A stretch of DNA of 47,221 bases, from positions 1-47,221 of the IMG/VR virus record IMGVR_UViG_3300042384_000153, one strand, 5' to 3'. The notes beneath the pieces were generated by a model. The model did no database searches and was not told the origin of the DNA. It saw only the letters and a list, made by a program, of their open reading frames with translations. Below, one piece after another: positions 1 to 47,221 of this stretch (positions are counted from its first letter, which is position 1; each line of letters begins with the position of its first letter). Both the position numbers and the translations under genes were made by a program. Source of the DNA: a virus.

Positions 1-721
1 ATAGCAAATCTAAATTTTTAGTCAACTGTTCCCAACTTGCTCCTCTACGCACAAATTCAAACTGTTTTCCTACATTTTCAAAACTCACACTCCAGCGCAC
101 TTTCTTTCTAGTAGATAGGCGCTGAAATACCGGATTGTTTTCTAAGTTTAAACTTAAATTTGAAATTACATGAATATCAACTGTGTCCGGTATATTGTCA
201 AGCAGGTCTGCGCATTGCGGAATTAACAAAGGCTCACCACCAATTAATGCCACAGTTTTAAGATTTTGTTGATGAGCAGTTATATAATCAATGACATTAG
301 TATAATATTCTTTGCGTTTAGTCTGTAGTGGGATACTTAACTTTTTGGCCCACATACTACTATCGTTTGGATTACAGTACACGCACATCAAATTACAAGC
401 ATTGCTCCAACGTACATCTAATATAGCAGGAGCATGATAATTAGAACCTAAGTCATTTATATCCAAACTATTATTGTTATGCCAGTTACGTTCGCTAGTA
501 GTGACATCACCTTGCTGTTTACAGCCTATACAATAATTAGGAATATCATTACTGGCAATTTGCTCTCGCAATTCTTGCCAGCTCAATGAATTTAATATTT
601 CTTTAATATTTTGTTCATTGATATTACCAAATCCGTATGCTCCAGAACAACAAGGTTTAACATCACCTTCGGTTGTAATATGTAAGCCTCTCCACGGAGC
701 TGCGCAATAGACTTTAGTCAT
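1..721 (-). CDS. Radical SAM protein with N-terminal twitch/SPASM-like domain (C-terminus cut by window edge)
   Basis: About 240 residues are visible and the frame is still open at position 1. Reading from the ATG at 721, residues 1-70 carry an auxiliary-cluster cysteine set (C6, C24, C25, C64, C67). The radical SAM motif CNLMCVYC follows, with C109, C113 and C116 expected to bind the SAM-cleaving 4Fe-4S cluster, and then a GGEP motif. This architecture matches the gene at 10330-11490. A Shine-Dalgarno AGGA lies 7 nt upstream, immediately after the CCA of tRNA-Gly, so the gene is probably the last cistron of the tRNA transcript. The substrate is unknown; family members modify peptides, cofactors or sugars. 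Confidence 0.85.
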   Translation of the reverse strand, partial: MTKVYCAAPWRGLHITTEGDVKPCCSGAYGFGNINEQNIKEILNSLSWQELREQIASNDIPNYCIGCKQQGDVTTSERNWHNNNSLDINDLGSNYHAPAILDVRWSNACNLMCVYCNPNDSSMWAKKLSIPLQTKRKEYYTNVIDYITAHQQNLKTVALIGGEPLLIPQCADLLDNIPDTVDIHVISNLSLNLENNPVFQRLSTRKKVRWSVSFENVGKQFEFVRRGASWEQLTKNLDLL

Positions 722-732
722 TTATATTCCTA

Positions 733-806
733 TGGAGCGGGATAAGGGGATCGAACCCTCGCTAAAAGTTTGGAAAACTCTTGTGCTACCATTACACCAA
801 TCCCGC
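733..806 (-). tRNA. tRNA-Gly(TCC)
   Basis: Cloverleaf with 7-bp acceptor GCGGGAT/ATCCCGC, anticodon loop TTTCCAA and T loop TTCGATC. U73 is typical of bacterial tRNA-Gly, and the 3' CCA is encoded. Confidence 0.95.
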
Positions 807-816
807 ATAAAACTTT

Positions 817-892
817 TGGTGCCGGTTAACGGAATCGAACTGTTGACCTTCGCATTACAAGTGCGCTGCTCTACCTGCTGAGCTAAACCGGC
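817..892 (-). tRNA. tRNA-Thr(TGT)
   Basis: Complete cloverleaf with acceptor GCCGGTT/AACCGGC, D arm GCTC/GAGC and anticodon loop CTTGTAA. The 3' ACCA is encoded. Confidence 0.95.
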
Positions 893-900
893 TTAAAACT

Positions 901-976
901 TGGTACTCCCAACGAGATTCGAACTCGTGTTACCTGCGTGAAAGGCGGGTGTCCTAGGCCTCTAGACGATGGGAGC
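901..976 (-). tRNA. tRNA-Glu(TTC)
   Basis: Acceptor GCTCCCA/TGGGAGT with a terminal G-U pair and anticodon loop CTTTCAC, very like bacterial tRNA-Glu. The anticodon stem CCCGC/GCAGG has one C-A mismatch at its centre. CCA is encoded. Confidence 0.92.
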
Positions 977-1178
977 AAGGTGTCTAGCTACCAGCACTAC
1001 CTGGCCCTAAACTGAGTAGTTACCCTGTCCGACTGTTTCCATCTGGTACGAAACAATAAAACCCCTACGTATTTCTCAAGTCGCTCGGAAATGGAGCCTT
1101 GCAGTAGAACGTATGCACTGTGCCGTTATGGTATTGGCAATGACCCACTTTCATAAAGTAAAAGTGTAACCCTAGTGT
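977..1178 (-). other. 202-nt spacer in the tRNA array, possible noncoding RNA
   Basis: Lies between tRNA-Glu and the initiator-like tRNA, on the transcript expected from the promoter at 1267-1295. No convincing coding frame is present: the longest minus ATG frame has 29 codons and no ribosome binding site. Several short self-complementary segments are visible on the minus strand, for example TGCC/GGCA and ACTAC/GTAGT. T4 also encodes stable non-tRNA RNAs inside its tRNA cluster, which makes an RNA gene plausible but unproven. Confidence 0.35.
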
Positions 1179-1253
1179 TGGTTGCGGTCGCAGGACTCGA
1201 ACCTGGTCTCGAGCTTATGAGGCTCGCGAGCTGCCAATTGCTCCACCACCGCG
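1179..1253 (-). tRNA. tRNA-Met(CAT), initiator-like
   Basis: Anticodon loop CTCATAA. The acceptor starts C1 and faces A72, the unpaired end that marks bacterial initiator tRNA. The D arm GAGC/GCTC and overall sequence resemble tRNA-fMet. The anticodon stem is CGAGC/GCTCG, so the three consecutive G-C pairs typical of initiators are not conserved. Pairs 7-66 and 49-65 are also mismatched. CCA is encoded. Confidence 0.85.
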
Positions 1254-1266
1254 TCAGTATAATAAT

Positions 1267-1295
1267 ATTATATAGTCAACACACACTATTGTCAA
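1267..1295 (-). promoter_or_regulatory. Sigma70 promoter of the fMet-Glu-Thr-Gly tRNA transcript
   Basis: TTGACA at 1295-1290, 17-nt spacer and TATAAT at 1272-1267. Predicted start is near 1260, about 7 nt before the tRNA. Confidence 0.85.
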
Positions 1296-1300
1296 CCTAT

Positions 1301-1771
1301 TTATGCTGCTAATACGTGATGTAAACGGTCTGCAGCATAACTAGCGGCCCAGGCGTTGGGTTTAACCATTGGGATAACATTACAAGTACCGCGAATGTAA
1401 CCAATTGCCTGTGTTACTACACAGCTCGAACCGTGCGCTTCGTTTGGATTGATATCCAAGTGAACAGCAACATCGCGCCCTTCTAATACTTCGTGTAATT
1501 TCAAATATAATTCTGAAATTTTATATACTTCGTTCATTAGACGCATACTTGGTCGATTGCGCTTTTGGTCGTAATCTACTTCGGTTGATGTTTCACCAAA
1601 TATCTTACAACCATGTTTCCCATCAATATGAACTACAATAGCCAAAGTATATTCGGCATGCCATTGTCCGTTCTTACGAAAGCGTGTACTATCGCCGCCA
1701 ATGTATATTTTAGTTTCTGGAGTTTGTGCGTTAATAAAATCACGCACTTCGTCGAAATTCAGTTTTTTCAT
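1301..1771 (-). CDS. YkuK/DUF458-like ribonuclease H-fold protein
   Basis: A 156-residue protein resembling the YkuK (DUF458) family, which is assigned an RNase H-like fold. The N-terminal YIGGDSTRF motif places a conserved Asp at residue 27, and the conserved block HLDINPNE near residue 104 is followed by a GYIRG-type segment. Nuclease activity has not been established for the family. The start is supported by AAAGGG before the ATG. A late-type AGTAAATA element (1788-1795) overlaps the end of the upstream gene, so it may be transcribed independently late in infection. Confidence 0.75.
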   Translation of the reverse strand: MKKLNFDEVRDFINAQTPETKIYIGGDSTRFRKNGQWHAEYTLAIVVHIDGKHGCKIFGETSTEVDYDQKRNRPSMRLMNEVYKISELYLKLHEVLEGRDVAVHLDINPNEAHGSSCVVTQAIGYIRGTCNVIPMVKPNAWAASYAADRLHHVLAA

Positions 1772-1787
1772 ATACTGCCCTTTATTG

Positions 1788-1795
1788 TATTTACT
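1788..1795 (-). promoter_or_regulatory. Late-type promoter element AGTAAATA
   Basis: Similar to the T4 late consensus TATAAATA, 16 nt upstream of the YkuK-like start, leaving room for the ribosome binding site. Confidence 0.5.
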
Positions 1796-1796
1796 A

Positions 1797-2216
1797 TTAC
1801 ACTAAATCCAAGTAGTACATTAACTTATGTTTTACCATAAGGTTTGGTATACGATATTTTTCTGTATCTCTAAACCCAATCATATGCCCAACTTCTGCCA
1901 CGGCACCACTACGTGCTACCCCCATATGGCAGTGTACCACTACATTCATACTTTCGTTCCATGCTTCTTTTAATGCTTCGGCAATACCCTTAGCATCAGC
2001 GTTGGTAATGGCTGCCGCATAGTAAAACTTTTCGCTGTCGCTTTCTTCTACATCTAAGAAGTAGAACTGATGTACTCGGCGAAAGTCATATTTAGGCTTT
2101 GGAAACTCTACACCAGGATCTACGATCTGTATTAGCATACTGTTGAAACCTGGGTCGTAATGATAGCCCTTGCGTACATCATCAAGACTGATATTTTCAA
2201 TCCACGGTTTCATCAT
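1797..2216 (-). CDS. Cysteine-type (PTP/dual-specificity) phosphatase
   Basis: 139 residues with a complete C-x5-R phosphatase loop, HCHMGVARSG: C96 is the expected nucleophile and R102 the phosphate-binding Arg, followed by Ser103. D55 in the FLDVEES segment is a candidate general acid. The protein is short, so this is a minimal catalytic domain. The substrate (phosphoprotein, nucleotide or RNA 5' end) cannot be inferred. A strong GAGGAG site precedes the ATG, and the start overlaps the end of the 86-residue gene, implying translational coupling under the promoter at 2464-2492. Confidence 0.8.
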   Translation of the reverse strand: MMKPWIENISLDDVRKGYHYDPGFNSMLIQIVDPGVEFPKPKYDFRRVHQFYFLDVEESDSEKFYYAAAITNADAKGIAEALKEAWNESMNVVVHCHMGVARSGAVAEVGHMIGFRDTEKYRIPNLMVKHKLMYYLDLV

Positions 2217-2457
2217 CGTGCTCTCCTCGCTTTCTTAGTTCATCTATTAGGCCATTATAGGCCAAGGTTTCTTCTTGCCCCAATGCTTCTAACATATTGA
2301 CGCAACTTATGATATGTGCCGTTTCCATGTCTCTAATTAACAATATCTTGCGATCTTTAGTTAACCATGTCATACGATGCTGTCTGCGATAATTCTTAAA
2401 GTCCGCATTATTTGGCGTGCTTAGTATATCCCAGGCTAATTGTTGTTCTTCGGTCAT
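2197..2457 (-). CDS. Conserved small phage protein of unknown function
   Basis: 86 residues. The core MTWLTKDRKILLIRDMETAH resembles a small family frequent in tailed phages (pattern MTW-x-TKDG-x-x-I-x-I-x-DM-x-x-xH); no function is known to me. It is the first gene behind a perfect sigma70 promoter whose -10 ends 6 nt before the ATG, so the mRNA should begin at the start codon. It is therefore an early gene with a leaderless message. Confidence 0.75.
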   Translation of the reverse strand: MTEEQQLAWDILSTPNNADFKNYRRQHRMTWLTKDRKILLIRDMETAHIISCVNMLEALGQEETLAYNGLIDELRKRGEHDDETVD

Positions 2458-2463
2458 AAGCGT

Positions 2464-2492
2464 ATTATACAGTCATTTAGTTGACTTGTCAA
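2464..2492 (-). promoter_or_regulatory. Sigma70 promoter, leaderless start
   Basis: TTGACA at 2492-2487, 17-nt spacer and TATAAT at 2469-2464. Seven nt beyond the -10 falls on the A of the ATG at 2457. The -35 begins 2 nt after the CCA of tRNA-His. Confidence 0.88.
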
Positions 2493-2493
2493 A

Positions 2494-2568
2494 TGGGGTG
2501 TCTAACGGGGTTCGAACCCGTGATGCAGGAATCACAATCCTGAGTGTTACCACTACACTATAGACACC
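2494..2568 (-). tRNA. tRNA-His(GTG)
   Basis: Acceptor GTGTCTA/TAGACAC with the extra G-1 (2568) paired to C73, the histidine hallmark. Anticodon loop is TTGTGAT in stem CAGGA/TCCTG. CCA is encoded at 2494-2496. Confidence 0.95.
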
Positions 2569-2658
2569 ATAGAGGTTGCTGTTTTACCATTAAACTACCG
2601 TAGGCTGCTATTTCGCTTGACCTACAAGCTGGACTCGAACCAGCAAAGCAACGTAAAC
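2569..2658 (-). tRNA. Circularly permuted tRNA gene (identity uncertain)
   Basis: The 90 nt lie exactly between the CCA of tRNA-Gly(GCC) and G-1 of tRNA-His, in the order of a tRNA opened in its anticodon loop. First comes the 3' anticodon strand GTTGC, a 3-nt variable segment, T arm GCTGG-TTCGAGT-CCAGC and 3' acceptor strand TTGTAGG. A 16-nt linker (2605-2620) follows, then 5' acceptor strand CCTACGG, TA, D arm GTTT-AATGGTA-AAAC, A26 and 5' anticodon strand GCAAC. All helices pair fully: acceptor 7/7 with two G-U, D 4/4, anticodon 5/5, T 5/5. U8, A9, the D-loop GG and the T loop are canonical. Flanking anticodon-loop pieces are CTCTAT and GTTTAC; joining with trimming gives mostly Lys (UUU or CUU) or amber (CUA) anticodons. 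No CCA is encoded, unlike every neighbour. Confidence 0.75.
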
Positions 2659-2732
2659 TGGAGCGGGTAGCGAGAATTGAACTCGCAATTCAACTTTGGC
2701 AAAGTCGTAGGTTACCATTACATCATACCCGC
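2659..2732 (-). tRNA. tRNA-Gly(GCC)
   Basis: Acceptor GCGGGTA/TACCCGC, anticodon stem CGACT/AGTTG with loop TTGCCAA, U73, CCA encoded. Confidence 0.95.
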
Positions 2733-2741
2733 ATTATAATC

Positions 2742-2810
2742 TTACTGAGCAGTAATATTTTCATTGATTTAGTCAGTTTTGACTAGAAATGTTACTGAGC
2801 AGTAATATTT
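2742..2810. repeat. 19-bp direct repeat of a near-palindrome between tRNAs
   Basis: TTACTGAGCAGTAATATTT occurs at 2742-2760 and again at 2792-2810, 50 bp apart. Each copy contains the inverted repeat TTACTG-AG-CAGTAA. A further small inverted repeat, AGTCA/TGACT, lies between them at 2771-2784. The second copy abuts the CCA of tRNA-Arg(TCG). It could be an operator, a processing signal or a trace of tRNA insertion or deletion. Confidence 0.8.
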
Positions 2811-2884
2811 GGAGCCCTGTGAGGGAATCGAACCCCCATCCTGAGTTTCGAAGACTCTAATTCTATCCGTTGAACTAACAGGGC
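2810..2884 (-). tRNA. tRNA-Arg(TCG)
   Basis: Acceptor GCCCTGT/ACAGGGC, anticodon stem AGAGT/ACTCA-type with loop CTTCGAA, CCA encoded. Confidence 0.92.
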
Positions 2885-2887
2885 ATT

Positions 2888-2964
2888 TGGAGCAACGGGT
2901 CGGATTTGAACCGACGTACAAAGGATTTGCAGTCCCTGCCATTGGGCCACTCTGGTACCGTTGC
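2888..2964 (-). tRNA. tRNA-Cys(GCA)
   Basis: Acceptor GCAACGG/CCGTTGC, T loop TTCAAAT, anticodon loop CTGCAAA and U73 typical of tRNA-Cys. CCA is encoded. Confidence 0.92.
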
Positions 2965-2979
2965 GTAATGTACATAATT

Positions 2980-3015
2980 ATGTATATTAAAGGTTTTTAT
3001 ATGTTTAATATACAT
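2980..3015. repeat. 12-bp perfect inverted repeat
   Basis: ATGTATATTAAA at 2980-2991 is perfectly repeated in inverse at 3004-3015, with a 12-nt loop, in the 69-nt spacer between tRNA-Cys and tRNA-Trp. A second palindrome, TACATAATTATGTA, lies at 2971-2984. There is no T-run, so an RNA-processing or pausing hairpin is likelier than a terminator. Confidence 0.75.
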
Positions 3016-3033
3016 CTTTATATACTTTATGTT

Positions 3034-3107
3034 TGGCTCCGGTGGAGAGAATCGAACTCCCACTAATGGTTTTGGAGACCATCGCACTGCCATTATACTA
3101 CACCGGA
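3034..3107 (-). tRNA. tRNA-Trp(CCA)
   Basis: Acceptor TCCGGTG/CACCGGA, anticodon stem ATGGT/ACCAT with loop CTCCAAA, G73, CCA encoded. Confidence 0.94.
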
Positions 3108-3112
3108 ATATT

Positions 3113-3188
3113 TGGCTGGCAAACCTGGGCTCGAACCAGGGACACGCGGATTAACAGTCCGCTGCTCTACCAACTGAGCTATATGCCA
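3113..3188 (-). tRNA. tRNA-Asn(GTT)
   Basis: Acceptor TGGCATA/TTTGCCA with one mismatch, D arm GCTC/GAGC, anticodon loop CTGTTAA in stem GCGGA/TCCGC, G73, CCA encoded. Confidence 0.95.
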
Positions 3189-3213
3189 AAAAAACTACTA
3201 AAGGATTTAAAAC

Positions 3214-3290
3214 TGGCCTGCCCAGAGAGATTCGAACTCCCGACACCAAAGGTAGAAGCTTTGTGCTCTATCCAGCTGAGCTATGGGCAG
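3214..3290 (-). tRNA. tRNA-Arg(TCT)
   Basis: Acceptor CTGCCCA/TGGGCAG, D arm GCTC/GAGC, anticodon stem CAAAG/CTTTG with loop CTTCTAC, G73, CCA encoded. Confidence 0.95.
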
Positions 3291-3298
3291 AGAAACTT

Positions 3299-3375
3299 TG
3301 GCGCGGTGTATGGGGCTCGAACCCACGGCCTCCAACGTGACAGGCTGGCGCTCTAACCAACTGAGCTAACACCGC
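3299..3375 (-). tRNA. tRNA-Asp(GTC)
   Basis: Acceptor GCGGTGT/ACACCGC, anticodon loop CTGTCAC, G73 as expected for tRNA-Asp, CCA encoded. Confidence 0.95.
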
Positions 3376-3380
3376 ATTAC

Positions 3381-3464
3381 TGGTGGAGTGTCCTGGGATC
3401 GAACCAGGCGTGCCATAGGCGGCGGATTTACAGTCCACTGCATCACCGTTGATGCTTCCACTCC
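3381..3464 (-). tRNA. tRNA-Tyr(GTA)
   Basis: Class II tRNA with a long variable arm. Acceptor GGAGTGG, with a mismatch near its base, pairs with ACACTCC; anticodon loop CTGTAAA; T arm CCTGG/CCAGG; A73 and encoded CCA. It is the first tRNA of the long run. Confidence 0.93.
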
Positions 3465-3486
3465 TCGACGCTCTCATATGAAAGCG

Positions 3487-3558
3487 TATAATAAAATACA
3501 CTGGTTGACCCTTGAAATCAGAAGACGCTTTGCTCTTGACGCAGTGTACTTTATTATA
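3487..3558. repeat. 17-bp inverted repeat upstream of tRNA-Tyr
   Basis: The arm at 3487-3503 (TATAATAAAATACACTG) pairs with 3542-3558 through 16 Watson-Crick pairs and one G-T, with a 38-nt loop. Both arms contain a TATAAT hexamer, facing opposite directions. The minus-strand TATAAT (3558-3553) is preceded by TG at the extended -10 position and could drive the tRNA-Tyr transcript. The remainder of the 3465-3660 spacer has no credible frame; minus CTCG-GAAA-CGAG (about 3640-3653) forms a tetraloop hairpin. Confidence 0.7.
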
Positions 3559-3660
3559 ACAAGTATTTTCTGTTCACATAAGAACATGCCATCCACTTGT
3601 CCGCCCGTTTACAAACTATCTTTAATGTGCCTTGTTGGACCTCGTTTCCGAGACACATAA

Positions 3661-3699
3661 AACAAAAAACCCTAAGTCTTTCGATCTTAGGGTTCTTAA
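3661..3699 (-). terminator. Rho-independent terminator
   Basis: On the minus strand the stem AACCCTAAG/CTTAGGGTT is followed by a T-run. It ends the short transcript that starts near 3897. Confidence 0.85.
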
Positions 3700-3728
3700 T
3701 TAAAATTAACTTATATTATATATAAACT

Positions 3729-3860
3729 CTAATTAAGATCCCCATAGATACTATTCGGTGTGCGATCATTGCCTAATGTCTCAATCGCTGACCAATAAGA
3801 CATCGTGGCAAGTGCGCACACTTGTTTTGATATATTAAATTGATGTAGCTGGTTAAACAT
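3729..3860 (-). CDS. Putative 43-residue protein in its own transcription unit
   Basis: The minus frame runs from the ATG at 3860 to a TAG at 3729-3731. It encodes a small protein with one Cys and one Trp, ending in TPNSIYGDLN; I do not recognise it. AAAGGA lies 14 nt upstream. A six-codon frame starting at 3873 ends right after this ATG, so re-initiation is possible. A perfect sigma70 promoter (3904-3932) and terminator (3661-3699) bracket it as a transcript of about 235 nt. The alternative is that the RNA itself is the product. Confidence 0.5.
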   Translation of the reverse strand: MFNQLHQFNISKQVCALATMSYWSAIETLGNDRTPNSIYGDLN

Positions 3861-3903
3861 TTTGCTTTCGCATTCCTTTAATTAATTTCTTACTATAACA
3901 ACT

Positions 3904-3932
3904 ATTATACAGTCTATTTATTAGCCTGTCAA
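3904..3932 (-). promoter_or_regulatory. Sigma70 promoter with an embedded late-like element
   Basis: TTGACA at 3932-3927, 17-nt spacer and TATAAT at 3909-3904. The spacer itself contains AATAAATA. The start would lie near 3897. Confidence 0.88.
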
Positions 3933-3946
3933 CCTGTTTGTTAATT

Positions 3947-3967
3947 TATTTATATCTTTTATTTATA
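3947..3967 (-). promoter_or_regulatory. Tandem perfect T4-type late promoter elements
   Basis: TATAAATA occurs twice on the minus strand, at 3954-3947 and 3967-3960, the upstream copy overlapping the stop codon of the 57-residue gene. With the adjacent sigma70 promoter this suggests early and late expression of the 43-residue unit. Confidence 0.65.
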
Positions 3968-4136
3968 CTTCTAAATCTGTCCCTGGTATTACTTCAACTT
4001 CTTTTGGTTTCTTTTTAGGTGCGCCCCAGAAGTTAGTTGTTGCTGTTTCACTTTGTACACCGCGAGCGATTTGTTTGATTTCTCCGCCGGTGGCTAAAAA
4101 CTCTTTCATTGCTTGTTCATATTCTTCGTTTGTCAT
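3963..4136 (-). CDS. Small conserved phage protein of unknown function (57 aa)
   Basis: An ATG at 4136 preceded by AAAGGA opens a 57-residue frame. It starts MTNEEYEQAMKEFLATGG and ends in a Lys-rich then acidic tail. The pattern of a short acidic helix followed by GG-x-I/V-x-x-x-x-RGV is familiar from small proteins of T4-like marine phages, but no function is known to me. It lies between the CAU tRNA and the tandem late promoters and is probably read from the omega-like gene's promoter. Confidence 0.75.
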   Translation of the reverse strand: MTNEEYEQAMKEFLATGGEIKQIARGVQSETATTNFWGAPKKKPKEVEVIPGTDLEV

Positions 4137-4150
4137 ACTTGTCCTTTATT

Positions 4151-4229
4151 TGGTGGGCCTGGTGAGATTTGAACTCACTGTCTTTCGGTTATGAGCCGAG
4201 TGCTTATACCAGGTTTAAGCTTCGGGCCC
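4151..4229 (-). tRNA. tRNA-Met or tRNA-Ile with CAT anticodon
   Basis: Acceptor GGGCCCG/CAGGCCC, D arm GCTT/AAGC, anticodon loop CTCATAA in stem CTCGG/CCGAA, T arm GTGAG/CTCAC, CCA encoded. The first pair is G-C, so it is not an initiator. Sequence alone does not separate elongator Met from lysidine-modified Ile. Confidence 0.9.
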
Positions 4230-4235
4230 AAATTC

Positions 4236-4478
4236 TTATCGTACCTTGTCTAGATACTCTTTACCAATCTTACCTTCAGCAAATTCAATAATTGCAGATA
4301 CATTGGCACGATTAGCATATTTAACTTTAGAGCCAGCACGTTCGGCTATAGTACGAGCAGTAGCAATTTCACGAGCACGTATAGCAGCCGCAAGTATTAA
4401 CTTAAATTGATTATTATCAAATACTGCTAGCGCATCGTCGATATTATAAACCTCTACTGAACTTTTTGTTGCGGCCAT
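4236..4478 (-). CDS. RNA polymerase omega-subunit-like protein
   Basis: 80 residues resembling bacterial RpoZ along its length. NNQFKLILAAAIRAREI (residues 22-38) corresponds to the omega core NRF-x-LVL-x-AA-x-RARQ. The segment ANVSAIIEFAEGKI near residues 58-71 corresponds to the TTVIALREIEEG helix. Host omega binds beta-prime and aids core assembly; a phage copy could replace or compete with it. It is expressed early from a perfect sigma70 promoter, with TTTAGGA as ribosome binding site, and is the only RNA polymerase-related gene in the window. The C-terminus is shorter than in E. coli omega. Confidence 0.75.
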   Translation of the reverse strand: MAATKSSVEVYNIDDALAVFDNNQFKLILAAAIRAREIATARTIAERAGSKVKYANRANVSAIIEFAEGKIGKEYLDKVR

Positions 4479-4509
4479 TTTATTGTCCTAAATTATCATT
4501 TAAAAAACT

Positions 4510-4538
4510 ATTATAACACCTTTATTGATCAGTGTCAA
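4510..4538 (-). promoter_or_regulatory. Sigma70 promoter of the omega-like gene
   Basis: TTGACA at 4538-4533, 17-nt spacer, TATAAT at 4515-4510. The leader is about 25 nt and carries AGGA. Confidence 0.88.
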
Positions 4539-4543
4539 TCATT

Positions 4544-5485
4544 TTAACAGTGCCAGATGTAAATCTTATCATGTTTCTTTTTACCTGTGGTCAGCAACTC
4601 TTTCTTCTGACCCATTTGCTGTAATAGATCCTCTTCTTCATCGCAAGGTGTAAGTCCATTCTTTACAGCGTCTTCGTACATCTTAGGACTAATGTTAAAA
4701 CAAACATGCCCGCCTTGCTTGATATTATCTACACATTTCTGCCACAAGGGTATAAAGAACTCTTTATAGAACGCAGTGTCACTGTCCCATAATTCCATGT
4801 GCTCGTATATCTCTAAGTTGATATACGGCGGGCTAGTAAGTACAAAGTCATAGTCTAATTTACTAAAGTCTACTGCTAAACAGCTATCCCATATCATTTG
4901 ACGCAGTCCAGCACGTTCGACTTTAAAGTTTTTATTCTTAAATCCTGTATACTCATCTAAGAATGTGATCATGCTTTCATAAGCAGGTTTCATTTCTATG
5001 TTAGTGTCTATGCCTGTATAGTCGATGCCCAAACTCCAAGCACCTAACATACGTCCGCCCCATCCTGCTGTAGGATCTAGTACACTCTTTGCTCGATACT
5101 TCTTATATAGGTATTTGGCAGTAGTTGCTTTGAACATAACAATACTGCCTAAGTTAATACGGAAACATTCAAACACATTACCTGCCGCTGTGCGACCGCC
5201 ACGATTACGTTTGCGTGTGCTGTCTATTAACTTAGCCCATTCTGTTGAATCGTTAGCAATGTCGTAGATTGTTTTGCCATCTTGTCTGCGACATTTAAGT
5301 AGATTCTTAAATTGAAAGTGGTATAGGAACGGATTGCCAGCAAAGTTATTGGCGTTGGTGTCAGCATCAAACTTGTCTAGATTCTTTAGATCTTTATCTA
5401 GTTCAGCAGTCGTGATTAATTTGTGAAGTTCAATATCACTGATGGTAACACTATCTAGATGTGCGTTAACAGGTTTGAGAGTCAT
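4544..5485 (-). CDS. DNA (amino) methyltransferase
   Basis: 313 residues. SAM-binding motif I is DPTAGWGG at residues 137-144, and the catalytic motif TSPPY sits at 217-221. The order (motif I before the PPY motif) and the S-P-P-Y form are those of N4-cytosine/N6-adenine DNA methylases. No restriction partner is adjacent, so host-restriction evasion or regulation of phage DNA is likelier than a restriction-modification system. The recognition sequence is unknown. The -10 of its promoter ends 5 nt before the ATG, so the mRNA should be leaderless. Confidence 0.85.
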   Translation of the reverse strand: MTLKPVNAHLDSVTISDIELHKLITTAELDKDLKNLDKFDADTNANNFAGNPFLYHFQFKNLLKCRRQDGKTIYDIANDSTEWAKLIDSTRKRNRGGRTAAGNVFECFRINLGSIVMFKATTAKYLYKKYRAKSVLDPTAGWGGRMLGAWSLGIDYTGIDTNIEMKPAYESMITFLDEYTGFKNKNFKVERAGLRQMIWDSCLAVDFSKLDYDFVLTSPPYINLEIYEHMELWDSDTAFYKEFFIPLWQKCVDNIKQGGHVCFNISPKMYEDAVKNGLTPCDEEEDLLQQMGQKKELLTTGKKKHDKIYIWHC

Positions 5486-5490
5486 ACTGT

Positions 5491-5519
5491 ATTATACAGT
5501 CAGTTGAATTAAATTACAA
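5491..5519 (-). promoter_or_regulatory. Sigma70 promoter, leaderless start
   Basis: TTGTAA (5519-5514, overlapping the stop of the upstream gene), 17-nt spacer, TATAAT (5496-5491), then 5 nt to the ATG. Confidence 0.75.
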
Positions 5520-6629
5520 TAGTTCCCAGCTGATAAACTGTGGATTTTTTAAACTTTGAATACGTACCGTAGGATTACAAGCAAACATACCATTAGCATA
5601 GCGCACGTATATGTCCAACTCTGCGTTTTCTTTACTGTCTGGGCGACCAATCTCAGCAATAAAGCGTTGACTAGTACCATCTGGCTCAGCATAGCGTAAA
5701 CGTTTGATAGTTAGCTGTGCTACTTGATCGATAGTTGGAACATAGTACAAATTTTGTGGAGTAAGATAATAGTAAGGTTCTGCCCCAAAACGTAGCATCT
5801 GCGTTAATTCACCGCTTTCTCGTAGATGGTTTTCAATTATTAATTCAAATGCCTTGGCAATCTTAGAATATAATGGAGTAGCGTAGCTTTTCTTTGTTTG
5901 CCAGTTTTTTTGGAACCAATCACCAAATACACGTTGCCATGTCGAGTTCTTACCGATGTTATTTAAAATAAATTCTTCGCTTACACTGGTTGAAACTAAT
6001 GATTTTCCTTTTTTGTATACAATCTCAAACTCACCGCGTGAGCTATTAAATTTAATACTGTAGCGACTAATAGGAATAATTTCTTGATCTGGGCTTGCTT
6101 TGGCTTCAGCAATAACATCAGCAAATACTGCCTGCTTCATAGTATTGTATTCTTGTTCTGCGTGGAATTTGAATACATCTACGCCCTTAGCAGTAGCAAT
6201 ACCTAATTTCTTAGGTGTTAGATTAGCCAGCGTAATACCGCCTTCCGCTTTAATACTAATACCTAATGTAGTACTTTGCGCAAAGCTAATATCAGCGACG
6301 CCGCCCGCAATGTTGGCGCCGCCTGCCCAACCTAGTTTAGTAGGCAGGCCGCCAGATTTGGCTTTAATTTTGGGCATAATTTGTTGCGCAAGGCTTGCCC
6401 ATTGTGTAAAAATCTTAGGGTCAAAGTTAGGAATTAAAAGTTTTTTAATATCATTGTAGGTCTGTACAGGATTTGCCAATCTAGCCGCAGGTATACTTGC
6501 TTCTGGATTTTGTGGGTCAAATTGACCCTGTCCTATAAGGCCAAATAGCAGACCAACTTCGCTGTTATAACGAACAGGTCCAGTACCGCCACCCTCTGCT
6601 ATTTTTTGTACAACTTCAAATATTTTCAT
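5514..6629 (-). CDS. Unknown protein, 371 aa
   Basis: I do not recognise the family with confidence. The start MKIFEVVQKIAEGG is chosen because AATAAATA lies 7 nt upstream and the longer frame would overlap its neighbour. A glycine-rich N-terminal third precedes GVADISF and GISIKAEGG near residues 131-150, which loosely recalls the Asp plus beta-strand Lys spacing of restriction-endonuclease-like folds. The rest is mixed alpha/beta and ends in ISWELL. It is last in the operon descending from gp32. A nuclease or structural role is possible; neither is demonstrated. Confidence 0.7.
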   Translation of the reverse strand: MKIFEVVQKIAEGGGTGPVRYNSEVGLLFGLIGQGQFDPQNPEASIPAARLANPVQTYNDIKKLLIPNFDPKIFTQWASLAQQIMPKIKAKSGGLPTKLGWAGGANIAGGVADISFAQSTTLGISIKAEGGITLANLTPKKLGIATAKGVDVFKFHAEQEYNTMKQAVFADVIAEAKASPDQEIIPISRYSIKFNSSRGEFEIVYKKGKSLVSTSVSEEFILNNIGKNSTWQRVFGDWFQKNWQTKKSYATPLYSKIAKAFELIIENHLRESGELTQMLRFGAEPYYYLTPQNLYYVPTIDQVAQLTIKRLRYAEPDGTSQRFIAEIGRPDSKENAELDIYVRYANGMFACNPTVRIQSLKNPQFISWELL

Positions 6630-6636
6630 AGTATTG

Positions 6637-6644
6637 TATTTATT
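6637..6644 (-). promoter_or_regulatory. Late-type element AATAAATA, leaderless start
   Basis: Ends 7 nt before the ATG at 6629, with no Shine-Dalgarno in between. Confidence 0.6.
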
Positions 6645-7401
6645 CTTTTCGTTCAATGTCATTCTCCGAACAACGTGCGCCATATTGTAGTTCCACTATG
6701 CGGCAAGGTTCAGCAAACGGATTGCTTAGTTGATGCCATGATTCAATAGTTATGTGGACTCGTTGGTGTCTACTAAATTGTTGTTCGATTATCTGCCCCG
6801 ATACTCTTTCAAATTGACGTACTGCGCACTTGCCTTCAGTAACTAACCAATCCTCACTACGAAACATATGACGTTGCATTGATAAGCTCTTACCTGGGTC
6901 GATGGTTAATTCCTTCACTTTGGTGCCAGAAACGTCGTGTAATACACGATAATAGCCCCAAGATCGAATGGTTTTAGGCGCTTTCCACTCCTCTAAAATC
7001 CAGCTGCTACTGTTGAGCTTGTTTGCTCCACCGATCCCGAAGACAAACTCAACATCTTTACACTTCATTTCCGGAATGTTCTTAGCAGTACGGTCGCCGC
7101 CATTGGCAAATACAATGTGACTATTAGGATACAGCATCTTAACATTATTAATTGCTTCCACAGCACTGCCGTCGTCATCGTTAAACAATATACAATGATC
7201 AACCATCTTTAGGTTCTGTATAATAGCAATACGTTCTGTGCCGGGCATAAACGCACGACCTTTCTTACGTTCTAGCCACGCATCGCTATTAATGCCAACA
7301 ACCAGTATGTTGCCAAGTGCTCGAGCAGCTTTGAAGTATTCTATGTGCCCGCTGTGAAGTGGGTCAAATCCTCCAGTAACTAGTACAACTCGATTAATCA
7401 T
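6640..7401 (-). CDS. Cytidylyltransferase-like nucleotidyltransferase fused to a cupin domain
   Basis: 253 residues from the preferred ATG at 7401, which overlaps the upstream stop by 8 nt. Residues 1-140 form a cytidylyltransferase-like (RfaE/TagD-type) domain with GGFDPLHSGH, whose HxGH (H16-H19) binds the nucleotide. Residues from about 150 on form a cupin like the mannose-6-phosphate isomerase type II domain (SWGYYRVL, then LSMQRHMFRSEDWLV). The fusion suggests nucleotide activation of a sugar or alditol phosphate plus an isomerase or epimerase-like step. The adjacent methyltransferase may act in the same pathway. The substrate is unknown. Confidence 0.85.
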   Translation of the reverse strand: MINRVVLVTGGFDPLHSGHIEYFKAARALGNILVVGINSDAWLERKKGRAFMPGTERIAIIQNLKMVDHCILFNDDDGSAVEAINNVKMLYPNSHIVFANGGDRTAKNIPEMKCKDVEFVFGIGGANKLNSSSWILEEWKAPKTIRSWGYYRVLHDVSGTKVKELTIDPGKSLSMQRHMFRSEDWLVTEGKCAVRQFERVSGQIIEQQFSRHQRVHITIESWHQLSNPFAEPCRIVELQYGARCSENDIERKE

Positions 7402-8296
7402 ATTTTTTCTTTGGAGGGCGCATAACGCCAATTGGTTTGGCTATTTTAGTGCCGATTGTAGTTTCTTTTGCTTGTTTAATAATTGAGATGTTAGATTCTT
7501 CGCTAGTATTAAATACCCCAGTAATTGACGGTTCACCTGCTTCTTCAGGAATTTCTGTCCATTGGCTAACATAGTCAACAAAATAGTTTTCGCGATCTAG
7601 CCACGGGTACAATATGTCCTCTTGTCTGAGATGACCGTAACTGTTAATACTGTTAACTAAGGTAGTGTGCAGTAGGCCGCTGTCTACTAGATCATACCAT
7701 GTGGTTGTTTTTGGATCCATCGGAGCCACTGAGGATTTATATACTGCTATGTGTAGCCAAGAATCATTAAATTGTTTTAATAGATAAGCATCACGACAGT
7801 CAAATCCATTAACTGCTAACATGTACAATAGGTTAACGGGTGTATAATGATAGAAGCACCCGCTGTGCGATCTACTGTAGTACTTGTTGTCAGCAACTCC
7901 GCTATGCTGAGGCACACAAATAACCAACATACCGTTTACATTTAGCATACTATTCCATAATCGCAATGTGTCTAATGGGTTAGTGGCATACTGTAGGCTA
8001 TCGTGTGCCCACATAAAATCAACTTTAATGGGCAGACATAGCTCTGTAAAATCTTTTTCTCGTTTAACAATGTTTGGAAGGTCGGGCACCTGCGCTAACT
8101 TTCCAGGGTCTCGATCCACGGCATAGACTGTGTAATTATGAGGTTGTGGAGGGTCGTCACGGGTAGTTAAAGTTGCCCACCATAGAGTATCTTCGCCTGA
8201 ACCACAGCCCATGTCGGCAATCGTATGAATACTGTCTAGGAAACTATCGTACTCGTATAGCTGATTTAATATTTTAAGACTGTGTCTTTCGGTCAT
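7394..8296 (-). CDS. Class I SAM-dependent methyltransferase
   Basis: 300 residues. Motif I is IADMGCGSGED around residues 26-36, followed by an acidic YAVDRD strand end that would bind the SAM ribose and the DFMWAHDSLQY loop (motif IV region). The fold is that of small-molecule methyltransferases rather than DNA methylases, as there is no PPY motif. A C-terminal extension ends in a basic PPKKKYD. Its stop overlaps the nucleotidyltransferase-cupin start, so the two are translationally coupled. Confidence 0.82.
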   Translation of the reverse strand: MTERHSLKILNQLYEYDSFLDSIHTIADMGCGSGEDTLWWATLTTRDDPPQPHNYTVYAVDRDPGKLAQVPDLPNIVKREKDFTELCLPIKVDFMWAHDSLQYATNPLDTLRLWNSMLNVNGMLVICVPQHSGVADNKYYSRSHSGCFYHYTPVNLLYMLAVNGFDCRDAYLLKQFNDSWLHIAVYKSSVAPMDPKTTTWYDLVDSGLLHTTLVNSINSYGHLRQEDILYPWLDRENYFVDYVSQWTEIPEEAGEPSITGVFNTSEESNISIIKQAKETTIGTKIAKPIGVMRPPKKKYD

Positions 8297-8543
8297 TTTT
8301 TAGGGTCCTAAATAAGAAATCTCTACTAAAATCACAATAAGCCTCTATAAATTTAGCAGTACTGCGTAGTTCTTTAGATTGATCATTGAGTAATCTGCTA
8401 TTGCGTATCTCTTGTGCTAGTATATCAACTTGATTTTTAGCATGGGCATATCCACTTACATCTATAATATCAACAGCAGTCGGGCAACCTAATTGTTTTA
8501 TTTGTTCCCACTCTTCTAAGAGTTCGTTAATTGATTGAGGCAT
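8274..8543 (-). CDS. Unknown 89-residue protein in the uvsXY operon
   Basis: Mostly helical and highly charged, with a C-terminal basic tail. No recognisable motif. It overlaps uvsY by 17 nt and the methyltransferase by 23 nt, so it sits in a tightly coupled run. It occupies the place of the small uvsY-adjacent genes of T4, but homology is not evident. Confidence 0.7.
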   Translation of the reverse strand: MPQSINELLEEWEQIKQLGCPTAVDIIDVSGYAHAKNQVDILAQEIRNSRLLNDQSKELRSTAKFIEAYCDFSRDFLFRTLKNDRKTQS

Positions 8544-8982
8544 CTTCCATACCGGCGGTACGCAAACGGGTTACGTGACCTAACATAAAGTTCTTACTTT
8601 CTAGGCCTTTCATAATACCTAGCCATTTGTTACGTAGTAAGGCCACTTCATTGATGATAGTTTCCATATCAATGACTTCATCTTCACCGTCTACATACTT
8701 TTCAGCATCACGTGAGGTTAACGCACGTGCGTATGCTTCTAGGTATTTTTTAAAGTGTTCCTTGCGGATTTTTCTTAAGCGAATGTTAAGAAGATTAAGC
8801 ACAGCTTCAATCTCTTGTAGTTGATTAAAGCGTTGCTCAGTAATGCCTGGTAGTGCGGCTAAGTTCTTTTCAATATTACCGTACACTCCAACTTCTTTTT
8901 TAGCTACAGCTAATTCATTAGTGTAGTAATCTATAAAGTCGGGGAGATTGGCAATATTCTGAACTACTCGGTTATACCACAT
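8527..8982 (-). CDS. uvsY: UvsY recombination mediator
   Basis: 151 residues, close to T4 UvsY in length. The central pattern AVAKKEVGVYGNIEKNLAAL, then FNQLQEIEAVLN and a later SRDAEKYVDGE block, is characteristic of UvsY in T4-like phages. UvsY loads UvsX onto gp32-covered single-stranded DNA. It lies one small gene downstream of uvsX in the same operon, and its start abuts the upstream stop. Confidence 0.9.
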   Translation of the reverse strand: MWYNRVVQNIANLPDFIDYYTNELAVAKKEVGVYGNIEKNLAALPGITEQRFNQLQEIEAVLNLLNIRLRKIRKEHFKKYLEAYARALTSRDAEKYVDGEDEVIDMETIINEVALLRNKWLGIMKGLESKNFMLGHVTRLRTAGMEDASIN

Positions 8983-9224
8983 TAATAGTCGTCACTTCCA
9001 TCGTCGTCATCATATTCAGCTGCGTCATCTTCACCTAAATATTCTTCAACAGCACGTTTAAGGTATGCATCTGTGCCACCAAACTTTTTAAGGTCTGCTT
9101 CTGTGATGCTGTGATCAGCTACTACACTGATCACATGGTCTGCGGCTGCTTGACGATCTTTAGAATTAATATACTCTTTTGTCGTTAACCACATTTCGCC
9201 TAAGATATCTACTTCTAAGCTCAT
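8982..9224 (-). CDS. Small acidic-tailed protein between uvsX and uvsY
   Basis: 80 residues. A helical N-terminal domain (KEYINSKDRQAAADHVIS) is followed by a C-terminal DDDDGSDDY tail. A protein of this pattern is commonly found behind uvsX in T4-like marine phages; its role is not known. It overlaps uvsX by 4 nt and meets uvsY at the start codon, indicating a coupled trio. An acidic tail could modulate a DNA-binding partner; this is speculation. Confidence 0.8.
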   Translation of the reverse strand: MSLEVDILGEMWLTTKEYINSKDRQAAADHVISVVADHSITEADLKKFGGTDAYLKRAVEEYLGEDDAAEYDDDDGSDDY

Positions 9225-10327
9225 TCTTCTGTTCCTTGTTCTGGTGCTACGTTTTCACTTAAGTCCTCATCTGAGGCTTCAACAGCTTCAGTACTTAGCA
9301 AAGGGTTAACATTAGCTGAAATTTCTGCCATTACTTTGTCTAGACACTCATCTTCATTACGTTCCCATGCTTTACGGAACTTTTTAATAACAACACCATC
9401 TGATAGTGTATAGACTAAGCTGTTGCCTTCTTTCTTAAGCAAGTTCTTAGCTTCTAGCATATCTACCATACCTGAGTAAGGACTCATACCAGTTTCATAT
9501 GGAATTTCTACTTGTACCGACTCAAACGGTTTAGCATAACGTGTTTTCATAATCTTACAAGCAGCACGGATACCGTTAACAGTTGTAGTCTTATTACCAT
9601 CAGCGTCTGTTTTAAGTTTAAGTTTACGCATAGCAACTACAATACTTGATGCGTAGATAAAACCTTGACCACCTGAAATTTTATCATCTGGGTCAAACAT
9701 ATCTTGTGAAGCGTATGTGTGGTTAGTTGCTACTAAGCCCAAGTTTAATGTACCAAACATGTTTACACAGTTACGTACAAGTGCTGTAAGTGCTTTAGGT
9801 TTACGACCCATGTCACCTTTCATTTCGCCTGCTTCAAACTGGTTAACATCTGTTGGAGTAAGCATCATACCAAGTGAGTCTAGAACAAACAACACTTTAG
9901 GGCGGTCTTCTTCTGGTAGTGTGCGATATTCTTTAACAAAGTCACTGATAACTTTAGCCACATCATCAATCATAGCCATGTTCAGTTTTAGCAATTTGTC
10001 TTCTGTAGTATCTACGCCTAGTGCGTGTAACCATGCTTCGTCAAGTGCGTTTTCTGTATCAATTAAGATAACATAAATGCCTTGCTCTTGTGCGTGGCGC
10101 ACAATATTACCTGAACAGATAAATGATTTACCCGCGCCTGATTCACCAGCAAACACAGTTACCTTACCCATTGGGATGCCTTTGTTAAAGTCTCCGCTGA
10201 GTAGGTAGTTTAATGTGTAGTTGCCTGTTGAGATCCAATCAGTCGGATCATTAAAGCCAATGCCCAGACCTTCAATGCTCTTGGTAATACTCTTTCTAAA
10301 CTTACTAATATCAAACGGTTTTGCCAT
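9221..10327 (-). CDS. uvsX: UvsX, RecA-like recombinase
   Basis: 368 residues. Walker A GESGAGKS is at residues 61-68, followed by a VLFVLDSLG Walker B region and the L1/L2 DNA-binding loop region containing GGQGF. UvsX forms presynaptic filaments on single-stranded DNA for recombination-dependent replication. It acts with gp32 and UvsY, both encoded in this operon. The C-terminus is acidic. The gene starts 2 nt after the stop of the radical SAM gene. Confidence 0.96.
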   Translation of the reverse strand: MAKPFDISKFRKSITKSIEGLGIGFNDPTDWISTGNYTLNYLLSGDFNKGIPMGKVTVFAGESGAGKSFICSGNIVRHAQEQGIYVILIDTENALDEAWLHALGVDTTEDKLLKLNMAMIDDVAKVISDFVKEYRTLPEEDRPKVLFVLDSLGMMLTPTDVNQFEAGEMKGDMGRKPKALTALVRNCVNMFGTLNLGLVATNHTYASQDMFDPDDKISGGQGFIYASSIVVAMRKLKLKTDADGNKTTTVNGIRAACKIMKTRYAKPFESVQVEIPYETGMSPYSGMVDMLEAKNLLKKEGNSLVYTLSDGVVIKKFRKAWERNEDECLDKVMAEISANVNPLLSTEAVEASDEDLSENVAPEQGTEE

Positions 10328-10329
10328 GA

Positions 10330-11490
10330 TTATTTGCCTCTCTCTATTAAACTATATAATTCTTTAAATGTATTCCTACTACTTATATTTCTTCTTTGAT
10401 CTAGTTGAGATAAAAATTGTAAACTAGAATCTATATTCTTTACAAATGGTTTATGTATGTATTGTAACATATTCTTTAGCCCATCTTCAAGTAAAAACTT
10501 TGGATTTTGGCTAATACGATCTTGTATTGCTGTTGCTACTACTTTTAATACACTATCGGGTAGATTTCTAACATCTAATTGGGAAGGGCCAGTTAAATTT
10601 GATATGACAAAACTATTATTGTGAAACCCCTGTGCTGATAAAAAGTCAACACAATCAAAAATAGATCGATAGTTTAATACAAAGTGTAACATATTAAATG
10701 TTATTTTGTGATCCAAACTACTAATAATTTTTAGATTATCTAAAAAGGTCTGCCATTCGCCGCCGTAGCGTATATATTCGTATTCGTCCTCAATTGCTTC
10801 TACACTTACTATCCAATGTACATTTTTGAACTCACAGACTAAATTAAATATTCTAGTATCAACTTTACTTAGGTTAGTATTAACTCTAAGATGTACACCG
10901 GGATTAACTTTACGTAATAATGTAAGTAATTCAAAGTTTTCCTTCATTAATAGCGGTTCGCCGCCAGCTAGGTACACATGTTTAAGATCGCTAGCATGCT
11001 CAAATATATAGGCTTTAAGTTGATCTAACTTATCCGCCGAGGGCCTTTCGACGGGCATATCTAATTCTGTAGCCCATTTACTGCTCAACTCTGGCCCGCA
11101 ATATACACAAGCAAAGTTACATAAGTTACTCCAGCGTACATCTATCTTATGTAAATTGTAATTTATTGGGTCGGTGTACAGCGTTCGATCGACTTCTCGC
11201 AGTTCTTTAAGATAGAATATACGATCGCTAATGATTTCAAAACTATTCTTGCCACGTTCTTTGTCATAACAACCGTAGCAGTCCGGACCAGGCTCATCTG
11301 CTAACATTAGTTCTTTGATACCTATGTTTTTCGAACTATGTAATATTTCTTCAATGGTGTTGTCTTTAATATTACCTAGTAAGCCATTACTTCTTGTACA
11401 ATTTGCCACTGTGCCATCCGGATTATACACCAACCCCGACCACGGCAGTGGACAAAAATGTTTATTAGTTAGGTATTCTTTAGCTTCCAT
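10330..11490 (-). CDS. Radical SAM protein with N-terminal twitch/SPASM-like domain
   Basis: 386 residues. Auxiliary-cluster cysteines C13, C31, C71 and C74 lie before the radical SAM motif CNFACVYC (C124, C128, C131), and a GGEPLL motif follows. Placing the auxiliary domain first reverses the usual order of SPASM enzymes. The substrate is unknown. Its start overlaps the SDR stop by 1 nt (TAATG) and it ends 2 nt before uvsX, so it is coupled into the recombination operon. It resembles the products at 1-721 and 12041-12925, indicating a multi-copy family in this phage. Confidence 0.9.
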   Translation of the reverse strand: MEAKEYLTNKHFCPLPWSGLVYNPDGTVANCTRSNGLLGNIKDNTIEEILHSSKNIGIKELMLADEPGPDCYGCYDKERGKNSFEIISDRIFYLKELREVDRTLYTDPINYNLHKIDVRWSNLCNFACVYCGPELSSKWATELDMPVERPSADKLDQLKAYIFEHASDLKHVYLAGGEPLLMKENFELLTLLRKVNPGVHLRVNTNLSKVDTRIFNLVCEFKNVHWIVSVEAIEDEYEYIRYGGEWQTFLDNLKIISSLDHKITFNMLHFVLNYRSIFDCVDFLSAQGFHNNSFVISNLTGPSQLDVRNLPDSVLKVVATAIQDRISQNPKFLLEDGLKNMLQYIHKPFVKNIDSSLQFLSQLDQRRNISSRNTFKELYSLIERGK

Positions 11491-12044
11491 TATCTAGTAG
11501 GATCCTTGGATAATAGGGTTATTTCTACAATTTCTAAATTAGGTTCAACTAACTCAATACAGTCTACTAACTTAGTTGCCCATTCATTGACATCAGCGGC
11601 CGGCCACGGACTAACATCGCCCGGCTGTGTTGCTACACCACCGGGTTTAACTAATAGAAGTCTAGGACCTATGTTTTGCCAAGCTAACTGCCTGGCAGCT
11701 TCTTCTAATGCTACCTTTTGTGTGCGATATTCATCCATACCAAGCCCGGGTTGGGGACTAACCGGGCATAATGTTGACGCAGTACTAATTACCATGATGC
11801 GTTTATGACGTTGCCCTTGCCACGCCGCTGCTAGTTTGTACAATAATTCAACTTGAGCAAATCCTGCTTGAGCATTACTGATAAACATATCACAGCTTGC
11901 CGCTTGCTCTAAGATCTTAGCAGGTATTTTAATGTTGTATCCACTACGACGACTTAGCCCTACAATCTCGTGGCCGCGGGCAGCATACACGTTAGCCAAT
12001 GCTTGTCCTATTCCTGCGGTATGTCCTGTAATAGCTATTTTCAT
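11490..12044 (-). CDS. Short-chain dehydrogenase/reductase
   Basis: 184 residues, shorter than typical SDRs of about 250. The nucleotide-binding TGHTAGIG motif is at residues 6-13, an SNAQAG segment in the position of NNAG near 56-61, and the catalytic Y106-x3-K110 pair in EYRTQK. The expected reaction is NAD(P)-dependent oxidation or reduction of a sugar or carbonyl. It is flanked by two radical SAM genes with 1-nt and 4-nt overlaps, strongly suggesting a shared pathway. Confidence 0.88.
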   Translation of the reverse strand: MKIAITGHTAGIGQALANVYAARGHEIVGLSRRSGYNIKIPAKILEQAASCDMFISNAQAGFAQVELLYKLAAAWQGQRHKRIMVISTASTLCPVSPQPGLGMDEYRTQKVALEEAARQLAWQNIGPRLLLVKPGGVATQPGDVSPWPAADVNEWATKLVDCIELVEPNLEIVEITLLSKDPTR

Positions 12045-12925
12045 TCTATTCCTCGTAATTGTTTTTGTTGTTGTATGTATGCCAAGGATTCCGGGGTGTC
12101 TTTATTTTTAACATCTAACTCAGATGGATGTTTTAAATAAGCATAACTGTGATCTAACTTATGCTCTTTAACGAACGCTAATATGTTAGGTAAATCGTCT
12201 ATGTTTAATACGCTAACAGTAGTCCATGTATTCAACTTTACAGGCATTTCCATATAACGCTGTAGGTTAGCATAGAACTTGGCCCATTTGATGGGATAAC
12301 GTACAAGATCGTGTACAGGGCCTATGCCGTCTAAACTAACGGTTACTGTGATGTCAACTCCGCGATCAGCTAACGGTAATAGTTCTTCTAACACTGTGCT
12401 ACAGTTTGTGTTTAGTCTAACTGACTTAATGCTAGTAGGTAAGTTAGCTAGTATATGTTTATAGTTTTTACTATAGCTAGGTTCGCCGCCATTGATGTCT
12501 AAATGTACAATTCTATCTAGTGGCAATTCCCAAAACTTATTTGAATTATCCACTATAGTGTACGTTTTGCTTTTTAATCCGCCAATTAATGTGCTGTGAT
12601 TTTCATCACAGGTTAGGCAAGCACTGTTACATACATTGTCTAGCACCCCGCCTACTATCAAATAGTCAGGTTGCTGTTGTATTCTATCAAATTTAATAGC
12701 ATTTAGTCTAATACTAGAACTATTAATTGCTTCTGTTTCTTTGCAACGAACGCATTCTATGGGCCACGTATCATCAGCAAACTCTTGTTTAATATTCTTA
12801 AGCCACGTACTACTATCCATAGCAGTTAAATTTTCAAACTGCGGTGACTCAATCATGTGACCACAACGGCCTACAGTACCGTTAGGATTAAAGCGTACAA
12901 AATGATCAAGTCTAGGGCAGTACAT
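12041..12925 (-). CDS. Radical SAM protein with N-terminal auxiliary-cluster domain
   Basis: 294 residues. Cysteines C3, C21, C58 and C61 form the putative auxiliary-cluster set. The radical SAM motif is CNSACLTC (C99, C103, C106), followed by LDINGGEPSYSK. It is a smaller version of the 386-residue radical SAM protein. It overlaps the sulfotransferase-like gene by 14 nt at its start and the SDR by 4 nt at its end. The substrate is unknown. Confidence 0.88.
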   Translation of the reverse strand: MYCPRLDHFVRFNPNGTVGRCGHMIESPQFENLTAMDSSTWLKNIKQEFADDTWPIECVRCKETEAINSSSIRLNAIKFDRIQQQPDYLIVGGVLDNVCNSACLTCDENHSTLIGGLKSKTYTIVDNSNKFWELPLDRIVHLDINGGEPSYSKNYKHILANLPTSIKSVRLNTNCSTVLEELLPLADRGVDITVTVSLDGIGPVHDLVRYPIKWAKFYANLQRYMEMPVKLNTWTTVSVLNIDDLPNILAFVKEHKLDHSYAYLKHPSELDVKNKDTPESLAYIQQQKQLRGIE

Positions 12926-13556
12926 TAACGATATCTCGACTATGTTTAATTATTTTATTGAATAGCACAGGTTGTGTATTTTGTATATATGTTACAATTT
13001 CTATTAAGGTAGTTTCTTTACCTATAAAATTATCTATCAGCACACGATCTAAATTATTGTATTTGATAATGTGTTGATTGTTTAGCAGGTGTAATCGTAG
13101 GTCTTCATTGACTTCTTGCTGGTTTTCTTTAGCTGTAGTTAGCTCAGATAATTCAGCAATATCTCTAAGATACAATATTACGTTAGGATCTGCGTATCTT
13201 GCTAACTGAATTAGCCAATGGAATTGTGGTAAAAAATGTCTATCTAAAAATAGATAGTTTTCAGCAAAATATAGTATTGTTTTAGGATCTAGATTGGGTT
13301 CTAGGATTAGAGTTTCAGTAATAAAAGTATTAACCCCAGAGATAAACCGAACAGACGGCTCTCTGAGGAATACTTCGATCCTACCCAACTTTCGGATCTG
13401 CTGATTTAGCAATGGTCGCCAGCCCTGTATTATAGCTTCCGTTGCTAAGGAACTGCTACCATTTTTAAAGATGGGGTAGACGTACCGCTGTGACGGTACT
13501 ATTTCTAATACTTCACAGCGGTTAGGAAAGATTATTTCATCTAACCTAGATAACAT
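12912..13556 (-). CDS. Sulfotransferase-like protein
   Basis: 214 residues. YPIFKNGSSSL (residues 27-37) resembles the 5'-phosphosulfate loop of PAPS-dependent sulfotransferases. FLREPSVRFISG (63-74) resembles the 3'-phosphate-binding R-x-P-x-x-R-x-x-S motif. These two motifs at this spacing are the basis of the call; overall similarity cannot be measured here. It starts 10 nt after gp32 without a clear ribosome binding site and leads the four-gene cassette through the second radical SAM gene. Confidence 0.7.
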   Translation of the reverse strand: MLSRLDEIIFPNRCEVLEIVPSQRYVYPIFKNGSSSLATEAIIQGWRPLLNQQIRKLGRIEVFLREPSVRFISGVNTFITETLILEPNLDPKTILYFAENYLFLDRHFLPQFHWLIQLARYADPNVILYLRDIAELSELTTAKENQQEVNEDLRLHLLNNQHIIKYNNLDRVLIDNFIGKETTLIEIVTYIQNTQPVLFNKIIKHSRDIVNVLP

Positions 13557-13566
13557 CTATATACTA

Positions 13567-14586
13567 CTAGTTAGTTTTTTGACGGTTACGAATCATCGCT
13601 AGGATGTCTTCAGCACGTTGGCCGCCAGCTGCTGGAGTAGCTATTGGTGCTGTTGGAGCACTAACTGCCACTTCATCTTCCACTACAACAGGATCAGGAG
13701 TGAACGGAGGGTTACTTTCTACGTGTTCACTTTCTACTGCGCGATCTGCCGTTACTGGAGCTGCTGTAGCTGTTGCTGCCGGAGCTGCTGTTGCTGCCAC
13801 ACCACGTGGGCGATAGTAAGCACCCCAACGTTCTGTATCGTATGGTTGACCATCAACTGATGCTTCAAACATCTCTTTGATAACTTTAAGCTCAACATCG
13901 CTTGGTTTCTTAGGAAGGAATTCGCTAAGATTATACAAACCGTGCTTCTCGATAGATTCAGCTTCTTCTGCTGTTAGCGCAGATTCTTTGCGTGACCATT
14001 TTGAAGTTGAGTAGTCAGCATATCCACCTTTTGATGTTTTGCTAACTGTAAAGTCCAAACCACCTTGGTAGTCTGTTGGTAAGTTTTCTAACTCAGGATC
14101 AAGTAACGCTGACTTGATTAAGTTAAAGATTTGTGGGCTGATGATAAAGCGACGAATTGGATTCGCAGGTGCTTGGTCATCTGTTAGTGGATTTTCACGA
14201 ACAAAACCTTGGAACAAGTATGATTTCTTTTTCCAATATTTACGACCCATCTCTTCTAAACTTGGATCCTTGAACCATGTACGTACTTCTGCTAGTACAG
14301 GGCAAGATTCACCATACATTTCTACACATGGTACTTGTACTGTTACTGGTTTGCTGTCTGTTTGACCTTTAATGCCTGCGAAAGACAAGTTGATCATTAA
14401 ACGTTCTTCCCAGAAGAAGTCGTTTTTTGGATTTGCGTTTGGAAGAAAGCGCACTCTAGCGTTTGAACCCTCTGGAATGTTCCAGTGTGCGTAGATTGCG
14501 TTGTCGCCTTGTGATTGACCGTTGCCGCTGCTACGGTTTTCTTGGGCTTGTAGTTTTGCTCTGATTTCTGCTAATGATGTTGCCAT
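13567..14586 (-). CDS. 32: Single-stranded DNA-binding protein gp32
   Basis: 339 residues from the ATG at 14586, chosen for its AAAGGAA site; a longer frame lacks one. The N-terminal basic B-domain-like segment MATSLAEIRAKLQAQENR is followed by the OB core and a cysteine pair CVEMYGESC near the zinc-site region of gp32. A Pro/Ala/Thr-rich linker (about residues 255-320) precedes a short terminal helix. Unlike T4 gp32 the extreme C-terminus is not strongly acidic; acidic residues lie in the linker. It coats single-stranded DNA and works with UvsX and UvsY. Confidence 0.92.
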   Translation of the reverse strand: MATSLAEIRAKLQAQENRSSGNGQSQGDNAIYAHWNIPEGSNARVRFLPNANPKNDFFWEERLMINLSFAGIKGQTDSKPVTVQVPCVEMYGESCPVLAEVRTWFKDPSLEEMGRKYWKKKSYLFQGFVRENPLTDDQAPANPIRRFIISPQIFNLIKSALLDPELENLPTDYQGGLDFTVSKTSKGGYADYSTSKWSRKESALTAEEAESIEKHGLYNLSEFLPKKPSDVELKVIKEMFEASVDGQPYDTERWGAYYRPRGVAATAAPAATATAAPVTADRAVESEHVESNPPFTPDPVVVEDEVAVSAPTAPIATPAAGGQRAEDILAMIRNRQKTN

Positions 14587-14684
14587 GATAATTTCCTTTA
14601 TGTTAAGTTGGTCTTTAATATGCCTAAAACGTATAAGCATCTATATACTATACGTTATATATATTTATCTCGCAAGAGATATTT
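14587..14684 (-). promoter_or_regulatory. gp32 leader: late element and possible pseudoknot operator
   Basis: A 98-nt noncoding leader. It contains GATAAATA (14669-14662), a small hairpin ATCTC/GAGAT just upstream of it and an 8-bp hairpin AACGTATA/TATACGTT (14656-14649 with 14635-14628). Loop bases ATGCT can pair with downstream GGCAT (14624-14620), giving an H-type pseudoknot if the first stem frays. An A-rich unstructured stretch with the ribosome binding site follows. T4 gene 32 is autoregulated through a similar leader. Confidence 0.5.
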
Positions 14685-16037
14685 CTAACTATTTTTACCA
14701 ATCTTACGTTCTACTATGTCGATGATAATAGCATCACGCTTGAGTTGCCCTTCTAATTCTTTAATAGCAATAGTATTATCGTATGTCATAGTATATCCCA
14801 ACGATACTGCTACTTCTTGTAGCTGTTTGCGTCTGCGCACTCTTTCTTCCGCAGTTAATGTAGGGTTTGACTTATTATACCATATACCTACTTCTTTTGT
14901 TAATATCATGTTAGGATCTGCTCGACTAGTAGTATACAACGGTGTGCCTGGGTGGATACTTAGATTGTAGCCTGCCTGTAACTCTATAATTGTTTTACCT
15001 ACTAGATGCTTGTAACGTTCTAGCATTGCTAGGGTTTGATGAAAGTCGTCGAGTGTTTCTGTAGGGTAACCAACAAACATAAGTAAAATGGCACGAAGGC
15101 CCAACTTATCCATGTATTCTAAACTATGATCTAAATCAGCATTAGTAAAGTTCTTTTTCATTTGCTGCCTAAGATTATCACTGCCTGTTTCTACCCCTAT
15201 CTCTAAAACAATGTTGCCAGAGGCTGCAATTTTGCGCCAGTAATCTTCATTAGACTGACTAGCGTTTCTTATAATAAACTGGCTGCCCCACGAAAATTTA
15301 GGGAAACGCTGTTTAATTTCAATCAGATGATCTAACAACTCATAAAATGCCGGCAGTGATCCGTTAACTAAACTGTCAGTAAAATGGATATGGGCATGAT
15401 CAAATGTTGTTAGGATCTGCTCTATTTCAGCCGCAATAGATTTGGGCGCACGTTGAGAAAACTTCCAATGCTCGTGTATTTCACAGAATGTACATTTACG
15501 TACACACCCCCTAGATCCTGATATAGGAACCCAGATCGGTTGTTCAACTTTCTCAGCTTCTTGTTTATAAAAGTTAACATCGTAATCACCGTAATACGGT
15601 AGATAGGGAGCTGTCATTGGAGTAAAATCTAATTGTCTATCAATACCAAAGAACTCTGTTAGAAACTTTGGCCACTGCACCTCGCCGTCACCTTCTATAC
15701 AAACGTCAGCAGTCATTGCCACTTTGCCGTTTATACTATCTTTAATGCCACTGCCGCCGGCTACTATTGTTATTTTGGGATTTAACTGTTTTAATAACGT
15801 TACTAATTCCTGTGCTTTGGGTTTGCTCTTGTAAGTAAATACACTTAAAGCAACTACTTCTGGATCAAACGCTAATATTTGTTCTGCCCAGAATGACACA
15901 GTACCGTTGGGGTCTTTATTGAAATCAAGAAATGCCGCTGATAGACCTAACCACTTAGTTGCCCCTAATAAGACAGCAGGGGCACCCGGTAAGTTCCAAC
16001 TTGGCATTGGTGGGAAGTTGCAGACAACTACATTCAT
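14685..16037 (-). CDS. B12-binding-domain radical SAM protein
   Basis: 450 residues. Residues 1-140 form a Rossmann-like cobalamin-binding-type domain (PEVVALSVFTYKSK, then IVAGGSG near 91-97). A radical SAM domain with CVRKCTFC (C178, C182, C185) follows, with a typical LEIGVETGSD strand. There is no DxHxxG cobalamin motif, so binding of B12 is uncertain. Enzymes of this class do methylations and ring rearrangements. It is transcribed from just behind the terminator at 16058-16085; GATAAGTA ends 5 nt before the ATG, predicting a leaderless message. Confidence 0.88.
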   Translation of the reverse strand: MNVVVCNFPPMPSWNLPGAPAVLLGATKWLGLSAAFLDFNKDPNGTVSFWAEQILAFDPEVVALSVFTYKSKPKAQELVTLLKQLNPKITIVAGGSGIKDSINGKVAMTADVCIEGDGEVQWPKFLTEFFGIDRQLDFTPMTAPYLPYYGDYDVNFYKQEAEKVEQPIWVPISGSRGCVRKCTFCEIHEHWKFSQRAPKSIAAEIEQILTTFDHAHIHFTDSLVNGSLPAFYELLDHLIEIKQRFPKFSWGSQFIIRNASQSNEDYWRKIAASGNIVLEIGVETGSDNLRQQMKKNFTNADLDHSLEYMDKLGLRAILLMFVGYPTETLDDFHQTLAMLERYKHLVGKTIIELQAGYNLSIHPGTPLYTTSRADPNMILTKEVGIWYNKSNPTLTAEERVRRRKQLQEVAVSLGYTMTYDNTIAIKELEGQLKRDAIIIDIVERKIGKNS

Positions 16038-16042
16038 AATAA

Positions 16043-16050
16043 TACTTATC
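16043..16050 (-). promoter_or_regulatory. Late-like element GATAAGTA, leaderless start
   Basis: Five nt upstream of the ATG at 16037 and directly behind the terminator, marking a new transcription unit. Confidence 0.55.
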
Positions 16051-16057
16051 AGCCAAC

Positions 16058-16085
16058 AAAAAAGGCACTATAAAAGTGCCTTTTT
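16058..16085 (-). terminator. Rho-independent terminator
   Basis: Stem AAAAAGGCAC/GTGCCTTTTT with a 7-nt loop and T-runs on both strands. It separates the gp17/629-residue unit from the B12-radical SAM/gp32 unit. Confidence 0.9.
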
Positions 16086-16109
16086 CTAATTGATATTATA
16101 ATTGTTATT

Positions 16110-17999
16110 TTACTTTAAACCTGCTATTCTGCGCATCTGCGCAATATCTTCATCAAACTGTTTGTTATATAATGATACATCGTCTTCTGGTTCATCTTTA
16201 GCTATTGCCTTAATACCATGAGGAATAGTTTTAAGTTTGTCTAAAAAGTTTAAGTCTTTTGCGCCCATACGTTTTAGTTTTTCATCTTTGTTAACGTGGT
16301 CTTCGTAACCTTCTGCCAGTGCTGCTTTCATTTCTTCTTTAGATTTGCCATATTTTGCCTGGAATTCTTCGTCTGACAGTTCTGTAAGATCCATGTCAAC
16401 TTCTTTCATTTTGCCTTCTGCTAGTTCGCCACTGCCTTCTAACTGATCAACAACTTGTTGAACATAAGCACTAACATCGCTAGAACCGATTTCTTCAACA
16501 TCACCTACCCATTCAGCAACATCTCTAGCCGCATCCATAATTGCTTGTGGGCCGTGTTGTACTAATAAGTCTTTGTGTTGGTTAATAATACGACGAATAA
16601 TTGCTGATTGAACAGCTTCACAACAATCACTGCTGCTATTATCTTCGTCAACTACTGGGTCATCCATACCACTAGCACCATAAGTATCACCTTCACTGTA
16701 TTGATCAGGAGTATCTTCGTCGCCAATAGTAGACATAATTTGCCCGTAAATTTCTGGCATGTTTTCTTCTACCCAGACCATAACTACATCACGAGCATCG
16801 GCATCGGGATTTGCTTCTGCCAATTCACCCAATTGATCAAATAATCTATCATCACCTATAATATTATACAGTGCGTTGGTAGCGTTTTGCGCATCAACTC
16901 CAACAATAAGTGGTTCACTTAATAGGTCAATTAGTTCCGAAACTTGGTCTTCACCTTCTGGTTTAGCCCAAGTACCTTCAGCTACATTGTTAGCCCAACT
17001 TTCAAACTGTTCTGCAAATTTATTTTCTTTTTTCATTTTATAAGCCTTTTGCACTAGAGGTAGCGCATCTTCCATTTTATCGTTATAAGTACGTTTAACA
17101 AAACGTTCACGCATACTGTCTGCGTCGTAATCGTCCATCAATGTATGTTCTTCATTGTGGAAATGTTCTTTACACGCAGCATAGCCTTTTCGACCACCAA
17201 TACGTTTAAGAGCATTATTTAATAAACCGTGGTATTCAAATGCTGCTTCAACCATCGATTGTGTTTCAGCATCTTCAAATGTTCTACGAACCATTGCTGA
17301 TTTAAAAGGACGTAGTTTACCACATTCTTCAGCAATACGTGTAATGTGTTGACCAAAGTCATCCATTAGACTGCCGCCTTCACTAATATGACGTGCCATA
17401 GCACGAGCATACTTTAAGTTATTGTGTGGTAATTTGAATCGTTCGCCGTCGTGTGTTTCAACAAAAATACTATTAATGTGACGAGCACGTGCGCCTCTAA
17501 CTTCATCTACTACAGGCTGGCTATGACGTACTATAATACGCACATTACCGTCATTTTCGTAACTGCTACGACTAGTGCCGTGTAAGCGACTTTCAGATAC
17601 AACTTCATCTTTGGCGTATGTGCTGTCTGACTTACTTACTTGTTGTAGGTCACGATGTTTTAGTGTACTACGTGTAATATCACGTGGCTCAAAGCTCAAT
17701 AAGTTACGTTTAGCAAACTCACGTAGTTCACGTAGGAATCCGTACCATGTGTTTTTTTGTTCTTCGTCTAGATCTGAGCTAATGTTTTTGCTGAAGTAGA
17801 CTTTAAGGCTATTTTCATCAATTAGACTAAGTGTGATGTTACCGTAGTCGTGTCCTTCAGATACATAGTCAAAGTTAAAAAACCGCGCTTCTTCTGGTTC
17901 TTGTGTAGCTTTGGCGTTTTCGTCACCGAGCGTGACATCTTCGAAACGATCACGGATCTTTTCAAATAATGATTCGGCTATTTTATTAATTTCTCTCAT
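16110..17999 (-). CDS. Large conserved T4-like phage protein of unknown function
   Basis: 629 residues, rich in acid and Glu/Asp clusters, with no signal peptide or membrane segment. A recognisable block, RARHINSIFVETHDGERF then NNLKYARAMARHISEGG (about residues 170-215), recurs in large unknown proteins of marine T4-like phages. The C-terminal end QMRRIAGLK is also typical of virion-associated proteins there. Location behind gp17 suggests a late or virion role. GATAAATA ends 5 nt before the ATG, so the message should be leaderless. Confidence 0.8.
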   Translation of the reverse strand: MREINKIAESLFEKIRDRFEDVTLGDENAKATQEPEEARFFNFDYVSEGHDYGNITLSLIDENSLKVYFSKNISSDLDEEQKNTWYGFLRELREFAKRNLLSFEPRDITRSTLKHRDLQQVSKSDSTYAKDEVVSESRLHGTSRSSYENDGNVRIIVRHSQPVVDEVRGARARHINSIFVETHDGERFKLPHNNLKYARAMARHISEGGSLMDDFGQHITRIAEECGKLRPFKSAMVRRTFEDAETQSMVEAAFEYHGLLNNALKRIGGRKGYAACKEHFHNEEHTLMDDYDADSMRERFVKRTYNDKMEDALPLVQKAYKMKKENKFAEQFESWANNVAEGTWAKPEGEDQVSELIDLLSEPLIVGVDAQNATNALYNIIGDDRLFDQLGELAEANPDADARDVVMVWVEENMPEIYGQIMSTIGDEDTPDQYSEGDTYGASGMDDPVVDEDNSSSDCCEAVQSAIIRRIINQHKDLLVQHGPQAIMDAARDVAEWVGDVEEIGSSDVSAYVQQVVDQLEGSGELAEGKMKEVDMDLTELSDEEFQAKYGKSKEEMKAALAEGYEDHVNKDEKLKRMGAKDLNFLDKLKTIPHGIKAIAKDEPEDDVSLYNKQFDEDIAQMRRIAGLK

Positions 18000-18004
18000 A
18001 GTAT

Positions 18005-18012
18005 TATTTATC
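18005..18012 (-). promoter_or_regulatory. Late promoter element GATAAATA, leaderless start
   Basis: Sits in the 13-nt gap behind gp17 and ends 5 nt before the ATG at 17999. No Shine-Dalgarno. Confidence 0.65.
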
Positions 18013-19581
18013 TTAAAACATTATAAAGGGCATTGGCTCAATCACATCATCCATTGTGTCGCGCATTGCATTGTCTAACTGACTGTCGAATGATTGAAGC
18101 ATCATTGCCATACGTACTACTAGTAGCAAGCTCATTACTAGATCGTCGGTTTCGCCCGGTTTAGCAGCATAACTAGGGCCATTGGCTACAAACGTTTTAA
18201 GTTCTGAAATTAAGTTTTTACTACAAATAGTCATGCGTTTACTTTCAATTAAATTTTTTAATTTAGCGCAGGCACTTAGTTTTGACTTGTTAGTAGTGTT
18301 AAATCCTTTACGATATCTTCTTCCAGAACTAGACTGCTTAGGTTCACTTAAGAATGTACCTTTAATGTTTTCTTCACCAAGTTCACTTACACTAATAAGT
18401 GCTGCCTCACCTAAGGTATTGTTTTCCATTGAGTAGTAAATGCTATTCACTGGTACTGTTTCTGCTAGATACTTAGTAATTTCGCTGAGGATACCGATTT
18501 GACGTTGTACCATAGTGCGATTATGTTGCCACTCACCGACTTGCTGGAAACTAGGTAATTCAAATATCTGTATAGCTGCAGGATCACCGCCTGTACCTAG
18601 ACTAGGATCCAACGCTATCATATAAGTCATGCTAGGATTTGGTTTTTTATACCAACGCACTTGCCCTTGTCGTTCTATTGGCTCTATTCCTGCCATTTCA
18701 ACTAAGTGGCCAGGATTAATCAGTGTTTCGTCCCAAATAATAAACTCACAGTCCATTTCTCGGCGGAAACGCTCATCGCCTAATTGCGCACGTTGCTCGC
18801 TGGCCCATTTTTCATCTCGATCTGGATGTTCTCTCCAATAACTACGAAATGCTCTAAATCCGTTTACACCTAGTTCTGTAGTATTACCAAACTCATCAAG
18901 TGTTTTATTAGCACCTTTCCATAGGGTAGCAAACTGGTCTTCATCGCTGTTGGGAGTTGAAGTAATAATACATTTACCACCAGTGGCTAGTGTGGGACTA
19001 ATAGAAGTCCAAAATTCTCGTCCTATGGTAGGGCGAACGAACGCAAACTCATCGCAATACAGTAGTGATATAGACATACCACGACCGGTGTTTTCAGTAG
19101 TTGTAGCACTTACAATACGACTTCCATTATCAAAGTCTATACTACCTTTGTTATAACTTACCGCTCCAGCACGTATGTGGTCCGGTACACTTTCATAAGC
19201 GTAGCGTATACGCTGCATGATTTCTTGCGAACCTGTAAACTTATGTGCGGCAATAAGAATAGTACTATCTGACACAAACATTGCGTACCATAACAAATAA
19301 CCCGCGGCACTTGTTGACTTACCGGTTTGACGTGGCATCAATGATATACTATAACGATAGTTGTGATAGGCGTCAATTAAACGCTTTTGATAAGTAAACG
19401 GTTGATATAGCATGCGCCCTTTAGTGGGATGCTGGATATAAAAGTAATTACTCATAAAGTACTCGGGTCCTGTTATAGGATCTGCGCACCTTGCAAATTC
19501 TTGTAGTTGTTCGTGTGTAAACGAATCCTGCTGATGAGGTTTCTTTACTAGAACATTATCTGTACCTTTTGCTGTTGCCAT
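18013..19581 (-). CDS. 17: Terminase large subunit gp17
   Basis: 522 residues. The ATPase domain has Walker A PRQTGKST (residues 83-90) and Walker B ISLLYCDE (about 171-178). The C-terminal RNase H-like nuclease includes the acidic strand MIALDPSLGTGGD, a SMENN segment and a late TDDLVMS motif. It powers DNA translocation into the prohead and cuts the concatemer. The length is slightly below the 610 of T4. GATAAGTA ends 5 nt before the ATG, predicting a leaderless mRNA. Confidence 0.95.
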   Translation of the reverse strand: MATAKGTDNVLVKKPHQQDSFTHEQLQEFARCADPITGPEYFMSNYFYIQHPTKGRMLYQPFTYQKRLIDAYHNYRYSISLMPRQTGKSTSAAGYLLWYAMFVSDSTILIAAHKFTGSQEIMQRIRYAYESVPDHIRAGAVSYNKGSIDFDNGSRIVSATTTENTGRGMSISLLYCDEFAFVRPTIGREFWTSISPTLATGGKCIITSTPNSDEDQFATLWKGANKTLDEFGNTTELGVNGFRAFRSYWREHPDRDEKWASEQRAQLGDERFRREMDCEFIIWDETLINPGHLVEMAGIEPIERQGQVRWYKKPNPSMTYMIALDPSLGTGGDPAAIQIFELPSFQQVGEWQHNRTMVQRQIGILSEITKYLAETVPVNSIYYSMENNTLGEAALISVSELGEENIKGTFLSEPKQSSSGRRYRKGFNTTNKSKLSACAKLKNLIESKRMTICSKNLISELKTFVANGPSYAAKPGETDDLVMSLLLVVRMAMMLQSFDSQLDNAMRDTMDDVIEPMPFIMF

Positions 19582-19586
19582 ATAGT

Positions 19587-19594
19587 TACTTATC
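19587..19594 (-). promoter_or_regulatory. Late-like element GATAAGTA upstream of gp17
   Basis: Five nt before the ATG at 19581. Confidence 0.55.
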
Positions 19595-19617
19595 CTGGCT
19601 TGGTTTAGAGAGTTAAA

Positions 19618-19845
19618 TTACCAGGGCTTTTCGCCTGTTAGATGAGGCATACTAAACCAAAGTTTAAACCACTCTGGTGTGCCTGGTTGGATGTTATTGT
19701 TGTTTTGGTATTGAATTTTTTCGTTAGCTGTAATGCTAGGATTACTGCCTTCTGTTTTTGCTACACTACCATAGCCACTATATTCTTGAAGATCAGCTTT
19801 ATTACCGATGCCAGCCATCACTCTAAGTTGTTCTAATTCGTCCAT
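19618..19845 (-). CDS. Small conserved protein next to terminase
   Basis: 75 residues. A low-complexity middle (YQNNNNIQ) precedes a compact C-terminal motif PGTPEWFKLWFSMPHLTGEKPW. That motif recurs in short proteins near terminase in T4-like marine phages; function unknown. The start overlaps the previous stop by one base (TAATG). Likely a late virion or morphogenesis accessory. Confidence 0.78.
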   Translation of the reverse strand: MDELEQLRVMAGIGNKADLQEYSGYGSVAKTEGSNPSITANEKIQYQNNNNIQPGTPEWFKLWFSMPHLTGEKPW

Positions 19846-20198
19846 TATACGCCGTATTTGTTTTTCTTAGGTTTAGCTACAGGACTAACTTTGTTTGCTT
19901 TGTTAGATTCAACACTACCTTTGCCGCCATGTGTTTTGCGTTTAAGGCCAAACTTCTTACTAGCATGATCAATTATTTCTTGATCGGCAGCACTGTAGCC
20001 TATTGTTACAAAGTCACTGCCTGTGCCGGCACGTTGATCAGCATCTACATCAGGAGCGCCTGCTAGCTCAATACCAAAGCGGTATGCTAGGTACGGATTA
20101 GCGTTATTATCTAAATGAGGAAAAGACTGAAGATTAGGAAGAGCATTTTTAGAACCCTTCCTAATATCACCTTCAGTAACTATTTCATTAATTTTCAT
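19845..20198 (-). CDS. Conserved late-region protein of unknown function
   Basis: 117 residues. MKINEIVTEG at the N-terminus and the block NPYLAYRFGIELAGAP (about residues 34-49) are familiar in T4-like marine phage virion-region proteins. The C-terminus is strongly basic (PKKNKYG). It is coupled to both neighbours by 1-nt overlaps. No enzymatic motif. Confidence 0.78.
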   Translation of the reverse strand: MKINEIVTEGDIRKGSKNALPNLQSFPHLDNNANPYLAYRFGIELAGAPDVDADQRAGTGSDFVTIGYSAADQEIIDHASKKFGLKRKTHGGKGSVESNKANKVSPVAKPKKNKYGV

Positions 20199-20503
20199 TA
20201 ATATTCGTCTTCTTCTTCTAGTCTACCACGTAGATCAGTTACAGAACCTGTTTGACTATTACTACGCAAAAATGCTTCAAGCCACGGGCGAGTGTATGCA
20301 CCAACAACATTACCTACTTCTTTAGTAGATTCAAGTTGATTCGCAATTCTAACCGCTTCCGATAATGCTTCCTCGAGTTGATCTATTAGATCAGCCGCGT
20401 GGCTAGTGCCTTCATCATCCCAAAGTGCTTCTTGGACTGGCTGTTCTAATGAACTACCGTTTTCAACAATCATCGCATATTTTTTTAATAAGTCTGAACT
20501 CAT
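20198..20503 (-). CDS. Conserved late-region protein of unknown function, 101 aa
   Basis: The start MSSDLLKKYAMIVENG at 20503 is preferred: AAAGGA precedes it and its ATG overlaps the stop of the 694-residue gene (ATGA). The protein is acidic, helical and ends in RLEEEDEY. No motif recognised; the late operon context suggests a virion component. Confidence 0.75.
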   Translation of the reverse strand: MSSDLLKKYAMIVENGSSLEQPVQEALWDDEGTSHAADLIDQLEEALSEAVRIANQLESTKEVGNVVGAYTRPWLEAFLRSNSQTGSVTDLRGRLEEEDEY

Positions 20504-22584
20504 TTTAATAATCCTTTTAACATGCCTGTGTATTTTTTCCATAAGTTGCTGTCTTCTCTAACAGCCATCGGATTGTCACCTGGGTATTCTTTGCGGAATT
20601 GTTCCTTGCTACGATGTAAATCATCACCGCTAGGAATAGCAGCACTTACTGGGCCAATTTTTTCGTTTGGTGTATTAGTATATTCAATATCACGTTCTTC
20701 ATCAACTTCTACTTCAACAGGTTCAACAATGCCTTGTGCGATCGCTGTTTCTGCGTCATGCGGCAATTCAACCGCAAGTGCTGTTGGAGCTTCTACTTCT
20801 TCCATGCCTGCTAACTTACGGAATAAGTTAAGCGCATCTTCTTGACCATTAGCAGTAATGCTAACGTTGATATCTTCTTTAACTGTGTAACGTTTACCGT
20901 CAACTTCAAACTCTTTAGCACCGCTGGCTTTAGCAGCCGCTAATGCGCCTGAAAATTCGTTGCCTTCTGCCATATCAGCTTCATTAACAACATCTGCGGC
21001 AGCATAGAATTTATCATGGCTGAAGCGTGGGTTTTGTTGTTTAAATATATCAGCGTGATGTTGTGCTAACTCTTTACGTTTAGCCTCATCTGGAATATTT
21101 TTAATTAAATCTGCTACCATACGGAAGTCTTTACGGCTTGCGGCCTCTTCAATGGTACTAGTGTCAGTAAACTCCTTGGTGCCTAGCTCAAACTTTTCGC
21201 CCTGTGGTGTGGCAGCTAGTTTACCAGTAAACGCATTACCTTCATCCATCACGTCATCTGATTGTTCTAATCCTGTAGATTGCTCTACTGTGGGAGCAGT
21301 TAAGCCCGCTAGTTTAGCAATCTCATCTAACTCTTCTACACCGCCTAAATGACTATTCATTGGAGCACCACACTCTGCTACATCTTTACAATAGTGACCG
21401 TATGATGTTGCTACGTCACCTAAGAAATCTTCGTCCATTAATAGAATGTTTCTAGCTTTATTAGGAGCAATACCTTGTGCTACCATTTCTTTACGTACGG
21501 CATCAACAAACTCAGGACCTGCTGTGTCTAAATGTGGATTTACACCAGCCAATGCTTTAGCAATTTGTTCGTAGAAGTAATCGGTTTCTTCCATAACACG
21601 TGCTTCTTTAAGTTTAGCTAGTTTAGATTTTTTCATCTTAGGAGCAGAGTTTTCAATGGTGTCACCAAATTTACAGCCTTCTTCTACATGTCCGGCTTTT
21701 TTAGCTTTCCACGCGGTAGCATAAGCAATGCCTTTTTCTTTCTTAGATAGATTACCGTCTTTAGCATAACCTTTCTTAATGTGTTTAACCATACGTTCGG
21801 CTTTCTTGCCCGGAGGTGCCACTTCATCTAAATCACTAACATCATCTTTTTGTGCAGCGCCACCGTAGGCTTTACCAGCAACTTTACGGATTGGGGTGTT
21901 TGTATTGCTACCACCACGCTCAGCACGTTCGTCTTCTTGACGGTCTTTTAGTGCTTGTAGACGTTTACGTTTAGCAATGGCATCAGCATTTGGCGCTTCT
22001 GGTTCATCGTAGGCCGCTTCGCTAAGATTTTTTTCTTTCTTCTTCATAGCCGCAACAAAGTCTGCCAGTTTACAGTCAGGGTTGGATTTTTTAAATTTTT
22101 CGTAGTTTGCTTTGAACTTAGGGTGCTTAGGATCATCAAGTGTATATGGACCTTGACCTTCTTTAATTTTTAGTTTGCTGGTTAGATCTTTTGCGTCACC
22201 GCCAAACATATCTTTAAACGCACCTTTGGCATTGTTTTTATCTTTAACTGCTTTCTTAGGTGGTTGATTAAAAGATGAGGAGTGACGTACACCGTATTCA
22301 TCGTAGTCGTCGCTACTAAACGGTTTAGCTTTTTTTTCCTTAGCGGCTTTCTTCATTGGCTCTTTCTTGTCGCCGTCTTTGTCCATATCTAAGAAGTCTG
22401 GTTTAGCAGATTCTTTAAAAGTTTGAAATTTAGATTCCAGGCTTCGAACAGCCTCCATAATATCGCCTTTGGCTTCTACACTCTCATAGATTTTTTCTAC
22501 CGGTGTTTCTGGTGTTAAGGCCGCAGTATCAGTGATACCTTTTAATTTGCCTAAGATGTTATAGATGTTGTTACTGTTGCTCAT
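20500..22584 (-). CDS. Large Lys/Glu/Asp-rich virion-region protein
   Basis: 694 residues of low-complexity, charged sequence with no catalytic motif. A recurring element PPGKKAERMVKHIKKGYAKDG then SKKEKGIAYATAWKAK (about residues 255-300) is typical of proteins encoded beside packaging genes in T4-like phages. Shorter acidic repeats of the form EGNxFxGxLAA occur twice (about 453 and 558). An internal or head-packaged protein is plausible. It is translated from an AAAGGA site 1 nt after the upstream stop. Confidence 0.75.
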   Translation of the reverse strand: MSNSNNIYNILGKLKGITDTAALTPETPVEKIYESVEAKGDIMEAVRSLESKFQTFKESAKPDFLDMDKDGDKKEPMKKAAKEKKAKPFSSDDYDEYGVRHSSSFNQPPKKAVKDKNNAKGAFKDMFGGDAKDLTSKLKIKEGQGPYTLDDPKHPKFKANYEKFKKSNPDCKLADFVAAMKKKEKNLSEAAYDEPEAPNADAIAKRKRLQALKDRQEDERAERGGSNTNTPIRKVAGKAYGGAAQKDDVSDLDEVAPPGKKAERMVKHIKKGYAKDGNLSKKEKGIAYATAWKAKKAGHVEEGCKFGDTIENSAPKMKKSKLAKLKEARVMEETDYFYEQIAKALAGVNPHLDTAGPEFVDAVRKEMVAQGIAPNKARNILLMDEDFLGDVATSYGHYCKDVAECGAPMNSHLGGVEELDEIAKLAGLTAPTVEQSTGLEQSDDVMDEGNAFTGKLAATPQGEKFELGTKEFTDTSTIEEAASRKDFRMVADLIKNIPDEAKRKELAQHHADIFKQQNPRFSHDKFYAAADVVNEADMAEGNEFSGALAAAKASGAKEFEVDGKRYTVKEDINVSITANGQEDALNLFRKLAGMEEVEAPTALAVELPHDAETAIAQGIVEPVEVEVDEERDIEYTNTPNEKIGPVSAAIPSGDDLHRSKEQFRKEYPGDNPMAVREDSNLWKKYTGMLKGLLK

Positions 22585-22585
22585 T

Positions 22586-23182
22586 TTATTGTCCTTTTAC
22601 CGCTGATGGGATTTTATTTTTTGTGCTGCCAACTGGGCTTGTGTTGCCTGTTGGAATATCATTTAAGGTTTGTGACTTAGTTTCATCGTTGCCGGCTATA
22701 TCAAATGTTACTTTGCTTAGTTCTTTTAACAAGGTACCTGCTTCTGCGTATGATTTACCAGCACCATTAGAAGTTTCCTCAAGAGGTTTATCTAATACTG
22801 CTTCGCCTTTTTTAAATTCACGAAGTTCATTACCCTCTAAGTTCCAGCGCCAGGCTTCTTCCGGATGGTTAGTAGGAACTACAACTATATTAGCTGACGG
22901 GTATCCGGCACGTTCTGCAATTATAGCACGTAATTGTTGATCAGTTACTGGATATGTTAACACCGCATCCATTAGATAAATTTGACAATTTTTCATGCTA
23001 GGGAAATCGATATCACTTTCCATTATTGGTAAGCGTTTAGCTTCACTAAGACTTTCTAAACCATACGAATCTAACGCAGTTTTTAAACGATCTACTGTTT
23101 CTGCTGGATCGATATTGGCTAGTTTAATACGAAATTCGTATGTTTTTTGTGATTGAGTTAAATGTTCTAAAAAGTTTTTCAT
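22586..23182 (-). CDS. Conserved T4-like virion-region protein, 198 aa
   Basis: The pattern YEFRIKLANIDPAETVDRLKTALDSYGLESLSEAKRLP is seen in T4-like marine phage proteins of the late operon. The segment reads like a ferredoxin-like alpha/beta domain, followed by a PSANIVVVPTNHPEEAWRWN block and a disordered Ser/Thr/Gly tail. Function unknown. It has a late promoter CATAAATA (23212-23205) and a leader of about 20 nt with AGGA. Confidence 0.78.
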   Translation of the reverse strand: MKNFLEHLTQSQKTYEFRIKLANIDPAETVDRLKTALDSYGLESLSEAKRLPIMESDIDFPSMKNCQIYLMDAVLTYPVTDQQLRAIIAERAGYPSANIVVVPTNHPEEAWRWNLEGNELREFKKGEAVLDKPLEETSNGAGKSYAEAGTLLKELSKVTFDIAGNDETKSQTLNDIPTGNTSPVGSTKNKIPSAVKGQ

Positions 23183-23204
23183 ACCTATAGGTCCTGTATA
23201 GTGT

Positions 23205-23212
23205 TATTTATG
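23205..23212 (-). promoter_or_regulatory. Late promoter element CATAAATA
   Basis: Precedes the 198-residue gene by 22 nt. Unlike the leaderless set, this leader contains a Shine-Dalgarno. Confidence 0.65.
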
Positions 23213-23226
23213 CTAATTTGACAACT

Positions 23227-23730
23227 TTACTTCTTAGTGTTGTTTAATAATATTTGCTTCAGTAGTTCATTTCGGTCAATGACTACGCCTTGCCCATCTT
23301 CTGCATCTAGCAACTTATCACCGTCATTTTTGTTAGCATCCTTGGCGGCCTGCTGATCTAAACGCATTTTTTTAAGTTGTAGATCAATAGTACGCATCTT
23401 GCGATCTAGTTTAGCTTGTTTAGCTGTAATAGCATGGCCTAGTAATGTGCCAGCAGTGGCTAATATGTGCCCACTAAAGCGTGCCTCTACATTCATACCC
23501 AAGTCAATTAAGTCTTGGAACTTTTCTTTAGCTAAGTCGCTTAGTTCATCAAGCTCTTTATCACCGACGTCCAAATCATGAACAAACGGTAAAGCAGCAT
23601 CAATTTTATCAATAGCAGTATCCACAGCTTCGATCATCTCACGATTTTCTTCAATGGTTGTTTCTGCTTCTTCTACTGTAGTTTCTTCCTCAGTAGGAAG
23701 GTTAAAAAGTTCGGATAGTTTTTGTGTCAT
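23227..23730 (-). CDS. 16: Terminase small subunit gp16 (probable)
   Basis: 167 residues, close to T4 gp16 (164). It is all-helical with an acidic N-terminus. The pattern DELSDLAKEKFQDLIDLGMNVEARFSGHILATAG, then HAITAK and a coiled-coil KLDRKMRTIDLQLKKMRLDQQ, matches proteins annotated as gp16 in T4-like marine phages. gp16 forms a ring that recognises DNA and regulates gp17. It is separated from gp17 by five genes rather than adjacent. TGTAAATA ends 8 nt before the ATG, so the message is leaderless or nearly so. Confidence 0.72.
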   Translation of the reverse strand: MTQKLSELFNLPTEEETTVEEAETTIEENREMIEAVDTAIDKIDAALPFVHDLDVGDKELDELSDLAKEKFQDLIDLGMNVEARFSGHILATAGTLLGHAITAKQAKLDRKMRTIDLQLKKMRLDQQAAKDANKNDGDKLLDAEDGQGVVIDRNELLKQILLNNTKK

Positions 23731-23738
23731 AGTAATAC

Positions 23739-23746
23739 TATTTACA
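23739..23746 (-). promoter_or_regulatory. Late-like element TGTAAATA upstream of gp16
   Basis: Lies 8 nt before the ATG at 23730. No ribosome binding site. Confidence 0.55.
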
Positions 23747-23756
23747 CTATTATAGA

Positions 23757-24188
23757 TTATCGTTTAAGATTTTTAAAGATATCGTATTCTGTGATTACAC
23801 GAAATCGTATATTGTTAGCACGACACCAGGCATCAGCAGCGGCCCACTTGGCCATATTAATAGCTACGCTTAGTTTATCGCGATAGCTTTTAGCTGATTC
23901 CATTGTAGTTTGTGTACTTGGTTTGATTTCTACTAGTTCTGTATGCTTACGTTGATTTTTGTCTACGTATACTACCAAAAAGTCAGGCACATAGATTGTT
24001 TGTTTACCGCTAACTGGATTAAAGTATGGGATCTGAATAGCTTCACTAGCCCAGCTAACTACAGCAGGATTATTATCACAGAAATTACAAAAAGTAAATT
24101 CCCAACTACTACGATACGTGGGTGACCTTTTACCTATGTACTTTTCTATGTTCTTTATTTGATATTTGCCGTTGGCGTATTTGCTCAT
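23757..24188 (-). CDS. 4: Head completion protein gp4
   Basis: 143 residues, near the length of T4 gp4. YRSSWEFTFCNFCDNNPAVVSWASE, then IPYFNPVSGKQTIYVPDFLV and LVEIKPS, is the gp4 signature and resembles a small PD-(D/E)xK nuclease-type core (PDF then EIK). gp4 is needed to finish DNA-filled heads before tail joining. It overlaps the previous gene's stop by 1 nt. Confidence 0.9.
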   Translation of the reverse strand: MSKYANGKYQIKNIEKYIGKRSPTYRSSWEFTFCNFCDNNPAVVSWASEAIQIPYFNPVSGKQTIYVPDFLVVYVDKNQRKHTELVEIKPSTQTTMESAKSYRDKLSVAINMAKWAAADAWCRANNIRFRVITEYDIFKNLKR

Positions 24189-24817
24189 TATGGTAAGATG
24201 GCACGTTGAATGTATTTGTTAGTTTTTGGGCTGTTGTTAATTCCTAATAGGCTAGTATTAACACGATCTAAATTCAAAAACATACATAGGTAAGCATTAA
24301 GTTCATTTTCTTCAAAATTGTATTGAACTTCATAATAATTGTATATAGGGTCTTCTATTTGAGGACCAGTAACTAACTCTGCCTTATATTTTGTAGAGGC
24401 TATTAGTCTATAGTTTTCAGTTAATTCATAAAACACATTTAATAGAGGGATATAAAACAACTGGCCTGCTGTATAGTTAGTTCTATCAGCATTAGCAGTT
24501 TGGTAAGAAGTATAACTACTAATAAACATTTCTGAATCAACAGGGGTTTTAACTTCAGTCTTTCTACCTGTTTTTAGGCGGCGCAATTCATCGATGATTG
24601 ACATAGGATCTACACCCCGTGTAGATGCTGTATAGACTACAGATGCTGCGAGCAATTTGCCTGTTTCTTTATCGCCAGTAAATGCCTGAAAGAATCCGAT
24701 TACAGCTTCGTTAGCATTAGGATCAATACTCACTTCTGATTTGAAAAAATTAGTAAAATAGTCATCTGTAACGTTGTTTACAGTAACAACGGGTAAATTT
24801 CCAACAACTGCGGCCAT
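24188..24817 (-). CDS. Conserved virion-region protein, 209 aa
   Basis: I recognise the pattern (FFQAFTGDKETGKLLAASVVYTA, VDPMSIIDELRRL, then a C-terminal NELNAYLCMFLNLDRVNTSLLG with a PKTNKYIQRAILP end) from unnamed T4-like marine phage proteins between gp4 and the tube genes. In T4 this slot holds gp53, a baseplate wedge protein, but sequence similarity to gp53 is not visible. Late expression as part of the tail operon. Confidence 0.72.
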   Translation of the reverse strand: MAAVVGNLPVVTVNNVTDDYFTNFFKSEVSIDPNANEAVIGFFQAFTGDKETGKLLAASVVYTASTRGVDPMSIIDELRRLKTGRKTEVKTPVDSEMFISSYTSYQTANADRTNYTAGQLFYIPLLNVFYELTENYRLIASTKYKAELVTGPQIEDPIYNYYEVQYNFEENELNAYLCMFLNLDRVNTSLLGINNSPKTNKYIQRAILP

Positions 24818-24826
24818 ATTTGATCC

Positions 24827-25927
24827 TTATAAATCTATTCTACCTAACCCAATCGACGGTATTAATGAATCCGCTGAATTCATATTAAGTACTTTATTGG
24901 CACTAGCGGCCTTGGGTATACCATAAATTGATGTAGATCTACCGTTTTGCGCTGATGCTTGAGTTGGTACAAATATTGTACTTTGTGTATTTTGCCCACG
25001 GATAACATCTTTTGCTAATTGATTAAATTCTTGGGTAGCAATAGTTTTAAGATTTGCTCCTTTAAAATTTGTACCCATTCTAGCCGCTGTTACTGCTGCT
25101 GTAGCAAAATTACCACTTTGTAAATTAGTAAGAATGCCGCCCACCCCTTCAACCAGGCCGCCGGGACCTAGTATACTTTGTGTACCCCCACCCAAAGCAG
25201 TCAGTGGACTAGGACTATTGTCATAGTGACCCATATTAAAGCCTCTAACTGTGCCATCAGTTACTGGACCGTACTCGTACTGTACAGCTTCGTACGCCAA
25301 TGACATCGAATGTTCTAGGGTATTATATTCACCTTGTTGGTGTTGCCCATGTTGAAAACTTGTAATAGTAGGATTTATCAATATATATGAACTAAAACTT
25401 TTTTGATGTAGGCTGTAAATTCTAATACTGTTTATATAATTTGGCGCATCCGTACCCAACGGAGTGTATCCCCACGAGGTTGCCTGACGTGTTGTGTATT
25501 TGTGAGCTTGATGATATAATTCCTCTGAGTGGTCAGAGTCTCTATAGTAATACGAATAATAGCCGTACCAAAAATTACGAACGATATCACTACTATCATC
25601 ATGAAACGTTAATGTTATTGGATCGTATGTAATTCTTTCTTGTATTATATTTTTTCTATTGTAGGCATTTAGTACTTTATTCTGTACTGTAAATTTCGGC
25701 AAGGTTGCTGTTTTTGCTAGTAGTCCTATTTCATACAATGTACTAGGATTGGCATTGTCTTGTTGGTAAATTTGAGGGTTAACATCAATGAACACATGGA
25801 ACATTGCCCCAGATTTTGGGCCCAAACGATACAAACCATCAACAAAGGTACGGGCTGCATGCTGATAATCTTTTAGATCAGTCCCGGTGCTTACCCCTTG
25901 AAAGAATTGGTTTAAAAAACCAGCCAT
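24827..25927 (-). CDS. Tail-tube-like protein, candidate baseplate-tube initiator or cap (gp54/gp48-like)
   Basis: 366 residues. Residues 1-220 carry a tube-like pattern (MFHVFIDV, then TLPKFTVQNKVLNAYNR, ITLTFHDD, a tyrosine-rich WYGYYSYYYR stretch and SLAYEAVQYEYG) similar to gp19-type folds. A 140-residue Gly/Ala/Asn-rich tail follows. Size fits T4 gp48 (364) or gp54 (320), tube-fold proteins that start the tail tube on the baseplate. The assignment is by pattern and position, not demonstrated. Confidence 0.55.
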   Translation of the reverse strand: MAGFLNQFFQGVSTGTDLKDYQHAARTFVDGLYRLGPKSGAMFHVFIDVNPQIYQQDNANPSTLYEIGLLAKTATLPKFTVQNKVLNAYNRKNIIQERITYDPITLTFHDDSSDIVRNFWYGYYSYYYRDSDHSEELYHQAHKYTTRQATSWGYTPLGTDAPNYINSIRIYSLHQKSFSSYILINPTITSFQHGQHQQGEYNTLEHSMSLAYEAVQYEYGPVTDGTVRGFNMGHYDNSPSPLTALGGGTQSILGPGGLVEGVGGILTNLQSGNFATAAVTAARMGTNFKGANLKTIATQEFNQLAKDVIRGQNTQSTIFVPTQASAQNGRSTSIYGIPKAASANKVLNMNSADSLIPSIGLGRIDL

Positions 25928-25959
25928 ATATTAATCCTGTTTATATTATTTATCGAGAT

Positions 25960-25987
25960 AAAAAAGCCCGGGTTTTAACCGGGCTTT
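25960..25987 (-). terminator. Rho-independent terminator behind gp19
   Basis: Stem AAAGCCCGG/CCGGGCTTT with a T-run on the minus strand, in the 85-nt gap after the tube gene. It probably attenuates transcription so gp19 is made in excess. Confidence 0.9.
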
Positions 25988-26012
25988 ACTATTATTATAT
26001 TTTTCGTCTGGA

Positions 26013-26654
26013 TTAACCAGTAATAGAACCTACGCCTTTGACTGATTTCACAGCTTCTTGACCTATCGCAAAGCCAACGCCATCTACTTTGCCTTCTTTG
26101 TACTGGATTGCGTTATCATAACGAATAGTTAGTTGGATTGTCATAGGGTCGTTTGAACTATATTCAGCATTAGCATAATCAACACTAGTCAAGAAACAAC
26201 CGTACATTTCCCACGTTTCTAATGTTAATGGAGTATCTGCTCCGTTGCCGCCGTCTAATACTTCAAACCGTGTTAAGAATTTATAGTCAACACCAGTAGC
26301 GGCGCTAGATTGTTCCATAAAGTCAAATTGTTTTTGTAGTTGCTCGCCAACACGACGAGTAACTTCGCCACCTGCATCATCGCGTAGTTGACAAGTAACT
26401 GTTTCCCAAGTTGGTTTACCAGCATAGTAAACTCTGCTGTTGTAAATTGGGATCTCGATAGGATCAAATGTTAGTGTTGGACGTTTAAAATCCATAACTT
26501 GTTTTGTTAGTTCAGTACTCGGTGAACTAACGCCAAAGCTCTCAAATGTCACGCGGAAGCGGAATTTAAGTTTAGGCATCAACAAACCTTGTGCGCTTGC
26601 GCTTTGGTTTGTACTCAACGGTACTGTAAATTTATTTAATGACGCTGTTGCCAT
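26013..26654 (-). CDS. 19: Tail tube protein gp19
   Basis: 213 residues (T4 gp19 is 163). FRFRVTFESFG, QVMDFKRPTLTFDPIEIPIYNSRVYYAGKPTWETVTCQLRDD and YDNAIQYKEG show the contractile-tail tube fold. Hexamers of gp19 stack inside the sheath. It is preceded by GCTAAATA and an AAAGGAA site, and is followed by a terminator, as expected for a highly expressed structural gene. Confidence 0.92.
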   Translation of the reverse strand: MATASLNKFTVPLSTNQSASAQGLLMPKLKFRFRVTFESFGVSSPSTELTKQVMDFKRPTLTFDPIEIPIYNSRVYYAGKPTWETVTCQLRDDAGGEVTRRVGEQLQKQFDFMEQSSAATGVDYKFLTRFEVLDGGNGADTPLTLETWEMYGCFLTSVDYANAEYSSNDPMTIQLTIRYDNAIQYKEGKVDGVGFAIGQEAVKSVKGVGSITG

Positions 26655-26672
26655 TTTGTTATTCCTTTTATA

Positions 26673-26711
26673 TATTTAGCCATTTTAGCAGATAATGGCG
26701 TGGCCATTATC
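26673..26711 (-). promoter_or_regulatory. gp18-gp19 intergenic: hairpin and late element
   Basis: The inverted repeat GATAATGG/CCATTATC (26691-26698 with 26704-26711, 5-nt loop) follows the sheath gene. GCTAAATA (26680-26673) lies before gp19. The hairpin has no T-run, so processing or partial termination is likelier than full termination. Confidence 0.55.
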
Positions 26712-26726
26712 TGCGTACTTAATTGA

Positions 26727-29700
26727 TTATAGTCCAGCAGCTATCTCGCCAGTACCTTTAATGCGAACTGGGATATAGATGAATTCGATTGCTTTAACTG
26801 GTTCAATAGCAATATCAACATACAACTCATTACGATCGATACGATCTGGTGTGTTGTTTGTTTCATCACATTGCACTACGTAGTCGTAGATACCACGTTT
26901 AGCAACTAAGTCATTTAACACTGCTTCGAATGATGATTTAACTTGATTACGTGTAATCGTGTCATTTGGTTCAAATATATACGGACGAGCAGTTTTATCA
27001 AGCACTAGACGTAAATAACAAACTAAACGGGCTACGTTAATACGATCTAACGCAGTAGTTGAACTAGCACGTGTTTTTTGACCGTATGCCACTAAACCAA
27101 CACCTGGTAATACTGTTAACGGGTTAACATTGTTTTCATACAATGTATCACGCAGGCCTACTGTTACGCCAATGCTCTTAAATGTAAAGTTATCAAGAAC
27201 ATCTACATAACCAATAGCTGTAATATTATCCAATACGCCACGACGCACACCTGCTGGAGCAAACCACGGATAGCTTTGATTGTCGCTACGGATAATAGCA
27301 CGTAACATTGCGTGGCTTGGAGGAACAACTACGCTGTTGCCGTCTAAGTTAGTAGCTAAACCACTTGGGTAGTAAACACCCAAGTATTCGCTACGACTTA
27401 CAAGACCAAATAAACCATTTTCAGCAGCTAAGCCGGCATTAGTGGCCCAATTAGTGATTTCTGTCGAGTTACTTTGTAACGTCATTGGACTATCACCAAT
27501 AACAAATGCTGTTTGTTTACGATCGTTATTTAAAGTAATCATGTTTTGAATTAGTTCTGGGTAACCCGGAGCACAAATTAAGTTAAATTCGACACGCTCT
27601 TCACGTACATTTGTACTTGATTCAACTGACGCTTTTAATGCTTCGACTACTGTATTACGTTGAGCAAATCCGCCAAAGTACGGAACACCTGTAGTAGTAT
27701 TAACACCACTATGAGTTACCCAAGTAGCCGCTACAAAATTAGCGCCAACACTTGCGTGGTCTGTTAAGTAATTACCCTCGAAACGTTTAACATTGAAACC
27801 GCTACGACGTGTATTAAACAATAGGCCGCCACGTGGTGATAATGCGTAATCAGGAGCATCACTGTCGATGTAAGATGAATTTAGTAAATCTGAAATTAGT
27901 GGTAAAGTATCAACGATCGGATCTTCTGTTCCATCAACACCCCAACGAACATCAGCAAATGTAATTCCGTTTGAACTAATTTGATCTGTGTTATCAACTA
28001 GATTCCATTCCGCGCCATCATAGCGATAAATTACAGGGAAAGCAAATAGGTTACTTGTATCAATCCACAAGTCACCAGCAACAATCGGATTACCATTACT
28101 TTGTACTGTAGGAGCAGAAGTACTAATAATAGGACCTGCTGAGTCAGTAGCAGTTAGATCATAACCACGAGCATCGTTATTTACTGTGCTATATCCTTTC
28201 CATCCTGCGCCATCATTAATCATAATATCTACTTCTGTAGCATCATTATAATACCATAATGTACCATTGTTTGGGTCGCTATATGGAGCAGATGAAGAGA
28301 ATGTGTAGGTTAGTGGAATAAATGGGCTTGCCAAATATTCTTTAGTGCCAACTAGTGTAACATTACTGTCATTATTCCAACCAGCAGTAGCTACGGTAGT
28401 TCCTGAGCCAACATCAGTAAGTCGAATAGTACCACCAGCTAGGTGTGTTAAACTAATTGCGCCAGTCGACTCTACGTTAGCTACTAGATTAGGCAAATTA
28501 GCGGCTAAAATATCTGCCACTAAACTCTGTGCTGTAGTACCGCTTAAATTGATAGTAGCACTTGATGTTGATACTGTACCCGGAACCGAAACTTCAATAG
28601 TAAGATCATGACTAGCGTTAAATGTTGGGCTAGTAGCTGTACCTGTAATTTTTAGTAAACCGGCCACGTCTTTTACATAGGCTGTAAATTTAGCTGTGTT
28701 GTTCTCTGCTGTGTCGTATCTTACATACACAGCACCTACTGAAATTTGTGTGCCGCCACCTGTTGGATCTAGTCCTAATATAGCAGCGTTATCATTTGCG
28801 TATAGCGGAGCACTAACTGAACCGAACGCAGAAGCAGAAGAATTGTATTGTTTAAATGCCCAATTGGCGCCGTTGCCAATTGCCGTTGTTTTAAACCATA
28901 CACTACCAGTTGGTCTTGGTAAAGCATCTGTAGCTAACCATGCTGGTGTATCGCGATAATCGCCATATTGGATTGTTGGTGTTGCTATAGTTTTACCTGA
29001 TATGTGAATATTAGCAGTAACTTCAGCAGTAGTAAACAATCCCAATTTAACAGCACAATCGGAAGTTAAATCTGATTTAATACGAACATTACCATCAGGT
29101 GTAGCTGAAACGTTACCTGTAGTAATAGCAGCCGCATTAGCACGAATTTCTAAGTAACCAGCAGCATCAACTGTAGCAATAACACCTTTAATGTGTGCGG
29201 CTGTAATATCTGCGGCTACATCTGCTACTGTTGTACCTGAAATAGCAACCTGAGCATTATTAATCCACAAAGCGTCACCAATTTGTAACGCAGTACCACC
29301 ACTAGGGATACTAGTACCTGTAATTGTTGATTGAGACAACTGCCATGGAGCAGAACCAACTAGTGTCCATGTATTGTCGTATCGTTTATAGTATAAAGGA
29401 TTTGTTCCGTCTGTACTATTAATAGCGTAGTCGCCAATAGCACCGTATGAACTAATTGGTGTTGCCCCTGACAAGTATGCTGTATCAGTAATAGGTGTAA
29501 CTGTAGTATTTGTAAATCCGCCAGTCGACGCATCGAATTCAAATAGACCTAGTGTAGTTAATGATTGATCTAACCAATAAACTCCATCAGATGGTTCTCC
29601 TGTTGGACGAACGCTTGTGCCTGTTAGTTGATTTAAATCAACATTAGCACGTTGTACATAAACACGATTGGCCACGCCCAATGCGCTGTAAGCGGCCAAT

Positions 29701-29978
29701 AAACCATATTCGTTAAGTTCACTAGCATTGATTGGGTTGCCATTCGCATCTAATTGGAATGATGGGTAACCAAATGTACTAATAAGTTCTCGTTGACTTG
29801 TAATAGTAATTAATTTATCAGAGTTAACTGTTGTAGTGCCCGTGGCTAGTGTGCCACTGGGATTAAATTTGTCTTGCGCTGTTGCAAGAAGAATTAAAGG
29901 TATAGTACCAGCTGCAGTTGGTTGGTATTGACTTTCGTCAGTAACTGTAACTTGTACGCCTGGGGAAATTAGTGCCAT
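26727..29978 (-). CDS. 18: Tail sheath protein gp18, greatly enlarged
   Basis: 1083 residues against 659 in T4. The N-terminus MALISPGVQVTVTDES and a conserved C-terminal half (SPRGGLLFNTRRSGFNVKRF, ATWVTHSGVN, then RNELYVDIAIEPVKAIEFIYIPVRI at the end) identify the contractile sheath. Between about residues 140 and 680 lie inserted, Thr/Ser/Ala-rich beta-type segments with WxxK-like repeats (PLYYKRYDNTW, PVIYRYDGAEWN), presumably surface domains. Expressed from AATAAATA (30019-30012) with AAAGGA before the ATG. Confidence 0.93.
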   Translation of the reverse strand: MALISPGVQVTVTDESQYQPTAAGTIPLILLATAQDKFNPSGTLATGTTTVNSDKLITITSQRELISTFGYPSFQLDANGNPINASELNEYGLLAAYSALGVANRVYVQRANVDLNQLTGTSVRPTGEPSDGVYWLDQSLTTLGLFEFDASTGGFTNTTVTPITDTAYLSGATPISSYGAIGDYAINSTDGTNPLYYKRYDNTWTLVGSAPWQLSQSTITGTSIPSGGTALQIGDALWINNAQVAISGTTVADVAADITAAHIKGVIATVDAAGYLEIRANAAAITTGNVSATPDGNVRIKSDLTSDCAVKLGLFTTAEVTANIHISGKTIATPTIQYGDYRDTPAWLATDALPRPTGSVWFKTTAIGNGANWAFKQYNSSASAFGSVSAPLYANDNAAILGLDPTGGGTQISVGAVYVRYDTAENNTAKFTAYVKDVAGLLKITGTATSPTFNASHDLTIEVSVPGTVSTSSATINLSGTTAQSLVADILAANLPNLVANVESTGAISLTHLAGGTIRLTDVGSGTTVATAGWNNDSNVTLVGTKEYLASPFIPLTYTFSSSAPYSDPNNGTLWYYNDATEVDIMINDGAGWKGYSTVNNDARGYDLTATDSAGPIISTSAPTVQSNGNPIVAGDLWIDTSNLFAFPVIYRYDGAEWNLVDNTDQISSNGITFADVRWGVDGTEDPIVDTLPLISDLLNSSYIDSDAPDYALSPRGGLLFNTRRSGFNVKRFEGNYLTDHASVGANFVAATWVTHSGVNTTTGVPYFGGFAQRNTVVEALKASVESSTNVREERVEFNLICAPGYPELIQNMITLNNDRKQTAFVIGDSPMTLQSNSTEITNWATNAGLAAENGLFGLVSRSEYLGVYYPSGLATNLDGNSVVVPPSHAMLRAIIRSDNQSYPWFAPAGVRRGVLDNITAIGYVDVLDNFTFKSIGVTVGLRDTLYENNVNPLTVLPGVGLVAYGQKTRASSTTALDRINVARLVCYLRLVLDKTARPYIFEPNDTITRNQVKSSFEAVLNDLVAKRGIYDYVVQCDETNNTPDRIDRNELYVDIAIEPVKAIEFIYIPVRIKGTGEIAAGL

Positions 29979-30011
29979 AGTATAGTATCCTTTTATAATA
30001 ATACTTTAAAC

Positions 30012-30019
30012 TATTTATT
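30012..30019 (-). promoter_or_regulatory. Late promoter element of the sheath gene
   Basis: AATAAATA lies about 33 nt upstream of the ATG, with AAAGGA in the leader. It shares a short divergent intergenic region with the plus-strand element at 30066-30073. Confidence 0.65.
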
Positions 30020-30065
30020 TTATATTATCAAAATCGGTGCTGTTAGGTGCCCTTTAAAAGGTTCA

Positions 30066-30073
30066 ACTAAATA
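30066..30073 (+). promoter_or_regulatory. Late-like element ACTAAATA, leaderless start
   Basis: Ends 5 nt before the ATG at 30079. No Shine-Dalgarno. Confidence 0.5.
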
Positions 30074-30078
30074 GATGT

Positions 30079-30429
30079 ATGCAATGGCGAAAATTATGTG
30101 AGGTTTGCGGCAAAAAACCCGCAGCGATCAACTATAAACGTGAAGGCGTAACCTATTATAGGACTCGTTGTGACAGTTGTATACGTAAAAAGAAAAATAA
30201 AGCCGCACCTGTGCCAAGTTGGCACAAGGCAGGTTACAAAAAGAAACCGCACTGTGAAAAGTGCGGCTTTAAGGCAAAATATAAAGAGCAACTATTTGTT
30301 TACTACACTGATGGTAATCTTAACAATAATAGTCTATCCAATTTAAGAACAATATGTGCCAACTGCCAATACGAAGTAGCTCGTGACGGGCTAGGCTGGC
30401 GCCAGGGCGACCTCGTTCCCGACTTTTAA
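30079..30429 (+). CDS. Zinc-ribbon protein with degenerate HNH-like fold
   Basis: 116 residues. Three or four zinc-knuckle CxxC pairs: CEVCG, CDSC, CEKCG and CANC. The end DGNLNNNSLSNLRTICANC follows the HNH pattern DGN-x-x-N-x-x-x-NL-x-x-LC-x-x-C, but the expected catalytic His ahead of DGN is replaced (FVYYTDGN). It may therefore be a DNA- or RNA-binding relic rather than a nuclease. Similar proteins are common in T4-like marine phages. It is isolated on the plus strand and overlaps the dNMP kinase gene end by 39 nt. Confidence 0.8.
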   Translation: MQWRKLCEVCGKKPAAINYKREGVTYYRTRCDSCIRKKKNKAAPVPSWHKAGYKKKPHCEKCGFKAKYKEQLFVYYTDGNLNNNSLSNLRTICANCQYEVARDGLGWRQGDLVPDF

Positions 30430-31053
30430 TAGTGCTTCTACCTGCGCATACAACTCTTCGATGGTTCCATCATTTTCAATAACTCGATCAAACTTACTGC
30501 CCACCCAACTGTACTCGCTGGCATGAACATTAGCTTTTTCTAATACATCCTTGCCTATTGCCCAGCCAATACGCTTCATTCCTTTATTATAGTTCTTAGC
30601 ATGCTCATACCATTCGGGTTCTACTCCACGTTTGACTCTAAGCACCTTAGCACCAATGTTTTTAAGGGCTTTAATTTCATTTGGAAAACGGCAGTCAGTA
30701 ATAACAATATCGTCTTTGCTGTTAAGTAGCCTATTTTCTAAGCTCGCTACCCACATATCATTGTGGAAGCCCCTACGTACTACTTCTGTGCCCCAATATT
30801 GTAAAATATATCGCGGTGTGATGTCTTGCTTTAAGCGAGCACTCCACCACTCGTCTCGAGTTTCTCGCCATTCTCTAGATTGTTTAGTACGGCCTTCTAA
30901 TAGCTCACGGTCCCATCCAAATATCACACTTATAGCATCTTTGAGGCTGTTAGCAAAGCTCTCGCGTTTGTAACCGTGGAAATTAACTAGATAATCGGCT
31001 ATAGTATCTTTGCCAGATCCCATAAAGCCGCAGATAGCGATGATAGAACTCAT
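30391..31053 (-). CDS. 1: Deoxynucleoside monophosphate kinase (gp1)
   Basis: 220 residues with P-loop GFMGSGKDT (residues 9-17), a QYWGTEVVR segment and an IVITDCRFPNE strand typical of T4 gene 1 dNMP kinases. It phosphorylates dNMPs to dNDPs for phage DNA synthesis. The start has TTAGGAG. It converges with and overlaps the HNH-like gene. Confidence 0.9.
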   Translation of the reverse strand: MSSIIAICGFMGSGKDTIADYLVNFHGYKRESFANSLKDAISVIFGWDRELLEGRTKQSREWRETRDEWWSARLKQDITPRYILQYWGTEVVRRGFHNDMWVASLENRLLNSKDDIVITDCRFPNEIKALKNIGAKVLRVKRGVEPEWYEHAKNYNKGMKRIGWAIGKDVLEKANVHASEYSWVGSKFDRVIENDGTIEELYAQVEALLKVGNEVALAPA

Positions 31054-31102
31054 AAAAACTCCTAATTGATATGTATATTTTATTACAAAAATATCACAAA
31101 GT

Positions 31103-32365
31103 CTAGCTATTTTGGAATTCTTTTATTTCTTTTTGAATCCATTCTGGTAATGTGTTGATTTTATCTTGTTCACAAAACTTTGGCCAGTTTTCTCCTTTTA
31201 CCGAAGAATAAAATATTCGCCAGTTGATCATATCATCATAGATACGGTGGGTTTGATTATTTTTTTCTATTAGAGTCTGTAGCTTATCTAAATTGTTGTA
31301 GTAATATAATGCTTTGCTATGTAAAAGTTCTATTATAGATTTATTATCTAGCAAAGTACTAATATTCGTTTCATTAATTGTTGCCGCTAGCTCTGCTCGA
31401 TTATTAAGTACCAATTCTGCGAATATATTAAAGTTATGCTCTGCGTCTTGTTTAAGCGGTAAAAATTCGTCATCAGACATATCTAATATGCCTTGGACAT
31501 TTTTTACAATAGCTGTTAATCTTAGATTAGGATCAGTTATTGAATCATAATCCGATACAGGCAAGTAATTTTCAAAAGTCCTAAATCCCATTTTTTTAAG
31601 TGTCGATAGCACACCAACATTGGCAGCTAACACAAACGGATGCTTATTAACTATAGCCTTAAATGTTTTTTCTGAAATAAATTGTTTGTTATTAGTATTA
31701 AATTCAGTTTCAGCAATTAAACTAAATTTAGTCTTTTTATGAAGATCAACAGCTAAATCAAAATATGAAAACTTCTTGTCTAAATATTCGGTCGATTTAA
31801 AAGAAGTTAGATGATTTATGAATTTGTTAAAGTCAATGTCTGCCGCAACAAACAAAGCAAGGTCCAATGATAGTTGTTGCGTAGAAATTTTTATTTCACC
31901 GTATCTATCATCTATTAGATTATGTTTATACAGTTCTGACAACAATCCTATCCTGTTAAATTTATCTAACTTACCGGGTAGAAATAAAAATTTATTTTTG
32001 TATTCGATTCGATTGGGTGTCGGTATAATTGGATTGTAATAATCTATCATTGAGATGACACTGCTGAGATATATTACATTGTAAGCACTTAGCTCTGATC
32101 TAAAATCTTTCGCCAAGTCACTAACAGTAAAGATTAAATCTGTGATGCCAATAGAAGCAAATTTAATTGTAAATTTTTCTAACGTATACGGAACAGTGTA
32201 AAAAAATTCTGTATTAAAATCATGATGCCATAATAAGACTACACGATCGGGCTGAGAAGTTTGATTTGCTCTATAATTATCAAATATTGAATCTATACCT
32301 ATATCTAAATTAGGCTGGTATAACCCCGAAAATAGCTCATACAAATCTATGACATGCGTAGTCAT
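31103..32365 (-). CDS. Glycosyltransferase-like protein of unknown function
   Basis: 420 residues with AT-rich codon use and many Asn/Lys/Ile. The C-terminal block FSLIAETEFN, ISEKTFKAIVNKHPFVLAANVG, then LSTLKKMGFRTF resembles the nucleotide-sugar-binding half of exostosin/fucosyltransferase-type GT-B enzymes (pattern SEK-x-F-x-A-x-x-x-x-P-x-V). Similar genes occur in viruses of aquatic bacteria. No N-terminal signal. It could glycosylate fibres or host surface molecules. It starts 7 nt after gp13. Confidence 0.55.
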   Translation of the reverse strand: MTTHVIDLYELFSGLYQPNLDIGIDSIFDNYRANQTSQPDRVVLLWHHDFNTEFFYTVPYTLEKFTIKFASIGITDLIFTVSDLAKDFRSELSAYNVIYLSSVISMIDYYNPIIPTPNRIEYKNKFLFLPGKLDKFNRIGLLSELYKHNLIDDRYGEIKISTQQLSLDLALFVAADIDFNKFINHLTSFKSTEYLDKKFSYFDLAVDLHKKTKFSLIAETEFNTNNKQFISEKTFKAIVNKHPFVLAANVGVLSTLKKMGFRTFENYLPVSDYDSITDPNLRLTAIVKNVQGILDMSDDEFLPLKQDAEHNFNIFAELVLNNRAELAATINETNISTLLDNKSIIELLHSKALYYYNNLDKLQTLIEKNNQTHRIYDDMINWRIFYSSVKGENWPKFCEQDKINTLPEWIQKEIKEFQNS

Positions 32366-32372
32366 GCCATCA

Positions 32373-33293
32373 CTAGCCCATAAACCAGGTTAAGGGTGTT
32401 CCCCCATCAGCATAATTTTTAACGTCTTCATCTAATCGCTCTAACAAGGCAGCGCCTTCTGTTTTAAGTTGTGTACCATTTAGAGTGGTACCTCCTTGTG
32501 GGCCAGCAATTTGCGCAAACTTTTCGCGAGCATTACCGATACTAATCATGACAAATGCTAGAGCGTAGTCTTGGATCCAAGGCAATGCGTGTGTGTCATT
32601 AAACAACATAATATCGGGTTTATAGTTATCTACATGTAGTAGAACGCTTTCACTGATATTTTCATTATAGTTTTGTCCAAAATTTGGAATTTTACGAGTT
32701 AGTACTAATTTTTTAGTAGTGCGATTAAATGAAAACTGAATAAATCCACCAAACATACGCATAGCTAGCTTTTGATAGTCTACAAATAATTCGTAGTTCA
32801 CCAAACCACCAACACGACCTGCTACTAGCATATAAGTGTTTAGATACCCACTAGCAAATGGTTCAAACTGACTAGCAGTCGTGCCTGTAACTGATCCAAT
32901 ACCACGACGGTACATAGCACGTACATTCATAATTTCTTTAGGAAGAATATATTCTTGCGTTTCAGGATAGACATCTAAGAAAGCGTAACTTTCTTCTACT
33001 GAGTTAGAACTCTTCTGACGATAGCGCAATAATGCCTGGGTAATCCCCATATCAAAGTGCTCTTTGTCTGCTTCAACATCAACCATACCATCACCCAATC
33101 TAAAGCGAATATAGTCAATGATATCGTTCCGTTGTTTAGCTACTGTCTCAAGCTGATCTTGTAAATTTTGATCAAACGCGATATGGCCAGCACCTGTACC
33201 TGCGACTGGGTCAAATAAAGATTTAGTAGTTAGACTGAGATGAGATGTTAAATCAGTTGTTGCTGTTACATTTGCTGGTAAGTCGGCCATCAT
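32373..33293 (-). CDS. 13: Neck protein gp13
   Basis: 306 residues, matching T4 gp13 (309). RNDIIDYIRFRLGDGMVDVE, YILPKEIMNVRAMYRRGIG and a C-terminal WIQDYALAFVMISIGNAREKF block fit the gp13 family. It forms the head-neck with gp14. CATAAATA lies at 33318-33311, then an AGGA site. A second ATG one codon downstream is also possible as the start. Confidence 0.85.
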   Translation of the reverse strand: MMADLPANVTATTDLTSHLSLTTKSLFDPVAGTGAGHIAFDQNLQDQLETVAKQRNDIIDYIRFRLGDGMVDVEADKEHFDMGITQALLRYRQKSSNSVEESYAFLDVYPETQEYILPKEIMNVRAMYRRGIGSVTGTTASQFEPFASGYLNTYMLVAGRVGGLVNYELFVDYQKLAMRMFGGFIQFSFNRTTKKLVLTRKIPNFGQNYNENISESVLLHVDNYKPDIMLFNDTHALPWIQDYALAFVMISIGNAREKFAQIAGPQGGTTLNGTQLKTEGAALLERLDEDVKNYADGGTPLTWFMG

Positions 33294-33310
33294 ATTATCC
33301 TATTATTGTG

Positions 33311-33318
33311 TATTTATG
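33311..33318 (-). promoter_or_regulatory. Late promoter element upstream of gp13
   Basis: CATAAATA, 17 nt before the ATG, with AGGA in the leader. Confidence 0.6.
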
Positions 33319-33342
33319 TCCAACAACAGGATAATATTAGGT

Positions 33343-34536
33343 TTATGCTACTCTGAGTAAGATAGTGTCTTGATTGATACGTCCGTTTAATTTAATATCA
33401 GTTGCTTTGATATCATCTAAGAACTTACGTAATTGGATCTTTCCTGCGGCCATAAACTCTTTTAACTGTAGCTCTGGCTTACGTAAAGTTTTTTGTACGC
33501 TTGTAGACTCGTTAAAACCTGTTATAGCAGTACCTTTAACGCCTAGTGCTCCACCCATTGCTTCCGCCACGTACTTGCCTAGTTTGCGTGTCTTGGTATT
33601 ATATACCCAAAGCTCTTGTGCGCCGATGATATCAACTGGGCTAATACTTACTAATTTAGTAGTAGGGTCATTTTTAAGATACTTAAGTTTAGCGACTAAT
33701 TTCTCTTTTTGTGGCGGCTTACGTACTGCCGCTTTCTTAGTTGCCTTCTTAACTTGTCCGTACTGTGTTAGTCCCTCAAACAGTTTTGTATAAAACGCAT
33801 CATAGCGTTTCCAATCTGCTGTTTTCATATAAGCATAAGCATCTTTAAGATCTTCGTCTTTAGTTGTTTTGGCTTCTGTAATTTCAGCATACCGGCGTTC
33901 AAACACAGCCTGTATTTTACCCAGCATTGCCTGTGGTACGCTTTTACCGCTTAGATAATCGTATGCTTTAGGGTCAATTGTTTCACCCTCGTATAGTTTA
34001 TCTTCAAGTTCTTCAAAGTGTAGGATATGAGTCTTCATGATATCATTCATACGGTCTTGAATTGTAATAACTTTAACAGCTGGTTTAGTTTTATCGGCTA
34101 CTTCCTCAACTACTTTTTCATCTGCGTCATCTAACGCTAGTGTTTTATGTACCGTATCAACGATGTATTTGATGTGTCTGGCCAACAACGGCATACCTTT
34201 AGTGTGTGCTTTAATTAGTGCAGGAGCAGTTAATGGAGTATACCCGTCTGTGCTTTTAGCAAAGCGTGTAATAGTTGCCGCATCTAGTTTATGGGCAATA
34301 CCCGCTGTTTGTTTTAACCAATCTACCAAATACTTTTTAAGTTCTTTGCTAGAATAGAAATAGTTATAATAGCGCAGACTTTCGCGCATATGATGGTCAA
34401 AATCTGCTTCATCCATTTTAAGAGCACGCTCAGTATCCCAAACTGGTTCACCGCCCATCGCTTTCTCATCAGCAAAAATAGGATCACGTGTTGCTGTTTT
34501 AGCTTTTTTCTTTGCGCCATCTACTTTAATTGCCAT
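33343..34536 (-). CDS. Conserved late protein of unknown function, 397 aa
   Basis: Lys-rich, mostly helical. The N-terminal GGEPVWDTERALKMDEADFDHHMRES block and the SKELKKYLVDWL motif recur in T4-like marine phages near the neck genes. A Lys/Ala-rich linker (about 262-285) precedes a C-terminal beta-rich VDIIGAQELWVYNTKTRKLGKY segment. No enzymatic motif; probably a structural or assembly factor. It overlaps the preceding small gene by 11 nt. Confidence 0.75.
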   Translation of the reverse strand: MAIKVDGAKKKAKTATRDPIFADEKAMGGEPVWDTERALKMDEADFDHHMRESLRYYNYFYSSKELKKYLVDWLKQTAGIAHKLDAATITRFAKSTDGYTPLTAPALIKAHTKGMPLLARHIKYIVDTVHKTLALDDADEKVVEEVADKTKPAVKVITIQDRMNDIMKTHILHFEELEDKLYEGETIDPKAYDYLSGKSVPQAMLGKIQAVFERRYAEITEAKTTKDEDLKDAYAYMKTADWKRYDAFYTKLFEGLTQYGQVKKATKKAAVRKPPQKEKLVAKLKYLKNDPTTKLVSISPVDIIGAQELWVYNTKTRKLGKYVAEAMGGALGVKGTAITGFNESTSVQKTLRKPELQLKEFMAAGKIQLRKFLDDIKATDIKLNGRINQDTILLRVA

Positions 34537-34705
34537 TTGTTATTTCCTTTTCTAACTCGCGTTTAACCATTTTATAGGCTGTTTTTGTGTGGGTGTCTAT
34601 GTCATCCCATTCAGTTTCGATTGCCTTAAGTGCCGCCCACAGGTTACAGACACCGCTCATTTCTCCAAACCCTTGTACTTCTGCGTATGCTTCTTCTATT
34701 GTCAT
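34526..34705 (-). CDS. Small early protein, 59 aa, unknown
   Basis: The start MTIEEAYAEVQG at 34705 is preferred over an upstream ATG that lies inside the -10 element. Acidic, helical, no motif. A perfect sigma70 promoter ends 7 nt before the ATG, so the message is leaderless. The 3' end overlaps the 397-residue gene, which would be co-transcribed early. Confidence 0.7.
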   Translation of the reverse strand: MTIEEAYAEVQGFGEMSGVCNLWAALKAIETEWDDIDTHTKTAYKMVKRELEKEITNGN

Positions 34706-34712
34706 AATTAAC

Positions 34713-34741
34713 ATTATATAGCCTTTTTGGTAATTTGTCAA
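34713..34741 (-). promoter_or_regulatory. Sigma70 promoter, leaderless start
   Basis: TTGACA (34741-34736), 17-nt spacer, TATAAT (34718-34713), then 7 nt to the ATG. The TGA within the -35 is the stop of the preceding gene. Confidence 0.88.
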
Positions 34742-35007
34742 CCTGTTAATAATACAGCAAACGTTATCATGCGTTCATAGTTTGCTATCTCTTCATTGAC
34801 TTTGTCAACTAATTCTTTATGTAGTCTAGTTTGCTTTTGATGCCTGCGACAATTGATTTCTTCTTTACTTATATCTTTAACCATTAAGCCAATATTATGA
34901 CTGATGTTCCACATTTCGTGTGTATACTTTTTCATACGGTGTAGTGGAGCTTCAAGTGCTGTTTGTACAACAGGCCAATCTAAACTTGTCTGTATTTGAT
35001 GTTTCAT
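34738..35007 (-). CDS. Small early protein, 89 aa, unknown
   Basis: Highly charged, helical, His-rich N-terminal half, ending in a hydrophobic ITFAVLLTG. No family recognised. Promoter TTGACA-N17-TATACT ends 9 nt before the ATG, so the leader is at most about 3 nt. Confidence 0.65.
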   Translation of the reverse strand: MKHQIQTSLDWPVVQTALEAPLHRMKKYTHEMWNISHNIGLMVKDISKEEINCRRHQKQTRLHKELVDKVNEEIANYERMITFAVLLTG

Positions 35008-35016
35008 AGTTTCATA

Positions 35017-35045
35017 AGTATACTATCATTTCTTCTAGTTGTCAA
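35017..35045 (-). promoter_or_regulatory. Sigma70 promoter, near-leaderless
   Basis: TTGACA (35045-35040), 17-nt spacer, TATACT (35022-35017). It lies back to back with the plus-strand late element at 35049-35056. Confidence 0.82.
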
Positions 35046-35048
35046 TCA

Positions 35049-35056
35049 GCTAAATA
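35049..35056 (+). promoter_or_regulatory. Late promoter element GCTAAATA
   Basis: Twenty nt upstream of the ATG at 35077, with AGGA in the leader. Confidence 0.6.
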
Positions 35057-35076
35057 CTAGATAATAGGATATAGTA

Positions 35077-36507
35077 ATGCCACGTCTTTCACTTTATCGT
35101 CCAAATAAGGGCAATGACTACAAGTTCTTTGATCGAAGAATTAGTGAAATGTTCACCACTGGTGGTACTGACATTAATCTTCACAAATACTTAGGTCCTG
35201 TAGATCAGGGATTTACTAGCAACACCGAACCCGGTGGCACTAGTGTTACTACTATTCAAGACTTATTATTCTTAGAAAATCGCGATCGCAAGTACGACAC
35301 TAGTGTATATACTATGCGTACTATCTATCGCATGAACGATAATGATTTTGATCTAACACAATTCGGTCTATTCCTAACTGGCGATACTATATTCATGGTA
35401 TTCCATTTAAATGACATGGTTGAGAACTTAGGGCGCAAGATTATGATAGGTGATGTGTTAGAATTGCCGCACCTTAAGGACTTTTATCCACTAGACGAGG
35501 GAATTGCCGCAGCACTTAAACGCTACTATGTAGTACAAGATGCTACTCGTGCTGCCGAAGGATTTGCTCCGACTTGGTACCCACACCTATGGCGTGTTAA
35601 AGTTGCTCCGCTAGTAGATAGCCAAGAATACAAAGATATTCTTAATAACATTCCAGGAGTTGATACCAATGGTAACGGTATACTCGATCCAGGTGAACCG
35701 TCGTTAGGAGAGTTATTAAGTACCTATAACAAATATATTGATATTAATGATGCGGTGGTAGCACGTGCTGAATCAGATGTTCCGGCTAGTGGGTATGATA
35801 CTAGCTTTATCTACCACGAACCTGTACAGGATGCCTCCGGCTACCCGGGCGATCCCGGTGCTTTAGATGCTAGTAATGCCACTGAAGATGCCAGCGAAAG
35901 CATCAGTGATGCTAGTGCTATTACTACAACCTCGTCGAGTAAAGTACAGGGGTATTTAACCAGTGACGGTCAATTACCTAATGGCGGTGTAGTAGCCGCT
36001 GGTGTCGCTTTTCCTAATACACCAACTGTTGGTGACTATTACCTACGTTTAGATTATATCCCCAATCGACTATTCCGTTACGATGGACGTCGATGGATTA
36101 AAATTGAGGATAACGTGAGAACAAATCTTACACCCGGTGCTACAAATACAACACAACGTAGTGGCTTCGTTAATAATACAGATGCTAACTATAAAAATGC
36201 GCTAGGGTGGGATGCTATTAAAGTTGCAAGTCCATATACTCCGTCCACCGGAGCTCACACAAATTCATTCACATTGAGTAACAAAACTGTAATTACAAAA
36301 ACACCGTATGTTAGTACCTATGGCGTTAAAACTGTGCTTAATAGCTTAATTATTACCAATACCATAGCCAATACTGGTGGTAATTTGTCATTTACAGTGT
36401 CTAATACACTCAATACTAACGATGTATTAGAATACACAGTATATGCTAATGTAACATACCAGCGTCAAAGTTTAAGTGACGCACTAAGACCTTCGGCGGA
36501 TAACTAA
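35077..36507 (+). CDS. Neck/virion structural protein, gp14-like
   Basis: 476 residues, against 256 for T4 gp14. The N-terminal half (MPRLSLYRPNKGNDYKFFDR, then FGLFLTGDTIFMVFHLND, GDVLELPHLKDFYPLDEG and YYVVQDATRAAEG) matches a family usually called a neck or structural protein in T4-like marine phages and follows the gp14 pattern of a ligand-free beta-sandwich. The C-terminal third adds Ser/Thr/Asn-rich segments with PNRLFRYDGRRWIK, an element also used in fibres. It is followed directly by gp15 (TAATG overlap). Confidence 0.65.
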   Translation: MPRLSLYRPNKGNDYKFFDRRISEMFTTGGTDINLHKYLGPVDQGFTSNTEPGGTSVTTIQDLLFLENRDRKYDTSVYTMRTIYRMNDNDFDLTQFGLFLTGDTIFMVFHLNDMVENLGRKIMIGDVLELPHLKDFYPLDEGIAAALKRYYVVQDATRAAEGFAPTWYPHLWRVKVAPLVDSQEYKDILNNIPGVDTNGNGILDPGEPSLGELLSTYNKYIDINDAVVARAESDVPASGYDTSFIYHEPVQDASGYPGDPGALDASNATEDASESISDASAITTTSSSKVQGYLTSDGQLPNGGVVAAGVAFPNTPTVGDYYLRLDYIPNRLFRYDGRRWIKIEDNVRTNLTPGATNTTQRSGFVNNTDANYKNALGWDAIKVASPYTPSTGAHTNSFTLSNKTVITKTPYVSTYGVKTVLNSLIITNTIANTGGNLSFTVSNTLNTNDVLEYTVYANVTYQRQSLSDALRPSADN

Positions 36508-37922
36508 TGGCTCAACAATTTTTTTATGATGCGCAAATCGAACGCTTTTTAGCGCAGTTCATTCGTATGGTGTCAGGGTTTCAAGTAGAGTTCGGTAAGG
36601 ACCGTACTGGTACTACTACCTTACAGCGTGTGCCTGTTTACTGGGGTGACGGCAGTCGTCAGGTAGCAAGTATATTACAGAATAACTCAGCAGGTAACGC
36701 ACTACCCCCTGTCCCTGCTATGACTGTGTATATCAACGGATTAACCTACGATCGCGACCGTGTTCAAGATCCTACGTTTGTTGGTAAGATGAATATTCGC
36801 CAACGCTACTACAACGAGTCTACGCAAGAGTACGAACAACGTCAAGGAAACGCATTTACTATTGAACGTATGATGCCTGTTCCATATACGTTAGAACTTA
36901 AGTTAGATATATGGACTAGCAATACTAAACAAAAATTACAGTTAATTGAGCAACTTCAGGTATTGTTTAATCCGGCATTAGAAATACAAAGTACCGACAA
37001 TTATATCGACTGGACTAGCTTGAGTGTAATTTATTTAGAAAATGTTAACTGGACTAGTCGATCAGTACCCATTGGTACCACTGATCCGATTGATGTTGCT
37101 ACGCTAACATTTAAGTTACCTGTATGGATTAGTCCGCCCGCTAAAGTTAAAAAACTTGGAGTGATTCAAAAAATTATTTCTAGTATACACGATGCGCAAG
37201 GCGATTTAAATTCAGCATTGTTTAGTGAAGCTAACCTATTGGGTAATAGACAATATTTTACTCCCATGGATTATGCTGTATTACTAATTGGTAATACCTT
37301 AACTTTACTTAAAGTGAGCGAAGTAGAAGCTCCTAGAGATGATCACGGACAGGTGTTAATCGAAACCCCTGTTAAGATCGGTACTAGAGATATTTGGCGT
37401 AATTTAATTAATGTCTACGGTGTGATAGAAAATGGCATTAGCCAAGTGCGGTTAACTAGCACAGATGGTATAAATGAAATTGTTGGTACTGTGAGTTATC
37501 ACCCGACTGATGATAGTCTATTAATATTCAACGCAGATATAGATACATATCCAGCAAATACATTAAATCCTATAGATGCGATCATTGACCCGAGAAAAAA
37601 CACTGCGGTTGCTATGGCAGCATCTGCTACCAATGGATCTAGATTTTTGATATTAAATGACATTGGCAGCTGGGATACTGCGCCTGGTGATGGGCCTAGC
37701 GTATGGCGAGGAACAGACGGGCAAGATCTAGTGGCACGAGCAAATGACATCATTGAATACAATGGTACACATTGGGCCGTTTCATTTGACAACCAACAGG
37801 CAACTAGTGTAGAATATGTAAGTAATCTCAATACTGGGACTCAATATAAGTGGGATGGTGTTCAATGGGTGAAAAGCTGGGAAGGCGAATACAAAAACGG
37901 ACTGTGGACTCTAGTGCTATAG
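36507..37922 (+). CDS. 15: Tail terminator / sheath stabiliser gp15 (enlarged)
   Basis: 471 residues, against 272 in T4. The N-terminal 225 residues contain MAQQFFYDAQIERFLAQFIRMV, PAMTVYINGLTYDR and PYTLELKLDIWTSNTKQKLQLIEQLQVLFNPAL, which aligns with the gp15 ring-forming domain; then VWISPPAKVKK. A C-terminal addition of about 240 residues (YNGTHWAVSFDN, KWDGVQWVKSWEG) is fibre-like. gp15 caps the tail end and docks to the head. Confidence 0.8.
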   Translation: MAQQFFYDAQIERFLAQFIRMVSGFQVEFGKDRTGTTTLQRVPVYWGDGSRQVASILQNNSAGNALPPVPAMTVYINGLTYDRDRVQDPTFVGKMNIRQRYYNESTQEYEQRQGNAFTIERMMPVPYTLELKLDIWTSNTKQKLQLIEQLQVLFNPALEIQSTDNYIDWTSLSVIYLENVNWTSRSVPIGTTDPIDVATLTFKLPVWISPPAKVKKLGVIQKIISSIHDAQGDLNSALFSEANLLGNRQYFTPMDYAVLLIGNTLTLLKVSEVEAPRDDHGQVLIETPVKIGTRDIWRNLINVYGVIENGISQVRLTSTDGINEIVGTVSYHPTDDSLLIFNADIDTYPANTLNPIDAIIDPRKNTAVAMAASATNGSRFLILNDIGSWDTAPGDGPSVWRGTDGQDLVARANDIIEYNGTHWAVSFDNQQATSVEYVSNLNTGTQYKWDGVQWVKSWEGEYKNGLWTLVL

Positions 37923-38332
37923 AAGGTGTTGGCACGTTCATCTATTGTGTAACTACACATCGTTACTTATTCTTATTAAGAAATACTAAAAAATACGCAG
38001 GTACATGGGGTCTAGCAGGTGGCACCATCGAACACAACGAAAATCTTTTAGATTCACTATATAGAGAGTTAACTGAAGAGTTAGGAGTAGATTTTTCTGG
38101 AGTTAAACTTATTCCGATAGAAAAATTTACCAGCGATAAGAATAATTTTTCTTATCATACATTCATATTGCCAATCACTGAAGAATTTATTCCGCAATTA
38201 AATCACGAACATCGCGGATACTGCTGGGTTAAATTAGATGATCATCCCAAACCACTACACCCTGGCGTTTGGCGAACTATTAATTTCAAAGAAGTTATTG
38301 CTAAGATTAAAACCTTAGAATCTATACTATAA
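37865..38332 (+). CDS. Nudix hydrolase
   Basis: 155 residues from the ATG at 37865, which overlaps gp15 by 58 nt; the exact start is uncertain because no clear ribosome binding site is seen. It has a perfect Nudix box, GX5EX7REUXEEXGU, at residues 53-75. It would hydrolyse a nucleoside diphosphate derivative; candidates are oxidised nucleotides, ADP-ribose-type compounds, nucleotide sugars or capped RNA ends. It is translated downstream of gp15 on the same plus-strand transcript and converges with the minus-strand gene at 38327. Confidence 0.9.
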   Translation: MGEKLGRRIQKRTVDSSAIEGVGTFIYCVTTHRYLFLLRNTKKYAGTWGLAGGTIEHNENLLDSLYRELTEELGVDFSGVKLIPIEKFTSDKNNFSYHTFILPITEEFIPQLNHEHRGYCWVKLDDHPKPLHPGVWRTINFKEVIAKIKTLESIL

Positions 38333-39067
38333 ATCTGCTTCTAACGCAAATGTGTTATGGTTTATCGCACGCACATTTGTTAAGTCTGCCCACTCTGCGG
38401 GCAAAGGATGTCCTGCTTTTGTATAAACAAAAGCAAAATTTACATCGTTGTATATCTGCATTAACTGTTTAAGATTAGTTTTCCACTTTTGGTCTAAGAC
38501 AGTTGTCGTCAACGAATCGTAGTGTGCTGTTCCGGCATAGACGTTATAGTTGTGGCCAGGAGTGTCTTGCCAATCAAATCCTAGCATATAGATATTTTTA
38601 TGGCCGTCAAACGCAGCAAGATATGCAGCAGTAGTGCCAGCATCAGCATACGGGTCATGTGGAATTAAATAAAATTTTCCAGGGTATTCTAGTGTGTGTA
38701 TACTATTTGTATAAACTATGTTCTCATCAGTATATCCGCTAGTGGCTATTTCGTTAATTAAATTAACATTGCCAGTAGCTACTAAAAAGTTAGGTTGAAA
38801 ATCTCTGTATAGCGCATTACATCCGTAACTTTGCAATGCCCTAGATCCTAGTAGACCACCACGATGATTCTTAATTAAATTAAGATTAAACGCTAATCTG
38901 CTAGGACCATTTCCGAGTACTACTGCTTGGTTAGATATCTGATTATTAATGATAGCGTTTGGTACTACCTCTGTAGTGTCGTGCCAAACTCCGTCAGAGT
39001 AGTTACGCTCAACTACAATATTTTCGCCTTGATAAAACTTTCTATATAGTTTATTGATCTTTAACAT
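38327..39067 (-). CDS. MptE/DUF115-like or sialyltransferase-like protein with GNGPS motif
   Basis: 246 residues. VVLGNGPSRLAFNLNL (about residues 49-64) is the nucleotide-binding GNGPS loop of DUF115/MptE-like and CstI-type transferases. The GCNALYRDF segment and DAGTTAAYLAAF, then NIYMLGFDW, fit the same fold. Phage copies occur in aquatic T4-likes. The substrate is unclear: nucleotide-sugar transfer or pterin pyrophosphorylation. Start has AAGGA. Confidence 0.6.
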   Translation of the reverse strand: MLKINKLYRKFYQGENIVVERNYSDGVWHDTTEVVPNAIINNQISNQAVVLGNGPSRLAFNLNLIKNHRGGLLGSRALQSYGCNALYRDFQPNFLVATGNVNLINEIATSGYTDENIVYTNSIHTLEYPGKFYLIPHDPYADAGTTAAYLAAFDGHKNIYMLGFDWQDTPGHNYNVYAGTAHYDSLTTTVLDQKWKTNLKQLMQIYNDVNFAFVYTKAGHPLPAEWADLTNVRAINHNTFALEADL

Positions 39068-39075
39068 GATTGTCC

Positions 39076-42000
39076 TTAAACAATATAAGTAGTAGCAACT
39101 TTAACATTGCTATTAGTCAACGACGAGCTAGTGTAGTATAGTCGAACATTACCGCTAACTACGTTGGCTGTTAATGTACCTAATGAACCATTAGTATCAA
39201 CTACACCGTAGGTTGATACATACGCATTACTACTGTCGTGAACTACTAACGCTTCCATTATTTGTACGTTAGCACTACTTTGTTTAATTTGTACAATGTA
39301 TTTTGCGCTTGAGTAAGCAGTTGTCGCAAATTGATCCACTATTACTGGAGCACTTGCTGAACTAACTGTGGTGGCAGTTACATCATACGCTGTTTTAGTA
39401 CTGTCTTGGTATGTCCATACTCCCGGCTCGGTCATTGTAACACGAAGTATTTTTGAGCTTGAACCTGAATATATCGATGAACCTACACCGTCTGCTGGAC
39501 TGAATGTATTAAACCCGCTTGAGCTAGATACTTCTTGGCCCGCTGTTTGTGTAGTTGTTAATATACGAACATCAATTAAGTCGCCGTCTGCTGGATTTTC
39601 ACTGAATGTTAGTGTGGATCCTGTAATGCTATAAGCAAGTGTTGGAATCTGTACGATACCGTTGATACTAACTACAGTACCGTTAGTGGTTGTATTTGAG
39701 CCTAATGCGTAAACATTAGCCAGGCCGTTGCCTGTAAACTGTTCACTTGTAATAATAGTAAATGTACTGTCACTACCAGCAACTGCCCAATCAGTACCAT
39801 TATAAAACTCAAGTGATGAGTTTGTAGTGTTAAAACGCACCATACCAGCAACATCAACATTGCCTGTATTACTTGGGCGATCAGCAGTGCTACCCACCGG
39901 AACTCGGATAGAATCTGAGCTGTTAAATTTAACCACAGCACCTAATGTAGGTGTTGCGTTACTGCCGCCGATAACTACTGCTCCGTAATTGCTATCAGCA
40001 TGTATTAATGTTGTAGTGTTAACACCTTTGACTGTGAAGTTTCGAGGAGTCGACTGTTCATTAAACACTGCGCCTCTGGCTACGTATAAGTTGCCGCCAA
40101 CACCAATACCACCCGCTGTTGTTATAGCACCCGATAGTGGCGATACTGATTCAGCTGCTGACAATACTGAAAGGTTACCGTGTGTGGCATCAAATCTTGC
40201 TATTATTTTTTCGTCAGATACTCCGCCGGCAGTAATTACTACATCAGCTGAACCAGCACCTATTACTAAGTTGCCTGTGTAGGCTCCAGTAAATACATAC
40301 CCGTCAGTGGCTTTAATGGCACTGTTATTGTTAAATCCGGTACTGGCTATCCCAACTGATATATACCCGCTGGCATTTGAACCTGTATTATTAATAGCAG
40401 TGAACTCAGACGCTGCTCCTGGGCCACTACTTAGATTTTGTATACTTACGCTACTGTGTAAATTAGCGTTGCTGGTGAATTGTGCTACACTTTCTGGATA
40501 AACTCCGCTAGCAATATCCTTGCCAACGGTTAATACTTTAGTAGAAGCAATGTGAGTGTTACCACCGATGTAGGCATTTTTAGCTATACCCACGCCACCG
40601 GCTACAATTAATGCACCTGTATCAGTTGATGTACTTTCTGTTGATGCTAATATGCTTGTATTACCTAAGATATTAGTAGTTGCATTACGTATGTTTGCTG
40701 TGCCTGTAGTAGCACCAAGTATCATTGTAGTTGCAGCACCAAATGCGTTTACTGTAGTAGCCGTTGTATTAAACACTGCCTGTGTTGTTTGTGAGCCAAC
40801 TACGGTTGGGTTGTTAATAGTTAACGTACCGCTAGTAGCACCAAACTCTAAGTCAGTTGCAGCTTTAAATGCGTCTACTGTGGTAGCATTAGTATTAACT
40901 AAATTAAAAGTACTAGCAGTAGTTGTTATATCACCACCATTAACTGCTAAATCATCAGTTAATGTTGCCGCGCCTGTAACTCCTAGCGTGCCACTTAATG
41001 TAACATCACCTGTTACACCTAGTGTACCACCAACTGTGGCATTACCAATGATGTTTGTAGTTGCGTTGCGGATGTTTGCTACACCAGTAGTAGCACCAAC
41101 TATTAATGTAGAGGCTGCACCAAATGCATTTACAGTTGTAGCAGCTGTGTTGAATACATCTTGAGTAGTTTGACTACCTACAAGTGATGGGTTATTAATT
41201 TTAAATGTACCGCTGGTAGTACCAAATTCAATATCACTTGCTCCACCAAACATATCCACTGTGGTTACGTTTGTGTTGAATAATGATACTGTTGCCTGGC
41301 TACTAAAGAATGTTGTAGCATTAGGGAAAGCAACGTTAGCATTGCGTATAGTTGCTGTGCCTGAAGTAGCACCTAATGTTAATGCTGTAGCCGCTCCAGC
41401 AAAGTTTAATGTTGTTGCTGCTGTGTTGTATAGGTCTTGACTGGCTTGCGTACCGACTACGGTCGGATTATTAAGGGTTAATGTACCAGTAGTAGCACCA
41501 AATTCTAAGTCAGTAGCAGATTTAAATGCGTCTACAGTAGTTGCGTTTGTGTTAAACACAGTAGCAGTTGTAGCAGTAGTAGTTATATCACCACCGTTAA
41601 CAGCTATATCGCCCGCTAATGTAACATCACCTGTCAGACCTAATGTTCCGCCTACTGTGGCATTGCCTAAGATATTAGTAGTTGCGTTACGAATATTTGC
41701 TACACCAGTAGTAGCACCAACGATAAGTGTAGTAGCGGCACCAGCAAAGTTAAGGGTAGTTGCTGTGGTATTATATAGGGCTTGTGTTGCTTGTGTACCA
41801 ACTACGGTTGGGTTGTTAATTGTTAATGTACCGCTAGTAGCACCAACGTTAATTGTTGTCGCAGCGCCACCTAAGTTTAGAGTAGTTGCATTTGCGTTTA
41901 ATAAATCAAATGTGCTCGCCGACGTGGTTAACCCGCCACCATTAACTGCTAAATTGGCAGTAAGGGTGGTATCACCTGTTACTCCTAACGTAGTACTAAA

Positions 42001-44613
42001 TTGCGCAGATGTGCCTATTAAATGTTTGTTTAAATTCCAGCTAGTAGTCGCATGTGTGTATAATATTGTAGCACTAGCTCCATCGACTGTTAAGCCAGCA
42101 CCATCAGCTGCCGAACTGCTACTTGCGCCTTTGGCTACTGTAATGTTTAAATCTTCGACATCAAGTGTTGCTGTATTAACTGTAGTAACAGCACCGTCAA
42201 CTTGTAGGTTACCTGTAATTACTACATCACCACCTACGTTTAAGTTTTTAGCAACACCAACACCGCCATCTACAATTAATGCGCCTGTAGTTGAGTTTGT
42301 ACTCTGTTCAGTACTGTCAATATTAATATTTCCAGTTGCTGTTAAATTATTTCGAACTGTTGTTGTACCAGTAGTGGCAGCAATTGTTATAGTAGTAGCA
42401 GCACCAAACGCATTAACTGTTGTAGCAGTTGTGTTGAATACCGATTGTGTTGTTTGTGTGCCAACAACCGTTGGATTGTTAATAGTTAATGTGCCGCTTG
42501 TGGCACCAATTTCTAAATCTGTAGCGGCTTTAAAAGCATCTACTGTAGTTGCGTTAGCATTGGCTAGGTTAAATGTGGCACTAGTTGTAGTGATATCTCC
42601 ACCGTTAACTGCTAGGTCGCCAACTAATGTAACATTACTAGCAACATGTACTGACCCGTCTACTGCTACATTACTAGCTAAATTATCAACAGTAACAAAA
42701 CCACTGTATAAACTTGTTGTATTAGCATCAATAGCAAATACACTTACAGCATCTACGTTGGCTGTAATTATACCCGGATTTGTACCATCATCAGTAATAG
42801 TAATATCACTATCGTCGCTTTGAATGTTAGTAACACCACTGTTAATTTGAGTTTGTAAGTAACTTAGTGTTACCGCATCTTGAGCATCAACCGGATCACT
42901 AACACTGACAAGGCGTGATGTATCTAAGCTAACTACTCCAACCCCGTTTGGGCTTAATACTAAATTGGCGTCAGCGGTTGTTGTTTTGATAATAGCGTTA
43001 CCGCCATCAAATTGAAGGCCGTCTACATCTAAAATATTACTTACATTATCAAAAGTAAGTGATGTACTGTCTGTTAAAACATTGGCTGCGCCTACAAACG
43101 GAATACGAGTTTCTGTTAGTGCTGTATCATAGATATTAGTAAACTTACCAGTTGCTGGTGTAACATTACCAATTACAGTGCTGTTGATGTCTCGAGCATT
43201 TAATGTTAGGTCAACATCTAAATTGTTTTTAATATTTGTGGTACCGCTTACGGCACCAATATTAACAGTTGTTGCCGCGCCAGCAAGGTTTACAGTAGTA
43301 GCATCAGTGTTTACTAAGTTAAATGTTGCAGCAGTAGTTGTTAAATCACCACCGTTAACAGCAACATCACCCACAGTGGTAAAGTTACCAGTACCCGATA
43401 AGTTTGCTACTAGAGTTTCAGCACCATACCATTTAAAGTTAAATGAGCTGCCATTTTCTGGCACGCTAGACCACATAGTTGCGGCGTCGATACCAATAGC
43501 ATAATCAACTGTACTACCACTTAGTGCCGGGTAAAGAACTACTTTAGTACCAGCAGTTCTTGTAGTAAATGCCGGAGCACCTGTACCTGCGGCTGCCCAA
43601 TCAATACGATTGCTAGTGCTACCGTTTAAGAAGATCTGTCCATCACCAGTTATAGCACTACCAGCACGTGTGCTAACTATCTGTCCAGGTGTTGTAACTG
43701 TAGCGTTACGTAATGTTAATGTACCAGTAGTAGCACCAAGAACAAACGCAGTAGCCGCTCCACCAATAGTTAATGTAGTTACATTTACGTTAGCAATATC
43801 AAGTGTCGATTGGCCGCTGTATAATGTAGTGGCATTTGGCAAGTACACGTTTGCGTTACGAATATTAAATGTACCGGTAGTAGCACCAGCAACTACGCTA
43901 GTTGCTGCTCCAGCGAAGTTTAACGTTGTAGCAGTTGTATTGTACAATGCTTGAGTTGTTTGTGAACCAACTACTGTTGGGTTATTAATTGTTAATGTAC
44001 CGGTAGTAGCACCAAATTCTAAATCTGTTGCCGCTTTAAATGCGTCTACTGTGGTCGCATTGGCATTTAATAAATTAAATGTTGCTGCTGTAGTAGTAAT
44101 GTCGCCACCGTTAACTGCCGCATCACCGCTCAAAGTCAACCCGACCGCAGTAAGATCACCAGTGGTTGATAGACTACCAACAGTAGAAATACCTGCTACA
44201 GTAATGTTACCAACTTTTAAGTTAGCATATCCGCTGTTATTAATAGTGCCGTAACCAGTACCGTCATCAGTGGTATAGGTTAATTCGAATTGGTTAGTGT
44301 CTTCGTTCCAGATAAGCGCAGTAGTTGCTTGATTGCCACGATTAAATAGCAGACCGACGTCGTAGGTGTTAGTGCCACTAAACGCATTGTTTAAGACTAA
44401 TAATGGATCGTTAACGTAGGTGTTAGTAGAAGCTACTGTTAGGTATGTACTTGACCCTTGTACTGTCAAGTTACCAGTAATAGTAACATCACTGGTCATC
44501 GTTAGGCTAGCATTGAATAAGCTACCTACAATAGATCCCGGAACAATCTTGGTATTAGCAAGGATCGTTGAATCCGTAATCTGATTATTCTTAATTCTGG
44601 TTAGATTCGCCAT
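39076..44613 (-). CDS. Giant repetitive tail fibre / virion adhesin (1845 aa)
   Basis: A long beta-solenoid-like protein rich in Thr, Ala, Asn, Val and Gly. The N-terminus MANLTRIKNNQITDSTILANTKIVPGS and YLTVASTNTYVNDPLLVLNN is typical of phage fibres. The body consists of many repeats of the form GGDITTTAxTFNLxNxNATTVDAFKAATDLEFGATTGTLTINNPTVVG. The C-terminal region (about residues 1570-1845) ends in a fibre tip with VYALGSNTT and DGDLIDVRILTT. Its GCTAAATA element (44715-44708) lies about 95 nt upstream and the leader contains a ten-codon frame. Confidence 0.88.
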   Translation of the reverse strand: MANLTRIKNNQITDSTILANTKIVPGSIVGSLFNASLTMTSDVTITGNLTVQGSSTYLTVASTNTYVNDPLLVLNNAFSGTNTYDVGLLFNRGNQATTALIWNEDTNQFELTYTTDDGTGYGTINNSGYANLKVGNITVAGISTVGSLSTTGDLTAVGLTLSGDAAVNGGDITTTAATFNLLNANATTVDAFKAATDLEFGATTGTLTINNPTVVGSQTTQALYNTTATTLNFAGAATSVVAGATTGTFNIRNANVYLPNATTLYSGQSTLDIANVNVTTLTIGGAATAFVLGATTGTLTLRNATVTTPGQIVSTRAGSAITGDGQIFLNGSTSNRIDWAAAGTGAPAFTTRTAGTKVVLYPALSGSTVDYAIGIDAATMWSSVPENGSSFNFKWYGAETLVANLSGTGNFTTVGDVAVNGGDLTTTAATFNLVNTDATTVNLAGAATTVNIGAVSGTTNIKNNLDVDLTLNARDINSTVIGNVTPATGKFTNIYDTALTETRIPFVGAANVLTDSTSLTFDNVSNILDVDGLQFDGGNAIIKTTTADANLVLSPNGVGVVSLDTSRLVSVSDPVDAQDAVTLSYLQTQINSGVTNIQSDDSDITITDDGTNPGIITANVDAVSVFAIDANTTSLYSGFVTVDNLASNVAVDGSVHVASNVTLVGDLAVNGGDITTTSATFNLANANATTVDAFKAATDLEIGATSGTLTINNPTVVGTQTTQSVFNTTATTVNAFGAATTITIAATTGTTTVRNNLTATGNINIDSTEQSTNSTTGALIVDGGVGVAKNLNVGGDVVITGNLQVDGAVTTVNTATLDVEDLNITVAKGASSSSAADGAGLTVDGASATILYTHATTSWNLNKHLIGTSAQFSTTLGVTGDTTLTANLAVNGGGLTTSASTFDLLNANATTLNLGGAATTINVGATSGTLTINNPTVVGTQATQALYNTTATTLNFAGAATTLIVGATTGVANIRNATTNILGNATVGGTLGLTGDVTLAGDIAVNGGDITTTATTATVFNTNATTVDAFKSATDLEFGATTGTLTLNNPTVVGTQASQDLYNTAATTLNFAGAATALTLGATSGTATIRNANVAFPNATTFFSSQATVSLFNTNVTTVDMFGGASDIEFGTTSGTFKINNPSLVGSQTTQDVFNTAATTVNAFGAASTLIVGATTGVANIRNATTNIIGNATVGGTLGVTGDVTLSGTLGVTGAATLTDDLAVNGGDITTTASTFNLVNTNATTVDAFKAATDLEFGATSGTLTINNPTVVGSQTTQAVFNTTATTVNAFGAATTMILGATTGTANIRNATTNILGNTSILASTESTSTDTGALIVAGGVGIAKNAYIGGNTHIASTKVLTVGKDIASGVYPESVAQFTSNANLHSSVSIQNLSSGPGAASEFTAINNTGSNASGYISVGIASTGFNNNSAIKATDGYVFTGAYTGNLVIGAGSADVVITAGGVSDEKIIARFDATHGNLSVLSAAESVSPLSGAITTAGGIGVGGNLYVARGAVFNEQSTPRNFTVKGVNTTTLIHADSNYGAVVIGGSNATPTLGAVVKFNSSDSIRVPVGSTADRPSNTGNVDVAGMVRFNTTNSSLEFYNGTDWAVAGSDSTFTIITSEQFTGNGLANVYALGSNTTTNGTVVSINGIVQIPTLAYSITGSTLTFSENPADGDLIDVRILTTTQTAGQEVSSSSGFNTFSPADGVGSSIYSGSSSKILRVTMTEPGVWTYQDSTKTAYDVTATTVSSASAPVIVDQFATTAYSSAKYIVQIKQSSANVQIMEALVVHDSSNAYVSTYGVVDTNGSLGTLTANVVSGNVRLYYTSSSLTNSNVKVATTYIV
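40640..44140 (-). repeat. Tandem coding repeats of the giant fibre
   Basis: At least six degenerate copies of the NNPTVVG-x-Q-x-TQALYNTTATTLNFAGAAT type segment (around 40795, 41170, 41450, 41805, 42460 and 43970), alternating with shorter GAATTxxxGATTG units. Nucleotide identity varies, so the array should recombine and change copy number readily. Confidence 0.8.
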
Positions 44614-44744
44614 TTTAGGTTAAAACTCCGCATATTATAATTGTTAATTTATACTACTGGGTAGCGGCGGTTCCATATTCCCCTGAGCTGGCACAGTTTG
44701 TTATATGTATTTAGCTGAGGCGGCAAGAAATGATGTGTGCTATT
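44614..44744 (-). promoter_or_regulatory. Giant fibre leader with a ten-codon upstream ORF
   Basis: From the late element GCTAAATA (44715-44708), a leader runs to the fibre start. It contains CTCAGGGGA followed by ATG at 44676, encoding MEPPLPSSIN and stop (44644-44676). The Pro-Pro pair could slow ribosomes. TATAAATT further down (44654-44647) could act as a second late element before the fibre gene's GGAG site. Confidence 0.45.
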
Positions 44745-45347
44745 TTAGCGAAATGCAGGTCCTACACACCACATAACTAAGGTTTTTCTTATTCCACTAG
44801 TTACTGGTGTTACTCGGTGTAGCATACAACTAGGGAATGCTACTACTAGTCCCTTTTCTTTGCGGACCTGCGTAGGTTGTGCACTGTAGTACAATTCTAA
44901 ATCGCCGCCTTCGTATTCGCTAGGGTCACTTAACTGTAAAACTAAACTGAATTTTCTAGGAGCAGTTGATTTAGTTCCACTGTCAAGATGCCAAGTATAG
45001 TGATCTTGATTGGTACTATCATAGACCGTATATTGAAAATGCTCATGAAATCCATATAAGTCGTACTTGTAGTATTGGCCATTTAGGGTTGATGCTATAT
45101 GTGATAGTCTATCATAGAGCCATTGGCTGTCGGCTTGTAGATCAATCCAGGAAATTTTTGATCTACGAATTTCCTCAATTAACTCATTATTTTCAGCAGT
45201 GCCTACATTACCATCTTGAGCAGGTCTTGCTTCGCCGATGTTAATGATATTCGCAACATCTTCGTCGTTGAATCCACCTTCCCACATTACGAAAGGTTCT
45301 TCGCCGACACCAAAAGCAGGCGGGGGTGTAAAAATATAGTTTGACAT
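44745..45347 (-). CDS. 2OG-Fe(II) oxygenase (prolyl 4-hydroxylase-like)
   Basis: 200 residues. The metal-binding triad is visible: H120-x-D122 in YTWHLDSG and H177 in HRVTPV, with the 2-oxoglutarate-binding Arg187 of GIRKTLVMW. Enzymes of this PKHD/P4H class hydroxylate peptide or small-molecule substrates. It sits between fibre genes and is led by GTTAAATA (45376-45369) plus a GGAG site. Hydroxylation of the Gly/Pro-containing fibres is an attractive guess, not shown. Confidence 0.9.
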   Translation of the reverse strand: MSNYIFTPPPAFGVGEEPFVMWEGGFNDEDVANIINIGEARPAQDGNVGTAENNELIEEIRRSKISWIDLQADSQWLYDRLSHIASTLNGQYYKYDLYGFHEHFQYTVYDSTNQDHYTWHLDSGTKSTAPRKFSLVLQLSDPSEYEGGDLELYYSAQPTQVRKEKGLVVAFPSCMLHRVTPVTSGIRKTLVMWCVGPAFR

Positions 45348-45421
45348 TACATGTGCTCCAAGATACAGTATTTAACTGAGAGGATTGGCTGAGAGAGAAG
45401 TTTTTGAGTTTGGTGGTATGT

Positions 45422-45646
45422 TTAGATTACTGTGATTGCTTTTAGATCATCTAATGTTTCTGCTGTATCGGCTAATTTTGTAATGTCACGTAATCTTTCT
45501 TTTTCAGCTACAATAGCAGAAGTATCAGCGCCTGTTTCTAACGCACGTTGAAATGCCACATCTTGTGCGGCTAATAAAGGCACACGTTCTTCACGTAATC
45601 GTGCTTTAGTAATTTCTTGAGCTTTGGCAAAGTTTATTGTAATCAT
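45422..45646 (-). CDS. Small fibre-operon protein, possible tail assembly chaperone
   Basis: 74 residues from the ATG at 45646, which overlaps the upstream TGA (ATGA) and is preferred to a longer frame. ITINFAKAQEITKARLREERVPLL, then RLRDITKLAD and ETLDDLKAI form an all-helical pattern common in small genes just behind fibre genes of many phages, where a chaperone role is usually presumed. Confidence 0.65.
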   Translation of the reverse strand: MITINFAKAQEITKARLREERVPLLAAQDVAFQRALETGADTSAIVAEKERLRDITKLADTAETLDDLKAITVI

Positions 45647-45837
45647 GCTGTATACTCCCAAGCATCTCTAAATGTTCTATCTGAAGGTATGTCTGATTCT
45701 TCTACAATTTTGTACTCTGCGCCGGCGGGCACATCTTTAGCTGCTAGTTCTTCTATTGTATGTGTGGCTAAATATTCAGCAGTAGGAACTAGTATTGCTA
45801 CTCCGCCGTCTTCTTTTTTATATATAATTCTTTTCAT
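45643..45837 (-). CDS. Conserved small fibre-associated protein
   Basis: 64 residues. MKRIIYKKEDGGVAILVP, IEELAAKDVPAGAEYKIVEESDIPSDRTFRDAWE is a pattern frequently found next to fibre genes in phages and prophages, function unknown. It lies 9 nt after the short fibre gene and overlaps the next gene. Confidence 0.78.
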   Translation of the reverse strand: MKRIIYKKEDGGVAILVPTAEYLATHTIEELAAKDVPAGAEYKIVEESDIPSDRTFRDAWEYTA

Positions 45838-45846
45838 ATTTTATCC

Positions 45847-46647
45847 TTACTCAAAAATAGATACCATAACCCAGGCTGCATCCATCACGCCGCCTTGGTC
45901 ATGACAGGTAAATATCGCTTGAGCAGTGGTAGTAGGATCAGTTAAATAATTTGATATCTCATTTGGCATAAGGGCAGCTTGTCCTCGCCCGGGAATTGCC
46001 GAACAACAGCCCACGCAGGTATAGGTAGTAGAAGACATTGCTGTAATGAAGTTTACTACATACCTACCAGTACCGTTATCAGTGATAGAACTGACATTTT
46101 GACTTGCTCTTATTGCCACTGTACCTTGTCCGTTAAAGTTAACAAACGCTCTAGCTGAATACGACGGCGCACTACCCGAAGCGGATGTTAGTTTTGTGGC
46201 TGTTGTAGCTGAACCAGCAGTAGATGCTGATCCCGCGCTAGTAGCATAGTCAGCAGTCGATGCTGATCCAGCAGTAGATGCTGATCCAGCACTAGAAGCG
46301 TAACTTGCTGATCCTGCGCTAGACGCATAACTAGCCGAGCCGTCAATATTTACACCCGATAGTGTTTGTCCGGCTGATGTACGATTTAATGCTATCGATG
46401 TTGTTCCAACATATAGCACATCTGTTGAGTTTGCTTTGCTGGCTATTGCGCCAGCTTGTACTGCGGCATTGCTTGTAAGAGTTGCTATGGCACTAGTAAT
46501 TGGAGTTGTTATGCTAACACCATTTGCGTAGTTGTAGTTTGTACTGGAGATATTACCCGAGACTGTTAGATTACCTAAGGTACCTACGGTGGTAATATTG
46601 CCTTGTGTGTTATGTAATACGTCTGGTGTTACCTGTGTTAATGCCAT
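45847..46647 (-). CDS. Short tail fibre with Ser-Ala-Gly repeats
   Basis: 266 residues. A fibre N-terminus (TTVGTLGNLTVSGNISS) is followed by a YASSAGSAS/TAGSAST-type repeat block (about residues 103-152, DNA 46190-46345). A distal domain follows, with ARAFVNFNGQGTVAIRASQNVSSI and CCSAIPGRGQAAL, resembling phage receptor-binding tips. The late element GTTAAATA (46675-46668) overlaps the end of the glycine-rich gene. Confidence 0.85.
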   Translation of the reverse strand: MALTQVTPDVLHNTQGNITTVGTLGNLTVSGNISSTNYNYANGVSITTPITSAIATLTSNAAVQAGAIASKANSTDVLYVGTTSIALNRTSAGQTLSGVNIDGSASYASSAGSASYASSAGSASTAGSASTADYATSAGSASTAGSATTATKLTSASGSAPSYSARAFVNFNGQGTVAIRASQNVSSITDNGTGRYVVNFITAMSSTTYTCVGCCSAIPGRGQAALMPNEISNYLTDPTTTAQAIFTCHDQGGVMDAAWVMVSIFE

Positions 46648-46670
46648 ATTAATTCTCTGTTATAGTGTAT

Positions 46671-47221
46671 TTAACTTATTACCCCAGTAACTGTTCCGTT
46701 TACTATGAAGGTTGCTGTGCGCCCATTTAGCGTAATAGCTTTACCTACTGCGCCACCAGTACCGGCTGCTCCACCTGCCCCACCTGTTACTGAGATACTG
46801 TTGGCTCCTCGACCTCCGGCAGTTCCATTATTACCTGCTAGCCCGGCTACTCCTACTCCGCCAACTGCTCCGGGTGCTCCAGCTAAACCAACTGGATCTC
46901 GGTTTATAACATTAATACTGTTACCACCCGTACCACCACGACCACCATTACCTGTAGGCACCGCACCGGCCACGCCGGAATAATTTCCAGTATCTGTATT
47001 GCCAGCGCCGCCACCCCCGCCACCACCACCACCGCCGCCGCCGCCGCCGGCAATAATAGTAGCTCCGGTGTTATCTATCGAAACTGAATAATTCAGGGTT
47101 ATTGCTGTACCACCAGCACCACCGTTGCCGCCGGTACCACCGGGTTTACCGGTAACGGCCGAGTTCGCTGGTAATCCGCCAGCTCCAGCAGTACCACCTG
47201 TACCAGCTGTTCCAACAATTG
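46671..47221 (-). CDS. Glycine-rich tail adhesin (N-terminus beyond the window)
   Basis: At least 183 residues in one frame, with the start outside the window. The sequence is built of GGTGG, GGAGG and GAPGAV motifs, so polyglycine-II-type packing as in T-even gp38 adhesins is likely. It contains a tract of 14 consecutive Gly codons (47007-47050) and two LNxxVxIxNTGxxI-like turns. The C-terminus is ITLNGRTATFIVNGTVTGVIS. It is probably a receptor-binding tip or a fibre adhesin. Confidence 0.75.
   Translation of the reverse strand, partial: IVGTAGTGGTAGAGGLPANSAVTGKPGGTGGNGGAGGTAITLNYSVSIDNTGATIIAGGGGGGGGGGGGGGAGNTDTGNYSGVAGAVPTGNGGRGGTGGNSINVINRDPVGLAGAPGAVGGVGVAGLAGNNGTAGGRGANSISVTGGAGGAAGTGGAVGKAITLNGRTATFIVNGTVTGVIS
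47007..47050. repeat. Trinucleotide (Gly codon) repeat tract
   Basis: Runs of GCC, then ACC/CAC, then GCC on the plus strand encode polyglycine in the adhesin. Replication slippage in multiples of three would alter its length without frameshift; other slips would truncate it. Confidence 0.85.

What the first reader, a model, noticed from the sequence alone, without database searches (positions are those of the whole stretch)
2569..2658. Circularly permuted tRNA gene nested without gaps between tRNA-Gly and tRNA-His
Seen directly: all four cloverleaf helices (7, 4, 5 and 5 bp) pair perfectly only if the 3' half is placed after the 5' half, and conserved U8/A9, D-loop GG and T-loop bases are in register. 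The unit begins right after the CCA of the upstream tRNA and ends at G-1 of the next, so ordinary tRNA processing should release exactly this RNA. Permuted tRNA genes are established in some red and green algae and archaea, where they mature by ligation at the anticodon loop. In T4-like phages the RNA ligase and polynucleotide kinase that repair cut anticodon loops could do the joining. Inference: mature product, nicked decoy for anticodon nucleases, or relic. The intact helices argue against a relic.
Basis: partly seen in the sequence, partly recalled or inferred. Interest (0 to 1): 0.92.

Follow-up and report, generated by a model that had tools for sequence, protein, structure and literature searches.

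The report
Phage tRNA-mimic RNA, YrlA-like
A giant freshwater phage carries, wedged between two ordinary tRNA genes, a 90-base RNA gene with the parts of a tRNA in rotated order; comparison with related phages suggests it is not a scrambled tRNA to be spliced but a stand-alone tRNA look-alike of the kind known as bacterial Y RNAs, with a short conserved loop where a tRNA would carry its amino acid.

Summary
Window 2658→2569 (minus strand) encodes the 3' half of a tRNA followed by its 5' half, filling the space between tRNA-Gly(gcc) and tRNA-His. All four helices form, and no shuffled control reaches its score.

The interpretation (permuted tRNA gene matured by ligation) is not the best one. 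A related phage (L245, 329-kb contig) carries a diverged copy after tRNA-Tyr. The 14-nt "spacer" CAAGCGAAATAGCA, which tRNA maturation would discard, is identical, although the rest differs by about a quarter. Two stem pairs changed on both sides, and the acceptor stem lost one pair from both strands. The L245 copy cannot yield U33 or the same anticodon by any join. No RNA ligase was found in the contigs searched.

The rotated order is that of the tRNA-like module of YrlA Y RNAs, the only Rfam hit at either site (E 0.009 and 0.0024, far below gathering score). Streptomyces phages with a Ro-like gene carry RNAs of the same order, and these also reorder into "tRNAs". The window unit lacks the Ro-binding stem, and no Ro gene was found.

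Best reading: a Ro-less, YrlA-like tRNA mimic carried as a tRNA-array cassette. Its target is unknown; evidence rests on two lineages.

The parts
2569..2658 (-). whole tRNA-like unit, from directly after the tRNA-Gly CCA to directly before G-1 of tRNA-His
   Evidence: core scored by the scanner at 54 against at most 41 in shuffles
2653..2658 (-). 5' single-stranded tail GTTTAC (ATTTA in L245, also directly after a tRNA CCA)
2648..2652 (-). closing ('anticodon') stem, first strand GTTGC
   Evidence: C-G to U-A change on both sides in L245
2628..2644 (-). T-arm GCTGG-TTCGAGT-CCAGC
   Evidence: C-G to U-A change on both sides, but one U-A pair is broken to C.A in L245
2620..2627 (-). acceptor stem, first strand TTGTAGGT (tRNA 3' strand)
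2606..2619 (-). acceptor-capping loop CAAGCGAAATAGCA, identical in the diverged L245 copy
2598..2605 (-). acceptor stem, second strand GCCTACGG (tRNA 5' strand)
2596..2597 (-). T8-A9 linker
2581..2595 (-). D-arm GTTT-AATGGTA-AAAC
2575..2579 (-). closing ('anticodon') stem, second strand GCAAC
2569..2574 (-). 3' single-stranded tail CTCTAT (not conserved in L245); AT at 2569-2570 matches the Gly-His spacer of relatives
2659..2732 (-). tRNA-Gly(gcc), upstream neighbour; adjacent to tRNA-His without the unit in relatives
2494..2567 (-). tRNA-His(gtg), downstream neighbour
3904..3932 (-). perfect sigma-70-like promoter TTGACA-17-TATAAT upstream of the tRNA array; likely start of the transcript that contains the unit (inferred)
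   Evidence: consensus match only

Best explanation
The unit is a small noncoding RNA that mimics a tRNA and has the topology of the tRNA-like module of YrlA-type bacterial Y RNAs. It has a T-arm, an acceptor stem closed by a loop, and a D-arm, all held together by what would be the anticodon stem. It is not spliced into a tRNA. Shown from sequence: the order of parts, the helices, a diverged second copy elsewhere in a related phage's tRNA array, and the identical 14-nt cap loop. Inferred: it is transcribed with the tRNA array; 3'-end processing of tRNA-Gly and RNase P cleavage at tRNA-His release it; T-loop and D-loop form a tRNA-like elbow that a host protein recognises (for YrlA, PNPase, TruB and DusA are the reported partners); and the cap loop gives it specificity. 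It would thus act as a decoy or tether for a host RNA-processing factor. Unlike classical Y RNAs it lacks the long end-to-end stem that binds Ro, and no phage Ro gene was found.
For: Order and helices. L245, found by structure without using the loop sequence, has the identical 14-nt loop and sits directly after a tRNA CCA. Two pairs changed on both sides, a one-pair loss from both acceptor strands, one broken pair. YrlA (RF02553) is the only Rfam match at both sites, E 0.0092 and 0.0024, aligned in the same order. RNAs of the same order with a long outer stem occur in Streptomyces Gilsonvirus phages, of which Kenrey was checked to carry a Ro-like gene. The same reorder test makes those RNAs 'tRNAs' too. 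No U33 by any join in L245. No Rnl1/Rnl2 in the L245 or L009 contigs, no RtcB in L009. The neighbouring tRNAs are adjacent in relatives without the unit, so it is gained and lost like a tRNA cassette.
Against: YrlA scores (21.7 and 24-26 bits) are far below the gathering score of 69, and ordinary tRNA pairs in the same arrays reach about 21 bits. There is no Ro-binding outer stem in the window. No TROVE/Ro gene was found in L009, L245 or any relative searched. Only two independent lineages have the unit. The L245 copy folds poorly on its own and one T-stem pair is broken. All stem substitutions are transitions; a transitions-only neutral simulation keeps pairing this well in 11% of runs. Given the divergence elsewhere, the loop identity alone has a probability of about 0.014 (my arithmetic). 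No function or target is shown.
Confidence: 0.6

Rival explanations
1. A true circularly permuted tRNA gene: flanking tRNA processing frees the RNA, the anticodon-loop ends are trimmed and ligated, and RNase P plus a 3' nuclease remove the acceptor spacer to give a working tRNA.
For: Perfect permuted cloverleaf; ARAGORN accepts the rearranged window unit with U33 and anticodon TTT, CTT or CTA. The algal pathway is of this kind (PMC3978253).
Against: The spacer is conserved and the loop ends are not. L245 cannot give U33 in any join. Direct joining gives a 12-nt loop. No CCA. No Rnl1/Rnl2/RtcB found in L009, no Rnl1/Rnl2 in L245, though contigs may be incomplete and host ligases exist.
Confidence: 0.12
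2. A classical Y RNA that works with a Ro (Rsr) protein supplied by the host.
For: Same module order as YrlA. The YrlA alignment in L245 extends into weak outer pairs. Phage Y RNAs in a genome with a Ro-like gene score only 28-29 bits themselves.
Against: No outer stem in the window; the ends are fixed by flanking tRNAs. No Ro gene in phage contigs up to 364 kb. Host unknown.
Confidence: 0.1
3. A relic: leftover halves of rearranged tRNA genes (for example after tandem duplication and deletions of a tRNA-Ile(tat)-like gene), no longer functional.
For: The 5' half is closest to tRNA-Ile(tat) of relatives. Phage tRNA arrays rearrange freely. The L245 copy folds weakly. A transitions-only neutral model is not excluded (11%).
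Against: All helices intact in the window; two pairs changed on both sides and a matched one-pair loss in L245; random substitutions keep pairing this well in 82 of 200,000 runs; loop 14/14 identical; retained in two lineages at different places.
Confidence: 0.15
4. Chance resemblance, or the false 'permuted' signal that tandem near-identical tRNAs give.
For: A Lys-Lys tandem (L185) scores 53 by this mechanism.
Against: Complete, unrelated tRNAs lie directly on both sides, so no missing halves exist; shuffles never come close; conserved copy in L245.
Confidence: 0.02

Closest known systems
YrlA-type bacterial Y RNA (Rfam RF02553)
   Same: Same order of parts (T-arm, capped acceptor stem, T-A linker, D-arm, closing stem), tRNA-elbow sequences, and presence of such RNAs in phages (PMC7765460 reports this from Sim and Wolin 2018).
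   Different: No long end-pairing (Ro-binding) stem, no Ro gene found, score far below the gathering threshold, longer conserved 14-nt cap loop, embedded without gaps inside a tRNA array.
Y-RNA-like RNAs of Streptomyces Gilsonvirus phages (L206-L213) and of contigs L161 and L138
   Same: Rotated tRNA-like module, unannotated in the phage records, inside or beside tRNA arrays.
   Different: They have 6-8 nt caps and extended outer stems; a Ro-like gene (Kenrey) or an RtcB gene (L161) lies within about 6 kb.
Circularly permuted tRNA genes of red and green algae, nucleomorphs and Thermofilum pendens (PMC3978253)
   Same: 3' half before 5' half, break in the anticodon loop as in the green-algal type.
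   Different: There the spacer (1-74 bp) is removed, splicing endonuclease motifs mark the ends and a tRNA results; here the spacer is conserved, the loop ends are not, and no ligase was found.
tmRNA
   Same: tRNA-like part, known circularly permuted forms in some bacteria (own knowledge).
   Different: No Rfam tmRNA or ARAGORN tmRNA match, no tag reading frame, only 90 nt.

Membership tests
YrlA / bacterial Y RNA | tRNA-like module in the order T-arm, capped acceptor, D-arm | tested here: met
   cmscan alignments to RF02553
YrlA / bacterial Y RNA | score at or above the Rfam gathering threshold (69 bits) | tested here: not met
   21.7 bits (window), 24.1-25.9 bits (L245); Kenrey RNAs, in a genome with a Ro gene, also reach only 28-29 bits
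YrlA / bacterial Y RNA | long stem formed by 5' and 3' ends that binds Ro/Rsr | tested here: not met
   no pairing of GTTTAC with CTCTAT; fold
YrlA / bacterial Y RNA | Ro (TROVE) gene in the same genome | tested here: not met
   none in L009, L245 or the other contigs searched; contigs may be incomplete
YrlA / bacterial Y RNA | binding of Ro, PNPase, TruB or DusA | not testable with these tools
   needs biochemistry
Circularly permuted tRNA gene | 3' half precedes 5' half and the cloverleaf is complete after reordering | tested here: met
   also met by Y-RNA controls, so not discriminating
Circularly permuted tRNA gene | mature 7-nt anticodon loop with U33 and a conserved anticodon | tested here: not met
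   direct join is 12 nt; L245 gives no U33 in any join; possible in the window only after trimming
Circularly permuted tRNA gene | spacer is removed and unconstrained | tested here: not met
   14/14 identity against about 26% divergence elsewhere
Circularly permuted tRNA gene | RNA ligase available | tested here: inconclusive
   no Rnl1, Rnl2 or RtcB in L009, no Rnl1 or Rnl2 in L245; RtcB not searched in L245; host unknown
Circularly permuted tRNA gene | circular or joined RNA and aminoacylated product | not testable with these tools
   needs RNA from infected cells
tmRNA | Rfam or ARAGORN tmRNA match and tag frame | tested here: not met

The most novel reading that the evidence does not exclude
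A circularly permuted tRNA gene in a bacterial virus that really is matured into a tRNA (or circular tRNA) by trimming and ligation at the anticodon loop, using a host ligase; none was found described for phages or bacteria in the papers searched.
Probability: 0.1. Interest if true: 0.9.

Novelty: new variant of a known kind. Interest (0 to 1): 0.52.

Why it matters
If right, phage tRNA arrays carry not only tRNAs but also tRNA look-alikes that are inherited as cassettes and released by ordinary tRNA processing. This would extend Y-RNA-like RNAs to phages without a Ro gene, reduced to the tRNA-mimic part plus a constant loop, and give a small, testable system to ask what such mimics do to host RNA metabolism during infection. 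It also gives a caution: Y-RNA-type modules and tandem tRNA repeats both pass the usual 'rotate it and it folds as a tRNA' test for permuted tRNA genes.

Tried and rejected
Target of the cap loop: no antisense match of more than 11 nt in L245's 329-kb contig, L009's 99.6-kb contig or the window, other than the unit itself; 11-mers are at chance level.

Wider copies: loop plus T-arm and loop plus D-arm scans of IMG/VR gave only the same two lineages. The genome-contig scan gave nine hits, none with the structure. The phage collection has no match beyond D- or T-arm stretches. Two pattern scans were mis-specified by one position and are worthless.

A covariance model from the two copies (R1) picks up many ordinary tRNA pairs at 15-40 bits, so hits below about 45 bits were ignored unless the scanner confirmed them.

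Decoy for anticodon nucleases: rejected, no closed anticodon loop. tmRNA: rejected. tRNA-Ile(tat) origin of the 5' half: suggestive only. The papers that define YrlA (Chen 2014, Sim and Wolin 2018) were not held, so YrlA facts rest on the Rfam model and on PMC8394870, PMC7790460 and PMC7765460.

Full report
WHAT IS THERE. The window is a 47-kb virus record of a T4-like myovirus: UvsX-type recombinase, terminase and tail sheath. Related contigs of 278-364 kb suggest a jumbo phage. At 2494-3464, minus strand, lies a dense tRNA array behind a perfect TTGACA-17-TATAAT site at 3932-3904. Between tRNA-Gly(gcc) (ends 2659, with CCA) and tRNA-His (starts 2567, G-1 at 2568) the sequence 2658→2569 is a tRNA in rotated order: closing stem, variable bases, T-arm, acceptor 3' strand, 14-nt loop, acceptor 5' strand, T-A, D-arm, closing stem. 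The released ends would make a 12-nt, not 7-nt, loop if joined.

IS IT CHANCE? A strict scanner gave no hit in 1.15 Mb of shuffled sequence. A loose one gave 18, best score 41 against 54. The sharper null is neighbouring ordinary tRNAs. Over 294 loci, 2,871 tRNAs and 1,498 close junctions, only a Lys-Lys tandem in L185 scored similarly, because tandem copies of one tRNA always look 'permuted'. Here the neighbours are complete Gly and His tRNAs, so that artefact is excluded.

RELATIVES. L009 and L010 are practically the same phage (one mismatch in 15.5 kb). In phages whose neighbouring protein is 81-97% identical, Gly and His are adjacent without the unit, for example with AT between CCA and GGTGTC in L011 (L011, L013, L241, L248, L254, L256 and others). 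So the unit is an insertion of about 88 nt directly after the CCA. A blind structural scan of relatives found a second copy in L245/L246/L247, a phage with a 329-kb contig, directly after the CCA of tRNA-Tyr and before tRNA-Lys; in other relatives Tyr and Lys are adjacent. The scanner used no spacer sequence, yet the 14-nt spacer CAAGCGAAATAGCA is identical. Two stem pairs changed on both sides, one acceptor pair was lost from both strands, two pairs changed on one side and one was broken. Outside the loop about 17 of 65 columns differ; with that rate 14 unchanged columns have a probability of about 0.014 (own arithmetic). Random substitution of the stems keeps at most one pair broken in 82 of 200,000 runs, but a transitions-only model does so in 11%, so conservation of the stems is moderate evidence. 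Two further scans of IMG/VR found only these two lineages.

WHY NOT A PERMUTED tRNA. In algae the spacer in the acceptor loop is removed and the anticodon-loop ends are joined (PMC3978253). Here the spacer is the constant part and the ends vary (GTTTAC/CTCTAT against ATTTA/AATTTTTG). No join of L245's ends yields U33, and ARAGORN rejects seven of eight joins. Neither copy encodes CCA. No Rnl1, Rnl2-type or RtcB ligase was found in the 99.6-kb contig, and no Rnl1 or Rnl2 in L245's 329-kb contig; contigs may be incomplete and the host is unknown.

WHAT IT RESEMBLES. The order T-arm, capped acceptor, D-arm, closing stem is that of the YrlA Y RNA model. RF02553 is the only Rfam match at both sites: window 21.7 bits, E 0.0092; L245 24.1 bits, E 0.0024. 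Both are far below the gathering score of 69, and ordinary tRNA pairs reach about 21 bits, so the score alone proves little. The same rotated module, with 6-8 nt caps and long outer stems, turned up unannotated in 14 records of Streptomyces phages. In Kenrey two copies (67105 and 68302) precede a Ro-like gene at 69062 that matches TROVE. Similar modules are in contigs L161 (with an RtcB gene about 5.4 kb away) and L138. Reordered, these also become tRNAs for ARAGORN. Published accounts describe YrlA as a stem that tethers Ro/Rsr plus a tRNA-like domain that is modified by DusA and TruB and binds PNPase (PMC8394870), and note such RNAs in phages (PMC7765460). A few jumbo phages carry TROVE proteins (PMC7824862).

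DIFFERENCES. The window unit has no outer stem and no TROVE gene was found in L009, L245 or the other relatives. It fails defining features of a Y RNA, so I do not file it as one. I claim only that it has the architecture of the YrlA tRNA-like module and probably works as a tRNA mimic.

MECHANISM (inferred). Co-transcription with the array; release by 3' processing of tRNA-Gly and RNase P at tRNA-His; folding into an elbow with a capped acceptor arm; recognition by a host factor that reads tRNA elbows, with the constant 14-nt loop as the specific contact. A search for pairing targets of the loop within the phages found nothing above chance.

VERDICT. Observation confirmed; interpretation partly supported; best reading a Ro-less, YrlA-like tRNA-mimic cassette (0.6). 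Relic (0.15), permuted tRNA (0.12) and host-Ro Y RNA (0.1) remain open, because only two lineages are known and the L245 copy folds weakly on its own.

Noticed in passing
L206:2514-2583 and 3711-3779 (Streptomyces phage Kenrey 67105-67174 and 68302-68370); also L207-L213: Two unannotated YrlA-like Y RNAs lie upstream of a gene annotated as Ro-like RNA binding protein; the first is conserved in 14 Streptomyces phage records, in those read with a long outer stem (TTCAATAG/CTATTGAA or a near variant).
   Followed up: partly
L161:8481-8551 and about 8364-8426, contig IMGVR_UViG_3300035557_000071: YrlA-like module(s) in a contig with 32 tRNAs in the stretch read, with an RtcB ligase gene about 5.4 kb downstream; no Ro gene in the 30-kb contig.
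   Followed up: partly
L138:9056-9127: Another rotated tRNA-like module with an outer stem TTGTTT/AAACAA in a tRNA-rich contig.
   Followed up: partly
L241:2137-2227, L254:719, L255:3212, L259:490, L263:2929, L264:2817: Relatives carry a 91-92 nt tRNA called Ile(tat) with a long variable arm whose loop is constant (AGATAA) while its stem varies; unusual for tRNA-Ile.
   Followed up: no
window 977-1178 (minus strand); L011:12438-12655: About 200 nt of conserved, apparently noncoding sequence next to tRNA genes (between tRNA-Met and tRNA-Glu in the window), similar in a relative; no Rfam match.
   Followed up: partly
window 3384-3464 and 4154-4229 (minus strand): Two further tRNA genes (a Tyr-like one with a long variable arm, and another) that ARAGORN missed but the Rfam tRNA model finds.
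   Followed up: no
L245:4300-4362; window about 3490-3560: Long, nearly perfect hairpins (about 20 bp in L245) near the tRNA arrays of both phages; function unknown.
   Followed up: no
window 2492-2464 (minus strand): A second perfect TTGACA-17-TATAAT promoter-like site directly after tRNA-His, probably for the downstream genes.
   Followed up: no
L185:5122-5273: Tandem tRNA-Lys(ctt) and tRNA-Lys(ttt) mimic a permuted tRNA in any rotated search; a useful false-positive control.
   Followed up: yes
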